IMG/VR virus record: IMGVR_UViG_3300037247_000810
Coordinates: 1 to 64,000 of that record
Origin: a virus
Strand: one strand, 5' to 3'
Length of the DNA stretch: 64,000 bases
A program made the position numbers and the translations under genes. The notes under the pieces were generated by a model. That model did no database searches. It was not told where the DNA came from and worked only from the letters and a program-made list of their open reading frames with translations. Below, piece by piece: positions 1 to 64,000 of the stretch. Numbering within the stretch: the first letter of the stretch is position 1; the number at the start of each line of letters is the position of its first letter.

Positions 1-22
1 CGGTGCGCTCTTGTAGTCCCAT
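1..22 (-). CDS. start of a gene running off the left edge
   Basis: Only the first seven codons (MGLQERT) lie inside the window. The ATG at 22-20 directly follows the stop codon of the preceding gene (TAGATG) and has a strong GGAAGGGAGGG site 7 bases before it, so a gene start is well supported. The product cannot be named from seven residues. Confidence 0.6.
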
Positions 23-490
23 CTAATTACCCTCCCTTCCAACTGCGGCCATTTCGGCCCGATCCCGATTGTTCACGGCAATGAGCGCGCTGAGCCGCTG
101 CTCAAGGGCGCGCTTGATGACACCGAGGTATGCGGCATTGCGCCGGGCCTCGATCATCGCCTCCAATGCCTCCTCATAGTCCGACTCGCGGAGAATGCGG
201 CGCGCGATGACGGGCTCCGTCACCTTCTCATCGTCGTCGCGGGCCTCTCGCCGGAGCCGGTCGTCCGCTTCGGCTTCAATGCGATCCAACCGCCGCTTCT
301 TGGTCAGCAGGATCACATCCGCCTCCTCCGAGAGCACCGACCAGTAAGAGTAGAGCGATGGCTGCTCGGTAAGCTGTTCGATGACGTGCGTCGGATCGAC
401 CTTGAGGGCGGCGTAGGCTTCGTCCAGGTCGAACGGCACGCCATCGACCGTAATCTCGCCCTCGACCGGCAGGTTCTTAGGCGCTGGCAT
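23..490 (-). CDS. UvsY-like recombination mediator (candidate)
   Basis: 155 residues, mostly charged helices. The order of features recalls T4 UvsY, which loads the UvsX recombinase on single-stranded DNA: a short acidic N-terminal part, a motif around LYSYWSVL, a long basic/acidic helix, and a final helix ending in LSALIAVNNRDRAEM that resembles the UvsY end with its NNR. The ATG at 490 is chosen because GGAGG lies 6 bases upstream; a start at 514 lacks such a site. It overlaps the stop of the diphosphohydrolase gene by 14 bases, so the two are translationally linked. The assignment is family-pattern inference; a plain hypothetical coiled-coil protein is the alternative. Confidence 0.45.
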   Translation of the reverse strand: MPAPKNLPVEGEITVDGVPFDLDEAYAALKVDPTHVIEQLTEQPSLYSYWSVLSEEADVILLTKKRRLDRIEAEADDRLRREARDDDEKVTEPVIARRILRESDYEEALEAMIEARRNAAYLGVIKRALEQRLSALIAVNNRDRAEMAAVGREGN

Positions 491-956
491 CGAAGTCCTC
501 CGGGTCGTCGGCAATCGTGTAGTGATGCGGATTCAGGTGCGCATACTTGTCCCTCAGGCGCTCCACTTCCGGCGTCAGGCGCGCCAAGCACTCCTGGTAG
601 CCGCCCCGGATCATGCGGTCGTCCCGCAGCTTACCAGCCTCGATAGCGTCCACAATAATGGCCAGGCAAGCCAGCGCGTGCGCCAATGGGTGGAGTCCGC
701 TGTCGGGGTCGACGTCGACGCCCTCGAACCAAGCGTCGATGTGCCGCCGAGCGGCGTCGTAGTAGATCGAAGAGCGGACGCCGATGGCCCGATAGTTGGA
801 GCGGCCGTACTGGAGTGCGCCCGATAGCATCCCCATCACGCCGTAAATGGTCGCGGTGTTGGGCCATACGTGCAGCGGCACCTTCCTAGAACCGATGGCG
901 TCCTTCGGGTTCGTCGGCTTCGTCTCCGGGCTGTATGAACAGTTGCCGCAGGTCAA
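477..956 (-). CDS. dATP/dGTP diphosphohydrolase-like protein
   Basis: 159 residues. The protein starts with NPKDAIGSRKVPLHVWP, continues with GALQYGRSNYRAIGVRSSIY and DAARRHIDAWFEGVDVDPDSG, and has HPLAHALACLAIIVDA near residue 95. This string of motifs is typical of the phage dATP/dGTP diphosphohydrolase N-terminal family, an all-helical MazG-like fold that removes pyrophosphate from purine dNTPs. The acidic residues of DAARRHIDAW and DVDPDSG are probably the metal ligands. Expected role: reshaping the dNTP pool. It is followed by a HAD nucleotidase, which fits. No PurZ-like gene is seen, so a 2-aminoadenine pathway is not supported here. Confidence 0.7.
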   Translation of the reverse strand: MTCGNCSYSPETKPTNPKDAIGSRKVPLHVWPNTATIYGVMGMLSGALQYGRSNYRAIGVRSSIYYDAARRHIDAWFEGVDVDPDSGLHPLAHALACLAIIVDAIEAGKLRDDRMIRGGYQECLARLTPEVERLRDKYAHLNPHHYTIADDPEDFDASA

Positions 957-961
957 AACGG

Positions 962-1627
962 CTACCTCCCCGTCAGCAGCGTGATATATTCGGCAATGGA
1001 GTCAACCTCCTCGACCCCATAGGCACCAGCGTTCGTCATATAGTCGGCGTCCGGCTCGTCGGGGTGGAGAAGGAAGAATCGCTGGTTCCAGGGCCGCTGT
1101 AGCAAGAACACCTTCGCCCGGCTCTGGAGCGCGATGCTCGTGACATGGGCCACCGCGTCGTCCAAGTGGAAGCGGATGTCCTTCTCGCGGATGACGCCCG
1201 CCTTGTCCGGCGTCAGGATCACATGGGCCGTGTCGGCGGGCAACGCATTACGGGCGAGCCACGCCAGCGTGATCTCCGTTAGCTCCGCCGTGTGCTGCTC
1301 CCCGAAGCTATGGCCCCCGAAGAAGGAGCGGGCGCTGACCCAGAACAATTCGTAGCCCTGAGCAGCGGCGTGCTGGATGGCACGATGATCCTCCGGCCCC
1401 ACCAAGCAGCCCAGACCGCCGAAAAACTCCTCCAGGTTGTCACTGATGTACTGACGCAGCACCCGGTTGATGGCCTGCATACGCTCCTGCATAAAGGCAT
1501 CCAACGCAGCGGGCTCCAAGCCCACTGGCTGCGTGATCTTACGGATACCGAGCTTCTTCGCGGCCTCGGCGCGGGCGGCGAAGTAGTCCGCGACCACGCC
1601 GTCGATGTCAAGTGAAAAGCGTGCCAT
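962..1627 (-). CDS. HAD-family 5'(3')-deoxyribonucleotidase-like phosphatase
   Basis: 221 residues. Motif I of the HAD superfamily is at the very start (SLDIDGVVADY, residues 5-15), with the nucleophile and the acid/base aspartates. Motif II serine is in LFWVSAR near residue 97, and motif IV is FHLDDAVAHV near residue 153. Size and motifs fit small cytosolic nucleotidases that dephosphorylate dNMPs. The neighbouring diphosphohydrolase would make its substrate. The start overlaps the end of the upstream gene by 20 bases. The substrate is inferred. Confidence 0.7.
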   Translation of the reverse strand: MARFSLDIDGVVADYFAARAEAAKKLGIRKITQPVGLEPAALDAFMQERMQAINRVLRQYISDNLEEFFGGLGCLVGPEDHRAIQHAAAQGYELFWVSARSFFGGHSFGEQHTAELTEITLAWLARNALPADTAHVILTPDKAGVIREKDIRFHLDDAVAHVTSIALQSRAKVFLLQRPWNQRFFLLHPDEPDADYMTNAGAYGVEEVDSIAEYITLLTGR

Positions 1628-1913
1628 CTGGTTTGACCCCCTTCTGCTGGCGGCTGCGTAAGAAGAAACGCCAGCACTTCACTATAATGTTACGGACTCC
1701 CCTCGTTTCAGTCAAGAACCGCTCGGCTTTTCGGCCCGCTTCTTCGGGGTCGTGGGCGGCAATTCGATTGACCCAGCACTGGACGCGGAGCGTTCCCTCG
1801 ACACTCTCCCCCGGCGGGGTGCCGGACGGGTCGTGCTCACAGAGTACATCGAAGAACACGGCCTGGTCAGGGGCGGGATGGAGAATGATGTTTGGGGTGT
1901 CCACGCTTTCCAC
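1608..1913 (-). CDS. hypothetical protein
   Basis: 101 residues, not recognised. The N-terminal half is beta-rich (IILHPAPDQAVFFDVLCEHD), then a helical stretch DPEEAGRKAERFLTETRG and a strand RNIIVKCWRFF. The pattern strand-helix-strand could be a small alpha/beta fold. It overlaps the nucleotidase start by 20 bases and so belongs to the same transcript. It is the first gene after the 156-base gap at 1914-2069, in which I see no gene and no convincing promoter. Confidence 0.55.
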   Translation of the reverse strand: MESVDTPNIILHPAPDQAVFFDVLCEHDPSGTPPGESVEGTLRVQCWVNRIAAHDPEEAGRKAERFLTETRGVRNIIVKCWRFFLRSRQQKGVKPDGTLFT

Positions 1914-2069
1914 CTTACAGGGCCTCGCCCTCGCAGGTCAAGGGCTTTCGGGGTATTTCCGGGATGTTGAAGATGTTGATCGGTTGATGGGGGGGCCTAT
2001 ACGCACGTTAGGGGGGAATATCTGGGAAGAGAAGAGTGAGTTATAGATACGAGACCCCCCGCAACATGA

Positions 2070-2402
2070 TCAACAGTGATCAACAATCGAGTAACGTTCG
2101 CGGATAAGAGCACTCCTTGCCGCCACGAGGCCGTTCCGCTTGATCTCCTCATAGACTTCCCAGACCAGTGGCGTGTCCTGGAACCACTCACCGTGGAGGC
2201 GGAGACGGCGGAGGCGTCCGTGGATAAGCCGCTCCATCCAATGTGCCGTCTTGGAGCCGTCAGCCACGATGGTGCCCACAACTGCCAACTTGTAGGGCGA
2301 AGCCACCTGGAGATCACGGAGCCGCGATTTGATCTCACTGGTCGCCCCGATCTTGACCGGCCCGTCCTTCGTTGCCCACTGAACAAAGTATACGACCCAC
2401 AT
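2070..2402 (-). CDS. GIY-YIG-like nuclease (T5orf172/Mug113 type)
   Basis: 110 residues. The N-terminal part VYFVQ followed by GPVKIGATSEIKSRLRDLQVASPYKL and the later ERLIHGRLRRLRLHGEWF is the signature of the T5orf172/Mug113 branch of the GIY-YIG nucleases: YFVQ and KIGAT stand for GIY and YIG, the arginine in SRL is the conserved one, and the glutamate of ERLIH is the metal ligand. Such proteins act as homing endonucleases or repair nucleases. It lies 3 bases downstream of the primase-helicase stop, in the same transcript. Confidence 0.75.
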   Translation of the reverse strand: MWVVYFVQWATKDGPVKIGATSEIKSRLRDLQVASPYKLAVVGTIVADGSKTAHWMERLIHGRLRRLRLHGEWFQDTPLVWEVYEEIKRNGLVAARSALIRERYSIVDHC

Positions 2403-2405
2403 AGC

Positions 2406-4730
2406 TCACTCCGCGAGGATATAGCCCCTCGCCACGTTCTGAACAACCCCCAGTGACTCCATCGCGTCGAGGATAATCTTCAACTGCGGGGTCGGCACGC
2501 GACGGAAGTGCTGTTGGAGATCACGCTTCTTGATGGGCTGCTGCTGGGCGATGTAGTCCTTGATTTGTTCCTGCCATCGCGCCTGCTTTTCTTCGATGAG
2601 TTGGCCCATCAGCCCCCGCGTCACGCTCTCGGCATAGCGGGCCGCCTTCCAACCCAGATCGATGTCTTCTTCAACGATGGTGTTGCGATGGCCCTCAGTC
2701 ATGAGAGCATAAATCAGGGCGAATTTCATAGCGTACTCCGGCACCCGCTCGGTAGCCGCAATCTCCTGCTCGTCGCTGCCCTCACGTCGCCCTTCCATCC
2801 ACGCGAGGTAGTTTTCGTCCCAGACCTCCTCCGCATCCGAGGCCAGGGCAAACTCGACGTTATACGTCTTGCCGTCCTCTCCCGCCACGGCCTCGAAGGC
2901 GTCACGGATGTGCTCAACGACCTTCGCCCACATTTTCGGCGCAGGCGGCCGGGTGCGCGGCAGTGGCTCGACTTGATAACCATCCACGAACAAGATACGG
3001 TTGCCGAAGCCGCTCGTCCACTCGATCTCGTCGAAGTGCTGGCTGAGCTTGCTAAGCGTGCTGTCGGAGAGGATGCTGGTACAGGAGTTGACGAGTACCA
3101 GCGGCCGCTTGCGTGTGCGGAGCCGGATGTCTTTCGGACAGTCGAAGGCGGTGAGCAGGTGCGGGATGAACCCCGCGCCGCCGCCTCCGGCGGTGGCCTT
3201 TGACAGCAGGCGGCAGAACTCGTCCTGGTGGATCAATAGACGGCGCTCCGGCTTGAGCATCAAGTCCTCTTCGTCAAGTTCGTGGCCGTCCGCCGTCTTC
3301 TCCTTCCAACCCATCATCACCTTGACGGCATCGTGCTCGTCCTGGCCCTCGGCGTCGGCGAACACGGCTGCCTCTAGCAGCCCCTCAGCGCTGCCCATTG
3401 CCTGTTCGATGGTCAATCGTGTACCAGGGAGCCGATCAATGTCCTCCTTGTCGTACAGCGCCTCCACAAGTTCGATGGCCCGTGAGTTGGCGGTGGACTT
3501 GAAGCTCGCGGTCGGGCCAATGAGTACGGTGTACTGGTTGGGGTATAGGCGGCGGCTCTGGTAGATGTAAGCGCGGCGGCCGAACACGGCCCCGATCACG
3601 TTCATCAGGGCAAAGAAATGGTACTCGCCGCAGGCGGCGGTGTTCAAGCGCAGCGACTCGCGGTAGTCCTCCCACGGCTGCACCCAACACTCCTTCGGCA
3701 GACCGGCCGGGTCGTGGTTCCGCCGCGTGCGCTCCGCCTGCTTCTTGTCGCGGGCGGGCACATCCTCGGCGGGCCAGACCCGCTTCTCGGTCTGATCTAG
3801 CGCCTGCTCGAAGGCATCCGAGTCACCCTCGACGCGCCGCCACAAGTCGGTCAGGTCGCCGCCTTTGCCCAGGTCTTCGGGTAGTTGAATCGTTGTGACC
3901 GCGAGGCCCGCCTGCGCCAACTCGATAGCCAGCTTTTCGGTCGCGTCCGCGCCGGTCGGGTCAACGTCGTAGATGACATAGACCTCTTTGATGCCTGCCT
4001 CGGTTAGCTTATTGATGGCGCGCTGGTTGGGCATATTGCCCTCGCCCGCCAAGAAGCTAATGGCCGGGAAGCCCGCACGGGTCATGATCCAAACGTCCGG
4101 CGCGCCCGCGCAGACGTACACCAACTTCTCGCGGGGTAGCTTGGGGATAACGCGCTGCAAGTTGTAGACGAGGCTCTGGCTCTTGACGCCGGACTCCGAG
4201 AGCTTTGGCTCCCAATGGTACTTAGGCCGCGAGGTAATGTTCTTGTCGTACCATGCGCCCCGCTTGATCTGTTCATGTCGCTGGCGCTTCTTGAGGCCGT
4301 CGATCTCGTAGTCAATCTCGATGTCGGGGTCGACTTCGGGGTCGTCCACGGGGATGCTGTAGCCGCCCGCGCCCGGCCCGATGCCGAACGTTTCAATGAG
4401 CCAGTCACGGGGCAGCAGCCGTCGCTCGGCCAGATCGCCCACCACATCCTTCGGCCGCTTTCCACGACGGCGGATGCTGGTGCGGTCAAGAATGAAGTCC
4501 TCCAGGCTGTTCAGGTTCGTGACCGCGCTCATGGGCGAGCAGGACGCCATACACTTGACGCCACCCTGTTCGGGGTTCACGCGCAGGGACGGCGTATCGT
4601 CATCATGCCCTGGGCAGTGGATACTGATCCAGCCATCCTCGCTCGGATCGAGGTCACAGCCATCGAGCACGGCGGGACGCAGCGCCAGGATGCTCTCCCA
4701 GACCAGCGGCCAGGGCGGGAGCTTTGCCAA
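2406..4730 (-). CDS. primase-helicase (zinc finger, TOPRIM-like, DUF3987-type ATPase)
   Basis: 774 residues in three parts. Residues 30-65 carry a CHC2-like zinc finger (CPGHDDDTPSLRV then CMASC). Residues 205-300 look like a TOPRIM fold (LVYVCAGAPDVW, later VYVIYDVDPTGADATEK with the DxD motif). Residues 350-700 form a DUF3987-type helicase with Walker A GPTASFKST and an acidic strand LLIHQDEF. The protein should prime and unwind DNA at the phage fork. The start is TTG, directly behind the upstream stop (TAATTG), with AAGGAGG 8 bases upstream. The TOPRIM glutamate, usually in an EG pair, is alanine here (CAGAP), so primase activity is uncertain. Confidence 0.85.
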   Translation of the reverse strand: MAKLPPWPLVWESILALRPAVLDGCDLDPSEDGWISIHCPGHDDDTPSLRVNPEQGGVKCMASCSPMSAVTNLNSLEDFILDRTSIRRRGKRPKDVVGDLAERRLLPRDWLIETFGIGPGAGGYSIPVDDPEVDPDIEIDYEIDGLKKRQRHEQIKRGAWYDKNITSRPKYHWEPKLSESGVKSQSLVYNLQRVIPKLPREKLVYVCAGAPDVWIMTRAGFPAISFLAGEGNMPNQRAINKLTEAGIKEVYVIYDVDPTGADATEKLAIELAQAGLAVTTIQLPEDLGKGGDLTDLWRRVEGDSDAFEQALDQTEKRVWPAEDVPARDKKQAERTRRNHDPAGLPKECWVQPWEDYRESLRLNTAACGEYHFFALMNVIGAVFGRRAYIYQSRRLYPNQYTVLIGPTASFKSTANSRAIELVEALYDKEDIDRLPGTRLTIEQAMGSAEGLLEAAVFADAEGQDEHDAVKVMMGWKEKTADGHELDEEDLMLKPERRLLIHQDEFCRLLSKATAGGGGAGFIPHLLTAFDCPKDIRLRTRKRPLVLVNSCTSILSDSTLSKLSQHFDEIEWTSGFGNRILFVDGYQVEPLPRTRPPAPKMWAKVVEHIRDAFEAVAGEDGKTYNVEFALASDAEEVWDENYLAWMEGRREGSDEQEIAATERVPEYAMKFALIYALMTEGHRNTIVEEDIDLGWKAARYAESVTRGLMGQLIEEKQARWQEQIKDYIAQQQPIKKRDLQQHFRRVPTPQLKIILDAMESLGVVQNVARGYILAE

Positions 4731-4922
4731 TTAGTCGGCCTCCTTCAGCGCAGCGCGGGGCCTGTCCCGTGTGTGGTAATTCGTCGCTGGGCAGTCCAGT
4801 ATCTCGTCCTCAAGCGCCTTCACCTCGGCCGCTAGGGCGGTGATGCGCTTGTAGGCAACAGCGTCATAGGGCGGCTGGTATAGATGCTCAGGATGATGGG
4901 GGACTTCCGCACTCGTACCCAT
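4731..4922 (-). CDS. hypothetical protein
   Basis: 63 residues, one predicted helix (YKRITALAAEVKALEDEILDC) that could form a coiled coil. Not recognised. The ATG at 4922 is chosen because it overlaps the stop of the upstream gene (TAATG) and follows GAGGAG; it ends right before the TTG start of the primase-helicase. The tight overlaps at both ends support a real gene translated together with its neighbours. Confidence 0.6.
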   Translation of the reverse strand: MGTSAEVPHHPEHLYQPPYDAVAYKRITALAAEVKALEDEILDCPATNYHTRDRPRAALKEAD

Positions 4923-5224
4923 TACTCCTCCTCGTGCTCCTCGCAATCGTCGATGCCTGTGTGGATGCAGACGTGAACATCGTGAGCTACTACGTCCAGG
5001 TCGAGATCGCTACCTTCGGGATTGCCCGTGACGGCCTTGACGATGGCATCCTCCGGCGACTCGGCACGCCGGACGAGGATGGTCAGGCGGGTCTCAACGT
5101 CCACCAGGTACTCGTCGCCCCCGGCGGGATCGTCGTGATCGTCGTCGTGCGGCCTCACTGGGAATTGCTCGATAACCGTAGTGCCGGGCGGCCTTGCTGC
5201 GTCTGCGGTCTGGTTGTGGTTCAT
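4922..5224 (-). CDS. hypothetical acidic protein
   Basis: 100 residues, rich in Asp, Glu and His (RPHDDDHDDPAGGDEY; ends DDCEEHEEE). The middle part YLVDVETRLTILVRRAESPEDAIVKAV looks like one strand-helix unit. The ATG at 5224 overlaps the TGA of the methyltransferase (ATGA) and follows GGAGG. No family recognised. Confidence 0.6.
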   Translation of the reverse strand: MNHNQTADAARPPGTTVIEQFPVRPHDDDHDDPAGGDEYLVDVETRLTILVRRAESPEDAIVKAVTGNPEGSDLDLDVVAHDVHVCIHTGIDDCEEHEEE

Positions 5225-6513
5225 GATTTCCTCCCTTTCCCTTTCAAGCGCCGTAGCGCAATTCCACAATACTCTGGACTGAAGTCGATCCCGATGAAGC
5301 CGAAGCCTTCCTTGGTGGCCGCGATCAGCGTTGAGCCGCTACCACAGAACGGGTCGAGCACTACGCCGTTTGGTGGTGTCACTAGGCGGACGAACCATCG
5401 CATCAGAGCAATGGGCTTGACCGTCGGATGATTGTTGCCCTCACCACGCTCCTTCTTCGATACCTTCGCGCGATAGAAGAAGCGGGAAGCGCCACCGAAG
5501 TCCTCGTGCCCCGGCACGCTCTCATAGGGCAGCCCGGCCGCGCCGCCGAATGGCTTCGCGCCGCCCTTCCAACGATTGATCTTACCAGATGACTTACTCT
5601 CGCCGCTCTGCGCGTCGAGTTGTGCGGCCGCTTCCTCGTCTAGCATGACATTGGCGGGCCAGCGGCCTGTGCGTGGTGTGGGATCAATTTGATCCTGGCG
5701 CGCTGTCCGTCCTGATTCCTCCACGGTAGTTTCGCCGGGCCGCTTCGGGAACGCGGAATTCTTCCCGCGACTGTGTGTTGTAATAATCTCATTACCAATC
5801 CGCGTTGCATCAATGTTGAGCGCCCCAGTACCAAATTTGAGCACGTTGGCCGCGACGTTCTTCTCGGTCAGCGGCTTGCGCGCCAGCAGGATTGGTTCGC
5901 AGGCGGGCTTGAGGGCCGTGCCCCAGCCTTCCCATTGCTGCGCCTCCTCGGTCGTCAACTCGACTTGGCCGCCGGTATTGCGGACTTCATCAGGATAGCT
6001 ATCGCCTGCATGATCATATCGACGGCCTACGCCCAGATCGCGGTCGGGTCGACGGGCCTTGCCAGTGGTGCGCAGCTTCTCAACCGCCTGGCCGACATTG
6101 TAGGACTTCGGAAATCCCTGGCCGTGCAGCCAGAGCAGCATCTCGCGTACTTCGAACCCCGCGTCCTCGATGGCGCACCACATTCGATGGTGCGTGCGGG
6201 TGCCGCCAAACACGACCATGTGGCCGCCGGGCTTCAGTACACGCAGGCACGCCTCCCAAGTCTTAGGATTGAAGGCCACGCCCGTCGCATCCCAAGCCAT
6301 ACCCATAAAGCCGCCCGTCTTCGTCCCGTGGCGGCCAGCGGGGCTGTCGGGGTTGTTCGAGCGCCCGCTTCCTTTCCGCGATCCTTGGAGCAGATCGTAG
6401 GGCGGATCGGTGACGATGGTCTCCACGGACTCATCCTCTAGCAACGCGAGGCCGTCCAAGACGTCGCCCTCGATGATGAGGCCGTCCATCTTGTCTAACC
6501 AGTGCTGCTTCAT
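5221..6513 (-). CDS. DNA methyltransferase, DPPY type (N6-adenine or N4-cytosine)
   Basis: 430 residues. Catalytic motif IV is TDPPYDLL near residue 35 and the AdoMet-binding motif I is DPFCGSGSTLIAATKEGFGFIGID near residue 400, so the order is catalytic then binding motif, as in beta-class enzymes. A long insert (about residues 140-350) may hold the target recognition part. No restriction partner is nearby, so the likely role is protecting phage DNA from host restriction. The ATG at 6513 overlaps the stop of the small membrane peptide gene (ATGA). Confidence 0.88.
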   Translation of the reverse strand: MKQHWLDKMDGLIIEGDVLDGLALLEDESVETIVTDPPYDLLQGSRKGSGRSNNPDSPAGRHGTKTGGFMGMAWDATGVAFNPKTWEACLRVLKPGGHMVVFGGTRTHHRMWCAIEDAGFEVREMLLWLHGQGFPKSYNVGQAVEKLRTTGKARRPDRDLGVGRRYDHAGDSYPDEVRNTGGQVELTTEEAQQWEGWGTALKPACEPILLARKPLTEKNVAANVLKFGTGALNIDATRIGNEIITTHSRGKNSAFPKRPGETTVEESGRTARQDQIDPTPRTGRWPANVMLDEEAAAQLDAQSGESKSSGKINRWKGGAKPFGGAAGLPYESVPGHEDFGGASRFFYRAKVSKKERGEGNNHPTVKPIALMRWFVRLVTPPNGVVLDPFCGSGSTLIAATKEGFGFIGIDFSPEYCGIALRRLKGKGRKS

Positions 6514-6614
6514 CGAAGCAGTACCGCGACGATGATGGCAATGACGCAGATCACGTCGATGGCTACGCAAATCGTCATTGCCGTTAGGCACTTGGCAATC
6601 AGATCATAATTCAT
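6510..6614 (-). CDS. 34-residue single-membrane-span peptide
   Basis: A very short gene lying between the two methyltransferases. It overlaps both by ATGA junctions (6612-6614 and 6510-6513), which argues for real translation. Residues 10-33 (LTAMTICVAIDVICVIAIIV and on) are one hydrophobic span. No ribosome-binding site is evident, so it probably relies on translational coupling. Function unknown; small membrane peptides of this kind are common in phages. Confidence 0.55.
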   Translation of the reverse strand: MNYDLIAKCLTAMTICVAIDVICVIAIIVAVLLR

Positions 6615-7366
6615 CCGTACAACTCTCGCATACGCGGCTCTGCCACCTTGTCAATCAACTTCTTGTCGATGTCGACGCCGATGGCGTTGCGGCTTAGCTT
6701 CAAGGCAGCGACCATCGTAGTGCCGGTGCCTACCATTGGATCAAGAACCACGTCGCCCGGTAGCGTGAATAGCTCGATGTAGTGCTCCGCCTCGGCCTGG
6801 GATTGTGTCCAGCCCTCCGGGTGCTGACTCTTGTCCGGTGGCTCGCTGGTGAGCGTGTCGAAGCGCCACCAGCGCGTGTCGTGCAGGCGGCGGCAGGGAT
6901 GTCGACACTCAGCGAAGTTGGTCTCCCGCACTGGCTTCTCCCGGCCCTTCACCTTGCGCGTCTTGCCGGTGTCCGTGCGGCAGTCCTGCTTGCACTCCGG
7001 CGTACACATAACCTCATACTTGCCCTTGACGAAGATGAGCATGGGCTTCCACCGGCTCTTGACCCGCACGGGCCGCATGAGTGCGTTACCCTTCGGCGTG
7101 TGGAGCGAATCCATCCAAACGAACTTCAGGTGGCCGCCCAACTCCTCGATGACCGTCGGCAGATGGTACTGGCCGCTGTACGACACCAGCAGCCCGCCGT
7201 CCACAAGTACGCGGGCCGCTAGCTTGCTCAGTCCGCACCAGAGATCGAGGTATTGGCCCCCATAAGGCGGATCGGTGAAGATCATGTGTACGCTGTCGTC
7301 GGGGATGTGGTCAGCCGTCAGCTTATTGAAGTCCCCGCGATAGAAGTCGTACCAGGGTTTAGTCAT
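6611..7366 (-). CDS. DNA methyltransferase, DPPY type (second)
   Basis: 251 residues. TDPPYGGQYLD near residue 30 is the catalytic motif and DVVLDPMVGTGTTMVAALKLSRNAIGVD near residue 215 binds AdoMet, again beta-class order. A cysteine-rich insert in the middle (CTPECKQDC, later AECRHPC) could bind zinc, which is unusual. The ATG at 7366 is used since it overlaps the upstream stop; the longer reading frame lacks a ribosome-binding site. It is distinct from the neighbouring enzyme, so two recognition sequences are likely. Confidence 0.85.
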   Translation of the reverse strand: MTKPWYDFYRGDFNKLTADHIPDDSVHMIFTDPPYGGQYLDLWCGLSKLAARVLVDGGLLVSYSGQYHLPTVIEELGGHLKFVWMDSLHTPKGNALMRPVRVKSRWKPMLIFVKGKYEVMCTPECKQDCRTDTGKTRKVKGREKPVRETNFAECRHPCRRLHDTRWWRFDTLTSEPPDKSQHPEGWTQSQAEAEHYIELFTLPGDVVLDPMVGTGTTMVAALKLSRNAIGVDIDKKLIDKVAEPRMRELYG

Positions 7367-7994
7367 CGCGCATCTTCGGCAGTGCCACACCACCCTCGTC
7401 TTTCCACTCGCTCACCAGGCGCGGCAGGTGGAATTGGAAGAAGGGGAGCGTGGACGGCTCGTCGGCTCGCCGGTGACGGAAGAACCAGGTGGCGACCTGC
7501 TTCAACGTCTCCAGCGAATACGTGCGCAGCATCTCGTCAATGAGCGCCGTATCCCGGCCCCGACCGCGCTGTGGGCGGGGGTATGGCTCTTCAATATGCC
7601 GCTCGTGTAGCTCACACCAATGGTTGACGAATTCCCAGACCGTGCGCCAGGGCGTCTTAGGTGTACCGACGCGCCTCTCGACTGGCGGCGCGTCGGGATC
7701 GACCTCCGGCACATCGTTCACGGTAATCGTCGGCGGCCGCTCTTCCGCATCAAGCCAGAGGAAGCCGTAGCCCTCTAGCTCCTGGATGACATTGCCGAAG
7801 CGCGTCTTGCTAATGCCCAAGTAGCGGGCGAAGCGGGTGATGCTAACCTCCGTCCCCGCCAGGCGGTCGTCCGCAAGCGCTTCATATACCAGCCCGGCCT
7901 CCCGCGAGACGACATGCTGCCAGTGTTCATGCCAGTGCTCAGGGAGCCGATCTAGCGGCTCGGCGTGTACGATGTTGAAAGTAGTGTCAGGCAT
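7359..7994 (-). CDS. winged-helix DNA-binding protein, possibly replication related
   Basis: 211 residues. Residues 30-80 (GLVYEALADDRLAGTEVSITRFARYLGISKTRFGNVIQELEGYGFLWL) read as a helix-turn-helix with wing, the arrangement seen in phage replication proteins of the O or DnaD type. The C-terminal part (ALIDEMLRTYSLETLKQVATWFFRHR) is helical. Position between methyltransferase and helicase fits replication initiation, but direct evidence is lacking. Confidence 0.5.
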   Translation of the reverse strand: MPDTTFNIVHAEPLDRLPEHWHEHWQHVVSREAGLVYEALADDRLAGTEVSITRFARYLGISKTRFGNVIQELEGYGFLWLDAEERPPTITVNDVPEVDPDAPPVERRVGTPKTPWRTVWEFVNHWCELHERHIEEPYPRPQRGRGRDTALIDEMLRTYSLETLKQVATWFFRHRRADEPSTLPFFQFHLPRLVSEWKDEGGVALPKMRDD

Positions 7995-8112
7995 CTTTCG
8001 GCGGCTCGACCTCGTGCATATCGTCGTAAGTGTTACGCCGTCGGATCAAGGTTCGCGTTGGCCAAATCAGCAACATCAGATGCAGCACAGCATAGCGCGC
8101 GGCCCATTTCAT
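7987..8112 (-). CDS. 41-residue peptide with a membrane-like segment
   Basis: MKWAARYAVLHLMLLIWPTR followed by a basic and then acidic tail. A purine-rich AAGGGGG site stands 5 bases upstream of the ATG, and the end overlaps the next gene start. The N-terminal 18 residues could sit in a membrane. Function unknown. Confidence 0.5.
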   Translation of the reverse strand: MKWAARYAVLHLMLLIWPTRTLIRRRNTYDDMHEVEPPKDA

Positions 8113-8136
8113 ATCGTCCCCCTTCGGCGTTCTTCC

Positions 8137-9720
8137 CTAGCCGGAGCGAACATCACCTGATTCCATCCTATCAAGAAGTTGCTTGGGGGTCAACGTCTCT
8201 TGCGCGAACCCGGCGTCCTGAACCGCTCGAAGGCGCTGCCTGCTGTGCCCAAGTAGATACTTTTCGGAATGGCTATCGAGGAAATCAAACACCGCGAGGT
8301 AGTCCTTGCCCTCGACTACCCGCAGCCCGCGCCCGATGCGCTGGATGACTTTGTGGTGTGCTTTGCCCCCACCGGCCAGGATCAATGCCCCGATCTCTGG
8401 TACATTAACGCCCTCATCGAAAATGGTCGTGGAGATCGCACAACCGAGACGGCCGTCCTGTAGTGCCTCCATAACGGCCAGCCGCTTTTCCGTCGAGTCG
8501 GTGCCAGAGACGAATTCGGCGCGCACCTCGATCTCCCGAAGGGCGCGCCGGATGTTGCGGCCATGTTCTGACCATGTCACCAAGATCAGCGTAGGCACGC
8601 CCCATCCCTCGGCAGTGCCCCGCGCAATCTCCGCGATCAGCCGGTTGCGCTTCGCATGGTCGGCGATGCCGTCGCGGTACACGTCGATATACCGCATCTC
8701 CTCGTCCAGCATGGCTGGGAAGCCCGAATCGACCGTGACTACGAACGGCTCCGTCAGCCAGCCCTCTTCGATGGCCTCCTTTGCCTTGAACGAGTAAAAG
8801 ATTTCGCCCGTGGCTCCAGTGAGCTTCAACTCAGTGATGGGATCGGACTTCGTGGGCGTGGCACTGTACCCGAAGCGCCAGTAAGCGGGGATGGCGTTGA
8901 CCACGGGCCACCACGTCTTGGCCGTGGAGCGGTGGCACTCGTCCAGGTGCAGGGCGTCGAATGTGGCCAACCACTCACGGGTTGCCTCTGGTTCCTCCTC
9001 TAAGCGACGTACAAGCGTTTGATAGAGGGCGGCCGTGATAAGGCCAGGTGAGTCCACATCGTCGCCTACGATACCGTACAGATGCTCTGGGTCAGCATTG
9101 GGGAAGGCGAGACGGGCCGCCTCGCGGTCGGTGCCCTGGAACCGACGGATGGTCTGCCACGCCAAGTCGCGGGAGGCGACGATAATGAGGGAGCGGCACG
9201 CCAGCCGCCGAATCATCTCCGCCATGATCTCTGTCTTGCCCGTGCCGGTCGCCGCGTCGAACACACCGCGTTTGGCCGCCTCGGCGCGATTACAGGCGTC
9301 CTCCTGATAAGGCCGGAGGTCAATGTTGGTCAATTGCCCGCCCGCTAGCTCTGGCTCAGCCAGGGGCGATTGGGAGCGATCCTCGATGTCGACGTCAACG
9401 CCTAGCTCCTGGAGCCGTGTCACGGTGCGGGCCATCAGCCCGCCAGGGAGAGTGCCGCCCTGCCGCTTGTACAGGCTAATGTAGCCATCCCACGTCCCGG
9501 CCTGGAACTTGGGCATGAACGCATAGCCTTCCGGCCGGAACCGAAGGAGCCGGTATGTTGCGTCTGCTACACCGGGATCGCTGGTGTGAAGCTTGGCCCA
9601 GACCTCGTTGTGGGCGAGGCGGGCCGTGGCCCCCGGCTGGGGCAGGATGGGCTTACTGCGCGCGGCGTGCTTCTTAGCGCGCCAGCGTTTGACGCGCCAA
9701 TAGCTGCTCTTACGGGCCAG
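8137..9720 (-). CDS. SF2 DNA helicase, UvsW-like
   Basis: Motifs in order: Q-like RPYQEDA, Walker A ATGTGKTEIM, motif II LDECHRS, motif III YSATPT, and C-terminal VIQRIGRGLR (motif VI). This fits the phage UvsW/RadD-type branch, which unwinds branched DNA in recombination-dependent replication. The first ATG in frame is at 9516 (459 residues), but the frame stays open to 9720 and the extra 68 codons read as sensible protein (KSSYWRVKRWRAKKHAARSK and on). A CTG at 9720 stands 9 bases after AAGGAG, so a 527-residue protein with a CTG start is likely; the ATG remains possible. Confidence 0.85.
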   Translation of the reverse strand: MARKSSYWRVKRWRAKKHAARSKPILPQPGATARLAHNEVWAKLHTSDPGVADATYRLLRFRPEGYAFMPKFQAGTWDGYISLYKRQGGTLPGGLMARTVTRLQELGVDVDIEDRSQSPLAEPELAGGQLTNIDLRPYQEDACNRAEAAKRGVFDAATGTGKTEIMAEMIRRLACRSLIIVASRDLAWQTIRRFQGTDREAARLAFPNADPEHLYGIVGDDVDSPGLITAALYQTLVRRLEEEPEATREWLATFDALHLDECHRSTAKTWWPVVNAIPAYWRFGYSATPTKSDPITELKLTGATGEIFYSFKAKEAIEEGWLTEPFVVTVDSGFPAMLDEEMRYIDVYRDGIADHAKRNRLIAEIARGTAEGWGVPTLILVTWSEHGRNIRRALREIEVRAEFVSGTDSTEKRLAVMEALQDGRLGCAISTTIFDEGVNVPEIGALILAGGGKAHHKVIQRIGRGLRVVEGKDYLAVFDFLDSHSEKYLLGHSRQRLRAVQDAGFAQETLTPKQLLDRMESGDVRSG

Positions 9721-9726
9721 GGCTAG

Positions 9727-10062
9727 TTACTCCTTGGCTTCGTCCGTTGGTTCCTCTGTCTTCTTGCCGCTCTTCTTCTCGGCCAGCGCTGCCGTCAACT
9801 GCTCGATGGTCTGCCGGGCGGCTTGAAGCTGCTGGATGAGTTGATTGCACTCCGCCTCAGCGATGGTCTTCGCCACATCGGTCTCGGCGAACCGTTGCTT
9901 GAGGATGGCAATCTCAGCACGGGAGCGCTGCGCTCGGGCCTGGATAGCTGCCTGTTCCTCCGGCATAGCCGGGATGCGCTGCGGGCGCACCGGCACCGGC
10001 TGGAGAAGCGCTGGGGTCTCTGGGGCCTCTGCGCCCTTCTTCTGCTTCGGCTTTTGAGCCAT
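9727..10062 (-). CDS. hypothetical coiled-coil protein
   Basis: 111 residues. A basic start (AQKPKQKKG), a proline-rich linker, then a helix of about 60 residues with heptad-like spacing (ARAQRSRAEIAILKQRFAET and on) and a Lys/Glu tail. A clear GGGAGG site precedes the ATG. The stop TAA is close to the helicase start. Function unknown. Confidence 0.6.
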   Translation of the reverse strand: MAQKPKQKKGAEAPETPALLQPVPVRPQRIPAMPEEQAAIQARAQRSRAEIAILKQRFAETDVAKTIAEAECNQLIQQLQAARQTIEQLTAALAEKKSGKKTEEPTDEAKE

Positions 10063-10129
10063 GTCAACTTTCCTCCCTTCTTGATTCGTGCTCAGTGTAG
10101 CACCTAGCTGACGGCGTTGGCAAGCTATT

Positions 10130-11668
10130 CTATGTCCCTCCTACCATGACGACCGTGAGTGTGACATGCTCCACCATAATATCACGATTAGTACTGTGAT
10201 TTAGAACCGCCACGCTAATGAGATCATTGGCCGCTAAGTCCACGACAGACCCGCCACTAAGACAGACTGCTGCGTTGGCTTTGACAAGTGTCGCATGACA
10301 AGCAGTAGTCGTGTCAGCCGTGTTATTGATGGCGATTGCCCCCTCAAACTCGTCATTTGCCGTGGTCGATTGAACAGCCATGCTCCAATTAATCGCATAG
10401 CGACCGGCCTTCGTAACCTTCAATTCGTGATTGTTCTGGAAGGTTACTAGATTGGTCTCGACGCTCACCAGCCCAGCCGTAAGCTCGTACCAAGTATCGA
10501 CAACCCCCACCGCGACCGTCTCGGCGATGTTGTATCCGTGCATACACCCATACGGAAGGCCAGTGCCGTCGCCCTCAAAAATGACATCGCCAATAAGCTC
10601 AATAGTAGGAGCCGTAATCTCCACCACGACATCGGCATCAATATCAAGCTGCCCATCCGCCGAGGAGAGAATCTGGAGGGCGGCATCCCTGAATTGGAGG
10701 AAGTTGTTGGTGGCGATAAGGACGTCGCTGTCGAGCATCTGAACGCCCTCGATGGTGACACCCGCCGCGCCTGTAAGTTCATCAATGACATCCACCAAGG
10801 TGCCGCCCGTACCGATCCGCACGTATTCAGTGGAGCCGATGTTGAAGCTGTAGTAGTCGCTGGCTCGCACATACAACAAGTAGTCGTTCGCATCGAATGT
10901 GATGGTTGGTTCGCCCGCCGCGTCCAGCGTGAAGTCGGCATCGTTGATGGCCAGTGTGTCGCCCGCCGCGAGCATGAGGATGCCGGGCGCGCTGCGGTAC
11001 AACTGCGTGTCGCCACCGATTAGGACACCAGCACCAGCACCGACCACAGGTAGCTGCCACTGCCCAGCAACACCGATAACGGCGACCTCGACCGTAGCGG
11101 CCGTGAGCCGGATGATGTCCTCGTCGGCCACCTGCTCGGTTTCGAACGACGTATCACTATCGTCATCAATGATGAGAGAAGCATCGTGCGAGGAACCAAT
11201 CACGGAAGCGCCGGGCAGCAAGTAGCTGCGGCGGTCGGCGATGGCCGTGATGTCCCCGGCCACGGTCGTGACTTGCGCCAGAGGCACCCCATCAGCCGGG
11301 AAGCCAGTCACGTTGTAGGCCACCGCGCCTCCGCTGTTGATGAACACGTAGTTGGTATCATTGTCGTCCATCGTCAGCAATCCGGCAACGATGGAATAGA
11401 AGCTACCGCCAGTCCAAATCTGGCCCTGCTCGTAGTCGATGTCTAAGCCGCCGCCGTCCGTGACCCGGAACGCTCGCGTGTGCTTCACGCCGTAGAGCGT
11501 GTGTGCGCCCGTCTCGACCGGGGGCGTGGTATCGCCTGAGCCCGTGCCGGTTGCAACCACGAGGCCACGACTATCAGTGACGCGGGCCAGGAGCGCCTTG
11601 ATGCGCTCAATCTCCGCGACTGCTAGCGCGAGAATGAGTTCCGGTCGGTCTAATGGTTGCCTTCGCAT
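10130..11668 (-). CDS. tail fibre or receptor-binding protein with C1q-like end
   Basis: 512 residues. After a short helix (ELILALAVAEIERIKALLARV) the protein becomes beta-rich, with repeated Gly/Asp/Thr stretches typical of trimeric phage fibres. The last 120 residues (TWYELTAGLVSVETNL to the end VTLTVVMVGG) have the jelly-roll pattern of C1q/TNF-like domains. Middle repeats of the type TFDANDYLLYV and EIIRLTAATVEVAVIG resemble those in the fibre at 36104-37309. It follows the baseplate hub by one base (TAATATG), the usual place for host-recognition proteins. Confidence 0.65.
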   Translation of the reverse strand: MRRQPLDRPELILALAVAEIERIKALLARVTDSRGLVVATGTGSGDTTPPVETGAHTLYGVKHTRAFRVTDGGGLDIDYEQGQIWTGGSFYSIVAGLLTMDDNDTNYVFINSGGAVAYNVTGFPADGVPLAQVTTVAGDITAIADRRSYLLPGASVIGSSHDASLIIDDDSDTSFETEQVADEDIIRLTAATVEVAVIGVAGQWQLPVVGAGAGVLIGGDTQLYRSAPGILMLAAGDTLAINDADFTLDAAGEPTITFDANDYLLYVRASDYYSFNIGSTEYVRIGTGGTLVDVIDELTGAAGVTIEGVQMLDSDVLIATNNFLQFRDAALQILSSADGQLDIDADVVVEITAPTIELIGDVIFEGDGTGLPYGCMHGYNIAETVAVGVVDTWYELTAGLVSVETNLVTFQNNHELKVTKAGRYAINWSMAVQSTTANDEFEGAIAINNTADTTTACHATLVKANAAVCLSGGSVVDLAANDLISVAVLNHSTNRDIMVEHVTLTVVMVGGT

Positions 11669-11669
11669 A

Positions 11670-14600
11670 TTATGTAGTCCGAATCGCCAACGCGTTCTCG
11701 ACCATTGAAGCCGTGTAGCCCATTGCCGCGTCCAAACCGGCTTCCAGGCCCGTGACCCACGATCCACCGACTCGCGGTGGCGTCATCGACTTCAACTCGT
11801 CAGCACTGTCCACGTTCGTAACGAGCCTATTGATGGGCGAATCATAGACGAAACCCTGATGCTTGCCAGCATCGGCGGTCAATACGGCCCAAGTCTCGCC
11901 ATTGTCAAATGACATTCGACCAGCACGGTCAGCAGCAGCACCAATCATACCTCCACCAAAGAACATAATGTTCCCCATACGAAAGGCGTCGGAGAAGCCA
12001 TTTGTCGCACCGGCAATAGCCACCACATACTTCAGCGTCCAAGAAGAGCCATTGTTGTCCGATACCCAAATCTCAAGTTCATTGGTCGCAGCCTTTTGCT
12101 TACCAAGAATCCAACGCCCGTTCTCGCCCGCGATTAGGGCTGGCTGGTGATACCGAGCCACCGTACCCGCGAAGCCGGTCAGGCCGGTTGGTGTGACCTC
12201 TGACCACGTAGCGCTCGCGCCCAGGTGCGCGTCCTCCGTGACCAGAACACGAAGCTGTGAACCTGTGAGACGGCCGACGGCCATCAAGCGCTTATGGTTG
12301 TTTGGATCGACAGCGATATTGAAATACGAGATGCGCTCATCGACTGAGCTACGTGTGTCCTCGTGTGCCAAATCCCAAGTCGCGCCATCGTCGTCGCTGA
12401 AGTGAATGGAGTGGGGATAGCGGCGGCCCGCCAAGTGGCCACCTGCGTGATCTTCCCGTGATGCCCACAGGCGGCCATTCGGCCCGCGTGCGATAGTGCC
12501 ACAGCGCGCCAGCACATTCGCCCACGCCCCGCCCAGGTTCACACTGCGATACAAATCTTCATTGTGATCGTTAGTAGCCGACGTATATCGAACGTAGAAC
12601 AACGTCTGGTCATCGATCTGCGGGAAGTGCCAGAGCCGATGAGGGCGGTCGGAATGTCCAGTCGGCAGCGGCCCTTGATCCGTCCAAACGCCGGACGCCG
12701 TGCGGTGCCCCAGCGCGTTCTCCGTGGAACCGGCCGCATCGCGGACAATGACCAGAAGGTCGGAGGGCGACAACGGTCGCCGGTACTCGATGGCGCAATC
12801 CCAGCCGATAGCTCCGCCCGGCCAGACTGTACTGATCGGCGCACCCTGCGGCCGGAGGAAGTCCCAATTCTCGCCGTAGTCGATGCTCTTGGCGATACCC
12901 TCGTCCGTCGCCGCGATATAGATGTCTTTCCAAGCCGAGACCTGCAAGAGATCGTGCGGGCGATTTGCGCCAGTGCCGGGAAGTACGCCCGATAGCACCT
13001 CCCAGATGCCATAACCCCCCTGCGAACGGTAGAAGTTCGTATTGTCCATGACCATGCCGAACAAACGTAGCCGGTTATTATTGCCCGCTACGCCCACGCC
13101 GTCATCCGCAGGCGTGCCGCCGATCTCCACCCACGTCTCTCCGCCACCGATGTCGTCATAGTAACGTGGTGGGGCGTAAATGAACACCGGATCGCGGCCC
13201 GCGAACAGCAGGCCCAGGTCGCCAGATGTGCGGTGCGAAATCACAACATCAACGACTGTATCGGCGGCATTGCCGGTCGGATCGGCATCCCCATCCCCGT
13301 CAGCGACTTCGGACACCCAGACCCTCGGATCGTCGCCCAGGTGATGGGTGTGGAACCAGGACTCAGGGTCTTGGCCGTTGCCGCCATATACCCAAATGCG
13401 ATTCACGCTCGGCTCCGACACTTCGATACCGTTGATCGGCGTGGGATCGACGCGGAACTCAGAAGTCGGCGGCGTCGATAGGCTTCGGAATTGGTTCCGC
13501 GTTGGCCACGTGACGCTGAGGTCGGCATATAGCGCCCAGGTCGCGCCGAAGTCGTCCGAGCGCAGGATACGCCCATTCAGGCAGCAAGCCCAGATGCGTT
13601 GGCGGATGCGCTTGTCGGCCCGAATACCCGTGACCTCGGAGCCATTTGTCAGACTGGTGCCCGCAACCTCCGACAATGTTGCCATGAAGTCCACTGAGCG
13701 CAGGATACGGCCGGTGGTCGTGCCAAAGAAGATCAACGCCGGATCGTCCACCGCATTGCTGTACGTGATCTCGCACGTCTTAGCCAGTCCACTTGGTGTA
13801 GCGATGTCCGACCACGAGAGTGCGCCATCGAAGGTTGCCATACACGTGTTACCGGCCGCGCATACGACAACCGGAGCGTAGACCTCTTCGTTGCCCGTGG
13901 TGACGTCGATGGCCCTCGTGACACTGTGCGTATTGCCATCATTGTCCGTGACCGTGAGCGTCATATTGATGCTGGCGTCCACGTTCGAATCATAAGCGAA
14001 TGTGACGACACGGAATTCCTCACCTTCGCCCTGCACATCGTTCGCTCCGCCCGCGTAATCGTCGACCCAATGATAGTTGGTGATCCATCCATCTGCGTCC
14101 GTAGAGGCATCGTGGTAGGTGATGACGGCCTGGATCGCGTTACCCACAAGTTCGCGCTCAATCGTCCAATACAAGTCCGCCTGCGGGTTGGCCGCGCTCG
14201 CCGTGCCACTCTGGTCGCCACCGAACAAACTGATATGGGTTACTGCGCCGCCCGGCGTCAGCGAATGGCGATAGGCGCGAATCCACCAATTACCGCCCAG
14301 GCCCGTGACCTCGCCCTCGTAGCCCGGCCCGGTGCCTTCGTCCCGAATTTCAATAGTTGAGCCAAGATCGATGCGGGGATCGAACGGCACCTCGATCTCG
14401 ATGCTTTGAAGGATGCGATGGTACTTGTCCACTAGACGGGCCGCGACTTCATCAGCGATCACCGCTGTTTCGATCAGATCATTCTGGTAGAGTGCGGCGT
14501 AGAGCCAATAGCTGCCCTCTACCAAATCATCGCTGTCGGTGTGGCGCTCCGCCGTGATCTGCACCTGCGTTTCGTCGCCACCAAGATCATCGCCGGAGGC

Positions 14601-15890
14601 GGGTGTCGTGCTCGGCACCGTCGCGCCCCGCACGATGGCCTGCTTCTTGACCTGATCCTCGTCCTCATCGTCGGCAATGTCCAGGAGCCGCAGTGCTGGG
14701 AAGGCAGTATGTTCAACCTCGAATGCGAGGTCGCCACCGCCCGCGCCCCACGTTCCTGCACCGCTATCATAGACATTGGCGATGCCGTCCGCGTAACCCG
14801 CGCCGGTGTCTGCGCCGACCTCGTAATAATTGACGGCATCCAATCCCCCCATGCGCCCCACAACGAGATGATACACCACGCCGCTCACCAGCCGCGTCTC
14901 GGTCGTGACCGTAACGTCGATCTGCGTGTAAGCGCCAACCTGGAGGATGGAGCCAGCAATGGTATCGCCGCCACCAAGCACGGTGCCGCTTGGCGCACCA
15001 GCGCCGTCATCCTCCTCAATACGCAGCCACAACTTGTCCGTCGGCGCGGCGACCTTGCGGAGCCAGAGCGTGATGCGGATGGCGGTGCCGCTGGCGGTTG
15101 GGGTGAAGCCTTGCGCGCGGCGCGCGCTGGCGGCCACGTTACCGAAGACCAAGTTCGAGTCAATGTTCGAATCATCGAACGAGAGTGTCGTGTCGACCAG
15201 TCGATCCGTGCCCTGCGTGCCGTAGATGCGATAGCCGGTTGGGGCCGGGGCTTCAAGCAGGTCACGGATGCGGAGCGTACCACTCTTCTGTTCGTAGGCG
15301 CGGTGGCCGTACACGTCCGCAATCTTGCGAATCATATCGGACGGCGGCATCGAATCCATGCGCGCCGGGACAACCGTGCCGATGGAGAAGTCAGTGACGC
15401 CATCGTCCATAAGAATGTCGTCAATCTCGGACGGCGTAAATGCTGGTGTCAAGTCATCCAGAATGTCCTCGATGGCGAAGACTGCGGTTTGGGAAGTCCA
15501 GGACTTCACAAACGCCTCCTCCGGCGAATAGAACGGGCGAGTTAGCACCGCCGTTCGCCCAACGCAGTCAACGGTGTCGCCGCCGACCCCGTGGCGGCGG
15601 CGCTTCACGCGGCCGGTGAAAATGCGCTCCAAATGTCCATCGAAGCCCGCGTTGATTTCCACCGTGTCGCCTCGCTCAATCTTGATGTGATGCTTAGCGA
15701 TGTCCGCCAGCGTCAGTGTGGCGGTCGGCGGCATCTGCTCAATATCGAAGTCGATGTCCACGCCGGTCAAGTTGGGGATGTCGGGCACGTTACTCAGGCC
15801 GCTGGCGAGCAATTCGCCACGGATGTAGACATCGATCTCGATCCGTCGGTCGAGAGCAAGGATTGCTTGGTCAAGTGGGTTGAGGGCCAT
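11670..15890 (-). CDS. baseplate hub with PKD-like and beta-propeller domains
   Basis: 1406 residues. The first about 550 residues (DIDFDIEQMPPTATLTLADIAKHHIKIERGDTVEI and on, later ADVYGHRAYEQKSGTLRIRD) resemble the tail hub (gpD/gp27-like). Residues 560-660 look like a PKD-type fold (VITYHDASTDADGWITNYHW, LTVTDNDGNTHSVTRAIDVT). The remainder carries BNR/Asp-box motifs: RSDDFGATW, KSIDYGENW, RSVNLGGAW, SDDDGATW, SDNNGSSW, SFDNGETW. Six or more such boxes mean one or two beta-propellers, as in sialidases and sugar-binding proteins. Likely the tail tip that binds surface glycans; enzymatic activity is not shown. Confidence 0.8.
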   Translation of the reverse strand: MALNPLDQAILALDRRIEIDVYIRGELLASGLSNVPDIPNLTGVDIDFDIEQMPPTATLTLADIAKHHIKIERGDTVEINAGFDGHLERIFTGRVKRRRHGVGGDTVDCVGRTAVLTRPFYSPEEAFVKSWTSQTAVFAIEDILDDLTPAFTPSEIDDILMDDGVTDFSIGTVVPARMDSMPPSDMIRKIADVYGHRAYEQKSGTLRIRDLLEAPAPTGYRIYGTQGTDRLVDTTLSFDDSNIDSNLVFGNVAASARRAQGFTPTASGTAIRITLWLRKVAAPTDKLWLRIEEDDGAGAPSGTVLGGGDTIAGSILQVGAYTQIDVTVTTETRLVSGVVYHLVVGRMGGLDAVNYYEVGADTGAGYADGIANVYDSGAGTWGAGGGDLAFEVEHTAFPALRLLDIADDEDEDQVKKQAIVRGATVPSTTPASGDDLGGDETQVQITAERHTDSDDLVEGSYWLYAALYQNDLIETAVIADEVAARLVDKYHRILQSIEIEVPFDPRIDLGSTIEIRDEGTGPGYEGEVTGLGGNWWIRAYRHSLTPGGAVTHISLFGGDQSGTASAANPQADLYWTIERELVGNAIQAVITYHDASTDADGWITNYHWVDDYAGGANDVQGEGEEFRVVTFAYDSNVDASINMTLTVTDNDGNTHSVTRAIDVTTGNEEVYAPVVVCAAGNTCMATFDGALSWSDIATPSGLAKTCEITYSNAVDDPALIFFGTTTGRILRSVDFMATLSEVAGTSLTNGSEVTGIRADKRIRQRIWACCLNGRILRSDDFGATWALYADLSVTWPTRNQFRSLSTPPTSEFRVDPTPINGIEVSEPSVNRIWVYGGNGQDPESWFHTHHLGDDPRVWVSEVADGDGDADPTGNAADTVVDVVISHRTSGDLGLLFAGRDPVFIYAPPRYYDDIGGGETWVEIGGTPADDGVGVAGNNNRLRLFGMVMDNTNFYRSQGGYGIWEVLSGVLPGTGANRPHDLLQVSAWKDIYIAATDEGIAKSIDYGENWDFLRPQGAPISTVWPGGAIGWDCAIEYRRPLSPSDLLVIVRDAAGSTENALGHRTASGVWTDQGPLPTGHSDRPHRLWHFPQIDDQTLFYVRYTSATNDHNEDLYRSVNLGGAWANVLARCGTIARGPNGRLWASREDHAGGHLAGRRYPHSIHFSDDDGATWDLAHEDTRSSVDERISYFNIAVDPNNHKRLMAVGRLTGSQLRVLVTEDAHLGASATWSEVTPTGLTGFAGTVARYHQPALIAGENGRWILGKQKAATNELEIWVSDNNGSSWTLKYVVAIAGATNGFSDAFRMGNIMFFGGGMIGAAADRAGRMSFDNGETWAVLTADAGKHQGFVYDSPINRLVTNVDSADELKSMTPPRVGGSWVTGLEAGLDAAMGYTASMVENALAIRTT

Positions 15891-15898
15891 TATTACCC

Positions 15899-16252
15899 CT
15901 AACGCTGAAGGAATTCGAGCGTGTATTGATAGCGCCTGCTTGGGATGATTGTCTGGAATTCAGCACGGACAAGCCGTGCCGTGATGCTACGGTTCTCGGA
16001 GTCGCGGAGCGTGCCGACCGTGCCGTTCTGTTGAAATGTCCGCATCTGATCACGAGTGGTCTGATTGCAGATGCCTGTAATGGTGCGGCGGCCACTGCGG
16101 AAGCCCCAGGACGTGATGATGGTCACATTCGCCATCAGCGGGTCTTGTTCGATTAGCTTTTCTTCGACGTTCACGTCGTCGCCACCGCCGCGCGGCGGTG
16201 AGTCAGCGATGGGGAAGTCATAGCCCACGAAGCTCCATTGTGGCCAAGGCAT
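15899..16252 (-). CDS. minor tail or baseplate protein
   Basis: 117 residues. The pattern WGFRSGRRTITGICNQTTRDQMRTFQQNGTVGTLRDSENRSITARLV, then FQTIIPSRRYQYTLEFLQR, is a beta-rich fold seen in short baseplate or distal tail proteins placed between tape measure and hub. The position here is the same, 10 bases from the tape measure stop. The specific role (distal tail protein or hub cap) is inferred. Confidence 0.45.
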   Translation of the reverse strand: MPWPQWSFVGYDFPIADSPPRGGGDDVNVEEKLIEQDPLMANVTIITSWGFRSGRRTITGICNQTTRDQMRTFQQNGTVGTLRDSENRSITARLVRAEFQTIIPSRRYQYTLEFLQR

Positions 16253-16262
16253 ATCCTACCTC

Positions 16263-19200
16263 CTAAATCCGGGGCATCCCAGCGCCCCACGTACCGAAAC
16301 GCGGCCTGGCCAGCCCTGTACGAGCGGCCGCGCTGTCTAGCTGCTCCTCGACCGCCTGCAACACCCGCTCCTTCAACTCCTGGAAATCCTTGAGCAACGA
16401 AGTTGTGATGTTCACCTCGGCGTTAGCTGTGATTCCGCCAACGCCCGTGCCTCGAAGCGCCTGGCCCATATCCTCGCGGCGGATAACGTCAGCCCCGCGC
16501 GGCAAGCGAACAAGCTCAGCGCCGCGTTCTCCCACCAGTGCTAGGCCGCCCATGAAGTTACGAAGCCCCCGTGCAGCGCCGATAATACCTGGTTGACGTC
16601 GCGGAGCAGCGGCACCTTCGCCGCCCTCCAGCCAGTTAAGGACATCCCGCATACCAGGAAGGATTCCGCCAATGAAGTCAAGAACGAAGCCCGGAATAAT
16701 GTCAACTGCACCTCGAATCGCGTCCATGAGAAATCCACCAAGTCCGCTGAAGGCGGTTGTGATGCCGCTCTTGATGCCCTCAGCAATGGCCGTGCCGATG
16801 CCCACGAGGAGCGGCACTACCTTCTCGGTCACGATGTCAACGAAATCCTCGACGAGAGTCTTGAACAGCTTCCACCACTCCGTCGGGTCGACCAGGAACA
16901 TGATGATGTCCTTCCAGTGATCGCCGATGAACGAGGCGATCTCACCCGGAATCCCTGCGACGAAGGTGATGATCTTCCCATAGAATTCGGCCACTTTCAG
17001 TTCGAAGTGAATGACCCATTTGGCGACATCGACCAACCAATTGAGGACATCCTTCCAATGATCGCCGATGAACTTAGCGATCCGGCCTGGAAGCTCCGCG
17101 ACAAACGCGACAATCTTTAGCTCGAACTCAGTTACTTTCGTCTCAAATTGAACGGCCCATTTGGCCGCGTCGATCAACCAATCGAGGATGATCTTAGCGG
17201 CATCACCGATCTTCTCGGCAATCTTGCCTGGAAGTTCGGCCAGGAACCCGGCGATGCTTGTAACGAAAGCGGATAGCTTATCACGGAACTTGTAGGCGAG
17301 TGTGACGGGCCAGAAGACGAGCAGGATGGCGGCCATAAGGAATCGACCGAACCAGCGACCCATGTTCTCACCCGTGAATTGCCGCTTGGCCCACGCCGGT
17401 AGTGTCTGGGTGAAGAATTCTTGTAGTGGCTCCAGGAAGTAGCGCTTCATGAAGTCCGGTAGCTGCGTCGTGAAGAACTCCTTCAGCACACGGCCTAGGG
17501 TCTTGAGTCCCGCCCAGATTTCCTTGCGGTACTTGTAGATCAGGAAACCAGCGATGATGGCACCAATGAGCACTAGAACAATAGCGGCGACAGCCACCGC
17601 GACCGTCACTCCCAACGTCGCGGCGAGAATAGCGAGGCCCGTCATAATGGCGGAGCCGACAGCAGCACCGATGGCCTTCGGCAGTCCCGAAATGAGCCCC
17701 TGGACAAGCTGACTCTGGAGCGTCTTCTTAGCGCCTGCGACACCGACTTTTCCCACCTCGGCTGCGGCCGCACCTGCCTTTTGGACAGTCGTTACCGTTA
17801 CCGTGCGGGCAATGTTGACCGGCTTCATCAGGATGTCACCGAGTGCCCGCGCCGCGCTCCATGCTGCGCCTGCGGCATTCTGTGCCGAGCGGAAAAGGGT
17901 GTTGTAGAAGTTGGCGATAGGCGCAACGGCATCGAGTGCCATACGCGAGAGATTCATGATGGCCCGCCAGAGCAGGTTAGTCCCGGCGGTCACACCCTTG
18001 AGGTTGGTGTTGAACAAAGTCATCGCCAAGCGGGAGGCCAGAAATGCATTCCAGAGCAAATTGAAAGCAATCACCGCCAGCAGCACGGCCGCCGTGGTGC
18101 CGCCAATCTTAACCCGCCAGTCGCCCCAATTCTTCTCCATGTAACCGACGAGGATAAGAAGGGCCTGGAACACCGCCAGCAATGGATGTGCGGAGATGAA
18201 CATAGCGGCAAACGCCAGCGCAATAGCAATCAGCACTGGCTTGTTGCGCATCGCCCACGCGCCCACACGCAGGAGAATCGCCAGAAGTTCGAACAGGACG
18301 GGGATGCCCTCGCGCAAGGTGACGAACATGCCACGGAACATGAGGCCAAAGCGATTGCCTGATCCCTCTGCGAACATATCCCGGAGGGCCTGGGTGAAAT
18401 CATTCCAGGCGTCGGATAGGCCCGTAACCTCCGTCGCAGTGTCCTTCAACCACTTGAAGAGGCCCATCTCGTCGGCGATCATACGGCTCATCCAATCGAC
18501 GACGACCCCCAAGCCTTCGGACAATGGCTGGAGTCCCCGTACAACGACCGCCAGCACCTGTGCTCGCAGAACGCCCATGCGAACGGTGAGTGCCTTCGAA
18601 CGCTCATCCCATGCCGCAGTAAGTGCACCAGCGTCGGCCTGGGCACCATTCATCGCCACCAGGATTTCCGCCCAATCCTCGCCGCCGTCGGCCAGCAAGG
18701 AGAACGCACCGATCAGGGCGCGCTGGCGGTCGAAGACGTCAGCCAGAAGCTCCTCGTTGCCTCCCGTAGCCTCGTTCAGCAATTGCATCGCGCCCAGCAA
18801 GCCGTGCGTCTTGACCGTTTGAGCATCGAGCGCGAAGCCCATATCCGCTGCGGCCTTGAACGCCTTATCCGACGGATCGAGGAACGCGAACAGGATTCGT
18901 GTCAGGGAAGTCATGGCCCGGTTGGCCGGGATACCCTTTCGCGTCATAAGCGCAACGGCCGCACCCAATTCCTCCAGTGATACGTTCAGCAGCGCGGCCG
19001 GGGACATGGCGACACCGAGACCCTGAGCCAATTGCTCGAAGGTAACGACACCAGTGTCGACCGTCTGGAAGAGAGTGTTTGCGACTTCACGCGCGTGGGC
19101 GGCAGTTCTATCGAAAGCGAGCAGCGCGCCGGTGATGACCTTACCGGCAGTAGCCGCGTCAGTGAATCCTGCCGTGGCGGCCTGCGCGGCGACCGTGGCA

Positions 19201-19679
19201 ATCTCGAACGCCTCGGCAGTGTTGAAGCCTGCCTGGACGATCTCGAACATACCCACGGCAACCTCAGCGGCCGTCTGGCCGAAGAGTTTACCCTCGCGGG
19301 CCGCCTTGATCAACTGATCCCGGAGAGCTTCAATCGTATCGTCGGCATCCTTGCTGATCGACTGAACTTTGCGAAGCGCCTCGTCCAAATTGAATAGCTC
19401 GGCGACCGCCGCCCCGATAGTCTGCCGGAACGTGATGAGGGCCTGATACAGCGTGGCGAACATGATGCCCGCTTTGATCTGGGTAGCGATGTTGCTTCGA
19501 ATGGTCTGGAAGAAGGACTGGCTGGCTTTGTTGGCGTTGTTCAGCCCGGCTCCGACATTCCCGACCTGCCGGTCGAGGCCGCCCAACGCCGTGCGCGCCT
19601 GCTGCGCACCGCGTTGCAGGTTGCGGGTGAAATCACGGATGTCCGCGATCAGCCGGAGACGGGCGGTTAGTTCAGGCAT
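16263..19679 (-). CDS. tail tape measure protein
   Basis: 1138 residues. The N-terminal half matches the TP901-type tape measure core (helical, with FNLDEALRKVQSISKDADDTIEALRDQLIKAAREGKLFGQTAAEVA and NVSLEELGAAVALMTRKGIPANRAMTSLTRIL). The middle has hydrophobic membrane-like stretches (GAAVGSAIMTGLAILAATLGVTVAVAVAAIVLVLIGAIIAGFLIY). Residues 830-960 hold three repeats of the type VEFELKI.FVAELPGRIAKFIGDHWKDVLNWL. If tail length scales at about 0.15 nm per residue, the tail would be roughly 170 nm. It overlaps the frameshifted chaperone by 8 bases. Confidence 0.95.
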   Translation of the reverse strand: MPELTARLRLIADIRDFTRNLQRGAQQARTALGGLDRQVGNVGAGLNNANKASQSFFQTIRSNIATQIKAGIMFATLYQALITFRQTIGAAVAELFNLDEALRKVQSISKDADDTIEALRDQLIKAAREGKLFGQTAAEVAVGMFEIVQAGFNTAEAFEIATVAAQAATAGFTDAATAGKVITGALLAFDRTAAHAREVANTLFQTVDTGVVTFEQLAQGLGVAMSPAALLNVSLEELGAAVALMTRKGIPANRAMTSLTRILFAFLDPSDKAFKAAADMGFALDAQTVKTHGLLGAMQLLNEATGGNEELLADVFDRQRALIGAFSLLADGGEDWAEILVAMNGAQADAGALTAAWDERSKALTVRMGVLRAQVLAVVVRGLQPLSEGLGVVVDWMSRMIADEMGLFKWLKDTATEVTGLSDAWNDFTQALRDMFAEGSGNRFGLMFRGMFVTLREGIPVLFELLAILLRVGAWAMRNKPVLIAIALAFAAMFISAHPLLAVFQALLILVGYMEKNWGDWRVKIGGTTAAVLLAVIAFNLLWNAFLASRLAMTLFNTNLKGVTAGTNLLWRAIMNLSRMALDAVAPIANFYNTLFRSAQNAAGAAWSAARALGDILMKPVNIARTVTVTTVQKAGAAAAEVGKVGVAGAKKTLQSQLVQGLISGLPKAIGAAVGSAIMTGLAILAATLGVTVAVAVAAIVLVLIGAIIAGFLIYKYRKEIWAGLKTLGRVLKEFFTTQLPDFMKRYFLEPLQEFFTQTLPAWAKRQFTGENMGRWFGRFLMAAILLVFWPVTLAYKFRDKLSAFVTSIAGFLAELPGKIAEKIGDAAKIILDWLIDAAKWAVQFETKVTEFELKIVAFVAELPGRIAKFIGDHWKDVLNWLVDVAKWVIHFELKVAEFYGKIITFVAGIPGEIASFIGDHWKDIIMFLVDPTEWWKLFKTLVEDFVDIVTEKVVPLLVGIGTAIAEGIKSGITTAFSGLGGFLMDAIRGAVDIIPGFVLDFIGGILPGMRDVLNWLEGGEGAAAPRRQPGIIGAARGLRNFMGGLALVGERGAELVRLPRGADVIRREDMGQALRGTGVGGITANAEVNITTSLLKDFQELKERVLQAVEEQLDSAAARTGLARPRFGTWGAGMPRI

Positions 19680-20061
19680 CTTCGTCCTTCTGCTTGCTCT
19701 TGTCGATAAAGGTAATCGGAATCAAATCGGGGGCTACGGCTTTGCCCAATGCAATGTCCGAGAGCAACGGCGCGCCGCGCGCGACAACGTTGCCCTTCGC
19801 ATCCACCGGACGAGATCGATGGCCACTACCAGTACCGCCGGTGGCATCCGATGACACCACTCCGCTGTACTCGCCGCCCTCGTCATCCGATAGCTGCTCC
19901 CATAGCGTTTCCGCTGCCTCCTCAGACATCGTGCCACTAGCCAGCGCCAGTTGCCACCGGCGCTCGTTGCGCTCGCGTATATCTCGGTAGCGAGCTAGGA
20001 GACGGAGTTGGGGCATCGTCCAGACCATGATCTGGGGGATGTCTTGGCCATAGGCGACCAT
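19672..20061 (-). CDS. C-terminal part of tail assembly chaperone (frameshift extension)
   Basis: 129 residues from the first ATG, but the same frame stays open upstream to the slippery sequence at 20145-20151, so the natural product is a fusion: 150 residues of the upstream chaperone plus 157 residues read in the -1 frame, 307 in total. The sequence starts helical (VWTMPQLRLLARYRDIRERNERRWQLALASG), like the T part of the lambda G-GT system, which guides tail tube assembly around the tape measure. It overlaps the tape measure start. Independent translation from the ATG has no good ribosome-binding site. Confidence 0.7.
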   Translation of the reverse strand: MVAYGQDIPQIMVWTMPQLRLLARYRDIRERNERRWQLALASGTMSEEAAETLWEQLSDDEGGEYSGVVSSDATGGTGSGHRSRPVDAKGNVVARGAPLLSDIALGKAVAPDLIPITFIDKSKQKDEDA

Positions 20062-20087
20062 GGCCGCCTCGACGTCCGCGCCAATCC

Positions 20088-20594
20088 CTAGCTGCTGTCG
20101 CTTTCGTCCGTCGCCAGGCTCGCCTTCAACTCCTGGAACAGTGCGAAAAAATCCTGGATGATGCTACCTACATCGTTCTGCTGTACGAAGACGCGAAGAA
20201 TGCCGGAGGCTTCCTTCGGCCGTAGATTTGCTCGGAGGTAATCCTCCGGTGCGCCCAGGATTGCCGCTGCGATTCGCGGCAGGGCGCGCGGTAGCGTAGC
20301 AATGATACGGACGAAGCTCATCAGCATCTCCCGATCCGAAGTGATGCCGCTCTTCGCTGCCTCTACTGCCGCTTCGGGACTATCGTCCTTCCCGACTGCC
20401 GTGGCGGTATCCATGAGCTTGTCGAGAAGATCGCCCTTGCCACCAGCCAGCACTTCGTCGACGATGACATCCATAATGTCAGCCAGCCGGTCGAGCGTGG
20501 CCGGGGCCTGTTCGAAGGCCAGATCGCCGATTTCCCAGGTCACGGTTGCGGGAGCCAGCACCTTCAGGTCATTCTCTGCTGCTTTCCTGGTCAT
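20088..20594 (-). CDS. tail assembly chaperone (G-like)
   Basis: 168 residues, helical, with a beta-rich N-terminal part (LKVLAPATVTWEIGDLAFEQAP). It sits between the tail genes and the tape measure, the fixed place of tail assembly chaperones in siphoviruses. The ATG at 20594 follows GGGAGG; the longer frame to 20636 has no site. The codons GAT TTT TTC near residue 149 hold a perfect -1 slippery heptamer (see 20145-20151). Confidence 0.75.
   Translation of the reverse strand: MTRKAAENDLKVLAPATVTWEIGDLAFEQAPATLDRLADIMDVIVDEVLAGGKGDLLDKLMDTATAVGKDDSPEAAVEAAKSGITSDREMLMSFVRIIATLPRALPRIAAAILGAPEDYLRANLRPKEASGILRVFVQQNDVGSIIQDFFALFQELKASLATDESDSS
20145..20151 (-). other. -1 ribosomal frameshift site T TTT TTC
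   Basis: The minus strand reads T TTT TTC in the frame of the chaperone gene (codons GAT TTT TTC), an ideal X XXY YYZ slippery heptamer. After a -1 shift the frame is open without a stop to 19672, joining the chaperone to the downstream reading frame. This matches the conserved frameshift between the two overlapping chaperone genes just upstream of the tape measure in many long-tailed phages. No strong downstream hairpin was noticed. Confidence 0.8.
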
Positions 20595-20628
20595 TGTTCT
20601 TTCCTCCCTCTCTCTAACTAGCTGCGCC

Positions 20629-21129
20629 TCACCCATGTGGGGCCTTAGCGAATTCCTTTAGGATTGCCGCCATGATTTCCCCCTCCAAGGCAGCCTCCGC
20701 CGCTGGGATACCAGTGGAAACGAATGGGCGCGGCTGCGGTTGGTTAATACCATTGTGCACGAGTGCTGCGTAGCTGATCCAAGAACCGGCCTCCGCCTCC
20801 AGTACGCCGCCTGACGCCTCCACAACCGCCTCCGGCGACGTGGCCGCCAAGTCTGCACCCGCGTGGGTACGGCCTTCATCGGCACTATGATCGGCGGATG
20901 GAGGAGCCGCGTGTACAGAGCGCATCAACGTGTAGGTGCGCTGATAGCCGGATGCGGCGGATGGTTGAGCGTAGACCATATGCTCTAAAAGGCCCCGGAT
21001 AATGTCTTGGGTGCGAATAGCAGCACGGCCCACGCCTTGCCCTATAACCTTCTCAGCGGACGCACCGAGCCGGTCGAGGAAGTCTAGGCTCTCCTTCAAG
21101 CCAGACCATTCAGCACGGAATACGGGCAT
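20629..21129 (-). CDS. HK97 gp10-like tail completion/neck protein
   Basis: 166 residues. The start FRAEWSGLKESLDFLDRLGASAEKVIGQGVGRAAIRTQDIIRGLLEH and the end SYAALVHNGINQPQPRPFVSTGIPAAEAALEGEI fit the HK97 gp10-like family: an N-terminal helix, the YA..VHNG strand and the RPF motif. This family completes the head-proximal tail end. Its place is shifted towards the chaperones in this phage. A Thr/Ala-rich insert (residues 75-110) is unusual. Confidence 0.6.
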   Translation of the reverse strand: MPVFRAEWSGLKESLDFLDRLGASAEKVIGQGVGRAAIRTQDIIRGLLEHMVYAQPSAASGYQRTYTLMRSVHAAPPSADHSADEGRTHAGADLAATSPEAVVEASGGVLEAEAGSWISYAALVHNGINQPQPRPFVSTGIPAAEAALEGEIMAAILKEFAKAPHG

Positions 21130-21152
21130 TTGGGGGAATCCTTGTTGTGTGA

Positions 21153-21180
21153 CCGACAGGGGCGGGGATGCCCCTGTCGG
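21153..21180 (-). terminator. 11-bp hairpin between virion genes
   Basis: CCGACAGGGGC and GCCCCTGTCGG pair perfectly over 11 bases around a 6-base loop, between the gene ending at 21198 and the neck gene starting at 21129. No T-run follows on the minus strand, so it may act as a partial terminator or an mRNA stabiliser rather than a full stop. Confidence 0.6.
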
Positions 21181-21197
21181 ATATTGACGACGAAGGG

Positions 21198-21578
21198 TTA
21201 GTGAACCGGGCCGAGATCAGGCCAGTTGTGGGCCTCGCCGTCCGTGGCAAGGCGCTCGTTATCCGTCGGCGCGTCCGCCACGATGCGAAGCTCCTGACGG
21301 AGATGGTTAGCCCGGCTTCCGATCCAGGTCAGCAACTCCGCGATGTTCGGGGCGACCTGGACATTAGCACCCCCCGGCCCGACGGCGGCCACCAGCCGCT
21401 CGGCCAGCCGGTTTCGCGCGACACCGCTATTCTGGGCCTGCCAGACGGCCTCGATCAGACCGGACAGGTAGCCCAGGAAGAGGGCTTCCGCCGCATCGTC
21501 AATGTCGGCGGCGGGCTCAAATTGATCTGCGCACGCGCTTACCTCGTCTTCGCCAGTGTATGGTGCTGCAAGTCCCAT
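21198..21578 (-). CDS. hypothetical virion-block protein, paralogue of the 35053 gene
   Basis: 126 residues. It starts MGLAAPYTGEDEV and contains LFLGYLSGLIEAVWQAQNSGVARNRLAE and NHLRQELRIVADAPTDNE. The gene at 35053-35421 starts MGLTWTGEGEV and has LFSALIEALFQAQESANARTRWAE and HIMRGELAQVAGPGPTAQE in the same order, so the two are diverged copies. The helical content and place suggest a small virion or assembly protein; no family is recognised. Confidence 0.55.
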   Translation of the reverse strand: MGLAAPYTGEDEVSACADQFEPAADIDDAAEALFLGYLSGLIEAVWQAQNSGVARNRLAERLVAAVGPGGANVQVAPNIAELLTWIGSRANHLRQELRIVADAPTDNERLATDGEAHNWPDLGPVH

Positions 21579-21628
21579 GATATTTCTCCTTTACAGGGCA
21601 GTTGGCCCGCCCCAACTATCCGCTTAGA

Positions 21629-22243
21629 TTAGTTAAGTTCAATGCCCACTTGGAACAGCGTACCGAAGTCGCCGCGCGTTAGATCAGCAATGGCCTTGAA
21701 CGTCACCTTGAGCAGCGTGTCGCCAGCCTTCGTATATCGCGCTGCTGCCGCCTCGCTCTGGTACGCCTGGTGCAGAAGCACGTAGGTGTACCGCTGGTCG
21801 ACGCCCGACGTGTTCGGGATTGGGGCGACCAGGACGATGGCCTGGAGCGTTACCTCACCGGCCCCAGCGGCGATGCCGAGGATGCGACCACCCTCGTGAA
21901 TATCCATCGTAGCAGCGTCACCCGGAGCGGCGACGTTCGCCGTCTGCACCATCGCGGCCAGGAAGTCGTTGATGTTCGCCTGGCTGTACTCCTTCATCGT
22001 GAACTCAAGCTGTGCCGACTCCTCCGTGGCGAATACGCCCACGGGGGCGAGCGACTGTTCGGCTCCGACCTCGAAATACGTGACCTCGTAGGTGAAGACA
22101 GCCTCACCTTCGGTCAATCCAACCTCGACGCCCGTGGTTGGTACACCGTTGGCGATGTTGAGAGCTACACCCTGCGCTGGCGGCGTAACGCCCATATAGA
22201 TGCGGCCTGCGCCGACGCGAATGTTTGCTGCGGTAAGAGCCAT
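21629..22243 (-). CDS. major tail tube protein
   Basis: 204 residues, beta-rich. The string TGVEVGLTEGEAVFTYEVTYFEVGAEQSLAPVGVFATEESAQLEFTMKEYSQANINDFLAAM is typical of tube proteins with the simple two-sheet tail tube fold; the end LLKVTFKAIADLTRGDFGTLFQVGI is the second sheet. The ATG follows AAGGAG. It would form the stacked hexamer rings around the tape measure. The place between the terminator-like protein and the chaperones agrees. Confidence 0.75.
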   Translation of the reverse strand: MALTAANIRVGAGRIYMGVTPPAQGVALNIANGVPTTGVEVGLTEGEAVFTYEVTYFEVGAEQSLAPVGVFATEESAQLEFTMKEYSQANINDFLAAMVQTANVAAPGDAATMDIHEGGRILGIAAGAGEVTLQAIVLVAPIPNTSGVDQRYTYVLLHQAYQSEAAAARYTKAGDTLLKVTFKAIADLTRGDFGTLFQVGIELN

Positions 22244-22248
22244 GACTT

Positions 22249-22710
22249 TTACTCCTTATCTTCGTTGTCGCCGTCGCCAACCTCAACTGGATCGGGATCG
22301 GGTTCAATGCTTTCCTTCGGCTCCGCAATGGGCTCCGGCTCCGCAATGGGCTCCGGCTCCGCAATGGGCTCCGGCTCCGCAATGGGCTCCGGCTCCGCAA
22401 TGGGCTCCGGCTCCGTGGCGCGGCGAGCGTCACGACTCGCCCTACCATTATCGAATTGTGCTCGCCTTGGCTGATACTCGTCTTCGCGGGATAGGCACTG
22501 GCGATGCTGCGCCTCCCACTCATGGAAGAACCAGTCGACGTCTTCGGCCGCAATCTTGAACGGGGTGCGCGGGGCAATCTCATACGCATTGCCGCTTGGT
22601 GCAACGGCCCGGACATGAATATCACCCGCCGGGTCGAAGATCGCCCAAACCACCGACGACCTGCGGGCCATTGGCGGTGCTGCACCCATCGTCCTCTTGC
22701 GTCGAGCCAC
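22249..22710 (-). CDS. virion-block protein with PEPIAE tail repeats
   Basis: 153 residues. The N-terminal 95 residues ([46 protein letters not shown]) form a small beta-rich part; the rest is charged, with five PIAE units spaced by PEP and an acidic end. The GTG at 22710 is chosen because GGGAGGAG stands 6 bases before it. A GTG at 22770 is in frame but is part of the repeated intergenic element. The repeat tail is probably extended and flexible. Function unknown. Confidence 0.6.
22315..22418 (-). repeat. 18-base tandem repeat coding EPEPIA
   Basis: Five near-identical 18-base units (core GGCTCCGGCTCCGCAATG on the plus strand) stand head to tail inside the gene at 22249-22710. The unit length is a multiple of three and keeps the frame, so the copy number can change by slippage without breaking the protein. 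Confidence 0.9.
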
Positions 22711-22756
22711 GATTAACTCCTCCCTTTGATCGTATTCGGCCAAGCGCAAGTGCGCA

Positions 22757-22773
22757 ACGGTTTGGGCCACTTC
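22757..22773 (-). promoter_or_regulatory. intergenic element GAAGTGGCCCAAACCGT, copy 1
   Basis: A 17-base sequence 1 base after the stop of the 22775 gene and 46 bases before the GTG of the PEPIAE gene. Its GTG opens a reading frame GTG GCC CAA ACC GTT GCG that runs into the downstream gene. The same sequence recurs at 24226, 29583 and 38190, and shortened at 39932, always just after a stop codon. Confidence 0.6.
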
Positions 22774-22774
22774 G

Positions 22775-23221
22775 CTAGGCGGGCAGCAGGGCGACTGCTG
22801 CTACTTTGCAATGATAGACGGAGATTGTGTGCCACACCTTCTGATCGACTTCATAGCTACGGGTCGAGGGGCCTTCTTGGAGGAAGAACCACGCCAGCAT
22901 ATTCGCCGTGGCAACATCCGCCCCATCCAGGAGGTTCCGAACCCGATCCTCGATCTGGTCGAGTCGGTCGCTGTCTGTGTCTCGGCCGAATACGTGAATC
23001 TCTAGGCGAATCTCGCGGATCGCCTGGGTCTGCTCCGTACCATCTGACACATCGCTGAGCTTATTCTGAGTTACCCAATAGTGGTTCCGCAGTGCCGCCT
23101 CACTATGAAACTGCACGTAACTTTGATATACATGAGGATCATCTAGATCGCCGCCCAGCAGCCCACGGAGCGTATCGTCTGCGGTAAGGATTGCGTGGAT
23201 GCTCTCGTAGAGAACAAGCAT
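22775..23221 (-). CDS. tail terminator-like protein
   Basis: 148 residues. Helix [19 protein letters not shown], strands around [33 protein letters not shown] and [24 protein letters not shown] give an alpha/beta pattern like the tail terminator/DUF3168 family. The position between connector genes and tail tube fits. It caps the tail tube at the head end in related phages. Its ATG overlaps the stop of a 22-codon remnant (TAATG). Confidence 0.5.
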
Positions 23222-23289
23222 TAGGCCGTCCCCCCTTCACCATCTACCAACCCGGCCGTATAGACCCAATCGTCGTGTGACGGATACAT
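23221..23289 (-). pseudogene. 22-codon frame resembling a LAGLIDADG first motif
   Basis: MYPSHDDWVYTAGLVDGEGG and two more residues, ending TAATG at the next gene start. WVYTAGLVDGEGG closely resembles the first motif of LAGLIDADG homing endonucleases (usually W.AGL.DGEG). No ribosome-binding site and no continuation of the enzyme follow. It may be the last trace of a homing gene lost from this spot, or a chance match. Confidence 0.3.
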
Positions 23290-23294
23290 CAGCC

Positions 23295-23651
23295 CTACAG
23301 CACGTGCACGGCGCACACGCGAGCGTTCGCGCTCACAGCGTCGTAATCAATCTGCACCGTACCGTCGGTCTGGTTATACAGCAGTGGCGGGAACGGGCCG
23401 AATACGCCTGGGTTGTCGACTGTCACGGTGAACGCGGCGTCGTTCTCGGTGCGGCCATACGGGTCAGCGACCTGTTGGATGGTGACTGCGGTCGCTTGGA
23501 CGGAAGCCGCGCCCAGACCGTTGATGAACAGAACGATGACGCGGCCGTTGGCGTTGGCCACCTCTGCGCCATTACCCGCGTTTGGGGTAGTCAATGCTGG
23601 GAGGACGCCTGCGCGCACCGTGTTGGTAACTGTGATGGTGTCTCGTGCCAT
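23295..23651 (-). CDS. small beta-sandwich virion protein (tandem copy 2)
   Basis: 118 residues, starting MARDTITVTNTVRAGVLPALT, with VTIQQVADPYGRTENDAAFTVTV and FGPFPPLLYNQTDGTVQIDYDA. The alternation of short strands and the GPFPPLLY motif suggest a small beta-sandwich exposed on the virion, for example a head or tail decoration protein. About two thirds identical to the neighbour at 23683-24039, so a tandem duplication. Confidence 0.55.
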   Translation of the reverse strand: MARDTITVTNTVRAGVLPALTTPNAGNGAEVANANGRVIVLFINGLGAASVQATAVTIQQVADPYGRTENDAAFTVTVDNPGVFGPFPPLLYNQTDGTVQIDYDAVSANARVCAVHVL

Positions 23652-23682
23652 GATTGATTACTCCTTCTTTTCCGTCGCGCCG

Positions 23683-24039
23683 CTAGAGCACGGCCAGGCC
23701 GAATACCCGGATATTGGCTGCGGTAGCGTCGTAGTCGAACTGAATGGTGCCGTCACTCTGGCTGTACAGCAGTGGCGGGAACGGGCCGAGCACGCCCACT
23801 GTGTTAGCGGTGACAGAGAACGCGGCGTCGTTCTCGGTGCGGCCATACGGGTCAGCGATCTGCTGGATGGTGACTTCCGTGGCTCCGGCTCCGGCTCCGC
23901 CCAGACCGTTCACTACCACGAGGAGAACGTTACCGCCGCCATTGGCCATTTCCCCGTTGTTCGCCGCGACCGGGGCAGTGTGCGCCGGAAGAACGCCTGT
24001 GCGAACAGTGCTGGTGACTGTAATGGTATCTCGTGCCAT
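23683..24039 (-). CDS. small beta-sandwich virion protein (tandem copy 1)
   Basis: 118 residues, MARDTITVTSTVRTGVLPAHT at the start and VTIQQIADPYGRTENDAAFSVTA with LGPFPPLLYSQSDGTIQFDYDA. Same length as the copy at 23295-23651, with conserved core and diverged loops. The upstream spacer has AAGGAG. Two related copies may build mixed oligomers. A decoration role is inferred from the fold-like pattern and place only. Confidence 0.55.
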   Translation of the reverse strand: MARDTITVTSTVRTGVLPAHTAPVAANNGEMANGGGNVLLVVVNGLGGAGAGATEVTIQQIADPYGRTENDAAFSVTANTVGVLGPFPPLLYSQSDGTIQFDYDATAANIRVFGLAVL

Positions 24040-24042
24040 AAT

Positions 24043-24180
24043 CTACTCCTTCTCGACCTTGGTCGTCTTCAGCGGCAGGCCCTCACCATTCGACTTGGCC
24101 TGGCCACGGTCAAACGTGACGCGCTTGCCATCAGGCGTGCGCCCACTTCCAACCTTGTGATCATTGAGCTTGGTCGCCAT
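24043..24180 (-). CDS. 45-residue basic protein
   Basis: MATKLNDHKVGSGRTPDGKR, then a Lys-rich end KTTKVEKE. GAAGGAGGAGAAC stands before the ATG, a very strong ribosome-binding site, and its stop lies 3 bases before the next ATG. Strongly basic and without hydrophobic core, so probably disordered. It is preceded by the repeated intergenic element at 24226. Function unknown. Confidence 0.6.
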   Translation of the reverse strand: MATKLNDHKVGSGRTPDGKRVTFDRGQAKSNGEGLPLKTTKVEKE

Positions 24181-24225
24181 TGATGTTCTCCTCCTTCAGT
24201 TTACGCGGCCAGCCAGCAGCCCGCT

Positions 24226-24242
24226 ACGGTTTGGGCCACTTC
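24226..24242 (-). promoter_or_regulatory. intergenic element GAAGTGGCCCAAACCGT, copy 2
   Basis: Identical to copy 1 over 17 bases and overlapping the stop codon of the 24242 gene (TAGAAGTGG). The GTG opens a 12-codon frame ending TAA, followed by the ribosome-binding site of the 45-residue gene. Confidence 0.6.
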
Positions 24243-24649
24243 TACGGCTCGCCGCCTCGGTTCGCCCACGGCTCGCTCTCCTGACTGTAGGATTCTACCC
24301 GCAGGTACTGGTGGTGGCCGCGCCCTGCCTCGTCCAGCACCGCCATAACGCGGTAGACCCGCAGAGGATCAGTGCCTTCTTCCTCGATAAGATCGTCAAG
24401 TTGTGCGTTTGCACTGTTCACGGGATCGCCCAGCCAGAGTCGATATTCGTCCACCCGCACCAAGCCGCCCGGCTTCGGGCGCTGCGGCGGCGGCGGTAGA
24501 TTTGAGAGCACGTGCGGCTGAATGGTGCCGGGCACACCAGTAGCCACGACCGCAGCATCGGCCTCGGAGACCGAGCCGGAGCCGGTCACGGCCCGTTGCC
24601 TGCGGCGAATGGTGAACGTTGTGTTAAAACCGAGCAATCGTCGCGGCAT
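24242..24649 (-). CDS. head-tail joining (head closure)-like protein
   Basis: 135 residues. RRLLGFNTTFTIRRRQRAVTGSGSVSEADAAVVATGVPGTIQPH is a beta-rich start like that of head closure proteins, and DEYRLWLGDP and YRVMAVLDEAGRGHHQYLRVES give further strands. It follows the connector gene by 2 bases, the expected order (portal, capsid, connector, closure). Assignment rests mainly on position. Confidence 0.45.
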   Translation of the reverse strand: MPRRLLGFNTTFTIRRRQRAVTGSGSVSEADAAVVATGVPGTIQPHVLSNLPPPPQRPKPGGLVRVDEYRLWLGDPVNSANAQLDDLIEEEGTDPLRVYRVMAVLDEAGRGHHQYLRVESYSQESEPWANRGGEP

Positions 24650-24651
24650 AG

Positions 24652-25554
24652 CTACCTCAGCGTGACCATCCTATAAGGCTCAAGGAGCATCTGAGCCACG
24701 TCAGGGATGAAGGGGTAGCCCGAACCGCTGCCGCCCTGCGTCTTGGCCCCGTAGCTCACACTGTACGCGCCAATCATGAAGCTGCGGACGCCGGTCACAC
24801 CTTCCTCGTTCTGGCGGCGGGCCGCGATCAGTGAGGCCACAACCACTGCCACCGCTAGCTCAATTTCCTCATCGAGTGCCAGTGTCAGCAAGGAAACGGC
24901 TGCGCCATTCAAATGTGTGTCCGCGACCGCGTTCATCTGCGCCGCCCGTACCACGGTCAGCGTAATACCGACGATGGCGTCAATCCACATGGACTCCGCG
25001 CCCACCTGAATCACATCACCGACGGCGAGGGCCGCGGCACTGGCCACGTCGACGTTCGTCTGCGATTCATCTAGGGCCGCGGTGAGAGTCGTGTTTGCCA
25101 CATAGGACACACCACTCGGCTCACCGCTCCGGCGGCCGCCACCCGTCTTGTACGTTAGCTCAGCGACAATCTCAGTCAGGCCAAGGGAGACAAGCTCCGC
25201 TGATAGGCCCACAGCCGTCGCCAGGGACACGACCTCGATGTAGCCACCCTGATTGTTCGGGAACAGGTCGGGCGGGTTGATGTCCGCCGTCTGGCCACCG
25301 CCGATGTGGAGCCGCAGAAGGCGGGCCGCGTGCACCGGCAATGATGTGGGGTAGAAGCGGCGGGCCTGCGTCCAGCGCTGTCGCTCGTTCATCGTGATGA
25401 CCCCGAAGCTGCCGTGGATGTAGCTGTCCACCAGCCGACTGGCCTGACGGATGTAGTCAAGAAGCTGGGCGTCGGTAATGCCGGTCAAATCCAAGCCAGT
25501 CAAGTGATCTTGAAATTCGACGGCGGTCAAATATGCGGTGCCCGTGAGTGCGAT
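24652..25554 (-). CDS. head-tail connector/adaptor protein, probable ATC start
   Basis: About 300 residues. The helices TDAQLLDYIRQASRLVDSYIHGSFG and the later ALDEEIELAVAVVVASLIAARRQNEEGVTGVRSFMIGAYSVSYGAK fit adaptor proteins that dock on the portal (gp6/gp15-like). Residues 170-230 form an inserted beta-rich part. No ATG, GTG or TTG lies at a useful distance from a ribosome-binding site; the ATC at 25554 stands 6 bases after GGAGG and gives the natural-looking start ALTGTAYLTAVEFQDHL. The site lies inside the end of the HNH gene. Confidence 0.6.
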   Translation of the reverse strand: MALTGTAYLTAVEFQDHLTGLDLTGITDAQLLDYIRQASRLVDSYIHGSFGVITMNERQRWTQARRFYPTSLPVHAARLLRLHIGGGQTADINPPDLFPNNQGGYIEVVSLATAVGLSAELVSLGLTEIVAELTYKTGGGRRSGEPSGVSYVANTTLTAALDESQTNVDVASAAALAVGDVIQVGAESMWIDAIVGITLTVVRAAQMNAVADTHLNGAAVSLLTLALDEEIELAVAVVVASLIAARRQNEEGVTGVRSFMIGAYSVSYGAKTQGGSGSGYPFIPDVAQMLLEPYRMVTLR

Positions 25555-25555
25555 G

Positions 25556-26131
25556 TTACACCTCCATCGAGATTTTTTCTTGAGCGCGTTCTCGATAGCG
25601 CTTCTGGCCCTCACTCAAGCAGACTTTGCACTTCCGCTTGCCGGAGCCAGGATAAACATACGTCGCGCCCTCACCTTGAAGATGCCCATTGTAGCATCGC
25701 GTTCGATTCGGGCCTTTGGCATCGAGTAGCCATCGTTCCGGTGAAATGTCCTTGCGCCTTCGATTGCCAGCAAGCTCGCACAAGCGACAAGTGCGCGTAT
25801 ACCCGTTTCCCCGTGGTCGAATGCGCGTATTCAATTCGCTGTAAGGGTGTCCCTGCGGGCAATGGGTTTTTCGACTGCTGCCGTTAGCGCTAATGTTGCA
25901 CCGTAGATGACTGAAGGCGATGTTCTCTAGGTCAAAGAAGCTCGCCTTCGGATCGCTGGCTCCTTGCCACGGCTCCTTGTGCTCGATGGACAGATCGTCG
26001 ACGTCTTCGATCTGCTGGCCGCATTGGAAACAACTGTCCTGGCCCGTATCTTGAATCAGCTTCATAATAATCATCCGATCCAAGCGATGATTCAATGCGC
26101 CCTTGCCCAAAATCCTGCGAATTGCGTTCAT
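25556..26131 (-). CDS. HNH endonuclease (homing type)
   Basis: 191 residues. CFQCGQQIEDVDDLSIEHKEPW then FFDLENIAFSHLRCN is the HNH core with its CxxC and CxxxN zinc ligands and IEH catalytic part. Further CxxC-like pairs (CRLCELAGNRRR, CKVCLSEGQKRYRER) form repeated basic modules that may bind DNA. The ATG at 26131 follows GGAGAGC. It sits between capsid and connector genes and even supplies the ribosome-binding site of the latter, which is how free-standing homing endonucleases settle in phages. Confidence 0.85.
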   Translation of the reverse strand: MNAIRRILGKGALNHRLDRMIIMKLIQDTGQDSCFQCGQQIEDVDDLSIEHKEPWQGASDPKASFFDLENIAFSHLRCNISANGSSRKTHCPQGHPYSELNTRIRPRGNGYTRTCRLCELAGNRRRKDISPERWLLDAKGPNRTRCYNGHLQGEGATYVYPGSGKRKCKVCLSEGQKRYRERAQEKISMEV

Positions 26132-26165
26132 ATCATAGCTCTCCTGGGGCCAGTATAGCAAATGA

Positions 26166-26188
26166 GGCAGGGCGTTTGATGCCCTGCC
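26166..26188 (-). terminator. hairpin after the capsid gene
   Basis: GGCAGGGC and GCCCTGCC pair over 8 bases with a 7-base loop, 35 bases after the capsid stop. There is only a weak T-rich stretch behind it. Likely limits read-through from the highly expressed capsid gene into the HNH gene. Confidence 0.65.
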
Positions 26189-26222
26189 CCATGAGGTTTC
26201 CACTACGGCCTAGCCGTTAGGT

Positions 26223-27506
26223 CTAGGTCACGCGGAGCTTGCTGATGAAGTTCGGGACGCGGACGGCCACGCCGAACATGCCAACTAGGATATAGAGCTT
26301 GGTTAGCGCGCCGGTGACACCGAGCGGAAGCTCGATGACGGTTGGCGTGTCGCTGCCGAGATACGGCATCGACACTACGCTCTCGTCGATGACGAAGGCG
26401 TCGCTGATACCCGCGTCACCACCGACCGTGTACACCGTCGCGTCAGCGCCCGGAATCTTGATGACCGGGACTACGCCGGAACCAGACAGGTTCACGCCGG
26501 TGACGTTCGGCAGACCCGGAACGACCTCGACCCGCTCGCTCTCGATGAAGCGACGGAACGGCTGAAGCTCGTTCTCGAACTGAACGGCGTCGGTGACTCG
26601 CAGCAGGACGACGCTGGACAGTCCACCAAGGTTGACGGCCAATGCGTCAGCCTGGTTCAGACCTTCCAGAATGGTGTCCGCACCGAGGGCGCGGATGTTA
26701 GCCGCCGGAACCGTGCGACGGAGACCGTCGAACGAGTTGGCGTCGTACAGTCCATCGACCGTGTTCAGGGTGCCCGCAACAATGGTCGCGTTGCCCTGAA
26801 GGTAGGTCTGCTGAAGCTGCGCGGCGATGGCCTCGATACCGAAGGTGATCTCCTGCTGCTCCGTGTTCCACGGCATTCCGCCAGCAGCCACCGAGAGGGA
26901 CTGCTTGAGGGATGTACCGACTCGCAGGGCCAGCACAGCGATGTTGCTGGTTGCCCGCGTGTACACGCTCTGGCTGTCTGGGACGGCTGCCGTCTCAGCG
27001 ATGAAGGTCGCTGCCGGTCGCTGATCCACACGCTGATACGAGTGAACGAGACCGTTCGCCGGAACCTTGTCGACTCGCGCGAACGCCGGGAAGCGCCGCA
27101 CGAACGCCGCGTGAATCAGCGGCTCCAAGTCCTGACGGATCAGAACGTTGCCGCTCACGGTGTCGATGAACTTGGCGAGTTCTGGATCGGCAACCATCTT
27201 AGCTGCCGTTTCCTTGTTCGCCCAGGCCGCGAAGGGGATGCCCGCGCCCTGTTCCGAGCCGTACTCAAGCTGGTCGCGGATTGCGGCCTTTAGCTGAGCC
27301 GGAGGTAGGCGAAGCGCCTGCGCGCGCATCTTCTCGATCTCCAGAGCACGAACGCGCTGGACACCGCGAACGGTGCCGCCTTCCTTGTGGGTCTCGTCGT
27401 CCGGCGTCTCGGATGCAGACGGCGGCTGGCTGAGGCCAACTAGGCCCGCCTTGATTTCATCCAGACGTTCGACGACGCCATTGATGTCTAGTTCGCCGGT
27501 AGCCAT
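26223..27506 (-). CDS. major capsid protein, HK97-like
   Basis: 427 residues. After a helical N-terminal region (residues 1-105) the core starts near FIDTVSGNVLIRQDLEPLIHAAFVRRFPAFARVDKVPANG, followed by TFIAETAAVPDSQSVYTRATSNIAVLALRVGTSLKQSL and the DGLYDANSFDGLRR and FENELQPFRRFIESERVEVVPGLPNVTG stretches, the typical order of HK97-fold shells (N-arm, E-loop, spine helix, P and A domains). It follows the protease/scaffold gene and is itself followed by a hairpin terminator. Confidence 0.85.
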   Translation of the reverse strand: MATGELDINGVVERLDEIKAGLVGLSQPPSASETPDDETHKEGGTVRGVQRVRALEIEKMRAQALRLPPAQLKAAIRDQLEYGSEQGAGIPFAAWANKETAAKMVADPELAKFIDTVSGNVLIRQDLEPLIHAAFVRRFPAFARVDKVPANGLVHSYQRVDQRPAATFIAETAAVPDSQSVYTRATSNIAVLALRVGTSLKQSLSVAAGGMPWNTEQQEITFGIEAIAAQLQQTYLQGNATIVAGTLNTVDGLYDANSFDGLRRTVPAANIRALGADTILEGLNQADALAVNLGGLSSVVLLRVTDAVQFENELQPFRRFIESERVEVVPGLPNVTGVNLSGSGVVPVIKIPGADATVYTVGGDAGISDAFVIDESVVSMPYLGSDTPTVIELPLGVTGALTKLYILVGMFGVAVRVPNFISKLRVT

Positions 27507-27521
27507 GATTATTTACTCCTT

Positions 27522-29540
27522 CTACTGGGGATCGGTTGGCGCGAAACGAGCCATCCGCTCCACTACTCTAGTATCCAACAGCGGGAACCTGGCCGCAAGG
27601 CTTTGGGCCACTTCCCCATCGCGTGTGGTCACAGTCTGGAGCGGAAGCTGCATCAGCGTCTCCATCACCTGCTCCATATACTTGATGGCCTTGGCGTACT
27701 GCTCGTTCTTTTCACGGAGCTTCGTGTTGTCCTCAGCAATAGCCTCGCCAGCGTCACCGATCTCCTTGACCTTTGCCGCAACATCCTCGAAGCCCGCCAC
27801 GTTGCACTCTACCCCATCCTCCTCGGCGATGAGGTCGTGCAGGTGAGCGCTCACGTTGAAGCTCTCATCGGGCTCGACGTCCTTGCTCTCATCCAGATGC
27901 TCGATGGTCTCGCCCCAAGACTCTTCGATGTAGTCCTTCCAGGAGTCGATGACCTCGGCTCCTGCCTTGGCGCGCTCACCAGAGTTCAGATCGGTGTTCA
28001 GGATGATTCCGATCAAGTTGCTGAGCGCGACGCGGAAGCCGGTGTACATCTTGTCGATGAGCAGGTCGGCAGCCTCATCAGCGGCCACGTCATCCTCGAA
28101 GTCGTCCTTCTTTTCGCCCTCGGTCTTGGACTCATCGGCCTCGGTCTCGTCGACGTTCTCGTCCTTCTCCTCGTCCTCGGACTTGGCCGCGTCCTTCTCC
28201 TCGTCGTCCTCTTCGGACTCGGACTCCACCTCATCCGCAGACTTGGACTCATCCTTGTTGTCGTCCTCGGACTTGGATTCGTCTGTCTCATCCGTCTGGG
28301 TGTCATCGGTGTCAGTCGAGTCCTCGACCTTCTCCTCGGACGCCTCAGCCTTGGTTTCGTCTTGCTCAGCCATATCGGCCTCCTTTTCGTCTTCCGGCCA
28401 GGTCGCCTCGGTGAAGTCTGGCAGGTCGATCTGTAGGTCTGCGGCGGCCTCTAGCTCAATGTCGAGCCAGCCCGCGCTCTTTTCACGCTCCCACGGAGCC
28501 TTTTCGTCAAACTGGTGGTAGTGCTTGGCAATGTGGGCCTTCACACTGCCCATATCGCCCTCTGGGATATTGACGCCGCCCCGGCCGCCCTGGATAACTA
28601 CTGCGGCAGCCACCGCGCCTCGGAACACCACTACGAGGCTACTGTTCACGATGTCGTGATGCGGGAGCTTGTATGCACCGAAGCCCTCCTTGTTGGGAGC
28701 ATCGAACCAGGTGAAGCCTGTCTTGTACTTGCCCCAGTTGATGTCCTCCTTAGCCGGGCCACCTGCCCAGGAGCGCAGGCGCTTCACGGCCGGGCCAGAC
28801 TGCCAGCTACGCGCTCGCGGGGCCTTCGCCGTGCTGTGAGAGCCAACTGCGCCCCTGCCGACGATCTCAAGTTCCTCGTAGGGAGCATCGGCGGCCTCCT
28901 TGGCCTGGACGACCGTCTTGAGCCACGGACGGGCTTCGACCTCGGTGTCGTCCAGATCGAGCGCGCCGCGCTCGAACAGTGACTTGATAGCCTGCCGCGT
29001 CCAAGCGGTCTGATTTGCCGGGATGCCGACCACCGATGCCTCCAGCGGAATCACCCCGCTAATGTCGAAGATGGTCTTGCCATACTCGTCCTCTTCCTCA
29101 GACTTCTCGGCCTCAGTGACGATCACGCCAACCGAAACGCCCATCCGGGTGCCGTTGACGACGTACTGGTACGTCTGGACGGCCAACGGGTTGTTCATCT
29201 CCACCCCGATTACCATATCGAGGTCGAGGCGACCCTCCCGCTTGACTAGCTCGGCGCTCTGTACCAGGCCGAAGACGTCTTGGGGCACCTTGTAGGAATG
29301 GTTCAGGAAAATCAGCTTGCCGACGAAGCCCTCCTTCATTTGCTTGAGAGCGTTCGCGGTGAAGCGGTCGGCCTCTAGGTCGACAGCCGTGCTGGATGCG
29401 GTGGCGAGCACTGTCGGTCGGCCGTCGCCATTATCCTCGTGTGCCTTCATCGCGTCGGTGTACACGAAAAAGTCTGGCACACGCACATCAGGTGCGTCAG
29501 CCCGACGCTCGGCCACGGCGGTCGGATTCTTCGTTGCCAT
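27522..29540 (-). CDS. prohead protease fused to an acidic scaffold
   Basis: 672 residues. Residues 20-190 fit the S78 prohead protease family: NHSYKVPQDVFGLV holds the candidate histidine, GTRMGVSVGVIV the candidate serine, and GVIPLEASVVGIPAN is the conserved end. Residues 260-350 (DINWGKYKTGFTWFDAPNKEGFGAYKLPHHDIVNSSL, GGVNIPEGDMGSVKAHIAKHYHQF) are a domain often attached to phage proteases. Then follow about 100 residues made almost only of Asp, Glu, Ser, Lys and Thr, and a helical C-terminal part. The protein should both template capsid assembly and cleave. ATG at 29540 follows GAAGGAG. Confidence 0.85.
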   Translation of the reverse strand: MATKNPTAVAERRADAPDVRVPDFFVYTDAMKAHEDNGDGRPTVLATASSTAVDLEADRFTANALKQMKEGFVGKLIFLNHSYKVPQDVFGLVQSAELVKREGRLDLDMVIGVEMNNPLAVQTYQYVVNGTRMGVSVGVIVTEAEKSEEEDEYGKTIFDISGVIPLEASVVGIPANQTAWTRQAIKSLFERGALDLDDTEVEARPWLKTVVQAKEAADAPYEELEIVGRGAVGSHSTAKAPRARSWQSGPAVKRLRSWAGGPAKEDINWGKYKTGFTWFDAPNKEGFGAYKLPHHDIVNSSLVVVFRGAVAAAVVIQGGRGGVNIPEGDMGSVKAHIAKHYHQFDEKAPWEREKSAGWLDIELEAAADLQIDLPDFTEATWPEDEKEADMAEQDETKAEASEEKVEDSTDTDDTQTDETDESKSEDDNKDESKSADEVESESEEDDEEKDAAKSEDEEKDENVDETEADESKTEGEKKDDFEDDVAADEAADLLIDKMYTGFRVALSNLIGIILNTDLNSGERAKAGAEVIDSWKDYIEESWGETIEHLDESKDVEPDESFNVSAHLHDLIAEEDGVECNVAGFEDVAAKVKEIGDAGEAIAEDNTKLREKNEQYAKAIKYMEQVMETLMQLPLQTVTTRDGEVAQSLAARFPLLDTRVVERMARFAPTDPQ

Positions 29541-29582
29541 AATCATTCTCCTTCAGTGTAGGGGCGTAGGCCCTGCTGCGCT

Positions 29583-29599
29583 ACGGTTTGGGCCACTTC
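29583..29599 (-). promoter_or_regulatory. intergenic element GAAGTGGCCCAAACCGT, copy 3
   Basis: Identical 17 bases, 4 bases after the portal stop. The GTG opens a 17-codon frame (GTG GCC CAA ACC GTA GCG CAG CAG...) whose end overlaps the ribosome-binding site of the protease/scaffold gene. Confidence 0.6.
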
Positions 29600-29603
29600 G
29601 CTC

Positions 29604-31154
29604 CTAGTCCTCAACCTCGTCGCCGTCCTCATCGACCTCTACGGTCTGTGTGACGACAACGGGCTCCGGCGCGCGTTCTTGCGTACCAGCTACTGCGACT
29701 GGCGGCGTACCAGCGACAGCGGAGCCGCGGCCAAGAACCAGCGGCGCGTTCTGGAACAGGCCGTCCAAGTAACGCTTCTGATCCTCGGTCTGAGGCACCA
29801 TCGAACCGCCAATCATGTCCAGCGGCATCGCGCCGATTGGCGTCATCACAATAATTGTGTCGCCGCCCTCAACCGGGCCTTTACCGTCCTCGGCACGAAC
29901 CTCATTGACCGTATCCCACGGGATGCCTCCCAAGGCCCAGCGGTTGTAGTCTGCCTGATCGCGGGTGTTCTTGGCCGACCGCAACCGATACTTGAATGCG
30001 AGGTTCAGGACGTTCGCCGCGTGCAGCTTGCGGAAGACGTCAGCGTGGTCTCGCGGGCTGATGTGCGTCAGGGCGATAGCCAGGCGCATTGTCGTCACGT
30101 CGATCTCGCCCGCGTGCCATGCTTGCTTGGCCTTGGTGCGGGCGAAGTCCGCAATCACCTTAGCGTTGATCTCTTCCTCGATCAGCCGGAGGAGCGGCTT
30201 GAGACCGCGATCCTCGCTCAACTCCTGCTGGGTCGTGGCGTTAGCACGGTTCACGTCGAAAGTGATGCCCAAGTCCTGCGGGGCGATACCGAACACGGCC
30301 GCGATCTTGCGCAAGAGGTAGACCTGCCACTGCATGTACTGCATATCGCGGGCCGTTTGGCCGAGCTTGATGAAATCAGGGTTCTTGACGCCACCGATGA
30401 TGCCCATCTGCTTTTTACCGGCGACCTCGGCGTCCCAGTACACGCGGAATGAGTCCACGACGTTCGCACCCACGTTCTCGCCCAAATTCAGGATGCCGTT
30501 CGGCGAGGTCTGTCGCACCATGCGCGTATTGAAGTCGCGGGCGGCCAGGTCGGCGTCAATGGTGGCCTTCAGAGCCTCCAATGGCGAGAAGCCATCCACG
30601 CGGTGTGAGGTTGGGTTTGCCATCATCAGCACGATTTGCGTATCAAGCAGATTGGAGACGAATACGTTGTTGGGCCACCATGAATAGCGCGGATCGTTAG
30701 GATCACCGCTCCAGCGCGGGTTTGTGCGGATGCTCGCGCCATCCACCAGATACAACGCCACTGGGGAGCCGCCAACCGTGATCTCCTTCTCGATCACGCC
30801 CCGGTCGAGCACCAGGATGTCCTCAATTACTGGCTCGATCAGGGCGCGGAAGGACTTCTGCTTGTTATTCGGGTGCAGGAGCAGCAACTCGATGGTCGCC
30901 TGCAACTTCGGGTCGAATTTGGCCTTGTCGTCAATAGGCACGATGCCCCAGGACGACTGGGAAACTTGGACGCGCCGGTGGTTGATGGCCGCACGTACCC
31001 ACTCGGAAGTGTCCGCCCAATGTCGTAACTGGACAGCCTGTACCTTGACAACAGGTCGCGCCGAGGCAAGGCCACCGAATGGGTGAATGCGGTCGGGAGC
31101 CGTGACCTGATCCTTGACCACAATCTCCGCTGGTGCTGGGCCAACATTGAACAT
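29604..31154 (-). CDS. portal protein
   Basis: 516 residues. Typical portal stretches: WVRAAINHRRVQVSQSSWGIVP near residue 50, ILVLDRGVIEKEI, ALYLVDGASIRTNPRW, a long helix in the second half (YMQWQVYLLRKIAAVFGIAPQDLGIT, then NRANATTQQELSEDRGLKPLLRLIEEEIN). It forms the dodecameric DNA gate at one capsid vertex. The last 60 residues are Pro/Val/Glu-rich and likely flexible. Immediately followed by the protease/scaffold and capsid genes. Confidence 0.9.
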   Translation of the reverse strand: MFNVGPAPAEIVVKDQVTAPDRIHPFGGLASARPVVKVQAVQLRHWADTSEWVRAAINHRRVQVSQSSWGIVPIDDKAKFDPKLQATIELLLLHPNNKQKSFRALIEPVIEDILVLDRGVIEKEITVGGSPVALYLVDGASIRTNPRWSGDPNDPRYSWWPNNVFVSNLLDTQIVLMMANPTSHRVDGFSPLEALKATIDADLAARDFNTRMVRQTSPNGILNLGENVGANVVDSFRVYWDAEVAGKKQMGIIGGVKNPDFIKLGQTARDMQYMQWQVYLLRKIAAVFGIAPQDLGITFDVNRANATTQQELSEDRGLKPLLRLIEEEINAKVIADFARTKAKQAWHAGEIDVTTMRLAIALTHISPRDHADVFRKLHAANVLNLAFKYRLRSAKNTRDQADYNRWALGGIPWDTVNEVRAEDGKGPVEGGDTIIVMTPIGAMPLDMIGGSMVPQTEDQKRYLDGLFQNAPLVLGRGSAVAGTPPVAVAGTQERAPEPVVVTQTVEVDEDGDEVED

Positions 31155-31168
31155 GAGAGATTCCTTCT

Positions 31169-31894
31169 TTACCTTCCAACCCCAATCTTCAGGCGCTGTG
31201 ATGTGATAGCGGCGACCGCCGCACCGGGCGGCATAATGAGCGAAGGCGGCGGCGGAAGGAGAACGCGAGGATGATCTCCCACAGTGCTTCCGGTATTTGT
31301 TAGGGACACACCGCCAACCACGTCCAGAATCTCACGGACGAGTGGAGCGTAAAAGACGAGATTCTGCGGGCGCACCAGCAGCGGGGAATAACCCGCCGCG
31401 AGAACAGCGACCTCGGCGTCCGTTAGGGCCACATCCCAGATACCTACTTCGGCAACGCGGCCGCTCGTGCCACCAGATACGCCGATTCCTAGCTGCACTC
31501 CAATTGCTGTTTGGTCGAGACTAGCAGGTGTAACGCTTGTGGCATTCGTTCCCTTACCCCCCCCGTCAATGAATACAGCGCGTGAATCTACAGCGTCAAA
31601 AACAGCGGCGGCATGATGCCATGTGTTAGCCGAATATCCAGATGAAGTTGCCGCAGCAGCAAATGCAATACCATCCTCCGTGAGACATCCAACAGGGTCT
31701 CCCCCAACGCCTCCACGGGCCATTAATACAAAGTAATGGGCATCATTATCTGACCTACCAATATTAACAAGCACTTGCTCCGCAGTTAGGTCATCACTGT
31801 TGAACCGACAGGCCATCGTGATTGGCACGCCGGAGAGCACAGCCGAAGCAGCCGAGATATAGTGGGGAACGGCGTCGTCAAAGAGCCTAGCCAC
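31169..31894 (-). CDS. LamG/concanavalin A-like virion protein
   Basis: 241 residues. PITMACRFNSDDLTAEQVLVNIGRSDNDAHYFVLMARGG, NTWHHAAAVFDAVDSRAVFIDG and GRVAEVGIWDVALTDAEVAVLAAGYSPLLVRPQNLVFYAPL are the hallmark strings of a LamG-type jelly roll (W-HHAAAVFD and the final V-IW..ALTDAEV). Such proteins bind glycans or decorate the particle. The C-terminal 30 residues are Pro/Ala-rich. Close to the portal rather than the tail, so head decoration is as likely as tail attachment. Confidence 0.8.
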   Translation of the reverse strand: MARLFDDAVPHYISAASAVLSGVPITMACRFNSDDLTAEQVLVNIGRSDNDAHYFVLMARGGVGGDPVGCLTEDGIAFAAAATSSGYSANTWHHAAAVFDAVDSRAVFIDGGGKGTNATSVTPASLDQTAIGVQLGIGVSGGTSGRVAEVGIWDVALTDAEVAVLAAGYSPLLVRPQNLVFYAPLVREILDVVGGVSLTNTGSTVGDHPRVLLPPPPSLIMPPGAAVAAITSQRLKIGVGR

Positions 31895-31896
31895 GG

Positions 31897-32391
31897 CTAC
31901 GTCTCCCGGATTTCCACACGGAGGAGTTGGGCATCGGCGTCGAGATCATCAGCGCCATTGTCAGCATCACGTCGAATCTTCAACCGGAAGGACTCACCGG
32001 CCGCCACGCTATCCATTTCAACACCGTCCGTGAAGGCAATATCGTCGTAACTGACCTCCCCATCAACAGAAGGTGCTGTAGCAGTTACGGACTGGACGGC
32101 CGCGAAGCCGTCACCGTCCAGGTCGAAGGCGTCGTCCTCGTGGCGCTCAAACTGAGCATCCCAGACTACCTCGTTTACGACAACGCCATCCGCCAGCCAA
32201 ACCAACATGACAGTCACGCCACCGCCGCCATAGTGACGCGGCAACACCCCAGGGAACACGGCCTCCTCGTCCGCATCCTTATCGAAGTCTAGGACAGGAT
32301 GGGAGTTCCGCGTGTCGAGGGTCGCGTAGTTTGCGGCCGGAGGATCGTTATTCTTGGACTCAAAGACGCAAAGAGAATCGCCAGAGGCCAT
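31897..32391 (-). CDS. beta-rich virion protein
   Basis: 164 residues, compact and acidic, with alternating strands (HYGGGGVTVMLVWLADGVVVNEVVWDAQFERHEDD, ESFRLKIRRDADNGADD, AQLLRVEIRET). The pattern is that of a jelly-roll or Ig-like virion protein. It is placed next to the LamG protein with 2 bases between them, so they may work together. No family named. Confidence 0.5.
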   Translation of the reverse strand: MASGDSLCVFESKNNDPPAANYATLDTRNSHPVLDFDKDADEEAVFPGVLPRHYGGGGVTVMLVWLADGVVVNEVVWDAQFERHEDDAFDLDGDGFAAVQSVTATAPSVDGEVSYDDIAFTDGVEMDSVAAGESFRLKIRRDADNGADDLDADAQLLRVEIRET

Positions 32392-32601
32392 CTAAATCCA
32401 CCCCCTCCAGCCACAGTCGCCACAAATGGCCCGCGCAAGCTCCTTTAGCTGCGGGTGCTTCTTGCGGGGCTCATTCCACATCATCTCCCCATCGCACCAC
32501 GTTTCCGTGCAGGCCACGCCAGTTGGCGTAGCGGGCTTCCGCGCGGCCGTTTCCCGCACGGTCTTCTTGGCCTGTTCCTCTGTGTAGTCCTTCAGAGCCA
32601 T
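32392..32601 (-). CDS. small zinc-ribbon-like protein
   Basis: 69 residues. Basic helix at the start (KDYTEEQAKKTVRETAARK), then two cysteine pairs CTETWC and CGDCGW about 35 residues apart, which could form one zinc ribbon. The ATG at 32601 is preferred; its stop touches the next ATG (TAGATG). Function unknown. Confidence 0.55.
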   Translation of the reverse strand: MALKDYTEEQAKKTVRETAARKPATPTGVACTETWCDGEMMWNEPRKKHPQLKELARAICGDCGWRGWI

Positions 32602-32611
32602 TAGATTACTC

Positions 32612-34216
32612 CTAGTCATCCATCACAGTAAACGACACACCGCCGTGTACCTGAATGGCTGCACTGAGTTCCATGTTAAAGGTCTGGGCCGCGCTGCCCA
32701 CGAAGAGCGGTACGAGACCACCAGCAGGCCAGGTGTATCCCTCACGCTCTTGGAGGGGCACCTGTCCAGTGAGGGCGGTGCCGCCCGCGCCATCCTCGAA
32801 GCGGACATCGACTGTCCCGTCCGAGATGACGAAAAGCGACCAGACCGCGATACGCTTACCTGCGGGCTGAGCACCGATGATACTGTTGTCACCGGCGGCA
32901 CCGGCGTTGATGGCCATGTACTGGGGCTCGAAGTCACCCCGCACTCGCAGATAGCCATTTCGGTCGAAGAGAGCATCCACGCGGTCGTTGTCGGCGACCT
33001 CTTCCGGTTGGGCTTCCGGCTCTTGCGCGCGACCACCAATCTTCATCGGAGCGCCGTCATCGGCAGTGCCGTGTTCGACGGTTCCTGTCACGTACAGCGC
33101 ACCATCTGCGTCAACCTGAAGAGGAGCTAGTTCATTATCAGTGTCGGCCAACGCAGCAAGAATATCGTTCCTTACTGCCGCCATTACCAGCCCGCTGCTG
33201 GCAGCCTCTGTGTAGGTCGCGGTTCCGAGCACGGCAACGGTATTGTCTAGTAGTTGCAGAGCGGCGAGCATCGCGTCGGAGTTGAAGTCCTGCGTCCAGA
33301 GCGCACCTTCTTCAGTCCCCCGCAAGTTTGTCCAATCAGCCTCGGCCTCCGCGACAGTTGTGATAATGTCATCACGCTCGACAACGATGGCCTTGCCCAC
33401 CGGGTCGGCTGGTACAACCGCATTCACCGTGTACTCAACACCCCCGCCGATGCCCACGGAGTCCGCCTCAATAGTAATCTTGAGGTAGCCAGAAGCATCC
33501 TGCTGAAGTGGATGGGCGTCAGCGCCGTCATCGCCAGCTACCACCATGAATACGCCAGGAAGGGCGGCACCCTCGGCAGCGGTGGCGGGCATACGGGTGA
33601 CATCGACCTGAAGGCCGTTGGCGATGCTAGAGACCAGTCTATCCCAGAAGCCCCCATTCCACCCCAGTAGAGCGGCACCGACGGTTGGCGTCGTCGGATT
33701 ACCCGCACCGTCCGCTAGAGCGGCCGCCGCCGGAAGCTCGGTGGTAACATCGTTGTTGTCACCAAGGTTGACTAGAAGGCCATCAGCCGATGTACCACGG
33801 AGCATATCCCATGTCCCGCCATCATACATCATGCCGAATGAGGCAACGGCCGGAGCGTCTGGGGTAACAAAGTCGTCAGAAATACCAATCGCAGCACCGA
33901 GTTCGGTATCCACCAGAAGGCCGTCAGCCGCCGTCCCACGCGCACGATCCCACGTCCCGCCGTCGTAGAGCATCAAGTTCGAGAGCACTTGAGGCACGGT
34001 CGGGTTGCCCATATTATCGGCTGCGAGGATTGCTGGAGCCAACTCCGTGTCCACGGCCATAGCGCCGCCCACACCTCGAACGCGATCCCAATTATCACCG
34101 ATGTTATCGTAGATGTACTGGTGGGCGAGCACCTGCGCGCCGTCGAGGTCAACATCGAGATTGTCGACGTTAAGCTCTACTTGCGTTGCGGGTTCCGGCA
34201 GACGTACTGTAGCCAT
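32612..34216 (-). CDS. fibre-like virion protein with YDGGTWDR repeats
   Basis: 534 residues. Four units of about 45 residues share NLMLYDGGTWDRARGTAADGLLVDTEL, MMYDGGTWDMLRGTSADGLLVNL, IYDNIGDNWDRVRGVGGAMAVDTEL and LLGWNGGFWDRLVSSIANGLQVDV. Related units occur later (EADWTNLRGTEEGALWTQDFN). The last 130 residues have a beta-sandwich pattern (RIAVWSLFVISDGTVDVRFED, AAQTFNMELSAAIQVHGGVSFTVMD). Probably a head fibre or decoration made of repeated beta-hairpins. Confidence 0.6.
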   Translation of the reverse strand: MATVRLPEPATQVELNVDNLDVDLDGAQVLAHQYIYDNIGDNWDRVRGVGGAMAVDTELAPAILAADNMGNPTVPQVLSNLMLYDGGTWDRARGTAADGLLVDTELGAAIGISDDFVTPDAPAVASFGMMYDGGTWDMLRGTSADGLLVNLGDNNDVTTELPAAAALADGAGNPTTPTVGAALLGWNGGFWDRLVSSIANGLQVDVTRMPATAAEGAALPGVFMVVAGDDGADAHPLQQDASGYLKITIEADSVGIGGGVEYTVNAVVPADPVGKAIVVERDDIITTVAEAEADWTNLRGTEEGALWTQDFNSDAMLAALQLLDNTVAVLGTATYTEAASSGLVMAAVRNDILAALADTDNELAPLQVDADGALYVTGTVEHGTADDGAPMKIGGRAQEPEAQPEEVADNDRVDALFDRNGYLRVRGDFEPQYMAINAGAAGDNSIIGAQPAGKRIAVWSLFVISDGTVDVRFEDGAGGTALTGQVPLQEREGYTWPAGGLVPLFVGSAAQTFNMELSAAIQVHGGVSFTVMDD

Positions 34217-34228
34217 TATTCATTCCCT

Positions 34229-34939
34229 CTAATTCTGGAGCGACACTCGCGCACTGTAGTTGTAGGTCGGGGCCGTCGCACCAACAACCGCGACTCGCAG
34301 CCGCAAGCGGTCGCCGAGCGGGGCCGCCAGGATCGTGTCATCGGTAAGGGCTTCATCCAAGTCGTCCAAGATGACGGGCGAAGTATCCGTTGAACCAAGA
34401 ACCACCACGGCCGCCGGTGTGGTGCCGTTGTCGGCCAGAACATAGGTGACATTCGCCACCGTAATCCAGTCCACGTCCTGGATGAAGATGTCGGTAGCTG
34501 TTGTGTGGTTCTGTACCGAGTCGCCCTTGTGGCCACGGCGTGCGCGAACGAAGTTCGCACCACCGAACGCGACTCCGACACCGACTACGAGCATCTGCTC
34601 CTGATCCACCCGGATGATGTCGCCGACAACAAACTGCGTGCCGTCCGTCGTCTCCAGGTTTAGCTCGGTCTCGTGCTCGATGCCTGCATCCGGCCATACG
34701 CCCACAGTGTTCGCCGTGGAATCGACGAAATCGCCCGCGCCATAGGCGGTCTCCAGAAGGAATCGCACACGATCATCGCCCGCGTCCATAACAAGGGCTG
34801 CCTCCTGCATAATGTGGACGATGGCACGGCGGTGGCCTTCGAGGTCGAAGAGAGGTAAGGGCCTATCAGCGGCAGTCAGTGCGCCGGATGTTGCCCGCAG
34901 TACGATTCCGTGACGTGCCTTGAGCGTTTGGGTGGGCAT
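34229..34939 (-). CDS. beta-rich virion protein
   Basis: 236 residues with a Gly/Asp/Thr composition. The part FVVGDIIRVDQEQMLVVGVGVAFGGANFVRARRGHKGDSVQNHTTATDIFI is like a short repeat found in phage structural proteins with VG..I.V..E.M.V motifs (a similar string, ALAVGDVIQVGAESMWIDAIVGITLTVVRA, is in the connector at 24652). Shared architecture suggests exchange of this module between virion proteins. Confidence 0.5.
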   Translation of the reverse strand: MPTQTLKARHGIVLRATSGALTAADRPLPLFDLEGHRRAIVHIMQEAALVMDAGDDRVRFLLETAYGAGDFVDSTANTVGVWPDAGIEHETELNLETTDGTQFVVGDIIRVDQEQMLVVGVGVAFGGANFVRARRGHKGDSVQNHTTATDIFIQDVDWITVANVTYVLADNGTTPAAVVVLGSTDTSPVILDDLDEALTDDTILAAPLGDRLRLRVAVVGATAPTYNYSARVSLQN

Positions 34940-34961
34940 GGTTTACTCCTGAAATTACAAC

Positions 34962-35000
34962 AGCGGCGGTAGAAGGCTCCGTCTACCTTCCCCCGCCGCT
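34962..35000 (-). terminator. two-tier hairpin between virion genes
   Basis: AGCGGCGG pairs with CCGCCGCT (8 bp) and inside it GAAGG pairs with CCTTC around a 9-base loop. The minus strand then continues TGTTGTAATTTC. It separates the 35053 gene from the 34939 gene. A moderately strong terminator or mRNA stabiliser. Confidence 0.6.
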
Positions 35001-35052
35001 ATGATGCGTCGTTAGGCTATTGGAACCTACGGCGACGGGGCCACACTCACGG

Positions 35053-35421
35053 TTAGTGAGCCGGTGCGAGGAGCGCCACGTCGTACTCGTCGCCCTCCCA
35101 AGCGTCCTCGTTCTCCTGGGCGGTCGGGCCTGGCCCGGCGACCTGCGCAAGCTCGCCTCGCATGATGTGCGCCTTCGTCGACAAGTCCATGATGACGCTG
35201 GAAACCACCGGCGCGCAGCGATCACCGTTAGCGTCCACCAGAAGCTCGGCCCAGCGCGTGCGTGCGTTAGCACTCTCCTGCGCCTGGAACAGAGCCTCGA
35301 TGAGCGCACTGAAGAGAGCCGCGACAACGGCCTCTTGGGCATCGCCCGCGAAGGCGGCCGTGGTCTCCCACGCAGTGATGACAGTGTCGACCTCGCCCTC
35401 ACCTGTCCATGTAAGTCCCAT
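35053..35421 (-). CDS. hypothetical virion-block protein, paralogue of the 21198 gene
   Basis: 122 residues. Same order of motifs as the 21198-21578 product (start MGLTWTGEGEV; ALIEALFQAQESANARTRWAE; MRGELAQVAGPGPTAQENEDAW) at roughly 30% identity by eye. Both genes are preceded by a short GC-rich hairpin. The shared helical segment suggests a common oligomer-forming or chaperone-like role, but this is a guess. Confidence 0.55.
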   Translation of the reverse strand: MGLTWTGEGEVDTVITAWETTAAFAGDAQEAVVAALFSALIEALFQAQESANARTRWAELLVDANGDRCAPVVSSVIMDLSTKAHIMRGELAQVAGPGPTAQENEDAWEGDEYDVALLAPAH

Positions 35422-35482
35422 TTTGTGTGCCTCCTGTTCGTTTGGCGGGTCGGGCCAATTGCCCGCCCCAGATTACCCTATG

Positions 35483-35701
35483 TTATTCGGGCTCGTGCGG
35501 TGGGTTGTTTCCTACCCATTCCGTGAGCGTTTCACCAAGTGTTTCCAGCAACTCCTCAAGCTCCTCCACAGTGTAGAGGCCCAAGTCGTGTGACTTGCGC
35601 AACTCCTGCATCTGCGGAATCTCCGGCGGCGTCCCTGCGGGGTCTACGATGCCAGTAGCACGGATGTAGAAGTCCACGTGTGGGTCAACGTACCGTGCCA
35701 T
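35483..35701 (-). CDS. hypothetical protein
   Basis: 72 residues, acidic, with one helix at the end (YTVEELEELLETLGETLTEWVG). It starts 2 bases after the stop of the upstream gene. Not recognised; by position a small virion or assembly factor. Confidence 0.5.
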   Translation of the reverse strand: MARYVDPHVDFYIRATGIVDPAGTPPEIPQMQELRKSHDLGLYTVEELEELLETLGETLTEWVGNNPPHEPE

Positions 35702-35703
35702 CC

Positions 35704-36045
35704 TTAGACCTCTTCCTCTTCCTCTTCCTCCTCCGGGCAGAACTTCTCGTACAAGTTAAGCTGCTGGAGCGTCAACGTCTTGCTGACGCTTGCCTTCTTT
35801 AGCTGCTCCACGATGATGCGCAGAGCAGCGGGCTTGAACTCGAATTCCTTGGTCTGTGGAGCCTCCGTATTCCACTTGATCTGGCCATTCTCCGTGGCTT
35901 CGAATTTCAACTCCTCGGATTCCTCATCGGAGAAGCCAAGCTCCGCTTGCAAGTCTCGAACGATCCGCAGCGTCACTACGTCCGCTGCGATTGGCCCTAG
36001 CAGCATCCCTAGCATGAGCCGTTCGCCGATTGTCAACTCCATCAT
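35704..36045 (-). CDS. hypothetical conserved-looking phage protein
   Basis: 113 residues. TIGERLMLGMLLGPIAADVVTLRIVRDLQAELGFSDEESEELKFE and FKPAALRIIVEQLKKA recall a family of small phage proteins that begin TVGERL.L and end in a helix; they are common among virion genes but have no known role. The C-terminus is a run of eight glutamates. GGGAGGAG precedes the start; ATG at 36045 or 36042 is possible. Confidence 0.55.
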   Translation of the reverse strand: MMELTIGERLMLGMLLGPIAADVVTLRIVRDLQAELGFSDEESEELKFEATENGQIKWNTEAPQTKEFEFKPAALRIIVEQLKKASVSKTLTLQQLNLYEKFCPEEEEEEEEV

Positions 36046-36064
36046 CTGACTACTCCTCCCTTTA

Positions 36065-36082
36065 AGCGACGCGAACGTCGCT
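36065..36082 (-). terminator. TTCG-tetraloop hairpin
   Basis: AGCGACG and CGTCGCT pair over 7 bases around TTCG, a very stable tetraloop, 21 bases after the fibre gene stop at 36104. Followed by TTAAAG. Likely attenuates transcription between the fibre and the downstream genes. Confidence 0.65.
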
Positions 36083-36103
36083 CTCCCTCTTACCCTATGT
36101 CAT

Positions 36104-37309
36104 TTATCCCTTCACCGCGTACAGCGGAAGATAGCGCACGGTCGATCCAATTAGCACTTTAATCCAACCCGCGTTGGCGGTGCTGCTAATGTCGTTAAGG
36201 TCGCTACCATTGGTAAGACTTGCTGGCTCGCCGATGTCATCGGCAATCTCGTACAGATAGTGTGCCCCAGCAGCGCCCGACACCTTCAGGTAGAAGACCG
36301 CCCGAAGCCTACCGCTGGCGATTTCAAGATTGAAGATGGACGAGTTCTCCGCGCTGACATCAACGGTGTTCACCTGAACGCTGAGCATGATGGCTGCAAC
36401 CACGCCGCCGGGGTTGAAGGTTGAGCCCGTGTTGATAGTGGTCTTGGCGTACAGCGCGAAGATACCGATGGTCGGTGCCCCCGCCGCCGTAAGAACCGTT
36501 GCACCGCTGGCCACAGAAGCGGAAAATTGAGCGCCCCACAGGGTCTTGCACGAAGCGCCGTTCGACATATCCATGAAGATACCAATGCCCAGAATCTCAG
36601 CCACTCCGATGGTGTCAAGCTGGAGGAAGAGGGGATAGCACACGGCGGGCGTGTTCTCGATTGTCCCCTGGAAGGCAACCCAACCAGAGGTGCGCGTTGG
36701 CGCGAGACCAACACCGCGAATGACGTTCGTGTCCGCAGGCAATACGAGAGTATCAAAGAGGATCGGAGTGGCGGTGAACGTGCCAGCCAGGTTCAGAGCG
36801 ACTGCCGTTAGCGTAACGCAGACATTTCCCACATCGAAAAGGGCGCTCTGCCCAGCGGCACCGAGGAACACCTGGAGATCGATGTCGTCCGTGCCGTCAC
36901 CGATTTCAATTGCTCCCGTGTCATTGTTAAGGGGCATGATGTTCAGCGAGTTGCCGTCCCACGTCATCGTCACGTCGGCGTCATCACCGAACTCAAGGAT
37001 GTCGGTGTCCATGAGGCGTAGGTCAGTCTGCTCAAAGATCACGCGCGCCACGTTATTGTCAAACAGCACCGAAGCGGCTGCCGCGCCCATGACCACACGG
37101 AAGTCCATGTCCAGCGTACCGTTACCGATACGGACTTCGCCCACGTTATCGGTCGCAGGCAGGAACTCCAACACCGAGTCAGTGGAGTTCCAGCGGACAA
37201 TAACGTCGGTGCCGCCACCGAATTCAAGGTCTTCGTCATCCAGCCATTGGACTTCGGCAGGGCCAGTACCCATTCCTGGGTAATACTTTCGTCCTCCTAC
37301 GTGGGTCAT
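36104..37309 (-). CDS. fibre-like virion protein
   Basis: 401 residues. The first 170 residues are a chain of beta units of the kind D.EFGG.TDVIVRWNSTDSVLEFLPATDNVGEVRIGNGTLDMDFRVVMGAAAASVLFDNN and LEFGDDADVTMTWDGNSLNIMPLNNDTGAIEIGDGTDDIDLQVFLGAAG, common in phage fibres. The second half looks like a globular beta domain (RTSGWVAFQGTIENTPAVCYPLFLQLDTIG). The same type of units occurs in the 10130 protein. Role: surface fibre or decoration. Confidence 0.55.
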   Translation of the reverse strand: MTHVGGRKYYPGMGTGPAEVQWLDDEDLEFGGGTDVIVRWNSTDSVLEFLPATDNVGEVRIGNGTLDMDFRVVMGAAAASVLFDNNVARVIFEQTDLRLMDTDILEFGDDADVTMTWDGNSLNIMPLNNDTGAIEIGDGTDDIDLQVFLGAAGQSALFDVGNVCVTLTAVALNLAGTFTATPILFDTLVLPADTNVIRGVGLAPTRTSGWVAFQGTIENTPAVCYPLFLQLDTIGVAEILGIGIFMDMSNGASCKTLWGAQFSASVASGATVLTAAGAPTIGIFALYAKTTINTGSTFNPGGVVAAIMLSVQVNTVDVSAENSSIFNLEIASGRLRAVFYLKVSGAAGAHYLYEIADDIGEPASLTNGSDLNDISSTANAGWIKVLIGSTVRYLPLYAVKG

Positions 37310-37333
37310 GTCGTTTCTCCTTCAATCAGCGGC

Positions 37334-37903
37334 TTAGGTAAAGGCCGCCATGTCGACGATGTGATAGTAAACTCGGACGCTCAGCGAGTTCAACACATCA
37401 CCGGCTCCGAAGTTCGCGTTGTCGTTGTTCAGTTGGACGGCCGTATTCACTACCGGTGTCACTACCATCGGCCCATCATCCACGTAATCGTATGGGCTGC
37501 CGTAGAACCGCTCAACGGTGGTAGCATTACCATTATCGACAACGCCCGTCATCTCCATTTCGAATCCTGCCGAGCCGTCCGCACCGCCCGCGTAGATCAG
37601 GGTCAAGTTGTCATCGGCCTCCGTGTAGTCCGTACCGGCCAAGTCCCAGAACGTGAACACTGCGTCGACGACAATGGCGCGGAGCGCGCCTGGCGCAGCC
37701 ACCAATTGGATTGGCGTACCGGCCAAGGCAAGGATTTCCGCATTGGTCAACTGCACATCGACGAAGCTGCCGCCAATGCGCTCGTTAAGGCCCTGCGGAT
37801 CGACCGCCGGGTCGTCACCATCAACCTCTGGCTGGGTGAACACCATGCCCGGACTGCCGTACCGGAATGGGAAATACTTAGATGCTGGTTGTCGAGCAGG
37901 CAT
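37334..37903 (-). CDS. beta-rich virion protein
   Basis: 189 residues. IGGSFVDVQLTNAEILALAGTPIQLVAAPGALRAIVVDAVFTFWDLAGTDY is a string seen in phage structural proteins with a small beta barrel; further strands follow (NLTLIYAGGADGSAGFEMEMTGVV, LSVRVYYHIVDMAAF). Its place next to the fibre suggests it belongs to the outer particle. Not named further. Confidence 0.5.
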   Translation of the reverse strand: MPARQPASKYFPFRYGSPGMVFTQPEVDGDDPAVDPQGLNERIGGSFVDVQLTNAEILALAGTPIQLVAAPGALRAIVVDAVFTFWDLAGTDYTEADDNLTLIYAGGADGSAGFEMEMTGVVDNGNATTVERFYGSPYDYVDDGPMVVTPVVNTAVQLNNDNANFGAGDVLNSLSVRVYYHIVDMAAFT

Positions 37904-37915
37904 TACAAATGCTCC

Positions 37916-38155
37916 TTATCGTCCGAAGTGCGCAGTTCGCAGTAGGCCCAATGCCTGCTCCACGACTTGGCTCTCCATCTGCTTGTTGGCCACCTTGTTC
38001 ACCCATTCCTGAAACGTCAGGTCAGGGTACGCATCGGCCGTGACGAACTTCGCCAGATAATCCGGCACCAGCATCGGGCCGTCGCGGAAGGTCACGATAT
38101 GCCCTTCCTGCGACGTCACACTAGGATGGATGCGTGCTGGCTGTCGTCCGGTCAC
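37916..38155 (-). CDS. hypothetical protein
   Basis: 79 residues. FRDGPMLVPDYLAKFVTADAYPDLTFQEWVNKVANKQMESQVVEQALGLLRTA is helical. It uses a GTG start at 38155 with GAGGGT close before it. It is preceded by the repeated intergenic element (38190). Unknown function. Confidence 0.5.
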   Translation of the reverse strand: MTGRQPARIHPSVTSQEGHIVTFRDGPMLVPDYLAKFVTADAYPDLTFQEWVNKVANKQMESQVVEQALGLLRTAHFGR

Positions 38156-38189
38156 ACCCTCAGCTTACGACGGCCAGGGTGGCGGCGCA

Positions 38190-38206
38190 ACGGTTTGGGC
38201 CACTTC
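38190..38206 (-). promoter_or_regulatory. intergenic element GAAGTGGCCCAAACCGT, copy 4
   Basis: Identical 17 bases, 9 bases after the stop of the 59-residue gene. The GTG opens a 12-codon frame ending TAA before the ribosome-binding site of the 38155 gene. Confidence 0.6.
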
Positions 38207-38215
38207 GGATCGGGG

Positions 38216-38395
38216 TTAGTCAGCCTCGACGTGCTCGGCGATCTTGTCCGCCAGCCCCTTTTTGATCTCACGGGCGGCGGTCGCTTTCAATGCGTCCACG
38301 ATCCGCGTCTTCTGGCGCGGTGACGGGGTGGCGGCCCGGCGGAGTTGCCGGGCGCTGAGTGTGCGACGGTTAGCGTATGGATTATGTCGGCGCAT
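38216..38395 (-). CDS. 59-residue basic protein
   Basis: MRRHNPYANRRTLSARQLRR followed by a helix (RQKTRIVDALKATAAREIKKGLADKIAEHVEA). The start is rich in arginine, as in nucleic-acid-binding small proteins. It starts 12 bases after the terminase stop, with GGGAGAAG before the ATG. Unknown role, perhaps packaging related by position. Confidence 0.6.
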   Translation of the reverse strand: MRRHNPYANRRTLSARQLRRAATPSPRQKTRIVDALKATAAREIKKGLADKIAEHVEAD

Positions 38396-38407
38396 ATTCT
38401 TCTCCCT

Positions 38408-39874
38408 CTACCCGAAGCTCGGCTCCGCGAGACTCCGTGCGTCATCGCATTGCCTGACTGCATAGCGAGTTGCGTCCATCAAGTGATTATGCCTATCCAT
38501 CGGCACCTCGCCGATGGCCTCGCCGAACTCGTCGAATGGGTAAATGTATTGGCCCTGCTCGAACGCCCAGTGGATGAGATTATTGAAGGGGAGCAGGTGG
38601 GCAGACTTCAGCAATGAGCCGACTTCGATCAGACCGGCGAGTTTGGCGTCGGCCGCGTAGACCTGGGCCTCGGTAAACCGTGCCTGCACATCATACAAGG
38701 TCTCCTTCTTGGACGGGTCGACGAAGATGCGGCCGATGTTCTCACGCTCCTCCGTGGCCACGAACGCGCCCTCGTCCTCATCCCATTTCTCGACCATCGA
38801 CATCGCGTAGATCGCGTCCAACATCTCATGCGGTGAGCGCCAGCGTTGATCGGGCGAGGTGATGTCCGGTGTGCAGGCCAGATAGAATTCTCGGTAGACG
38901 TACCAGACCTCCGGCTCGAACGGGTCGTAGGTAAGCCAGACGGCCGCGAACTTGTCCTTGCCGCCGTGCGTCGGGTCGACGCCGATGAAGCGTGGCCAGT
39001 GCGCCGGAATCTCGACTGGATCGATGTACGTCACGTCTGGGTAGACCTGACCCTGCGGCTTCTCGAACTCCGCATTGTACATCATGTTGAAGTACCAACG
39101 CGGGAGCAGCCGTGCCAGGCGCGCCTCCTCCTCCAACGAGAAATATGGGTTGACGATGGAAGGGAAACGAACGACCAGGGTATCCTCATCCTCGCCCTTC
39201 TCGGCCTTCTTGATGATCTCCGTCAGCCACGACGCGCCAGCCATATAGGGCGTGGTAGTGACCAGGAGGCGGCCTTCGCCGTGGAGTCGCTGTTGGGTGA
39301 TGAGGTAGATCGCAGGGTCGCGCACCTGTCCGCCCTCATCGATCCAGGCAGCCTCCAGCCGCGCTCCTTGCAGGCGGTGGCGGCGTTCGGCGGAGCCCGC
39401 ATAGATTTGCACATTGTAGCCAACGGGCCGGAGGTCAATCCGCAAGTCCTGCTTGTTGAGGATTGTCTCCTCAGAGCAGCCGAACTTCGCGCAGAGGAAC
39501 CGCACCATGCGGGCAATCCCGACCGTGGCCTGGCGCATCATCTGGAGCGTCGGCCCCACGATGCCGAACAGGTATTCGGTGCCGGGTGGGCCTTCGTCAA
39601 CCTTCTTCTGAATCTCCCGCCAGAGCCAGTGGGGGCCAACGTGCGACTTGCCGCCCTGAGACCCCGCCAAGAGGATTGTGTTTAGGGTCTCCCTATCATA
39701 CCAGACAGGCTTCTGACCCCAGTGCGGGGTAAAAGTTGCGGCCATAGGGCCAACCTTCTTGACATCGCCCAGTACACGGCGTGGGCGACGCACCTCGACG
39801 ACGTTGCCCGTGACCTTGTACGCGGTCGTGGGCAGTCGAAGGTTGCCGTTGGCGGTGGAGATGTAAGTGGTCAT
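38408..39874 (-). CDS. terminase large subunit
   Basis: 488 residues. ATPase part: TILLAGSQGGKSHVGPHWLWREI as Walker A (an uncommon AGSQGGKS form), ARLEAAWIDEGGQVRDPAIYLI as Walker B, LVTTTPYMAGASWL as coupling motif. Nuclease part: RFIGVDPTHGGKDKFAAVWLTYDP, IFVDPSKKETLYDVQARF and MDRHNHLMDATRYAV supply the RNase H-like acidic residues. It packs and cuts DNA. An ATG at 39874 or a TTG at 39883 may be the start; AAGGAT stands 10 bases before the TTG. Confidence 0.9.
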   Translation of the reverse strand: MTTYISTANGNLRLPTTAYKVTGNVVEVRRPRRVLGDVKKVGPMAATFTPHWGQKPVWYDRETLNTILLAGSQGGKSHVGPHWLWREIQKKVDEGPPGTEYLFGIVGPTLQMMRQATVGIARMVRFLCAKFGCSEETILNKQDLRIDLRPVGYNVQIYAGSAERRHRLQGARLEAAWIDEGGQVRDPAIYLITQQRLHGEGRLLVTTTPYMAGASWLTEIIKKAEKGEDEDTLVVRFPSIVNPYFSLEEEARLARLLPRWYFNMMYNAEFEKPQGQVYPDVTYIDPVEIPAHWPRFIGVDPTHGGKDKFAAVWLTYDPFEPEVWYVYREFYLACTPDITSPDQRWRSPHEMLDAIYAMSMVEKWDEDEGAFVATEERENIGRIFVDPSKKETLYDVQARFTEAQVYAADAKLAGLIEVGSLLKSAHLLPFNNLIHWAFEQGQYIYPFDEFGEAIGEVPMDRHNHLMDATRYAVRQCDDARSLAEPSFG

Positions 39875-39931
39875 ACCGATCAAGTTTCTTATCCTTGATC
39901 AATTGTAACCGCTGGCCTCCTAGCGGTCTAG

Positions 39932-39946
39932 GATTTGGGCCACTTC
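39932..39946 (-). promoter_or_regulatory. intergenic element, diverged copy 5 (GAAGTGGCCCAAATC)
   Basis: Thirteen bases of the element are kept, directly after the TGA of the holin-like gene. GTG GCC CAA ATC CTA GAC CGC TAG is the short frame; the terminase start lies about 60 bases on. Confidence 0.5.
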
Positions 39947-40180
39947 TCATTCGGACGGGGTGCGGGTGCCAAACAGCGCGCCGACCACGATGCCGAATGT
40001 GGTCGTGATCGATCCCAAGACGACGGGCAGCAAGTCCTTGATGACGCCGCCATCCTCCAAGCCCAGGTACGTGAACAGCGCGTGTAGGCCCAGCAGCGAA
40101 GCCGCCAGGAACAGAACGCCGCCGAAGGCCCCGAATGCGATGGTGCGTGCCGTCAACGTCAGTGGTTGTCCGTTAGCCAT
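39947..40180 (-). CDS. holin-like membrane protein
   Basis: 77 residues with two hydrophobic spans (IAFGAFGGVLFLAASLLGLHALFTYLGL and LLPVVLGSITTTFGIVVGALFG) and short polar ends, the layout of small class II holins. The ATG at 40180 follows AAGGGGG. It overlaps the preceding gene by 8 bases. No endolysin gene was recognised nearby, so the holin role is uncertain. Confidence 0.5.
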   Translation of the reverse strand: MANGQPLTLTARTIAFGAFGGVLFLAASLLGLHALFTYLGLEDGGVIKDLLPVVLGSITTTFGIVVGALFGTRTPSE

Positions 40181-40382
40181 TGTCTTCCCCCTTCTCAATA
40201 GTGATGCCGCCCTCCTGCTGGAGTACGATCACGTCGCCTTCCTGGAGGTGCAAGCTCAAAGTACTCATGGGTGGCACCGTGTCGGGTGCCGCACTGAGAC
40301 TCGCCGTTGTCACCTCGACTGGGCGATCCGTGATCGTGAACGGCACGGGTTGGATACGGTCGTTCCTAATCGTGATCTTCAT
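40173..40382 (-). CDS. hypothetical protein
   Basis: 69 residues. Beta-rich (MKITIRNDRIQPVPFTITDR, LSLHLQEGDVIVLQQEGGITIEKG). The ATG at 40382 overlaps the previous gene by 17 bases. Small beta-barrel-like proteins with this pattern occur among virion genes; no family recognised. Confidence 0.5.
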   Translation of the reverse strand: MKITIRNDRIQPVPFTITDRPVEVTTASLSAAPDTVPPMSTLSLHLQEGDVIVLQQEGGITIEKGEDNG

Positions 40383-41001
40383 CAGCCTCGAATACCTCCT
40401 CCCATTTGGGATCATCCCCATTTTCGCCAGCCGGGGCCTTCTCCTCGTCCTCCGACTGCTTTTCTGGTTCTACGGGCGGCTGCTTGGTGCTCCCGCGCCC
40501 AGCGCGGACGAGTCGGATACCTTCCGCCTCGGCGATGGCCCGGTTCCACCCGTCGATGGCATCCAGCAGTGACTTGTGATGGGCCGCGCCCACCTCATCC
40601 AGCGTAATCCAAGTCGCGTCAATGAGCCGATGAAGGCGCTGGATGTACTCGTCACGGGCCGCCTCCGAGCCTTTCTTCCCGCGCTCCTCCTTGACCTCCC
40701 TGATGATTACCCGAACAGTGTCGTGGACATTCCCCAGACCCTCAATGAGAATGCTGTATGGCGACTCTGGGTCGGCGAGTGCCATAAAGATTTCCTCGCT
40801 CAGATAGCCCGCCACAACCATCTCTCCAATTGCTTGGCCGCGCAACTTATTGAGCCCGCCGCGCCCTTTGTTAGAGAAGACCACGGCGGCAGCGGCGCGC
40901 TGGGCATCACTCAACCCGTCCTTGGAATCCCATAGCCCCTTGAGACGGCGTAGCTGATTGAGCCGAGCATAGGCACTAATCGGTAGGTGTGGCTTAGTCA
41001 T
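40366..41001 (-). CDS. hypothetical protein, possible small terminase subunit
   Basis: 211 residues, helical, ending in a long acidic tail (PPVEPEKQSEDEEKAPAGENG and on). NQLRRLKGLWDSKDGLSDAQRAAAAVVFSNKGRGGLNKLRGQAIGEMVVAGYLS could hold a helix-turn-helix, as in small terminase subunits, and the gene leads the operon of the large subunit. The ATG at 41001 lies 9 bases behind a -10 box, so the message appears leaderless. Assignment is tentative. Confidence 0.45.
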   Translation of the reverse strand: MTKPHLPISAYARLNQLRRLKGLWDSKDGLSDAQRAAAAVVFSNKGRGGLNKLRGQAIGEMVVAGYLSEEIFMALADPESPYSILIEGLGNVHDTVRVIIREVKEERGKKGSEAARDEYIQRLHRLIDATWITLDEVGAAHHKSLLDAIDGWNRAIAEAEGIRLVRAGRGSTKQPPVEPEKQSEDEEKAPAGENGDDPKWEEVFEADEDHD

Positions 41002-41009
41002 ACACTGAT

Positions 41010-41039
41010 AGCCTACCACAGTCGCAGGCGAGTTGACAA
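41010..41039 (-). promoter_or_regulatory. promoter of the virion block (leaderless)
   Basis: On the minus strand TTGTCA (41039-41034), 18 bases, TAGGCT (41015-41010). Transcription should start at about 41003, so the ATG at 41001 would be at +2 or +3. It shares its -35 with the divergent plus-strand promoter. Confidence 0.6.
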
Positions 41040-41062
41040 GGGCGGGCCAGAACAGGTACTAT
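41033..41062 (+). promoter_or_regulatory. divergent promoter, plus strand (leaderless)
   Basis: TTGACA (41033-41038), 18 bases, TACTAT (41057-41062). The GTG start of the downstream gene is at 41069, seven bases after the -10 box, exactly where transcription should begin. Confidence 0.65.
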
Positions 41063-41068
41063 GGCCCT

Positions 41069-41476
41069 GTGACTAGCTCATCTACAAAACGGGGGCATTC
41101 CGTCGAGGCGCGCCGTGCGGAGTTAGACCGAGCGCTCCGCAGGCCCCGTCGGGTTCTGTGGTCGTACTGTCCGCATCACGAAGGCGGATATTACTTCTTC
41201 GGCATCAGCATCCAATCATGGGGCGGCGGTGAGGAAGAACGCTGGAGTGCTGACCCGGATATGCGGAAGATCAGGGGCACCTGTATGTGGTGCGGGAAGC
41301 GCACGATCTTCTTTGTCAATGCTGATGAACTAGAGAAACACCGATACACACCCATTGAACTCTGCCTATGTGGGCTCCCGGACTATCACAAGGCCCCTTC
41401 CGTCACCTTCCTTCAAGAATACAACGCTATGGGCGTAGTTTGCCGACCCAATGGCCGTCAAGAAGCCAACGTTTGA
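41069..41476 (+). CDS. zinc-finger protein, leaderless GTG start
   Basis: 135 residues. Cysteine/histidine pairs CPHH, CMWCGK and CLCG could hold zinc. The rest is unrecognised (VEARRAELDRALRRPRRVLW, ERWSADPDMRKIRGT). The GTG at 41069 is preferred because a sigma70-like promoter ends 6 bases before it; a TTG at 41033 would be inside the -35. First of a three-gene plus-strand operon. Confidence 0.6.
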   Translation: MTSSSTKRGHSVEARRAELDRALRRPRRVLWSYCPHHEGGYYFFGISIQSWGGGEEERWSADPDMRKIRGTCMWCGKRTIFFVNADELEKHRYTPIELCLCGLPDYHKAPSVTFLQEYNAMGVVCRPNGRQEANV

Positions 41477-42116
41477 CGAACTCACGGAGGAGAGCCGCTA
41501 CGCCGGGCCGCGCCGGACGCCAGTACTCGATCACGCAGCAGTCACTAAGGCCGTAATCGAATGGTTCCAGAACAAGAGCCAATGGCGGGCAGCCGAGACC
41601 GAGATGGCGCTGCCGACGAGCCCCCGTCGAAAGGCGACTCCGAAGTCTGCCCCATCTACCATCGTGCGGCGGGCCGATGTCATCGCGTTCAATTCCGCCG
41701 ACCACGAATTCTACATCATCGAAGTCAAGGCCCAGTGGAACGACTTCCACCAAGACCGCAAGTTCTTCGACTATCGCAAGTGGTGTAACTGGTTCGCCTT
41801 CGCCGTGCCGGAGGAGCTAGCCGTATGCGCCCGGCGACGGATGGATGACATCCCTGGCTGGTACGAGGGTGTGGGCCTGCTCGTGATCCCCAATGACTAC
41901 AGTGATCGGCGAATGGTGCGACGGCCGAAGAAGTACGAAATGTCAGACGAGGACTACCGCTCGATGGCCGAGCGGTGGGGGCTGTCTTGTTGGGGACGGC
42001 TGATCGGGACGCGCACGAAGATCGCCGAGCTAGAGTGGCAGCTAAAGAATATCCGGTCAGATGTCCGCCAATTGCAGAAGAAGCTAGGCGACTCGAATCC
42101 TACCCTCTACCCGTAA
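41451..42116 (+). CDS. MmcB-like PD-(D/E)XK nuclease
   Basis: 221 residues. RRADVIAFNSADHEFYIIEVKAQWNDFHQDRKFFDYRKWCNWFAFAVPEEL matches the MmcB family core: aspartate in RADVIAF, ExK in IEVK, then DF..DRK..DY..WC. This is the PD-(D/E)XK nuclease fold used in DNA repair. The C-terminal helix (KIAELEWQLKNIRSDVRQLQKKLG) is a coiled coil. The start overlaps the upstream gene by 26 bases. Possibly phage-directed repair or host DNA degradation. Confidence 0.75.
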   Translation: MAVKKPTFDELTEESRYAGPRRTPVLDHAAVTKAVIEWFQNKSQWRAAETEMALPTSPRRKATPKSAPSTIVRRADVIAFNSADHEFYIIEVKAQWNDFHQDRKFFDYRKWCNWFAFAVPEELAVCARRRMDDIPGWYEGVGLLVIPNDYSDRRMVRRPKKYEMSDEDYRSMAERWGLSCWGRLIGTRTKIAELEWQLKNIRSDVRQLQKKLGDSNPTLYP

Positions 42117-42121
42117 CGCCA

Positions 42122-42433
42122 ATGTATCCAATTCTGCCGGGGCCAAAGGATTACAGCCTAGAGGACGCGGAGTGCGAGAAGCCCTTCGCCATTTACGTTT
42201 GGGAATCGCCGCTCTGCCCGCGATGCGGGCAATGGCTTCGGCCCGTGGATATGCGGCCAGTTGGACAACCGTTCCAGGCAACCGCTGCCTGCCCGTCCTA
42301 TCACGGACTACTCATTCACAACCAAACGGTCTGGGCTGATCTCCGTCCCCCGAAGGCCCAGAGGGGAGGCGACGGGGCCTGGTGTTCGAGTCTCACCGCC
42401 GAACAATTACGGGTGATGGCCGCGGAGTATTAA
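42122..42433 (+). CDS. zinc-ribbon-like hypothetical protein
   Basis: 103 residues. SPLCPRCGQWLRPVDMRP has one CxxC pair; a second pair is not obvious (CPSYH). The start ATG at 42122 is 5 bases after the nuclease stop. Last gene of the operon; a strong hairpin follows. Not recognised. Confidence 0.5.
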   Translation: MYPILPGPKDYSLEDAECEKPFAIYVWESPLCPRCGQWLRPVDMRPVGQPFQATAACPSYHGLLIHNQTVWADLRPPKAQRGGDGAWCSSLTAEQLRVMAAEY

Positions 42434-42440
42434 ATGCGAA

Positions 42441-42467
42441 CACCGCGCCCCAATTAGAGGCGCGGTG
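42441..42467. terminator. bidirectional hairpin between operon and tRNA array
   Basis: CACCGCGCC and GGCGCGGTG pair over 9 bases with a 9-base loop, 7 bases after the last plus-strand stop. It would also be met by minus-strand transcripts leaving the tRNA array. No T-run. A second stem (CCCACGGG/CCCGTGGG) lies near 42598-42626. The rest of the 42468-42700 stretch shows no gene; a few tRNA-like words are too broken to call. Confidence 0.6.
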
Positions 42468-42700
42468 CTGATATGTGACGGGTGACTTGGGGGCGGCCGG
42501 TGTGGGCAACTCAGACCCGCAAGTCTTCGATTCCTCTCAGACCTTGGCACTTGCTTCCGGTCTGGATTATTTCAACGCCGCCCGTCCGACGTTAGCCCAC
42601 GGGATCACACACCTGACCCGTGGGGAAACGCAGTGGCCCGCGCGGGTGCTACCACTGTCCACGTCTTCGGGCAAGCCCTACTGGTGAACTTACGCAGGCC

Positions 42701-42745
42701 GGTGCCGGTGGAGGGAGTCGAACCCTCTTCTTACCCTTGACCGGC
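42701..42745 (-). ncRNA. tRNA-like minihelix 1 (no anticodon arm)
   Basis: The sequence pairs GCCGGT with ACCGGC as an acceptor stem, carries a perfect T arm (GAGGG TTCGACT CCCTC), and has only a 12-base linker in place of D and anticodon arms. Discriminator A is followed by CC then G. Its 5' end touches the CCA of the tRNA-Thr(CGT) gene, exactly like real tRNAs of the array. It is the last member on the minus strand. Confidence 0.7.
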
Positions 42746-42820
42746 TGGAGCCATCGGAGGGAATCGAACCCTCTCCTGCGGTTTACGAAACCGCTGCACA
42801 GCCACTTGTGCTTCGATGGC
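42746..42820 (-). tRNA. tRNA-Thr(CGT)
   Basis: Complete cloverleaf; anticodon loop TTCGTAA, T arm GAGGG/CCCTC, acceptor GCCATCG/CGATGGC, CCA encoded. It begins on the base next to the CCA of tRNA-Leu(TAG). Confidence 0.92.
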
Positions 42821-42906
42821 TGGTAGCCTCGGCGAGAGTCGAACTCGCACGCCGTTTCCGGCCGGGGCTTCTAAGACCCCTACGTCTACCATTCCGTCAC
42901 GAGGCT
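42821..42906 (-). tRNA. tRNA-Leu(TAG)
   Basis: Class II with long variable arm; anticodon loop CTTAGAA, T arm GCGAG/CTCGC, CCA encoded. Its first base A is also the last A of the upstream tRNA-Val CCA, so the two genes overlap by one base. Confidence 0.92.
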
Positions 42907-42981
42907 GGTACACCTGGTAGGAGTCGAACCTACAATCTCTCGGATGTGAACCGAGCGCCTTAGCCTTTGGGCCACAGGTGC
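42907..42981 (-). tRNA. tRNA-Val(CAC)
   Basis: Anticodon stem CTCGG/CCGAG with loop TTCACAT; acceptor GCACCTG/CAGGTGT. CC is encoded and the final A is shared with the next tRNA. Confidence 0.92.
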
Positions 42982-43056
42982 TGGTGCTTCGGGACGGATT
43001 TGAACCGCCGACGCCGCGCTCTTCAGGCGCGCGCTCTACCCCTGAGCTACCGAAGC
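42982..43056 (-). tRNA. tRNA-Phe(GAA)
   Basis: Anticodon stem CGCGC/GCGCG with loop CTGAAGA; acceptor GCTTCGG/CCGAAGC, CCA encoded; one base separates it from the upstream tRNA. Confidence 0.92.
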
Positions 43057-43057
43057 G

Positions 43058-43134
<77 letters not shown>

Positions 43135-43209
43135 TGGAGCGGAAGAAGGGACTCGAACCCTCGACATTCTCGTTGGCAACGAGACATTCTACCACTGAAT
43201 TACTTCCGC
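43135..43209 (-). tRNA. tRNA-Gly(GCC)
   Basis: Anticodon stem TCTCG/CGAGA with loop TTGCCAA; acceptor GCGGAAG with CTTCCGC; CCA encoded; no spacer on either side. Confidence 0.92.
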
Positions 43210-43296
43210 TGGTGTCACCGGCGAGAGTCGAACTCGCACCCCCTTGCGGGGACAAGGCTCTCAACCTTGCATGTCTACCTGTTCCATCACGGTGAC
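43210..43296 (-). tRNA. tRNA-Leu(GAG)
   Basis: Class II; anticodon stem CAAGG/CCTTG with loop TTGAGAG, long variable arm, acceptor GTCACCG/CGGTGAC, CCA encoded. Confidence 0.92.
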
Positions 43297-43372
43297 TGGT
43301 GAACTCGGTAGGAATCGAACCTACGACATCCGACGTATCAGATCGGCGCTCTAACCCCTGAGCTACGAGTCC
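43297..43372 (-). tRNA. tRNA-Ile(GAT)
   Basis: Anticodon stem CCGAT/GTCGG with loop CTGATAC; T arm GTAGG/CCTAC; CCA encoded. Confidence 0.92.
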
Positions 43373-43448
43373 TGGTGACAGCGGGTGGACTTGAACCACC
43401 GGCCTTCGCCTTATGAGGGCGCTGCTCTACCAACTGAGCTACGCTGCC
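43373..43448 (-). tRNA. tRNA-Met(CAT), elongator-like
   Basis: Loop CTCATAA; acceptor GGCAGCG/CGCTGTC is fully paired, so it is not initiator-like. It could also be a lysidine-modified tRNA for AUA; the sequence alone does not decide. Confidence 0.85.
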
Positions 43449-43526
43449 TGGTAGCCCCAGCAGGATTCGAACCTGCGACGTTCCGCTTAAGAGGCGGCTG
43501 CTCTGGCCGGACTGAGCTATGGGGCC
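43449..43526 (-). tRNA. tRNA-Lys(CTT)
   Basis: Anticodon loop CTCTTAA between GCCGC and GCGGA; T arm GCAGG/CCTGC; CCA encoded; no spacers. Confidence 0.92.
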
Positions 43527-43612
43527 TGGTGCGCAAGGAGGGAATCGAACCCTCAAACCCTAGTGGGCACACGGTTCTGAGCCGTGCGTGTTTACCGTTT
43601 CACCACTCGCGC
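43527..43612 (-). tRNA. tRNA-Leu(CAG)
   Basis: Class II; anticodon stem CACGG/CCGTG with loop CTCAGAA; long variable arm; CCA encoded. Confidence 0.92.
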
Positions 43613-43700
43613 TGGTGGGGCAGGTAGGACTCGAACCTACGGAGACCGTTAAGGCCAGCAGGGTTACAGCCTGCCGCAATTGCCGCTATGCGACTACCCC
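43613..43700 (-). tRNA. tRNA-Tyr(GTA)
   Basis: Class II, as bacterial tRNA-Tyr should be; anticodon stem GCAGG/CCTGC with loop CTGTAAC; acceptor GGGGTAG/CTGCCCC; CCA encoded; two spare bases before the tRNA-Cys gene. Confidence 0.92.
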
Positions 43701-43702
43701 TT

Positions 43703-43776
43703 TGGAGACCCCGGCCGGATTCGAACCGACGATAACCGGGTTGCAGCCGGTTGCCTTACCACTTGGCCACGGGGTC
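43703..43776 (-). tRNA. tRNA-Cys(GCA)
   Basis: Anticodon stem ACCGG/CCGGT with loop CTGCAAC; acceptor GACCCCG/CGGGGTC; CCA encoded. Confidence 0.92.
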
Positions 43777-43849
43777 TGGCACACCTGGTAGGAGTCGAAC
43801 CTACTCTCACGGGTTTGGAGTCCGGTCGGCGCATCCCGCGCTCAGGTGC
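43777..43849 (-). tRNA. tRNA-Trp(CCA), irregular
   Basis: 73 bases. Loop CTCCAAA gives anticodon CCA. The anticodon stem CCGGA/CCCGT has mismatches at both ends and the D arm is a 4-bp stem with only five loop bases (GGGAT). Acceptor GCACCTG/CAGGTGT and T arm GTAGG/CCTAC are sound, and CCA is encoded. Possibly functional but degenerate. Confidence 0.75.
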
Positions 43850-43924
43850 TGGCTGTCGGACTAGGATTCGAACCTAGAACTTCCTGATTCAGAGTCAGGC
43901 GTCATACCGTTAGACCATCCGACA
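43850..43924 (-). tRNA. tRNA-Gln(CTG)
   Basis: Anticodon stem CCTGA/TCAGG with loop CTCTGAA; acceptor TGTCGGA/TCCGACA; CCA encoded. Confidence 0.92.
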
Positions 43925-43998
43925 TGGATGCGGGAGCAGGAATCGAACCTGCATTCACGGGTTCAAAGTCCGACGTCCGACCTTTAGACGATCCCGCA
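43925..43998 (-). tRNA. tRNA-Gln(TTG)
   Basis: Loop CTTTGAA gives TTG. The anticodon stem TCGGA/CCCGT has the same kind of end mismatches as tRNA-Trp; acceptor TGCGGGA/TCCCGCA is perfect; CCA encoded. Confidence 0.85.
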
Positions 43999-44085
43999 TG
44001 GTGCGCCGGGAGGGAGTCGAACCCTCATGCCCCTGGAAGCACACGGGTTTGAGCCGTGCGTGTCTACCAATTTCACCACCGACGC
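43999..44085 (-). tRNA. tRNA-Leu(CAA)
   Basis: Class II; anticodon stem CACGG/CCGTG with loop CTCAAAC; long variable arm; CCA encoded. Confidence 0.92.
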
Positions 44086-44163
44086 TGGTGGGCCAGGTGG
44101 GAGTCGAACCCACAAGAGACACGGGGTTTAAGCCCGCCGCATATACCATTCTGCTACTGGCCT
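44086..44163 (-). tRNA. tRNA with TAA anticodon (Leu), short variable arm
   Basis: Loop CTTAAAC between GCGGG and CCCGT gives TAA, reading UUA. Unlike the other four leucine tRNAs it has only about seven bases between anticodon and T stems, so it is class I. Acceptor AGGCCAG/CTGGCCC starts with an A1-C72 mismatch. CCA encoded. Charging identity is therefore uncertain. Confidence 0.75.
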
Positions 44164-44239
44164 TGGCACCAGAGGTAGGACTCGAACCTACAACCAACCG
44201 CTTAACAGGCGGCCGCGCTACCTATTGCGCCACTCTGGT
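44164..44239 (-). tRNA. tRNA-Asn(GTT)
   Basis: Loop CTGTTAA; acceptor ACCAGAG/CTCTGGT; T arm GTAGG/CCTAC; CCA encoded. Confidence 0.92.
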
Positions 44240-44309
44240 TGGAGCCAGGGGCGGGATTCGAACCCGCGTCTACAGACTTACAAGGCCCTAGACAACCTGT
44301 TACCTGGCT
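44240..44309 (-). tRNA. tRNA-Thr(TGT), short D arm
   Basis: 70 bases. Loop CTTGTAA gives TGT; acceptor AGCCAGG/CCTGGCT and T arm GCGGG/CCCGC are perfect, but the D arm is reduced to a few bases. Its first A is shared with the CCA of tRNA-Ser(GCT). CCA encoded. Confidence 0.78.
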
Positions 44310-44398
44310 GGCGAAGCGAGCAGGATTCGAACCTGCGAGACCTTACGGCCCACCGCGTTAGCAGCGCGGCGCATTCAACCTGACTCTGCCACCGCTTC
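44310..44398 (-). tRNA. tRNA-Ser(GCT)
   Basis: Class II; anticodon stem CCGCG/CGCGG with loop CTGCTAA. The 5' end is followed on the plus strand by a 12-base direct repeat (44391-44402 and 44403-44414) that copies the acceptor start plus CCA of the neighbour. Confidence 0.92.
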
Positions 44399-44410
44399 TG
44401 GCACCGCTTC

Positions 44411-44486
44411 TGGCACCCTCGGCAGGAGTTGAACCCGCGACATCCTGGTTCGAAGCCAGGCACTCTGTCCACTGAGCTACGAGGGC
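44411..44486 (-). tRNA. tRNA-Arg(TCG)
   Basis: Anticodon stem CCTGG/CCAGG with loop CTTCGAA; T arm GCGGG/CCTGC; CCA encoded. Confidence 0.92.
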
Positions 44487-44564
44487 TGGTATCCGTGAGA
44501 GGGCTCGAACCTCCGGCCTCAGCCTTCGCAGGGCTGCGCTCTTATCCAACTGAGCTACACGGAC
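44487..44564 (-). tRNA. tRNA-Arg(GCG)
   Basis: Anticodon stem CAGCC/GGCTG with loop CTGCGAA. GCG instead of the usual ACG means CGU and CGC can be read without the TadA deaminase. CCA encoded. Confidence 0.92.
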
Positions 44565-44651
44565 TGGCGGAAGGTGAGGGATTCGAACCCCCAAGGCCCA
44601 TCACGCCCAACCGCTTTCAAGGCGGTGTACCACACCAATGGCAGACCTTCC
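44565..44651 (-). tRNA. tRNA-Ser(TGA)
   Basis: Class II; anticodon stem ACCGC/GCGGT with loop CTTGAAA; CCA encoded. Confidence 0.92.
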
Positions 44652-44739
44652 TGGAGGAGACGGTGGGATTCGAACCCACGAGACCTTGCAGCCCACTCGC
44701 TTTCGAGGCGAGCGCTTTCATCCACTCAGCCACATCTCC
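44652..44739 (-). tRNA. tRNA-Ser(CGA)
   Basis: Class II; anticodon stem CTCGC/GCGAG with loop CTCGAAA; CCA encoded. Confidence 0.92.
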
Positions 44740-44827
44740 TGGCGGACGCTGTAGGATTCGAACCTACGGTGCCTTGCGACACACACGCTTTCCAGACGTG
44801 CCCGTTAAACCACTCCGGCAAGCATCC
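44740..44827 (-). tRNA. tRNA-Ser(GGA)
   Basis: Class II; anticodon stem CACGT/GCGTG with loop CTGGAAA; acceptor GGATGCT/AGCGTCC; CCA encoded. An 89-base spacer with a structured hairpin precedes it. Confidence 0.92.
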
Positions 44828-44833
44828 GTGTGC

Positions 44834-44903
44834 GGCGGCCTGCATCACAGTGTGCCTACTAACATATAGGGTGGAGCCCAATGTTTCGGCACACGCCGCC
44901 GCC
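44834..44903 (-). ncRNA. nested hairpin RNA between tRNAs
   Basis: Three coaxial stems are visible: GGCGGC/GCCGCC outside, GTGTGCC/GGCACAC in the middle, AACAT/ATGTT inside, closing with GGG CTCCA CCC. Together about 21 base pairs in 70 bases. It lies just after minihelix 2 and before tRNA-Ser(GGA) in transcription. A processed small RNA or a spacer that protects the ends; identity unknown. Confidence 0.55.
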
Positions 44904-44916
44904 ATCCACATTCTGT

Positions 44917-44960
44917 GTCGGCTGCGGGAATCGAACCCACCTAACACCAGTTTAGCCGAC
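44917..44960 (-). ncRNA. tRNA-like minihelix 2 (no anticodon arm)
   Basis: Acceptor GTCGGCT/AGCCGAC is a perfect 7-bp stem. The T arm is GTGGG TTCGATT CCCGC. Between them is only AAACTGGTGTTAG, in which AAC/GTT can form a tiny D-like arm with a TGGT loop. A follows as discriminator, then CAC instead of CCA. The 5' end touches the CCA of tRNA-Asp. Confidence 0.72.
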
Positions 44961-45037
44961 TGGCGACCCCTACGGGATTTGAACCCGTGACCTCCGCCTT
45001 GACAGGGCGGCGAGCACAACCACTGCTCCAAGGGGCC
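44961..45037 (-). tRNA. tRNA-Asp(GTC)
   Basis: Anticodon stem CCGCC/GGCGG with loop CTGTCAA; acceptor GGCCCCT/AGGGGTC; CCA encoded. An 85-base spacer (45038-45122) without a recognisable gene precedes it. Confidence 0.92.
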
Positions 45038-45122
45038 TCGTTGCTAGCGCAGGTGCCCTTGGCCTTGGCTCCCCGACCGACCCGCTAGCTAGTCGACCGG
45101 ATCAACGCTGTACCGAAGGGCT

Positions 45123-45198
45123 TGGTGGCGGAGGCAGGATTCGAACCGACGTTCTCTTGCTTATGAGGCAAGCGAGATGACCACTTCTCCACTCCGCT
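45123..45198 (-). tRNA. tRNA with CAT anticodon (second Met-type)
   Basis: Anticodon stem CTTGC/GCAAG with loop CTCATAA. Acceptor AGCGGAG/CTCCGCC has an A1-C72 mismatch, as initiators lack a 1-72 pair, but the three G-C pairs of an initiator anticodon stem are absent. It may be an initiator-like, elongator or AUA-reading tRNA. CCA encoded. Confidence 0.82.
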
Positions 45199-45273
45199 TG
45201 GCGGCCCATCAGGGAATCGAACCCTGCTCTGATGCTTGAGGGGCATCTATCCTATCCGATAGACGAATGGGCC
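45199..45273 (-). tRNA. tRNA-Glu(CTC)
   Basis: Anticodon stem GATGC/GCATC with loop CCCTCAA; acceptor GGCCCAT with ATGGGCC; CCA encoded. Confidence 0.92.
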
Positions 45274-45349
45274 TGGTCGGGACGGCAGGATTCTAACCTG
45301 CGATTCCGTGCTCCCAAAGCACGTGTGTTGAACACTACACTACGCCCCG
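45274..45349 (-). tRNA. tRNA-Pro(TGG), unusual T loop
   Basis: Anticodon stem CGTGC/GCACG with loop TTTGGGA; C1-G72 as in bacterial tRNA-Pro. The T loop reads TTAGAAT: A replaces the near-invariant C56 that pairs with G19. CCA encoded. Confidence 0.85.
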
Positions 45350-45426
45350 TGGTCGGAGTTGCAAGACTCGAACTTGCGGCCCCCGCGTCCCGAACGCGGT
45401 GCTCTTCCTGGCTGAGCTAAACTCCG
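45350..45426 (-). tRNA. tRNA-Pro(CGG)
   Basis: Anticodon stem CCGCG/CGCGG with loop TTCGGGA; C1-G72; CCA encoded. Confidence 0.92.
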
Positions 45427-45502
45427 TGGGGTGATCGAGGAGATTTGAACTCCCGCTAAGAGGGCCACAACCTCTTGTGCTAACCACTACACTACGACCA
45501 CC
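45427..45502 (-). tRNA. tRNA-His(GTG)
   Basis: Anticodon stem AGAGG/CCTCT with loop TTGTGGC. The extra 5' G and the C before CCA give the G-1:C73 pair specific for histidine tRNA. Confidence 0.93.
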
Positions 45503-45503
45503 T

Positions 45504-45577
45504 TGGAGCGCCTAGCGGGAATCGAACCCGCGAACTCTGCTTGGAAGGCAGATATGTTGCCCCTACATCACAGGCGC
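45504..45577 (-). tRNA. tRNA-Gly(TCC)
   Basis: Anticodon stem TCTGC/GCAGA with loop CTTCCAA; acceptor GCGCCTG/TAGGCGC; CCA encoded. Confidence 0.92.
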
Positions 45578-45652
45578 TGGTACGGGCGGTGGGACTCGAA
45601 CCCACACCGAACGGTTTAAAAGACCGCTGCTCTGCCTTCGAGCTACACCCGC
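45578..45652 (-). tRNA. tRNA-Lys(TTT)
   Basis: Loop CTTTTAA between GCGGT and ACCGT; acceptor GCGGGTG with CGCCCGT; CCA encoded. Confidence 0.92.
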
Positions 45653-45728
45653 TGGTAGCGTCGACGGGATTCGAACCCGCTCCGTCCGGTTTGAAAGACC
45701 GGCGACCTATCCTGTAGTCGACGACGCT
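45653..45728 (-). tRNA. tRNA-Glu(TTC)
   Basis: Anticodon stem CCGGT/ACCGG with loop CTT TCAA; acceptor AGCGTCG/CGACGCT; CCA encoded. Confidence 0.92.
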
Positions 45729-45805
45729 TGGAGCCTTCGGCGAGATTCGAACTCGCTGCCTCGTTCTTACCAAGAACGCGCTCTACCAATTGAGCTACGA
45801 AGGCT
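45729..45805 (-). tRNA. tRNA-Thr(GGT)
   Basis: Anticodon stem GTTCT/AGAAC region with loop TTGGTAA; acceptor AGCCTTC/GAAGGCT; CCA encoded. First tRNA after the RNase P RNA gene in transcription order. Confidence 0.92.
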
Positions 45806-45812
45806 TGTTATC

Positions 45813-46142
45813 GAGCAATCGGGTCGTAAGCCGCTTTCTGTTTCTCTGCCTACATCTCTCTAGCTGTCACGCGGTCGCTGCCAAACTACCCGCCGCGCCT
45901 CCGGCCCCCTAACGCAATCCGTCTTTTCACACGACCTCCGTGTCTCCGGGTCTCGGCAGGCTCGGTGGCCCGCTACCCGTAGTCGCTGTTCGTGACATCT
46001 CGCCGGTCTCTTGCCCGACGGCCCGCCTTATTAGGGACGGGTAGGTTGTTTGGCGGCCGAGCGGACTTTCCTCAAGGGCCTCGTGGTGCAAACGCCTCGC
46101 GGCTCCCACCAGACGATCCTGCGTAGGCACGTCCGATTGCTC
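45813..46142 (-). ncRNA. rnpB: RNase P RNA (catalytic RNA of tRNA 5' processing)
   Basis: About 330 bases read on the minus strand. The ends form a perfect 10-bp P1 helix (GAGCAATCGG with CCGATTGCTC). The universally conserved 5' core GAGGAAAGTCC is at 46083-46073 and the 3' core ACAGAAAGCGGCTTA at 45841-45827; these two form P4 in bacterial RNase P RNA. Between them are GGCAAGAGACCGG (46015-46003), like the GGTAAGAGCGCACC core, and AGAGAGATGTAGGC, like the AGAnnnATG core. The gene lies inside the tRNA array and on the same strand. It cuts the 5' leaders of tRNAs. No gene for the protein subunit was seen, so a host protein may be borrowed. Confidence 0.9.
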
Positions 46143-46145
46143 TCT

Positions 46146-46196
46146 TGGCAGCCGGTCGCGGAATCGAACCGCACGGAGGTCAACCAGACCCCGGCT
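46146..46196 (-). ncRNA. tRNA-like minihelix 3 with encoded CCA
   Basis: 51 bases. Acceptor AGCCGG/CCGGCT, T arm TGCGG TTCGATT CCGCG, discriminator G and a full CCA. The linker folds as GGTC TGGTT GACC, a D-arm-like hairpin, and there is no anticodon arm. The 5' end touches the CCA of tRNA-Arg(CCT); the 3' CCA is 3 bases before the RNase P RNA. The best-formed of the four. Confidence 0.75.
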
Positions 46197-46271
46197 TGGT
46201 GCCCTGAGCGGGAATCGAACCCGCATCTGCCGCTTAGGAGGCGGCTGCGCTATCCATTACGCCATCAGGGT
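46197..46271 (-). tRNA. tRNA-Arg(CCT)
   Basis: Anticodon stem GCCGC/GCGGC with loop CTCCTAA; acceptor ACCCTGA/TCAGGGC has an A1-C72 mismatch; CCA encoded. Confidence 0.9.
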
Positions 46272-46351
46272 TCAATAGGCATCCGTGCCGATGGCCTTCC
46301 TGGCCCCAATACCACGGCCCGCCTGAGTTAAGGCACACGGGCCGGACGGTC

Positions 46352-46394
46352 GACTGCGCGGGGATTTGACCCCATAGCGCCAAGCGCCGCAGCC
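46352..46394 (-). ncRNA. tRNA-like minihelix 4 (no anticodon arm)
   Basis: Acceptor GGCTGCG/CGCAGTC (one G-T pair), a small arm GCG CTTGG CGC in the place of the D arm, and a T-arm-like stem TGGGG/CCCCG whose loop TCAAAT is one base short. No anticodon arm. The spacer 46272-46351 downstream can fold as GGCCCG/CGGGCC with an inner GCCT/AGGC. Confidence 0.6.
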
Positions 46395-46396
46395 GT

Positions 46397-46466
46397 TGGC
46401 ACCCTCGGTGGGAGTCGAACCCACGTTTGGCCGCTTAGAAGGCGGCGCATCGTCCCCGACGAGGGC
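46397..46466 (-). tRNA. tRNA-Arg(TCT), short D arm
   Basis: 70 bases. Anticodon stem GCCGC/GCGGC with loop CTTCTAA; acceptor GCCCTCG/CGAGGGT; the D arm is cut to a small hairpin. CCA encoded. Confidence 0.85.
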
Positions 46467-46542
46467 TGGTGAGCGATGAGGGAGTCGAACCCCCGGCACC
46501 CTGGATGTAAGCCAGGTGCTCTGGCCTCTGAGCTAATCGCCC
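46467..46542 (-). tRNA. tRNA-Val(TAC)
   Basis: Anticodon stem CCTGG/CCAGG with loop CTTACAT; CCA encoded; no spacers. Confidence 0.92.
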
Positions 46543-46617
46543 TGGTGGAGATGACAGGATTCGAACCTGCGACTTTCAGTCTGCCAGACTGACACTCTCC
46601 CGCTGAGTTACATCCCC
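46543..46617 (-). tRNA. tRNA-Ala(GGC)
   Basis: Anticodon stem TCAGT/ACTGA with loop CTGGCAG; acceptor GGGGATG with CATCTCC; CCA encoded. Confidence 0.92.
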
Positions 46618-46693
46618 TGGTGGAGCACGCGGGACTCGAACCCGCAACCTCCTGCGTGCAAGGCAGGCGCACTCCCAATTGTGCTAGCACCCC
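46618..46693 (-). tRNA. tRNA-Ala(TGC)
   Basis: Anticodon stem CCTGC/GCAGG with loop CTTGCAC; CCA encoded. Confidence 0.92.
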
Positions 46694-46769
46694 TGGTGGA
46701 GACGACAGGACTCGAACCTGCTACCTCGTCGTTGCGAACGACGCACTCTCCCTGCTGAGCTACGCCCCC
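46694..46769 (-). tRNA. tRNA-Ala(CGC)
   Basis: Anticodon stem CGTCG/CGACG with loop TTCGCAA; CCA encoded. First gene of the array in transcription order. Confidence 0.92.
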
Positions 46770-46818
46770 TAGTCTATTCTAGCAAAGAACGGGCCGCCTC
46801 TATGGGCGGTCGATCCTC

Positions 46819-46847
46819 AATATACCGGATCGCGGAATACTTGTCAA
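46819..46847 (-). promoter_or_regulatory. promoter of the tRNA/RNase P RNA array
   Basis: TTGACA (46847-46842), 17 bases, TATATT (46824-46819) on the minus strand, an almost perfect sigma70 promoter about 45 bases before the first tRNA. The whole array up to 42.7 kb can be one transcript. Confidence 0.8.
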
Positions 46848-46989
46848 GGGCAAAACGAACTTTCTTCGAAAATATTTCAGGAGCCGTATCCGCATGTGAC
46901 GGCGTAGAGACACCATGACCGACCATTCGGCTCGATCTGAAGACTCTGGCGGTGACATCGTGGACAGTACACAAGAAGTCCTAGCATCA

Positions 46990-47229
46990 TTACCTCCTCA
47001 CCCGGCCCTCGGCGACGGCTACCGTAAGAATCTCGACTACCTGTTCCAAGTTGTCTAACACCCTCTGAAATGGGATACCGCGCCTAGTCAGATCGACGAG
47101 TTGGAACTTGAGCGGGCCAGGGCCATAGGCTTCCAGTAGCGCGCAGATGCGGGGCAACTCGGCCCCGAACTCGCGCTCGCTAATGCAACCGTCCCGGATG
47201 ATCTCGAAGGCCCAGACCTCAAGGTTCAT
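46990..47229 (-). CDS. hypothetical protein
   Basis: 79 residues, helical (LEVWAFEIIRDGCISEREFGAELPRICALLEAYG, FQRVLDNLEQVVEILTVAVAEG). The start overlaps the upstream stop (ATGA). Not recognised. Confidence 0.5.
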   Translation of the reverse strand: MNLEVWAFEIIRDGCISEREFGAELPRICALLEAYGPGPLKFQLVDLTRRGIPFQRVLDNLEQVVEILTVAVAEGRVRR

Positions 47230-47819
47230 CGCTTGTTCCTCCCCCGCCGTCGAAGTCGTTTCGGCACCTCGCCCCGGGTCTGGTAATCCCTAATCTCCTG
47301 TGGCGTCATCTCCTCGATGTGCTCGTTCAGGAAGAAATTGTAGGACGGCAGCGGCGGCTCCTCGTCGGCCCCGTACAACGCGGGCCGGAGCACCATCTTG
47401 CCCTTGGCCATCACATCCTTACCAGACACGCCCTGCTCTCCCTCGAACTTGCCCTTCTCGTACCAGAGCACGAATGCTTGGTTCTCCTTGGCCTCTTCCA
47501 AGCAGGAGAAGTGACGGCCGCACCAATCGAAGCCGTCCTCCCGCACCTCGCTATGCTGGCCACCGTGGCCGGGATTGGAGCAGTGCGGCGGGACACATGG
47601 GTCAGCGGTCGTGTGCAAGTCGGCCGAGCCATACCAAGAGTAGACGCGGAAGCACGGCCGATACCAGACCCGCGCCTTCGTTGGATCATGGCGAGGCGGC
47701 TTCCGCCCGCCGAAGCGCCGCCAGAGATTGCGGAGGCCGGGGAAGGATGGCTGAAGGAGACCCGCAACCGCACGCGGGATCGGCCCGCTGGTCTGCTGCT
47801 CCTCTTCTTCGTTAGCCAT
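47226..47819 (-). CDS. hypothetical protein with Cys/His motifs
   Basis: 197 residues. CVPPHCSNPGHGG and WCGRHFSCLEEAKENQ hold Cys and His pairs that could bind a metal. The middle (FVLWYEKGKFEGEQGVSGKDVMAKGKMVLRPALYG) is alpha/beta, the end basic. The ATG at 47819 overlaps the upstream stop and follows GAGGAG. Unknown. Confidence 0.5.
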   Translation of the reverse strand: MANEEEEQQTSGPIPRAVAGLLQPSFPGLRNLWRRFGGRKPPRHDPTKARVWYRPCFRVYSWYGSADLHTTADPCVPPHCSNPGHGGQHSEVREDGFDWCGRHFSCLEEAKENQAFVLWYEKGKFEGEQGVSGKDVMAKGKMVLRPALYGADEEPPLPSYNFFLNEHIEEMTPQEIRDYQTRGEVPKRLRRRGRNKR

Positions 47820-47973
47820 CGCACTCCTCACTGCCCGCGAGACATTCCTTGCAGGTCACGGCCTCCCTGTAGTTGGCAATGCGGTAGCGCTCCCGTCGCT
47901 TGTGCGCGGCGTCGGGCGAGAAATCACAAACAATCTGCCCGGCGCGGCAGTAGTGGACATCGGGCTTAGCCAT
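47812..47973 (-). CDS. small Cys-containing protein
   Basis: 53 residues: MAKPDVHYCRAGQIVCDFSP with later CKECLAGSEEC. Two cysteine pairs could bind one zinc ion. The ATG at 47973 lies inside the end of the upstream gene (overlap of 8 bases). Confidence 0.5.
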   Translation of the reverse strand: MAKPDVHYCRAGQIVCDFSPDAAHKRRERYRIANYREAVTCKECLAGSEECDG

Positions 47974-48175
47974 TACGCTTGGCTTTCTCATAGAATTGAA
48001 TGGCGCGGTGAAATCTAGTTGTCGCCCGGCGGTTCGGCGGGCAGATACCATAGCTGCAAGTCTTAATGGGTTCGGGGTGCCCCTGGCCCTCGTGCATAGA
48101 CCACCGCATTGTCCCTAACAGAGCAGCCATAAAATCTGCACTTGACAACACTTCATCGATCAGATCGTCCATCAT
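47966..48175 (-). CDS. hypothetical protein
   Basis: 69 residues, starting MMDDLIDEVLSSADFMAALL, with one CPPNRR stretch and a basic end. GAGGGGG precedes the ATG pair. It overlaps the end of the YkgJ-like gene by 4 bases. Confidence 0.5.
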   Translation of the reverse strand: MMDDLIDEVLSSADFMAALLGTMRWSMHEGQGHPEPIKTCSYGICPPNRRATTRFHRAIQFYEKAKRNG

Positions 48176-48885
48176 CGCCTTTTCCCCCTCTTTGCTTTGC
48201 CCTTCTTGCGTTTCTTCGGCTGAGGGCGCGCGGGCTGCGCCACCACTAACTGGCCGCGTTTGACGGGCTGGAACTTGTAGGTGCAGAAGTCCAGGCCGTC
48301 CACGTCCGTCGGATGCTGGGGATAGGACGCGCACATCTTCGGACGTTGCGCCGTACCGGAAACACCACACAGCCCATCTTTGGTCAATTGGGTACAGCGG
48401 ACAGGCACGTAAGCCGCCAGTTGTTGGCCAAACCGCCGGAGCATCGTGATCCCGTGCTGCTCCAACCAGACCACCCAGGCATCGAAGTCCCATGTGGGCG
48501 GCTCGCTCTTCACCTCAACGGGAATAGCCGCCGTCAACAGGCCGCTCGGCAACTGATACAGGTAGGCATCATGCTGCGCGAGCCAGTATTCCCAATCCTC
48601 GAATCCCGCTTTGCCGCGCGTGACGGGATCGATAGGTAAAATGATCTGCTCGTGGACGACTAGGGCGAAGTCTTCATCCGCCAACCCTTCGACCTGAATC
48701 GGTACGACGAATGCGGTGCAACAGGCCCCGCAGCCCGCCGTGCAACCGCCCATCCGCAAATAGCCAACAAGGTCTTCCAACTCCGCAACGAGGGGCTTGA
48801 ACAGCTTGATCTCATCGGCCTGGAGCCGCGAGGGATTGAAATGGGCAGGCTTATCAATTGTCGGATAGCGATCAAGAACCGGCAT
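48172..48885 (-). CDS. YkgJ-like cysteine cluster protein
   Basis: 237 residues. GGCTAGCGACCTAFVVPI near residue 47 (CxxxCxxCC), then VRCTQLTKDGLCGVSGTAQRPKMCASYPQHP near residue 160, is the YkgJ pattern of a metal-binding cluster (C...CRxYP). The basic C-terminal tail (PKKRKKGKAKRGKRR) could bind nucleic acid. Members of this family bind zinc or iron; the role in phages is unknown. Confidence 0.6.
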   Translation of the reverse strand: MPVLDRYPTIDKPAHFNPSRLQADEIKLFKPLVAELEDLVGYLRMGGCTAGCGACCTAFVVPIQVEGLADEDFALVVHEQIILPIDPVTRGKAGFEDWEYWLAQHDAYLYQLPSGLLTAAIPVEVKSEPPTWDFDAWVVWLEQHGITMLRRFGQQLAAYVPVRCTQLTKDGLCGVSGTAQRPKMCASYPQHPTDVDGLDFCTYKFQPVKRGQLVVAQPARPQPKKRKKGKAKRGKRR

Positions 48886-49332
48886 CTACGCCGACCATTC
48901 TGGACAGTAACCGGGCTTGTGTTCCCCGACGCAGCCATCTGAGAATTGCTCCGTCGATAGGTCGCCGGGCAGCGGCATCGGATCGGACAACACGGCCACG
49001 TGCACCTCACCCAACTCATCCAGCACGCGATGGCCCGCCTCGTCTAAATGCATCTTTTCGACTTCGAATCCGGGCCGGATGGCGAGCTTGCCCTGGCGCA
49101 GCAATTCGACCAGATCAACATCGTCGAAGTACGCCTGCACGTACAGGTCGTGGTCGTCAATCCACGCCTGGTCGATTTGCCCAACCGGCCGCCGGAAATT
49201 GAAGTCGCGTGTGATAATGGAGCCAGTCCACAGTGCATCGACCATATCCATCAGCGCCTCGGCGGTGACGATTTCACCTCGTACATCTACCTGTTCGCTC
49301 CGCCAGACCAGTGCATCGATATTCTCTCCCAT
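48886..49332 (-). CDS. hypothetical protein
   Basis: 148 residues. VWRSEQVDVRGEIVTAEALMDMVDALWTGSIITRDFNFRRPVGQIDQAWIDDHDLYVQAYFDD and VEKMHLDEAGHRVLDELGEVHVAVLSDPMPLPG show an alpha/beta fold with some resemblance to the core of phage proteases, but no catalytic pattern is clear. The ATG at 49332 has GGGAGG upstream. Confidence 0.45.
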   Translation of the reverse strand: MGENIDALVWRSEQVDVRGEIVTAEALMDMVDALWTGSIITRDFNFRRPVGQIDQAWIDDHDLYVQAYFDDVDLVELLRQGKLAIRPGFEVEKMHLDEAGHRVLDELGEVHVAVLSDPMPLPGDLSTEQFSDGCVGEHKPGYCPEWSA

Positions 49333-49359
49333 ATCTACCTCCCTAATGGGCGCAATTCC

Positions 49360-49388
49360 TTGCCAAGTTCTTGGCCGCATGGCATAAT
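49360..49388 (+). promoter_or_regulatory. promoter with very short leader
   Basis: TTGCCA (49360-49365), 17 bases, CATAAT (49383-49388). The ATG at 49398 is only about three bases after the expected start of transcription. Confidence 0.6.
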
Positions 49389-49397
49389 GAGAATGTC

Positions 49398-49760
49398 ATG
49401 GCCACCAAGAAGAACTCCACGAAGTCCGTGAACAGCGGCCGCGCCACCACCCGCGATGTGCTGTCGGCTGTCCTCGGCCTGAATGAGCGGATCGACGACA
49501 CAAACGAGCGGGTCGACCGCACGCTCGAAGGCCAAGTACGCCTCTCGGAGCAAATGACCGGCCTTCATAACTCGATGCACGATCTCCGTGAAGCAACCAA
49601 TGACCGCCTGCACGAGATGAAGGCGGATATTATCACGCTCAAGCGCCCGTGGCTGATCCTGGCCTCCGGTTGGTCGAAGGCCCTGGCCGTCGGTGGCTTC
49701 GCGGCCGCCCTTACCGGCACCATCGTCAAGCTGGAGTTGTGGCGCTACCTGCCGTTCTAG
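49398..49760 (+). CDS. coiled-coil protein with a C-terminal membrane span
   Basis: 120 residues. Residues 25-80 form a coiled coil (GLNERIDDTNERVDRTLEGQVRLSEQMTGLHNSMHDLREATNDRLHEM), followed by a hydrophobic segment (LAVGGFAAALTGTIVKLELW). This layout recalls XhlA-type holin partners, but a host-membrane interaction protein is equally possible. The end overlaps the opposite gene by 4 bases. Confidence 0.5.
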   Translation: MATKKNSTKSVNSGRATTRDVLSAVLGLNERIDDTNERVDRTLEGQVRLSEQMTGLHNSMHDLREATNDRLHEMKADIITLKRPWLILASGWSKALAVGGFAAALTGTIVKLELWRYLPF

Positions 49761-50188
49761 CACGCGATCAACCACTCCCCCTCAACCTTTTCCAACATAG
49801 CGGTGCTCGGCAAGCCGGACGGCGTGTTCAGGCCCAAGATCGCTTCGGTGCTGTCCTCACTGATCCAGACCTCCTCCACATCGAATGTCCGGCGGAAAGA
49901 GAAGCCGGAAGCTAGTGTCTCGTCCAACACCTCCTGCGGGTTGTCCTCGGCCCCGGCCAGGAACCCGATGGTGCATTCCCCCTTGACATAGATGTCGGAC
50001 AACTCCCAGTCCCCAGCGTCGAGCGCCGCGAGATGCGCTTCGAAGACATCACGCGGGCCAATCTCCGAATCGTGAGTGGCGATCCCGCCGAAGATCAGAA
50101 GGGCGGTGATGAATAGGCCCCCGAAGACTACTCCGGCTCCCATTACAACCAGCCGCAGCAGCCATCCTTGTTCTTGTTCGAGTCCCAT
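49757..50188 (-). CDS. membrane-anchored protein with an NTF2-like external domain
   Basis: 143 residues. Residues 10-38 are a membrane span (LLRLVVMGAGVVFGGLFITALLIFGG). The rest (DVFEAHLAALDAGDWELSDIYVKGECTIGFLAG, TAMLEKVEGEWLI) has the pattern of small NTF2/DUF4878-like domains. Expected outside the membrane. Function unknown, possibly superinfection related. Confidence 0.45.
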   Translation of the reverse strand: MGLEQEQGWLLRLVVMGAGVVFGGLFITALLIFGGIATHDSEIGPRDVFEAHLAALDAGDWELSDIYVKGECTIGFLAGAEDNPQEVLDETLASGFSFRRTFDVEEVWISEDSTEAILGLNTPSGLPSTAMLEKVEGEWLIAC

Positions 50189-50211
50189 AGTTCCTTCACC
50201 CCCTCGTACCC

Positions 50212-50240
50212 ATCATAGCGACTTGACACATTCGGCGCAA
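50212..50240 (-). promoter_or_regulatory. minus-strand promoter overlapping the 50223 promoter
   Basis: TTGCGC (50240-50235), 17 bases, TATGAT (50217-50212), reading towards the membrane protein gene. It overlaps the promoter of the HicA-like gene, so the two may exclude each other. Confidence 0.45.
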
Positions 50241-50251
50241 CATCTTATGCT
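50223..50251 (+). promoter_or_regulatory. promoter of the HicA-like operon
   Basis: TTGACA (50223-50228), 17 bases, TATGCT (50246-50251), with GAGGAGG and the ATG at 50271 following. Confidence 0.7.
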
Positions 50252-50270
50252 GGAAGTCGAGGAGGAAATT

Positions 50271-50495
50271 ATGAGCAGCAATATCTCGAAGCGCGGGGCC
50301 ATCCGAATACTCCGGCGGGCGGGCTATCAACAGGAGTCCACGAGTAAGAGACATGAGCTTTGGACGAACGGGAAGCACCGAATATCACTACCCCATAAGC
50401 CGATCAGCGGTGTGCTGTACGGCTGGTTGGCGAACCAGATTCTAAGGATCGAGGCCGGGGCAGACCCGGCCAAACTCTTCAAAAGGGAGGTGTAA
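50271..50495 (+). CDS. HicA-like small RNA-binding protein
   Basis: 74 residues. KRGAIRILRRAGYQQESTSKRHELWTNGKHRISLPHKPISGVLYGWLANQIL has the HicA order: an N-terminal helix, the G-[YF] turn, a short stretch with H-x-x-[WY], a K-R-I-x-L-P-H strand with the histidine that cleaves mRNA, and a final helix. HicA toxins are double-stranded RNA-binding-like nucleases. No HicB-type antitoxin follows; the next gene is a winged-helix protein that overlaps by TAATG. Confidence 0.6.
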   Translation: MSSNISKRGAIRILRRAGYQQESTSKRHELWTNGKHRISLPHKPISGVLYGWLANQILRIEAGADPAKLFKREV

Positions 50496-50749
50496 TGCGT
50501 AACCTGACCAGCGCACAGATTGCCCGGCGGAGCGCCCTGTTGGAGCGGCTAAGGGTGCAGGGGTGCCAGACCGCCGATATGCTCCGCAGCTACCTCGTGC
50601 ACCGCAAACGCATCATCGTGACGGTTGACACGGTTCAACGAGACCTCCGGGCGATGGAGGCCGTGGGCACCTTGAGGCGACGTGGGCTCTCATCCGCCGG
50701 ACGCGCATGGGGAAACGGGCGCAGCATCATCTGGAGCATGGCCGAATGA
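50495..50749 (+). CDS. winged-helix DNA-binding protein
   Basis: 84 residues. RRSALLERLRVQGCQTADMLRSYLVHRKRIIVTVDTVQRDLRAMEAVGTLRRRG is a winged-helix of the DeoR type (recognition helix VQRDLRAMEA). It may regulate the operon or act as the partner of the HicA-like protein. The ATG overlaps the previous stop. Confidence 0.55.
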   Translation: MRNLTSAQIARRSALLERLRVQGCQTADMLRSYLVHRKRIIVTVDTVQRDLRAMEAVGTLRRRGLSSAGRAWGNGRSIIWSMAE

Positions 50750-51087
50750 GCGAACAACGTCACGAAGTCGCGCGCATCACAATTGCATTCGTCCGCGAGA
50801 CGGCCCGCCTGCGGCACGACCGCGGCCTCGATTATATGCCGTGGTGCCGGGGCAAGAAGCATAAAGGTGTCGGCTGGCCGTGGTGGAACATCCGGTTCTC
50901 GTACAAGACCCTCTCGGTTAGGGCCGCCAACCAGTCCTTCTACTGGTGCGACGTGTGCCTGCCCGCCCGCTACCGAACGGTTGCGGACTCCATGATTAGG
51001 GGCAGCGAGAAGGCCCGCGTTCTCCAGGGCGAGGCGCTGGAGAACGTTGCGCGCCGAGCCGCGCCGCAAGGAGCCGATGGGCACTGA
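50746..51087 (+). CDS. hypothetical protein
   Basis: 113 residues. RGLDYMPWCRGKKHKGVGWPWWNIRFSYKTLSVRAANQSFYWCDVCLPARYR has aromatic and cysteine residues that may fold round a metal. The ATG overlaps the upstream stop (ATGA). Not recognised. Confidence 0.45.
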   Translation: MSEQRHEVARITIAFVRETARLRHDRGLDYMPWCRGKKHKGVGWPWWNIRFSYKTLSVRAANQSFYWCDVCLPARYRTVADSMIRGSEKARVLQGEALENVARRAAPQGADGH

Positions 51088-51106
51088 CCGCATCCCGTGG
51101 AAGCAA

Positions 51107-51265
51107 TTACTGTTGTAGCTCATCCTTGATCTCTCGCCAGAGGTTCTTGAGCGTTTCCTTATCAACGTCACGATGGAGCCGCATCTCCGCCCAGGCGACA
51201 AGGATAAGAGCGGCGACCAGATCGGCCGTCGCTTCTTTATCCTTGTACGCTGGGTGAATAGGCAT
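51107..51265 (-). CDS. 52-residue hypothetical protein
   Basis: MPIHPAYKDKEATADLVAAL followed by helices (ILVAWAEMRLHRDVDKETLKNLWREIKDELQQ). It starts 3 bases after the stop of the upstream gene and has a weak ribosome-binding site. Not recognised. Confidence 0.45.
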   Translation of the reverse strand: MPIHPAYKDKEATADLVAALILVAWAEMRLHRDVDKETLKNLWREIKDELQQ

Positions 51266-51268
51266 CCG

Positions 51269-51601
51269 TTACTGTGGATCGCCGCTCCAGAGAATACCAC
51301 GCACGCGAGGATTCTGGCCCGTCGTCACATTAATGAACGACAGCTTGGTATCGATCTCCAGGTCGTGCTCATCGTAAGCATCGCCCTCCTCCAGTAGCAG
51401 GTCGGTGATCACGGCCGTGGCATCGAAGGCGATGGCCACATCACCCGGCCCCGCGTTGACGAAGGACACAGCGCGGCCCTTCTTGCCGCCGGGCACTGTC
51501 ACCAAGTCTTCGGCAGTCGCTGGCGTGGTCAGCGTTTCGTCGAAGGGTGTCGGAGTATCGGCGACTGGAGTCTTGAAAACGGGACGTGGGTTAAGAGCCA
51601 T
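51269..51601 (-). CDS. small beta-sandwich protein
   Basis: 110 residues. TVPGGKKGRAVSFVNAGPGDVAIAFDATAVITDLLLEEGDAYDEHDLEIDTKLSFINVTTGQNPRVRGILWSG resembles small phage decoration proteins with a jelly-roll pattern. It lies apart from the virion block. A TATAAT box at 51637-51632 on the minus strand and AAGGAG before the ATG support expression. Confidence 0.5.
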   Translation of the reverse strand: MALNPRPVFKTPVADTPTPFDETLTTPATAEDLVTVPGGKKGRAVSFVNAGPGDVAIAFDATAVITDLLLEEGDAYDEHDLEIDTKLSFINVTTGQNPRVRGILWSGDPQ

Positions 51602-51676
51602 TTGGGTATCTCCTTTCGATGGTCTCCTCGCATTATAGCACATCGTCGGCCCGGCAACTAGGCGAAGAACACACCC

Positions 51677-51705
51677 TTTACTTGTAGAACGGCCCCCAGT
51701 ACTAT
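51677..51705 (+). promoter_or_regulatory. promoter of the 51773 gene
   Basis: TTTACT (51677-51682), 17 bases, TACTAT (51700-51705). The gene start lies 68 bases downstream with AGAGAGGAG before it. Confidence 0.55.
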
Positions 51706-51772
51706 GAGAGTAAGCCTGGCTCGGAGCGACGCAACAGCGCGCCCGAAGCAATCAAGAGAGGAGAACACCCCT

Positions 51773-52279
51773 ATGTCCGAAGAACTCACCTTGATCACGG
51801 CCACTCCGGTTGTGAAACTTCTGAAGGTCTACCCGTACAGTACCCGTGAGAGGATCGAGGTACGCGCGGCGTCGGAAGACGGCCCACGCGGCCTGAGCCT
51901 TTATTACACTACCGAGAGCGATGAAGCCCCATCAGCCAACGAGAAGCTACTGGTCGCGGTGCTGGCGGGCGTCTATCCTTCATGGCTTACCCCTACCGCT
52001 GCGGAGTCACTGGCGGCGGCCGCCCGCGATGAGCCGGTGCCCATCCGTTTCGAGGGCGTGAGCGCAATCCCCCACGGGGGCAGTGATCCATCCCGCTCCA
52101 TCCAACACGATGCGTTGCATATCGACGCTGTCGCTGGCAATGGTATGACCCGCCTGCATATGTCGATGGCGAATGAGGCTGGTAGCATCCACCTCGCGCG
52201 TGTCATGTTTAGCAAGGGGCAGGTCACGTCGATGATCGCGGCCCTGTTGGCGATCTACCCACGCCTGCGAGAGAACTAG
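51773..52279 (+). CDS. hypothetical protein
   Basis: 168 residues, alpha/beta. Start MSEELTLITATPVVKLLKVYPYS; later LHIDAVAGNGMTRLHMSMANEAGSIHLARVMFSKGQVTSMIAALLAIYPRL. It has its own promoter and a perfect terminator, so it is a single-gene unit that could be expressed at another time than its neighbours. No family recognised. Confidence 0.55.
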   Translation: MSEELTLITATPVVKLLKVYPYSTRERIEVRAASEDGPRGLSLYYTTESDEAPSANEKLLVAVLAGVYPSWLTPTAAESLAAAARDEPVPIRFEGVSAIPHGGSDPSRSIQHDALHIDAVAGNGMTRLHMSMANEAGSIHLARVMFSKGQVTSMIAALLAIYPRLREN

Positions 52280-52295
52280 GAAAAAGGAGTGCACT

Positions 52296-52338
52296 GGGGA
52301 GCGACTAGGGGGCCAGGCCCGTCGCTCCCCTCTTTTTA
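52296..52338 (+). terminator. rho-independent terminator
   Basis: GGGGAGCGAC pairs with GTCGCTCCCC (10 bp) round a G-rich loop and is followed by CCTCTTTTTATC. It ends the 51773 gene transcript. Confidence 0.85.
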
Positions 52339-52342
52339 TCTC

Positions 52343-52393
52343 GGCCCCTAATATGGCCCGGCCCCTAATATGGCCCGGCCCCTAATATGGCCC
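52343..52393. repeat. 17-base tandem repeat, three copies
   Basis: GGCCCCTAATATGGCCC is repeated three times head to tail, followed by a broken fourth copy. It lies right behind the terminator. The stretch 52394-52760 shows no supported gene; it is GC-rich and low in structure. The opposite strand of each unit starts with GGGCCATAT. Confidence 0.85.
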
Positions 52394-52761
52394 GGCCCCC
52401 GATATTGCTGCTCCCTTGCCGTATCCGTAAGAGCGGCCCCCGATGATGTCCCCGGCTAGGTACTCGCCGGGACTTTCGACCAGGGGGGTGGGTGGGGAGG
52501 TTCGCCCGCGTGTCGGGGCGGTCGGTGCCCACGCTACCTAGACCCTGCTGATCCCGCCTGCTCGGTCGCCGCACCCTTCGGCTGCCATCCCTACCATCCC
52601 CCGCCGGATGCCGTGGCTCCTACCGCGCGCCCTTCGGGTGGCGTGGGTGCTGGCGACTCCCGCTTCGATGCCGTGCTGTGCTCCCGCTCGGCTCCCGCCG
52701 CCCCACCTAATGCCCCTCGGTCAACGCCACCCAATGCCCGTGTCGCCCATGCCAGGGACAC

Positions 52762-52802
52762 AAAAATAGCCCCTACCACCAGCATCCCGCTAGCGGTAGG
52801 GG
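52762..52802 (-). terminator. rho-independent terminator of the left small-gene array
   Basis: On the minus strand CCCCTACC and GGTAGGGG pair (8 bp) and are followed by CTATTTTTG. It lies 58 bases after the stop of the membrane protein gene at 52860 and should end the transcript that starts near 55.7 kb. Confidence 0.75.
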
Positions 52803-52859
52803 TTGGGAGTTAGGAGCCGAGAGCCCCGATAGGCTCCGAGCGTTGCCGTCGTCGTTTCC

Positions 52860-53477
52860 TTACGGCGTGGCTGTGGGCGTGATCACGGGCGATAGGGGAG
52901 CGACGGGACACACACCATAGGCATTGATCTCGCTGGTGCCGTCCTGATAGGTGCGCTCAGTAGTGACACACTCCGTACCGTCGGCGTTGACGTTGACGGC
53001 TGGACGAGGCGAGCCATCGCCGCCATACTTCGATGCGCAGTCAGCGTCACTGCCGCACAGGGCGGTCGTGGGAGCTAGTGAGCATGTGGGCGAACCACCC
53101 TCGATTTCATACTCAAGGCGCGTCGCTCCCATGCACTCGGCGGACAGGATACGATCCACGTGGATACACTCATTGCTCACGTGGTCGAACACTGCATCCT
53201 CCTCGCAAGACGTTTCGCCCGGCACGTAGTCACCGAGCGTCAAGGTGATTGTGCCATCGCGCTCGGCGTCCGTCGTCTCAGGCGGCGCAAACACGATTGC
53301 CAGCGCCACAAGCCCGATCAGCGCCAGGGCTATCGGGTACGGCAGCATCCGCCAGGGCATGAGCACGTTGCGCCAGTTGCGCACCAGGATTGACGGCAGC
53401 CCACGCGTTAGCTGCCCGAAGGCGCGCCCGAAGGCTGCCCGCGTCTTCTCTGATTCGGTCTTTCTTGGTGTTACCAT
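52860..53477 (-). CDS. membrane-anchored Cys-rich exported protein
   Basis: 205 residues. The first 45 residues are basic, then one membrane span (MLPYPIALALIGLVALAIVFAP), then an outside part with about eight cysteines in pairs (CEEDAVFDHVSNEC, SPTCSLAPTTALCGSDADC, later CVTTERTYQDGTSEINAYGVC) that should form disulphides. Acts at the cell envelope; possible roles are receptor masking or interaction with neighbours. Last gene before the terminator. Confidence 0.5.
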   Translation of the reverse strand: MVTPRKTESEKTRAAFGRAFGQLTRGLPSILVRNWRNVLMPWRMLPYPIALALIGLVALAIVFAPPETTDAERDGTITLTLGDYVPGETSCEEDAVFDHVSNECIHVDRILSAECMGATRLEYEIEGGSPTCSLAPTTALCGSDADCASKYGGDGSPRPAVNVNADGTECVTTERTYQDGTSEINAYGVCPVAPLSPVITPTATP

Positions 53478-53493
53478 GTATGACCTTCCTTTC

Positions 53494-53667
53494 TCAGAAT
53501 GCCAGGGATATGATAGCGACGATGATTAGCACCAGCAGCCCCATGCCGAACAGTGGCACGATGCCACTGGTGCTGTCGTCCATCATGCTCTGCTGAACCG
53601 ATGCCTTCACAGGGCGGCGGGCGGCATCCTTGCCCTTGCCCCCAGCGCTGTCGCTACAGCCACCCAT
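53494..53667 (-). CDS. 57-residue membrane protein
   Basis: MGGCSDSAGGKGKDAARRPV, then a basic linker and a C-terminal membrane span (IVPLFGMGLLVLIIVAIISLAF). The start overlaps the previous stop (TAATG) and has AGGAAGG upstream. Function unknown. Confidence 0.5.
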   Translation of the reverse strand: MGGCSDSAGGKGKDAARRPVKASVQQSMMDDSTSGIVPLFGMGLLVLIIVAIISLAF

Positions 53668-53858
53668 TAGGCGACCTTCCTAAGCGTCTCTGCGCTTGCT
53701 GGTAGGCAGCCCGCCTCCACCAGTAGGCGTATGACCGCGTGCGTGCCGCCCTTGCTGTGCTCGTATCGCAGCCCGCGCACCGTGTCGGTGCGGAGCTCGC
53801 TGAGCTCCTTCTCAGCGGCGCGGTCGTTCATAGCGATTAGGTCTCTTAGTCCATGCAC
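53667..53858 (-). CDS. hypothetical protein
   Basis: 63 residues, helical (MNDRAAEKELSELRTDTVRGLRYEHSKGGTHAVIRLLVEAGCLP). The end overlaps the next start (TAATG). Weakly like a small DNA-binding protein but without a clear motif. Confidence 0.45.
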   Translation of the reverse strand: MHGLRDLIAMNDRAAEKELSELRTDTVRGLRYEHSKGGTHAVIRLLVEAGCLPASAETLRKVA

Positions 53859-53860
53859 GG

Positions 53861-53941
53861 TTATGCTCCCTTCTTGGCGATGATTTGCTTGCCGCTCTTG
53901 CGGACGGCAGCGCGGATGGCGAGTGCTAGCGTGCCGCCCAT
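53861..53941 (-). CDS. 26-residue basic peptide
   Basis: MGGTLALAIRAAVRKSGKQI and six more residues; helical and basic. It sits one base after the upstream stop (TAGTATG) and its end carries the ribosome-binding site of the next gene. Real translation is probable but not certain. Confidence 0.35.
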   Translation of the reverse strand: MGGTLALAIRAAVRKSGKQIIAKKGA

Positions 53942-53942
53942 A

Positions 53943-54269
53943 CTACGCTGCCTTCGCCGCCTTCCTAGCGGCTACCTGCGCTTCCTTCGCTTCCTCGCGC
54001 TGTAGCTGTGCCAGCGCCTCTGCCAGCCGCTTCACCTGTGACCGCTTGCGGGACAACGCCCGGCACCGCTTGCACCATATCCGCTCTAGCGGTGCTGGCG
54101 TCGCCTTCGTCGCCTTCGCCGTGTACCGGAAGATGTTGTCGTCGTCCATGCGGTGCGTGGGCTTGTTGTAGCACACCTTCCGCTGACCGAGCGACAGGAC
54201 GCGCCCCTTACCGGGACGACCCTTGACGATCCCGTTGACCGTCGGCTTGTGTTCTCCGTTCTGGGTCAT
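53943..54269 (-). CDS. hypothetical basic protein
   Basis: 108 residues, very basic, with RIWCKRCRALSRKRSQVKRLAEALAQLQREEAKEAQVAARKAAKAA at the end. The CxxC pair is single; the long helix looks nucleic-acid-binding. The start overlaps the upstream stop by ATGA. Confidence 0.5.
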   Translation of the reverse strand: MTQNGEHKPTVNGIVKGRPGKGRVLSLGQRKVCYNKPTHRMDDDNIFRYTAKATKATPAPLERIWCKRCRALSRKRSQVKRLAEALAQLQREEAKEAQVAARKAAKAA

Positions 54270-54499
54270 GATCCGCTCTCCTTCTCTAGTGGCGCATCAT
54301 AGGCACCCCTTATCTCAGCGAGCCGTGCTTGACAGGCAGCGATGTGATGCTCTAGCCCTTTAGCTCCGAGCGTCACTTGCCGATCACCCCGACCGCTGAT
54401 GATAAGCTTTGCGAAGTACGCGCCGTACTTGTTCACTTCGATATGATTCTGCGAGACCGCCCCTGCGAATGTCTGCTCGTAAGTCTCGTGGCTTGTCAT
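54266..54499 (-). CDS. hypothetical protein
   Basis: 77 residues. YEQTFAGAVSQNHIEVNKYGAYFAKLIISGRGDRQVTLGAKGLEHHIAACQARLAEIRGAYD reads as a small beta-hairpin plus a helix. Not recognised. Confidence 0.5.
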   Translation of the reverse strand: MTSHETYEQTFAGAVSQNHIEVNKYGAYFAKLIISGRGDRQVTLGAKGLEHHIAACQARLAEIRGAYDAPLEKESGS

Positions 54500-54511
54500 A
54501 GGTGCCTTCCC

Positions 54512-54748
54512 CTACGCCGCTCTGTACCGACGCGGCATGTAGCGGGCGATCCGTGTCGGGACGTAGCCTAGACCGTCCGCAGCCCCTAGGCTGCGTGCTA
54601 GCATCCTTGCGCGGACGGTGGACTTGCTGTCGCCGGAGCAGGCGACGGAGCAGGCGACACACCCGGCGACCATGCCGCCGATAGAATGTGTCGCCCGATT
54701 GCGGACACTGATCTTGCGCCCGCATGCGTGGCAGCCTTTGCCGTTCAT
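54512..54748 (-). CDS. zinc-binding small protein
   Basis: 78 residues. CHACGRK and later CVACSVAC provide two cysteine pairs for zinc. The rest is basic (TVRARMLARSLGAADGLGYVPTRIARYMPRRYR). The ATG at 54748 overlaps the upstream gene by 4 bases. Confidence 0.5.
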   Translation of the reverse strand: MNGKGCHACGRKISVRNRATHSIGGMVAGCVACSVACSGDSKSTVRARMLARSLGAADGLGYVPTRIARYMPRRYRAA

Positions 54749-55164
54749 GATATGGGCACAATCAGCCGCGCACGGCAACGAACGCAAGAGTAGCGCCAGT
54801 TGCCGTGCGCCGCATCGTCAGCGTCGATGATGCGCGTCTCTTCTGCCTCAGTAGTGACGCCTTGGCGCACATCTGAGGAGAACGCGAGCAACATTTCGAT
54901 ACCTGTGGTGCTTGCCATGCGCCCGCCGCAATTGGGGCACCTGGCACCAGCCTCTCGAAGCTCGCACATCTTGTGATCCTCTGCCGCCATTTCCAGGGCA
55001 GCGTCGATGCGCCAGTCTTCACCGCGTGCCTCGCACGCGCCGCCATCGGAGCACCAGCAGTCAGGATTGTATCGCCCTTCCCAATCGCAATTGGCGCAGC
55101 CGACAACGGTATCAAGTGTACCGTCGTCAACAATGTGGAGCCGTCTGATCTTCTCGCCAGCCAT
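54745..55164 (-). CDS. multi-zinc-finger-like protein
   Basis: 139 residues. Cysteine pairs CANC, CWCSDGGAC, CPNC and CVRC plus single cysteines suggest two or three zinc-binding sites. The ATG at 55164 is chosen because it opens the conserved-looking part (MAGEKIRRLHIVDDG). Perhaps a nucleic-acid or protein-binding regulator. Confidence 0.5.
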   Translation of the reverse strand: MAGEKIRRLHIVDDGTLDTVVGCANCDWEGRYNPDCWCSDGGACEARGEDWRIDAALEMAAEDHKMCELREAGARCPNCGGRMASTTGIEMLLAFSSDVRQGVTTEAEETRIIDADDAAHGNWRYSCVRCRARLIVPIS

Positions 55165-55172
55165 AGCGCCGC

Positions 55173-55337
55173 CTACGCTTCCTCGCCTGCGCCACGGGCT
55201 AGCAGACGGGCTACCAATGCTTCCGCCTCGCCCATTGGCGACGGGTTGCCGAAGCAGTACAGGCAGCCGAGGATGTGATATTCTGACCGAACAATCTCGG
55301 TCAGCTTGACTTGCTTGTGACAGAATGGGCACTCCAT
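55173..55337 (-). CDS. 54-residue zinc-binding protein
   Basis: MECPFCHKQVKLTEIVRSEY and later CLYCFG: two CxxC pairs about 22 residues apart, a compact zinc ribbon, followed by a helix (MGEAEALVARLLARGAGEE). Clear start behind AGAGAGGAAGG. Unknown partner. Confidence 0.55.
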   Translation of the reverse strand: MECPFCHKQVKLTEIVRSEYHILGCLYCFGNPSPMGEAEALVARLLARGAGEEA

Positions 55338-55366
55338 TTGACCTTCCTCTCTTCAGCGGGAGATGT

Positions 55367-55492
55367 TTACCGTGGCGGGCAGATGTGCGGACGCCCTGAG
55401 AATTCCACCAGCTTGTCGCTGAGGGTCTTCAGCACGGACGTCCCACAAGGGCAGCGCCACGCCTTGATCGTGAACGTGTCTTTACGTTTCAT
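55367..55492 (-). CDS. 41-residue zinc-binding protein, first gene of the left array
   Basis: MKRKDTFTIKAWRCPCGTSV, with CPC and a later CPP cysteine. AAAGGAAGG precedes the ATG. It is the first gene behind the left-facing copy of the repeated promoter at 55679-55708. Confidence 0.5.
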   Translation of the reverse strand: MKRKDTFTIKAWRCPCGTSVLKTLSDKLVEFSGRPHICPPR

Positions 55493-55678
55493 TCCGAGAG
55501 CCTTCCTTTAATGGTGTGGTGAGTGTTGCCCTTCGGCTTGTGCGGCTCACTCTTGCCGCTTGCCGTCCGCCCTATCGACGGCTCCCGCTTGCTACCTCGC
55601 TTGTGCCAGGTGGGGCTTTGGGGGTGGAGTCCGGCGCGTGTAGCGCGTTGGGTGTGTTGTGTGCTGTACCTCTCATCA

Positions 55679-55708
55679 TTAGTATCGGCATCCTGAGGGA
55701 TTCCTGAA
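55679..55708 (-). promoter_or_regulatory. repeated phage promoter, copy A (leftward)
   Basis: TTCAGG (55708-55703), 18 bases ending ATGCCGA, TACTAA (55684-55679). Identical to copy B over 30 bases but in the other direction. It faces the left small-gene array. Confidence 0.65.
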
Positions 55709-55839
55709 GGCTGGCCGGACTTTATTTCCGAGAATCTTTTGAGCCCTGGCCAGGTGTTCCTACACCCTAGAACGTGTTGGCGGGCGGAACGTTACTCCCT
55801 GCTCCTACCCCTTCAGGAATCCCTCAGGATGCCGATACT
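55681..55839. repeat. 30-base perfect inverted repeat
   Basis: The 30 bases at 55681-55710 are the exact reverse complement of those at 55810-55839, 99 bases apart. Each arm contains one copy of the promoter CCTTCAGGAAT..TGCCGATACT. The 99-base middle includes the palindrome CCTGGCCAGG. A divergent promoter pair or replication-related structure. Confidence 0.85.
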
Positions 55840-55841
55840 TA
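55812..55841 (+). promoter_or_regulatory. repeated phage promoter, copy B (rightward)
   Basis: TTCAGG (55812-55817), 18 bases ending ATGCCGA, TACTTA (55836-55841). Directed at the non-coding control region and the genes from 56955 on. Confidence 0.65.
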
Positions 55842-56854
55842 GAGTGGAAGGGCTGGTACGCTGGTATCGCCCGCCAGGGCTCTACGGAGCTCTGGTACGC
55901 CGACCGCCACCCGTCAGCCCCTTCCACCTTGACAAACGAATAGCGGTCAACGCGGGCGATGGGCGCGGGAGATTCCTTCCCGTAGGCGGTTCGGTAGGTG
56001 TGTTCCCTCTCTCCTCTCCCGCCCCCATCGCTCCCGTTGACCGTAGCGCAGGCGTCCGGCGCATCGAACGGACGCGAGCCAGCGACCGCCCACGGCGGCG
56101 TCGGGAAGACCGGGAGCTTCTAAGGGAGCCCGCCCCCCCCCCGCGCGACTAGAACAGGTGAGCTACAGGGGCCAAATACACTATTGCACTAGAGCGGTCA
56201 CAATTTCACTATGGGGCCAGCGGTCACTATGGGGCCAGCGGTCACTATCAACGAGGCGGGCCAACTATGGCCGCTATCGCTCGCCAGGGCCAGCGATGGC
56301 CTACAAGGGAGCAGGGAGCGGAGCCGGGGCCAGGAATGGCCCGTGGGCCAAACTTGCGGCGCGGGGCCAGGGAGCAGGGAGCTCGGCCAGGGAGCCCATA
56401 CCGGAGCAGGGAGCCGGGCCAAGGGGAAGGAAGCGGCCGCCGGTACGTCGCCGGGCCAGACACTCGGCCGCCGGGCCGGGGCCAGTCCTCCGCTCCCTGC
56501 TCCCTGCTCCCTTGGCGGGCCAGAACGTGGCAGTGATTTCGCCAGCACTATCGTTCAACGTAGACGTCCCCGGCGGGCCAGGGAGCTTTGGGGGCGGGCA
56601 GATTCTGAGGTGGCGGCCGGGCCAGGGAGCAGGATCACCCACCGTTCCCCATTTTCCCCCACGCTCACCCTTGCACCCCGTCCCAGACTACCGGGCCAGG
56701 ATCGGGCCAGTAGCTCTCGCCTGTGACCCTCCAAAGCCCCTTCCCTGGAAAGGCTCCAAAGCCCCTCAAAGGGGCCAGTGAGTGGAAAGCCCCTCGAAAG
56801 GCTGTCCGGCGCAGGCGGAAAGCCCCTGGTATGCTGGCATCGGGCAATCCCCCT
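55842..56854. other. non-coding control region
   Basis: No reading frame here has a convincing start or protein-like composition. The stretch holds GC-rich blocks, a triple direct repeat around CACTATGGGGCCAGCGGT (56210-56250), about 17 copies of GGGCCA on the plus strand, several GGGAGCAGGGAGC direct repeats with one inverted copy (near 56495-56518) that could form a hairpin, and AAAGCCCCT repeats near 56730-56830. It lies between the two divergent small-gene arrays, so it is a candidate origin or regulatory hub. Confidence 0.5.
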
Positions 56855-56884
56855 TCAGGAATGGGGCAACGTGCCGATACTTAT
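56855..56884 (+). promoter_or_regulatory. repeated phage promoter, copy C
   Basis: TTCAGG (56855-56860), 18 bases ending GTGCCGA, TACTTA (56879-56884), followed by TGGTAGACC. Shares CCTTCAGGAAT and TGCCGATACTTA with copy B while the middle differs, which shows that both boxes and their distance are kept. Confidence 0.7.
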
Positions 56885-56954
56885 GGTAGACCAATGGTGC
56901 GGGCTAAGGCGGTAGTCTGCGCCCATATAGCTTGTACTGAGAGGAGGGGCCAAT

Positions 56955-57083
56955 ATGAGACAGACGGGACAGGGCCACAAGTGCGCGAGGTACATCAATG
57001 CACGGGGCGAGATGATCGACCCCGCGAAGCAGAACGGTATCGGCTGTCGGGTCTGCTGCGCGCCGGACGGCAGAGTGAGCTAG
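56955..57083 (+). CDS. 42-residue Cys-rich protein
   Basis: MRQTGQGHKCARYINARGEM, then GIGCRVCCAPDGRVS. Four cysteines may bind a metal. GAGGAGGGGCCAAT precedes the ATG. First coding gene of the right array, 70 bases after promoter copy C. Confidence 0.55.
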   Translation: MRQTGQGHKCARYINARGEMIDPAKQNGIGCRVCCAPDGRVS

Positions 57084-57099
57084 GAAGGAGGGCCACAAG

Positions 57100-57138
57100 A
57101 TGCTAATCATCTACCAGGCAACGCTAACCATCACTTAG
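57100..57138 (+). CDS. 12-codon possible leader peptide
   Basis: MLIIYQATLTIT behind a perfect AAGGAGG site. Too short to be sure; promoter copy D begins just behind its stop codon. Confidence 0.3.
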   Translation: MLIIYQATLTIT

Positions 57139-57143
57139 AGGGC

Positions 57144-57173
57144 TTCAGATTCCCGGCGGGCGGTCGATACTAC
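57144..57173 (+). promoter_or_regulatory. repeated phage promoter, copy D
   Basis: TTCAGA (57144-57149), 18 bases ending GTCGA, TACTAC (57168-57173), then CAGTGAAGGGG. The spacing equals that in the other copies; copy E has the similar CACTGAAAGGGG downstream. Confidence 0.6.
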
Positions 57174-57278
57174 CAGTGAAGGGGTGTAACGCTAGGGGTG
57201 CTACCGCGTTCCACATTATAGAGGGATCGGCAGTCCGGTCGAAGGATTGACCCAAGCAGAAGGAGGGCCAAAAAAAAT

Positions 57279-57611
57279 ATGGTGAAGATCGGGACAACCA
57301 ATAAGCCTACGATCATAAGCAAGGGCGGAACCCATTACATCCAATGCAACGGGCGGACACACGTGGTGTTACCCTATGACGGGTACACGCGGATTGATGG
57401 CCCCTGCAAGGGCGCTGGCGATTCGCGGCATCACGATGACTATCTCACCATGATGCTGGCCGCAGACCGGCTAATGACTGGTCTAACCCAGGATCACGCG
57501 GACGCGGCGCAACGTGCGCTTGATCTGTTCGAGGAAACGATAGGCTGCCCGACAGGTGGCAAGTGCGTGGACGCGGAAGCGGAAGTCTGCAACCGCTGCC
57601 AGGGAGCCTAG
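57279..57611 (+). CDS. hypothetical protein
   Basis: 110 residues. Beta-rich start (KIGTTNKPTIISKGGTHYIQCNGRTHVVLPYDG), helical middle (YLTMMLAADRLMTGLTQDHADAAQRALDLFEETIG) and CNRC near the end. AAGGAGGGCCAAAAAAAAT precedes the ATG. Not recognised. Confidence 0.5.
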   Translation: MVKIGTTNKPTIISKGGTHYIQCNGRTHVVLPYDGYTRIDGPCKGAGDSRHHDDYLTMMLAADRLMTGLTQDHADAAQRALDLFEETIGCPTGGKCVDAEAEVCNRCQGA

Positions 57612-57645
57612 TATGCGGCACCTGGCTGTAAAAGAAGGGCCAAGC

Positions 57646-57753
57646 ATGAGACATAACCCGAAGGCGATGGCACAGGTTCTCACAGTCGAAGGCTTCCTTC
57701 GCTGGTGCGAGGGCAAACCACTGAACGCGCAGGACTTCAAGAGCCAAGTATGA
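57646..57753 (+). CDS. 35-residue hypothetical protein
   Basis: MRHNPKAMAQVLTVEGFLRW, then CEGKPLNAQDFKSQV. The ATG at 57646 follows GAAGGGCCAAGC, the common leader of this array; an in-frame ATG at 57613 lacks it. The end overlaps the next start (ATGA). Confidence 0.5.
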   Translation: MRHNPKAMAQVLTVEGFLRWCEGKPLNAQDFKSQV

Positions 57754-57917
57754 AGTACAGCAATAAGGTTGACATGGGGACTCTCTGCGAATGCGGTGCC
57801 CCACTACGTGAGCATCGAGGTACGGCGGCTCAATGTCCACCTCTCAACGACTTTGGGCAGACGTTCCGGCCAGCCGACAAGGGCATCGCCCAGAAGGAGG
57901 GCCAAGCACGAGCATGA
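57750..57917 (+). CDS. 55-residue hypothetical protein
   Basis: MKYSNKVDMGTLCECGAPLR with CEC and a later single Cys; possibly one metal site with His. It overlaps both neighbours by ATGA. Not recognised. Confidence 0.5.
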   Translation: MKYSNKVDMGTLCECGAPLREHRGTAAQCPPLNDFGQTFRPADKGIAQKEGQARA

Positions 57918-58027
57918 GCAATCAATTATGGATAGCCGAGACACGGAATGGGGCCACGGTGGGCTGGCTCGTCATAGACAAGCGGACGGGCCAAATCGTG
58001 CGCGCCATTCGCTACGCAGATCGATAG
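57914..58027 (+). CDS. 37-residue hypothetical protein
   Basis: MSNQLWIAETRNGATVGWLV followed by IDKRTGQIVRAIRYADR: three strands of a small sheet. AAGGAGGGCCAAGC stands upstream; the ATG overlaps the previous stop. Confidence 0.5.
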   Translation: MSNQLWIAETRNGATVGWLVIDKRTGQIVRAIRYADR

Positions 58028-58038
58028 GAGGGCCAAGC

Positions 58039-58422
58039 ATGAGAACATACGAGCAACTGGCAGAAACCGAGCCGGAGCACGACTTCCGACTCGAAGGCGA
58101 AGGGCCAATGACCTCGGTATTCCGGCTGATCCCGCTGACCACCGTGGCCAAGGTGTGGGTCGCGCTGAACGTGGGCGAGGGCGGAGAAGACTTCCAGCCC
58201 GACTACCCTACGCTCTACGTGGAGCACAGGTATATCGAGCCCCTGCTAGAAGGCATCGGCGAGGCGGGCTTGACCGTCAATGTCATAGAGCGGGCGGTAG
58301 CCGCTAGCACGCCGGGCAGCGCACGCTTGTGCCAGCACTGTAACGAGCCGGTCGCTGGTGCTGGCACCTGCCCACATTGCGGGCTACAGGCGGCGCGTGA
58401 AACTTACCACGGAAGGGCCTAG
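58039..58422 (+). CDS. hypothetical protein with a C-terminal zinc ribbon
   Basis: 127 residues. An alpha/beta part (FRLIPLTTVAKVWVALNVGEG), then CQHCNEPVAGAGTCPHCGLQA, a textbook zinc ribbon. TAGGAGGGCCAAGC precedes the ATG. Unknown role. Confidence 0.55.
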   Translation: MRTYEQLAETEPEHDFRLEGEGPMTSVFRLIPLTTVAKVWVALNVGEGGEDFQPDYPTLYVEHRYIEPLLEGIGEAGLTVNVIERAVAASTPGSARLCQHCNEPVAGAGTCPHCGLQAARETYHGRA

Positions 58423-58423
58423 C

Positions 58424-58630
58424 ATGACGGTACATTCACACGCCCCATGCCAGGACTGCGGAGAGATGCGGGCGATCATGCCCACGACGGGCCAAGACGG
58501 CACCAAGAAGGCCAAGCGGTGTGCGCCCTGCCTGCGGAAACTGCGCGGGCGACCGCCCATCGTAAGCCAAGATGATCGCCGCCTGCAAAAACTAGCGGAG
58601 AAGCACAAGAGAGAGGAGGCCAAGGCGTGA
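58424..58630 (+). CDS. zinc-binding basic protein
   Basis: 68 residues. CQDCGEMRA and CAPCLRK are two CxxC pairs, then a basic helix (DDRRLQKLAEKHKREEAKA). It starts right after the preceding gene. Probably nucleic-acid binding. Confidence 0.5.
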   Translation: MTVHSHAPCQDCGEMRAIMPTTGQDGTKKAKRCAPCLRKLRGRPPIVSQDDRRLQKLAEKHKREEAKA

Positions 58631-58770
58631 CGTACAAGATCATCCGGTTCCGGCTCAATAGCAGCTCGCGCACCATCAAGCGGGGCCTGAGTCTGGAAGA
58701 GGCACAGGCACACTGCAAGCGGGAAGACACCCACGGGCCAGGTTGGTTCGACGGGTATGACCAGGAATAG
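58627..58770 (+). CDS. 47-residue phage protein, GTG start
   Basis: The end LSLEEAQAHCKREDTHGPGWFDGYD resembles a small family seen in many phages that infect high-GC bacteria (L.LEEAQ.HC.REDT.G.GWFDGY). Its function is unknown. GTG at 58627 overlaps the previous stop (GTGA). Confidence 0.6.
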   Translation: MTYKIIRFRLNSSSRTIKRGLSLEEAQAHCKREDTHGPGWFDGYDQE

Positions 58771-58785
58771 GGAGGAGGGCCAAGA

Positions 58786-59859
58786 ATGAGTAAAACCAAC
58801 GCACAGGTGCAAGAGGCATTCGGCCAGGGTAAGGCGGCCAGCAACAGTCGGGCCACGCTAGAGAGCAGGGCTCCATTCAACGAGCCTAACTATACGTTCC
58901 TAACGTCCTACCAAACCACTATCGCCATCCGTCGGGCCAAAGATGGGGCTGAATTCCACGATGCCCATCACTACAGCCCGACAACGAGCCAGCATCAGCG
59001 GGGCCACTATGACCAGCCCAACTTCAGTTTCGATTGCGTTGCGGAGCTAATAGGGCCTCGCTGGTATGAGACGGCGCACATCCTGGACTGGGGGCCAAGG
59101 CAGTGCTCCAACCCTGAGTGCCAACGGGAGCGCGACGTCCAAGGCGAAGCCTTCCGCGTTGGCCTTATGAAGTGGTACGGCGACATCTTCAGCAAATGCT
59201 GGGGCCTGGGCGACCCGCAGGATCGGCACGATGTCACGATCCCCGCCTACACCAACGGGCATTGGCCTCACGTCGCCGCCGTCCTGCTGTCGTTTGACAG
59301 CAGGGGCCAGCAGGTGCTCTGCGGCTTCGAGCGGGGCAAGGCACTACCGCCCTTCGGCCGCACTGACCAGTTGTGGGCGACCATCCTGCCGTTCCGCGTA
59401 CATGACGTGGTGCAGGCGTTCGAGGCGCTAAAGCCCTCTTACGTGCGGAACGCCGAGCACAGCAACGCCATCGGCCAAACCGCCGAACCGCGCATACGCG
59501 CCGAAGAGGTGCCCACAGTGGCCATCCATCGGCAAGGCGACCTGTACTTTGTCGAATGCCCCAACGGGCACGGGCCACCGAAGGCAGCCGTCAAGCTGGA
59601 CGGGGCAACGCTCCCGCCGGGGGAGCGCGCCAGTCACCAGGCCAACCAAGTGCGCGTAGTATTCGGTGATGACGCGGCGCAAGCATTTCACGCGGGCACG
59701 GGTGTATGGCGCATCTGGGCCAAGGGCAACGTCGATCACCCTGAGCACGCCCGCCTGCGCCTGAAGGGATGGCACCGCGTCCTACAGTCGGCGGCGGTAC
59801 GCGGCGCGTCTAGCGCCTACAGGCACCCAATGGGCGGTGGAAGCGTAGGCATCGACTGA
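58786..59859 (+). CDS. hypothetical protein
   Basis: 357 residues, the largest of the right array. Residues 80-170 (FDCVAELIGPRWYETAHILDWGPRQCSNPECQRERD) have Cys and His pairs; the rest alternates strands and helices without a recognised motif. GGAGGAGGGCCAAG precedes the ATG. No signal peptide or membrane span. Confidence 0.5.
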   Translation: MSKTNAQVQEAFGQGKAASNSRATLESRAPFNEPNYTFLTSYQTTIAIRRAKDGAEFHDAHHYSPTTSQHQRGHYDQPNFSFDCVAELIGPRWYETAHILDWGPRQCSNPECQRERDVQGEAFRVGLMKWYGDIFSKCWGLGDPQDRHDVTIPAYTNGHWPHVAAVLLSFDSRGQQVLCGFERGKALPPFGRTDQLWATILPFRVHDVVQAFEALKPSYVRNAEHSNAIGQTAEPRIRAEEVPTVAIHRQGDLYFVECPNGHGPPKAAVKLDGATLPPGERASHQANQVRVVFGDDAAQAFHAGTGVWRIWAKGNVDHPEHARLRLKGWHRVLQSAAVRGASSAYRHPMGGGSVGID

Positions 59860-60104
59860 TGGCTAGTGATGAGCACATGGTCAAGTTCGGTACGCTACAC
59901 CCTGACGAGTCGCTAACGAACGTCCGGCACATCCCCCAAGCGGACATCGGGGCCTGCCCGCACGCGATCTTCCATCCCGATCATTACCGGCTTGACGGTA
60001 CATGCAGGTGCGACGACCCCGACGAGAGGGCCAAGATGATCGCGGAGTGGGGTTATGAAGCCAGCGACTTCGAGGGGCCAACAAGAGAGGAGGCCAAGGC
60101 ATGA
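59859..60104 (+). CDS. hypothetical protein ending DFEGPTREEAKA
   Basis: 81 residues with ACPHAIFHPDHYRLDGTCRCDD as a possible metal site. The last 12 residues and the ribosome-binding site of the next gene are coded by the same bases; this segment is duplicated inside the next gene (60260-60296). Confidence 0.5.
   Translation: MASDEHMVKFGTLHPDESLTNVRHIPQADIGACPHAIFHPDHYRLDGTCRCDDPDERAKMIAEWGYEASDFEGPTREEAKA
60063..60099 (+). repeat. 37-base direct repeat, first copy
   Basis: The sequence coding SDFEGPTREEAK with its embedded AGAGAGGAGG site recurs at 60260-60296 with one mismatch. First copy is followed by GCATGA (stop and start overlap). Confidence 0.85.
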
Positions 60105-60808
60105 CAAACAGGAGCTATCTCAAAAACATGCTGCGCTGTATTGAGGCATGGCTCGGCACGGCGGAGCGTTACTGCGGCGATGAGCGAACCCTCGGTAACG
60201 TCCTAGAGCACATCAAGGCGGCCCAGAGACAAGTACACGCCGCCGAGGAGGCCGAGGTCAGCGACTTCGAGGGGCCAACGAGAGAGGAGGCCAAGGTAAG
60301 AGAATACTACACGCTAGTCGACCGGGACGTCGGGAAGAATTGGCTGTTGGCCTTCGAGCAGACGTGGTTGGTCAGCGACTTCATGGGCCGAATACTGCCG
60401 ACCGATGTGGGCAAGCGGGTCTACCAACAGGGCGACGTACTCCAAATCGAGAGCAATAATCAACGCTCACGCCGCTTTGGGATATGGCCTTGGTGCGAGT
60501 GTATGGACACACTCTGTCGCGCAACGATCGCGGATACTGGCCATCATCCGGCGAGCGGACGCCCACCAGCGGTCGGCTGCGGCCAGCCTGCGGTCATGCG
60601 CCTATTCCAAGTGACCATGCTCCAAGTGACTATAATGGTGCATAGGACACTGCTCGTGGAAGGCAAGCCAATCGCCTTCTGCGAGCCATGCGGGGACAAT
60701 GCTCTGCAATCGGGCGCGTTCGCCACCAGTGAGGACACGGCGGCTGCGCTGCGGGCAGAAGAAGTCCATTACATCACACACGGCTACCCGCCGGAAGAGG
60801 GCCAGTGA
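60101..60808 (+). CDS. hypothetical fused protein
   Basis: 235 residues in two parts. The first 66 residues (helical, ending SDFEGPTREEAK) look like a complete small protein; residues 67-235 start REYYTLVDRDVGKNWLLAFEQTWLV and contain Cys pairs (CECMDTLC, CEPCG). At the junction the stop/start overlap present in the first repeat copy is changed, so two genes appear joined. Function unknown. Confidence 0.5.
   Translation: MTNRSYLKNMLRCIEAWLGTAERYCGDERTLGNVLEHIKAAQRQVHAAEEAEVSDFEGPTREEAKVREYYTLVDRDVGKNWLLAFEQTWLVSDFMGRILPTDVGKRVYQQGDVLQIESNNQRSRRFGIWPWCECMDTLCRATIADTGHHPASGRPPAVGCGQPAVMRLFQVTMLQVTIMVHRTLLVEGKPIAFCEPCGDNALQSGAFATSEDTAAALRAEEVHYITHGYPPEEGQ
60260..60296 (+). repeat. 37-base direct repeat, second copy at a gene fusion
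   Basis: Same segment as 60063-60099, now inside one reading frame. It is followed by GTAAGAG where the first copy has GCATGAC. Confidence 0.85.
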
Positions 60809-61140
60809 TGGACGGGGCACCGCAGATTATGAGGCTGGCCGAAGCGGTACTTCGCTCCGGTGACGTTGAGGAAGCAGAGCGGGCTTTCGCCGCATTGGCC
60901 GCCGCCGATATTCACGCAGCGAACGACCTGGCCCGCGTCCTAATTCGAGCCATACCTCAGTCGGGGCCAATGTGGACGGCCATCTTACGTCAAGCGATGA
61001 CCAGCCAACTGGTCGATCAGTACAACCAGGAACAAGAGCAGCCCAAGCCAATAGACTGGGGTCAAACGGACGCGGCGGACACTGCCGATGGGATAGCCGC
61101 TCGGATGGGATGGCGGGATGTGGAGCGCCAAGGGGCATGA
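60808..61140 (+). CDS. hypothetical helical protein
   Basis: 110 residues, helical repeats (LAEAVLRSGDVEEAERAFAALAAADIHAANDLARVLIRAI). The ATG overlaps the previous stop (TGATG). Looks like a short TPR-like helix bundle, which is uncertain. Confidence 0.5.
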   Translation: MDGAPQIMRLAEAVLRSGDVEEAERAFAALAAADIHAANDLARVLIRAIPQSGPMWTAILRQAMTSQLVDQYNQEQEQPKPIDWGQTDAADTADGIAARMGWRDVERQGA

Positions 61141-61217
61141 GGAAGCTGATCTACGCCGTAACACTGGCGCTAGCACTCTGTGCCATCGCCCAGGAGCTAG
61201 CAAGGGCGGGGGCATGA
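61137..61217 (+). CDS. 26-residue membrane or signal-like peptide
   Basis: MRKLIYAVTLALALCAIAQE and six more residues: a basic start and a hydrophobic core, like a signal peptide without a mature part. It overlaps the previous gene (ATGA). Real translation is plausible. Confidence 0.4.
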   Translation: MRKLIYAVTLALALCAIAQELARAGA

Positions 61218-61463
61218 GAGCTTGTAACGTTTGGGACGGTGGCGGCGTTATACAGTTGAGGGTGCAGCGCAGGCAGTGGGCTGCTGCCCGCCGCTCCCCT
61301 CACTCCTACCGAGCGGCACGGATGCCGCGACGGGGCCAAGAGCGGGGTGCCCCGTCGCCGGTCAGCAGTTTCGTGGCCAAGTCGTCTCAGCTTGGCCCGC
61401 CTTCCTTCCTGCTGATCGGCGACAGGCCACCCGGCCCGAATCTTACAGAAGGGGGTGATCAGT

Positions 61464-61601
61464 ATGGGCATAACGGAGTACACGCGCTGGTGGATTACGC
61501 ATCCCTGGCACGTGACGGGCACGCCAGAGAGCGGTAAGGTGCCGCCGGACTGTGATTGTGATACCTGCACGGAGAAGCGAGCCAGGGCTGCTAGGCCCTA
61601 G
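61464..61601 (+). CDS. 45-residue Cys-containing protein
   Basis: MGITEYTRWWITHPWHVTGT, then PPDCDCDTCTEKRARAARP. The CxCxxC cluster can bind a metal. GAAGGGGGTGATC is a strong ribosome-binding site. This is preferred over a longer frame from 61214 in another phase, whose composition is not protein-like. Confidence 0.55.
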   Translation: MGITEYTRWWITHPWHVTGTPESGKVPPDCDCDTCTEKRARAARP

Positions 61602-61616
61602 AGAGGAGGCCAAGAT

Positions 61617-61979
61617 ATGACGGAGTACCTAGACCTGCTGGATTTGGCCGAGGAATTGGCCGATCTGAAGGAACGAACGGAGTCGGAGGATGATCCGCTG
61701 GACGATGCCGATAAGGAACGGCTGGCCGCCTTGGTCGAGCTAGAGGGCCAACTGTGCACCGACATAGCGGATTACGCCTCGAACGAGCAGATGTTGATCC
61801 CCGAAGAGGAGTTCGAGGACTACGCCCAGGAGTTTGCTTACGACGTGGACTTCGCGTCGCGGGCCGATGATAACCCGTTGCACGCATTCATCGACTGGGC
61901 GGGGTGGGCCAACTACATCAAGGACGACTACACCGAGGTCACGTTTGAGGGCCAGACCTACCTGATTCGAGCTTACTAG
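61617..61979 (+). CDS. acidic protein, possibly ArdA-like antirestriction
   Basis: 120 residues, very acidic. FEDYAQEFAYDVDFASRADDNPLHAFIDWAGWANYIKDDYTEVTFEGQTYLIR resembles a widespread phage family with Y.EE......P....IDW.....N...DYTEV.F.G.TYL.R, which shares the end pattern of ArdA (DNA-mimic antirestriction). Negative charge supports DNA mimicry, but the match is only partial. GAGGAGGCCAAGAT precedes the ATG. Confidence 0.45.
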   Translation: MTEYLDLLDLAEELADLKERTESEDDPLDDADKERLAALVELEGQLCTDIADYASNEQMLIPEEEFEDYAQEFAYDVDFASRADDNPLHAFIDWAGWANYIKDDYTEVTFEGQTYLIRAY

Positions 61980-61993
61980 AGAGGAGGCCAGAT

Positions 61994-62536
61994 ATGGCAA
62001 GACAGCAGTTTGAACGAGGCCAGACGGTCTACGTACACCGCTACAGTGGCCGTTGGCAGAAGGCAATCGTGGCCGACCCGGACATCGTGAAGATGTCCCC
62101 CGGCTGGCACGGCAAGAAGCGGGCCATCAACTACGTCGGGGTCAACTACGTTGATATGGTCGGCGTCGACCGCCAGTGGGACATACTGAACAACCGGCTG
62201 CGTATCATCACCGAAGAGGAGAACGCGAAGCTCGACCGGGCCAAGGACATCGGCAAGCTGCACCAGATCATCGCCGACTACCGCGCCTTCGAGACGAATT
62301 TCGCCAAGTACGTCGAGCAGGCCAGAATCATCCTTGAGGAACAAGTCACCAAGGCTGGCCTGGACGACATCGACGAGTTGGCCCACTACCTGCGCGGGAC
62401 GTTCAGCTTCCGAGGCGACTACAGCCGCTTGACGCGGGGCGAGGTGCGGAAGGTGCGTGCCGACAAGCGGACGGAAGCGCAGGCGGCACAGGTGACGCTA
62501 CAGGTGCTAGGCGAGCCGCCGCCGGAGCTACCCTAG
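61994..62536 (+). CDS. hypothetical protein with an SH3-like start
   Basis: 180 residues. QFERGQTVYVHRYSGRWQKAIVADPDIVKMSPGWHGKKRAINYVGVNYVDM is a small beta barrel like those in KOW/SH3 folds; the rest is helical (LHQIIADYRAFETNFAKYVEQARIILEEQVTKAG) with a basic end. Could bind nucleic acid. Not assigned to a family. Confidence 0.5.
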   Translation: MARQQFERGQTVYVHRYSGRWQKAIVADPDIVKMSPGWHGKKRAINYVGVNYVDMVGVDRQWDILNNRLRIITEEENAKLDRAKDIGKLHQIIADYRAFETNFAKYVEQARIILEEQVTKAGLDDIDELAHYLRGTFSFRGDYSRLTRGEVRKVRADKRTEAQAAQVTLQVLGEPPPELP

Positions 62537-62794
62537 ATGTCTATCGATGATGACGACACCTGCGTAACACTAACTCAAGAAGAGTTGGATGCTCTGATTG
62601 AGAAAGAGTGTCAGCGGTCGCTAGGTATCTCCCGTGAGACGTTCATCCAGCGATACAATGATGGGACGTTCAGACGCGAGGGCAACGGCTGCATATGCTG
62701 TGCTCGTGATGGCAAGGTGCGAAGCATCTCAATATGGTTCGGCATAAGCGGACGAGAAGAGTTGAACGAGGAGGCCCGCACCCATGACCAATGA
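62537..62794 (+). CDS. hypothetical protein
   Basis: 85 residues. LTQEELDALIEKECQRSLGISRETFIQRYNDGTF looks like a small helical DNA-binding or ribbon-helix-type segment; CICC follows. The ATG is directly behind the previous stop (TAGATG). Confidence 0.5.
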   Translation: MSIDDDDTCVTLTQEELDALIEKECQRSLGISRETFIQRYNDGTFRREGNGCICCARDGKVRSISIWFGISGREELNEEARTHDQ

Positions 62795-63209
62795 AATCGA
62801 GCGGATGTTCGAGCAAGAGGGCCATCGGCTGAAGGCGGCCATAGGACGGCTGAATGAGATCGGGGCCTTTGGTGGCCAGGTCTGCGAGGCGGTGGACGAA
62901 TACGGGTGGGAGCTAATGTGCGATACCTGGGCCGCGTCGGCGAACTTCAGCGACGCCTATGGAGCGGGCGACGCGGACGAGCCGGGCCAAAAAGCCAACG
63001 TCACGGTGTTCTGCGCCGCACTCGGCGGACGACTATTGCCCACGTTCGTCCCCCATAACTATACGGCAGAATGCTGGTGCGATCTGACCAACGGCGAGGG
63101 TAAGGAAGAGCTACTTATGCGGCTGGACGATCTGGAAGAGTGCCTAGAATCCTTCGCCGAGGCCATCAAGGAAAACCTGGCCGCGCTAGAGCGGGAAGGG
63201 GCCTTGTAG
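62784..63209 (+). CDS. hypothetical acidic protein
   Basis: 141 residues, alpha/beta. IERMFEQEGHRLKAAIGRLNEIGAFGGQ, then PHNYTAECWCDLTNGEGKEELLMRLDDLEECLESFAEAIKENLAALE. It overlaps the upstream gene by 11 bases. Unknown function. Confidence 0.5.
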   Translation: MTNEIERMFEQEGHRLKAAIGRLNEIGAFGGQVCEAVDEYGWELMCDTWAASANFSDAYGAGDADEPGQKANVTVFCAALGGRLLPTFVPHNYTAECWCDLTNGEGKEELLMRLDDLEECLESFAEAIKENLAALEREGAL

Positions 63210-63213
63210 TCCG

Positions 63214-63510
63214 ATGGAATCGCCTGCCCCTGCTGACTGCCTGCCGATCCGCATCGGGGCCTTCATGTCGAAGGGCGCAATGCTGTGTGGGGGCTGCGGG
63301 ATAGTACACCAACAAGAGCCACACCCGCAGCCTAACTGCCGGTTCCTGATGTTGATCTATATGCCAGTTATGGAACGGGCCGCGCCCGCGATGGCCCGTT
63401 CTATGCCATTCATCGGTGGCCCGCGCACACCGCCGGTCGAGATCGCCCACGTGTCGATGGCCAGCCACCCAGCGGTACAGCATCTCATGAGATTCCTGCA
63501 TTGGAATTAG
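63214..63510 (+). CDS. hypothetical protein
   Basis: 98 residues. One CGGCG pair near residue 26 and a Met/Pro-rich middle. It starts 4 bases after the upstream stop. Not recognised. Confidence 0.45.
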   Translation: MESPAPADCLPIRIGAFMSKGAMLCGGCGIVHQQEPHPQPNCRFLMLIYMPVMERAAPAMARSMPFIGGPRTPPVEIAHVSMASHPAVQHLMRFLHWN

Positions 63511-63545
63511 CGGTCGTGGTCGTGAATCTGATTCACTATTGGGGG

Positions 63546-63575
63546 TTCAGGGCCAGAAATTGCTGCCGATACTAT
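63546..63575 (+). promoter_or_regulatory. repeated phage promoter, copy E
   Basis: TTCAGG (63546-63551), 18 bases ending CTGCCGA, TACTAT (63570-63575), followed by CACTGAAAGGGG. It drives the gene running off the right edge. Confidence 0.7.
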
Positions 63576-63597
63576 CACTGAAAGGGGGTCGATGACT

Positions 63598-64000
63598 ATG
63601 CCACGAAAGTCGTCAAAGGGTTCAAAGTACCCACAGCCAAGCCTGCCAATCGTCAAACTGGACAATGTGCCAGGGCCGGAAGATGACGTCGGTGCACTCA
63701 GAGCCCACTACCAGCAAGTGCAAAACGCTTTCGCCACACATCGATACGATGATGTGATCCAGGCTTGCCATTGGTGCCTCGATATGGAAGCGGGCCTAGG
63801 CTACTCCAAGACGGATGAGACCAGGGGCACGCGGATGTTCTGTTCGGGCCGATGCGCCAGCGCCTACTGCGCCTATCAGGTGAAGGTGTTGCACTGCGAC
63901 AAGAAGGCGCAGCAGCAAGCTCGCCCACCGGAGGACGAGGGCGACGATCCAGCAGACGACGCCAGCGAGGCCCCACCAGAACCAGCACCGGAGCCGGAGG
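63598..64000 (+). CDS. Cys-containing protein running off the right edge (partial)
   Basis: 134 codons visible, open at 64000. MPRKSSKGSKYPQPSLPIVK is a basic start; CHWCLDMEAGLGYSKTDETRGTRMFCSGRC and AYC could form a zinc finger; then a Pro/Glu/Asp-rich stretch (PEDEGDDPADDASEAPPEPA). AAGGGGG lies 9 bases before the ATG at 63598; an ATG at 63592 is also possible. First gene behind promoter copy E. Confidence 0.6.
   Translation, partial: MPRKSSKGSKYPQPSLPIVKLDNVPGPEDDVGALRAHYQQVQNAFATHRYDDVIQACHWCLDMEAGLGYSKTDETRGTRMFCSGRCASAYCAYQVKVLHCDKKAQQQARPPEDEGDDPADDASEAPPEPAPEPE

Follow-up and report, generated by a model that had tools for sequence, protein, structure and literature searches.

An RNase P RNA gene, recognised by anatomy and covariation, within a phage tRNA array

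Introduction

Among cellular ribozymes, RNase P RNA is a textbook case, and phages are assumed to borrow that of the host. In bacterial RNase P RNA, a site in the P15 loop is the binding place of the tRNA CCA end. Host RNase P is treated as the enzyme for phage tRNAs in a T4 study and a review (PMC11143913, PMC9697503). Genuine CPR RNase P RNAs of cellular genomes are divergent enough to score under model cut-offs (PMC8172020). In open-licence full texts, we found no report of an RNase P RNA from a phage, and 'Clades of huge phages' makes no mention of one; an earlier report elsewhere is possible. The remark of a previous sequence-only reading that such RNAs are rarely reported from phages thus appears correct.

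Here, we analyzed a 64,000-nucleotide stretch of viral DNA (positions 1 to 64,000 of IMG/VR record IMGVR_UViG_3300037247_000810), termed the window, in which 46142..45813 (minus strand, 330 nt) is a divergent bacterial-type RNase P RNA gene.

Results

The phage and its tRNA array

The window was assigned to a phage by matches to terminase large subunit, portal, tape measure, helicase, and primase proteins. The features of the region are as follows.

29604..31154, minus strand: portal protein (PF04860, 1.8e-28)
38408..39883, minus strand: terminase large subunit (phrog_2, 2.5e-31)
42746..46769, minus strand: tRNA array, 40 ARAGORN tRNAs with tRNA-Trp and tRNA-Thr(UGU) by eye, for all 20 amino acids
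45729..45804, minus strand: tRNA-Thr(GGU), downstream neighbour of the RNA, 8 nt past P1 (ARAGORN)
45813..46142, minus strand: RNase P RNA gene, 330 nt, divergent, with class A-like core, from a full-length RF00010 match and covariation with the relative L062
46146..46196, minus strand: mini tRNA-like element with acceptor, short hairpin, T arm, and CCA; the anticodon arm is absent
46197..46271, minus strand: tRNA-Arg(CCU), upstream neighbour of the RNA (ARAGORN)
46819..46847, minus strand: sigma-70 type promoter TTGACA-17-TATATT, near-consensus (11/12 match)

Relatives of the terminase and portal in the phage collection were only about 23–30% identical at the protein level. BLAST of the window RNA against the phage records gave no match, the collection held no similar DNA, and the 5' part of the RNA had no match among plasmids. 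A portal search for relatives led to one contig, L062, whose portal is 81% identical; the terminase search found none. In the tRNA array of L062, tRNA-Arg(CCU) and tRNA-Thr(GGU), which are also the neighbours of the window RNA, are separated by a gap of 983 nt, and this gap holds an RNA that can be aligned with the window RNA end to end. Host contamination was rejected for the window because the surroundings of the gene are a phage tRNA array and L062 has it at the corresponding position. An open frame at 3129-3640 of L062, between the P RNA and tRNA-Thr, has a translation that by eye resembles an HNH (homing) endonuclease.

The sequence-only reading had counted 42 tRNAs with almost no spacers, and this count held: ARAGORN found 40, and tRNA-Trp (43777-43849) and tRNA-Thr(UGU) (44240-44308) were added by eye. 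An encoded CCA end is present in 40/40 ARAGORN tRNAs, and 28 of the 39 junctions between them have zero spacer. Three spacers of ~80-90 bases, structured by eye, were seen in this otherwise nearly gapless array (46272-46349, 45038-45122, and 44828-44914, minus strand). The promoter ends 50 bp ahead of the first tRNA, and a similar one (TTGACA-17-TACATT, by eye) precedes the L062 array. That one promoter serves the whole array, as had been claimed, is likely but unproven: the 11/12 site does stand before the first tRNA, but a second, weaker promoter-like site (9/12) lies inside the array.

The mini tRNA-like element directly precedes the P RNA, adjoins tRNA-Arg(CCU), and is conserved at 2658-2706 of L062. 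Further elements lacking the anticodon arm were observed on the minus strand at 46350-46396, 44915-44960, and 42702-42745, the last of which folds less clearly. The counterpart of 46350-46396 lies in the same place in L062 (2533-2580), where a rewritten acceptor stem still pairs. It is possible that these elements are RNase P processing signals.

Model score and conserved core

A local scan with RF00010 matched the window RNA over the full model length (46140-45811, minus strand) with 15.0 bits, and a scan of the whole 103,459-base virus record gave 26 bits (E=1.1e-7) at the same place. Both values are below the gathering score of 100 bits, which is a curation cut-off and no structural feature. 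The high Infernal score that the sequence-only reading had looked for was thus not obtained. RF00010 was the retained match of its clan at this locus, lower-scoring matches of the same clan (RF00011 is class B) not being displayed. The structural elements of the RNA are listed below.

46133..46142, minus strand: P1 5' strand GAGCAATCGG, perfect 10 bp with 45813-45822; double-sided changes in L062
45813..45822, minus strand: P1 3' strand CCGATTGCTC, perfect 10 bp with 46133-46142; double-sided changes in L062
46123..46128, minus strand: P2 5' strand GCCUAC, 6 bp with 45848-45853; one double-sided change in L062
45848..45853, minus strand: P2 3' strand GUAGGC, pairs with 46123-46128
46078..46114, minus strand: P3 arm with inner GCC-GCGA-GGC hairpin, from folding and L062 alignment
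46063..46073, minus strand: CR-I core GAGGAAAGTCC, exact string
45827..45841, minus strand: CR-V core ACAGAAAGCGGCTTA, exact string
46060..46068, minus strand: P4 5' strand AAG(U)CCGCU with bulged U, pairs with 45828-45835; two double-sided changes in L062
45828..45835, minus strand: P4 3' strand AGCGGCUU, pairs with 46060-46068
46055..46059, minus strand: P5 5' strand CGGCC, pairs with 45902-45906; two double-sided changes in L062
45902..45906, minus strand: P5 3' strand GGCCG, pairs with 46055-46059
45869..45898, minus strand: P15 (GCGCGG/CCGCGU) around a GGGUA loop; compensatory change in L062, GGGUAG invariant

The window RNA forms P1, P2, P5, P15, and a P4 pseudoknot that has the bulged U, and the framework P1, P2, P3, P5, and P7 is present. 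The perfect 10-bp end helix noticed earlier is exact (46142-46133 with 45822-45813), and the P4 pseudoknot proposed along with it forms consistently, bulged U included. The CR-I and CR-V strings were both there as claimed, but the coordinates given for the former, 46073-46083, were reversed and should read 46073-46063. By analogy with bacterial RNase P RNA, GGU at 45888-45890 in the P15 loop would bind the CCA of tRNA.

P4 of the collected phage and bacterial RNAs reads GGG/CCC, GGA/UCC, GAA/UUC, or GAG/CUC, with a few G-U or mismatched versions. GCU/AGC was found in the window and in no other contig of our four IMG/VR pattern scans. Mycoplasmopsis agassizii, the sole candidate for a bacterial source of this version, was rejected, the RNA there being class B. 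When P10/P11 and CR-II/CR-III of the specificity domain were examined, ACAGCGA and GUGUGAAA were present, as strings only. P6, P16, P17, P13, P14, and P18 were not found in the window RNA, which has only P15 between P5 and P2. Genuine RNase P RNAs are known to lose P13, P14, P16, P17, and P18 (PMC8172020), and we therefore still filed the window RNA as RNase P RNA, yet not as standard class A. Unconstrained RNAfold gave no RNase P fold, as expected for a pseudoknotted RNA; thus, the case for the structure rests on comparison.

Covariation with the relative phage

RF00010 missed the homologous RNA in the L062 record; a partial match to archaeal RNase P was all that was obtained. The core of this RNA reads AGGGAAAAATCC, which departs from the near-universal core letters. 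Two motif scans for a third homologue gave the L062 contig again and nothing else.

Between the window and L062, 53 of the 71 proposed pairs were unchanged, 11 had double-sided and four had one-sided changes with pairing kept, and three failed. One of the failures is only an alignment gap in P1; with the gap cell omitted, the counts are 11/4/2. The same changes, this cell omitted, were shuffled 5,000 times over the paired positions, and the mean numbers of double-sided, one-sided, and broken pairs were 1.7, 8.9, and 15.6, respectively. The observed 11 double-sided changes were reached in 0/5,000 shuffles (maximum 7), and the two observed broken pairs compare with a minimum of 8. Double-sided changes fall in P1, P2, P4, P5, P7, P8, P12, and P15; the one in P4 beside the bulged U (G-C vs A-U) lies within an otherwise near-universal stretch. 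Both sequences were at hand when the structure was drawn, a circumstance somewhat in its favour, but double-sided changes across eight helices are hard to explain by such a bias. From the 11 double-sided changes, two of them in P4, as against the permutations, we therefore infer that selection acts on the window RNA to keep the RNase P RNA fold. Judged by anatomy and covariation, it is an RNase P RNA, and the earlier call of such an RNA on the minus strand within the tRNA array was confirmed.

Recurrence in other phages

Four pattern scans of IMG/VR for two core strings 174-297 bases apart yielded 55 contigs with RNase P core strings. RF00010 matches (E<=0.001) were obtained in 55/55, and 45 were above the cut-off. 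The RNA lies between same-strand tRNA genes within 700 bases in 23 of the scan contigs, which makes 25 loci when the window and L062 are counted. A terminase or portal match, in some cases weak, was found in 18 carrier records including that of L062 (terminase: L002, L007, L010, L014, L016, L023, L029, L034, L044, L045, L047, L053, L054, L056, and L062; portal: the records of L028, L030, L051, and L062). Carrier records with tRNAs have 1 to 69 of them, commonly 20-50. Bacterial rnpB-like genes at a contig edge were seen in the near-identical L011, L012, L018, L019, L020, L022, L025, and L026. The phage RNase P RNA gene is recurrent among tRNA-rich uncultured phages.

Two other RNA genes were observed in this set. 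L008, a 114-kb viral contig, has a tmRNA gene about 450 bases before the RNase P RNA gene (636-993 and 1449-1755), and L005, a 202-kb viral contig also with RNase P RNA, has a group I intron at 3325-3528 (RF00028, 68.4 bits).

BLAST with five other phage P RNAs as probes found no cultured carrier among 50,697 phage records; three resulting records were examined. Microcystis phage MaAM05 was rejected because its gene looks like a bacterial rnpB with fabI and glyS as neighbours. Its record MW495066.1 was deposited as a complete phage genome, and 111323-119473 (locus L057), with fabI, engB, glyS, and an RNase P RNA that passes the Rfam cut-off, looks bacterial. The Acinetobacter MD-2021a gene also looks like a bacterial rnpB, at a prophage edge, the Salmonella houtenae record proved to be a bacterial contig of 691 kb, and neither was accepted as a carrier. 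The third record examined, MT835553, is an unannotated fecal scaffold and a possible carrier.

Discussion

We consider it probable that the phage RNA and host RnpA cut the CCA-ending, back-to-back phage tRNAs, an activity that we infer together with transcription and catalysis, the association with host RnpA, and an advantage for the phage. The RNase P RNA, as the catalytic subunit, would be transcribed with the tRNA array, fold into the conserved catalytic core, and bind host RnpA, and the hybrid enzyme would cut the 5' ends of precursor tRNAs. Because most of the tRNAs carry CCA and abut without spacer, one cut at a zero-spacer junction would yield two ends at once, a 5' end and, on the preceding tRNA, the CCA 3' end, and a single enzyme could deal with the greater part of the array. 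Cleavage at the start of tRNA-Thr (45804) would in addition release the P RNA on its 3' side. At the 5' end of the P RNA no obvious RNase P site is present, and either another nuclease or the attached mini tRNA must therefore be assumed there. The placement in a dense CCA-encoding array fits a part in the formation of phage tRNA 5' ends. Counting against this reading are the RF00010 score far below the cut-off, the missed L062 homologue, and the several helices not found.

RnpA (PF00825) is encoded in none of the 23 searched records, which may be incomplete (the window phage and 22 others, L062's among them), and at the magnesium levels of a cell the window RNA would therefore still be expected to depend on the protein of the host. 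As suggested in the sequence-only reading, the phage may benefit by escaping a host enzyme that is limiting, degraded, or incompatible; the absence of RnpA weakens this suggestion. The same absence would suit a decoy that competes for the host protein, binding RnpA without useful catalysis and starving or redirecting host RNase P, so that the host tRNA supply is shut while the phage uses its own tRNAs; the departure of the core from near-universal letters also speaks for it. Such a decoy is nevertheless unlikely, since the retained P4 with bulged U, CR-V, and CCA-binding loop exceed the needs of RnpA binding alone, P4 and P15 are maintained by compensatory change, and the phage's own tRNAs require RNase P as well.

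The RNA might also be a ribozyme specialised for odd array substrates (mini tRNA-likes and zero-spacer junctions) on which host RNase P performs poorly, with the host enzyme doing the rest. Classically, the smallest substrate of RNase P is an acceptor stem with a T arm, and mini tRNA-likes are conserved beside the P RNA in both phages, but the P RNA recurs in arrays of other phages where spacers are often longer, and we regard this as quite improbable. That a host rnpB was acquired with tRNA genes and carried without selection, as rnpB at the edge of some IMG/VR contigs (near-identical L011, L012, and others) might suggest, is contradicted by double-sided pair changes far above permutation and by the conserved array position in L062, and can hardly be credited.

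Beyond processing of the window array by a hybrid enzyme, a broader proposal is that phage RNase P RNAs are a widespread undescribed group in many tRNA-rich lineages, with self-processing tRNA operons and hybrid enzymes with host RnpA, in which the window lineage has altered universal core letters and uses anticodon-less mini tRNAs as cis elements; we see this as an even bet. It seems that the carrier viruses come with some of the machinery for making tRNAs, and if phages repeatedly carry RNase P RNA in tRNA arrays, the supply of tRNAs by viruses would reach as far as the maturation enzyme. Phage P RNAs would be a natural set of fast-evolving ribozymes, changed at near-universal positions, and offer a direct test of why phages hold full tRNA sets. 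Rfam cut-offs hide such genes, one homologue having been missed entirely.

The window RNA resembles class A RNase P RNA (RF00010, rnpB/M1 RNA) in CR-I, CR-V, P1, P2, P3, the bulged U of P4, P5, the GGU of P15, the CUAGA..AUG joining strand, and the order and spacing of these elements. It differs in being phage-borne in a tRNA array, in the P4 variant GCU/AGC, in scoring 26 bits vs 100, and in the absence, as far as found, of P6/P16/P17, P13/P14, and P18. Like divergent CPR RNase P RNAs, it scores under model cut-offs with several peripheral helices missing, whereas those are single copy in cellular genomes and some of them lose the CCA-binding GGU motif that the phage RNA keeps (PMC8172020). 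The array, like the T4 tRNA clusters (dimeric precursors, PMC11143913; infection, PMC9697503), consists of closely spaced phage tRNAs needing RNase P; unlike T4, for which dependence on host RNase P is assumed, the window phage would supply the RNA subunit itself, and CCA is encoded in its tRNAs. Theta ribozymes located beside phage tRNAs are similarly proposed to free tRNA maturation from host nucleases, but they are HDV-like, self-cleaving, and proposed for 3' trailers in cis, and are not RNase P (PMC10879173).
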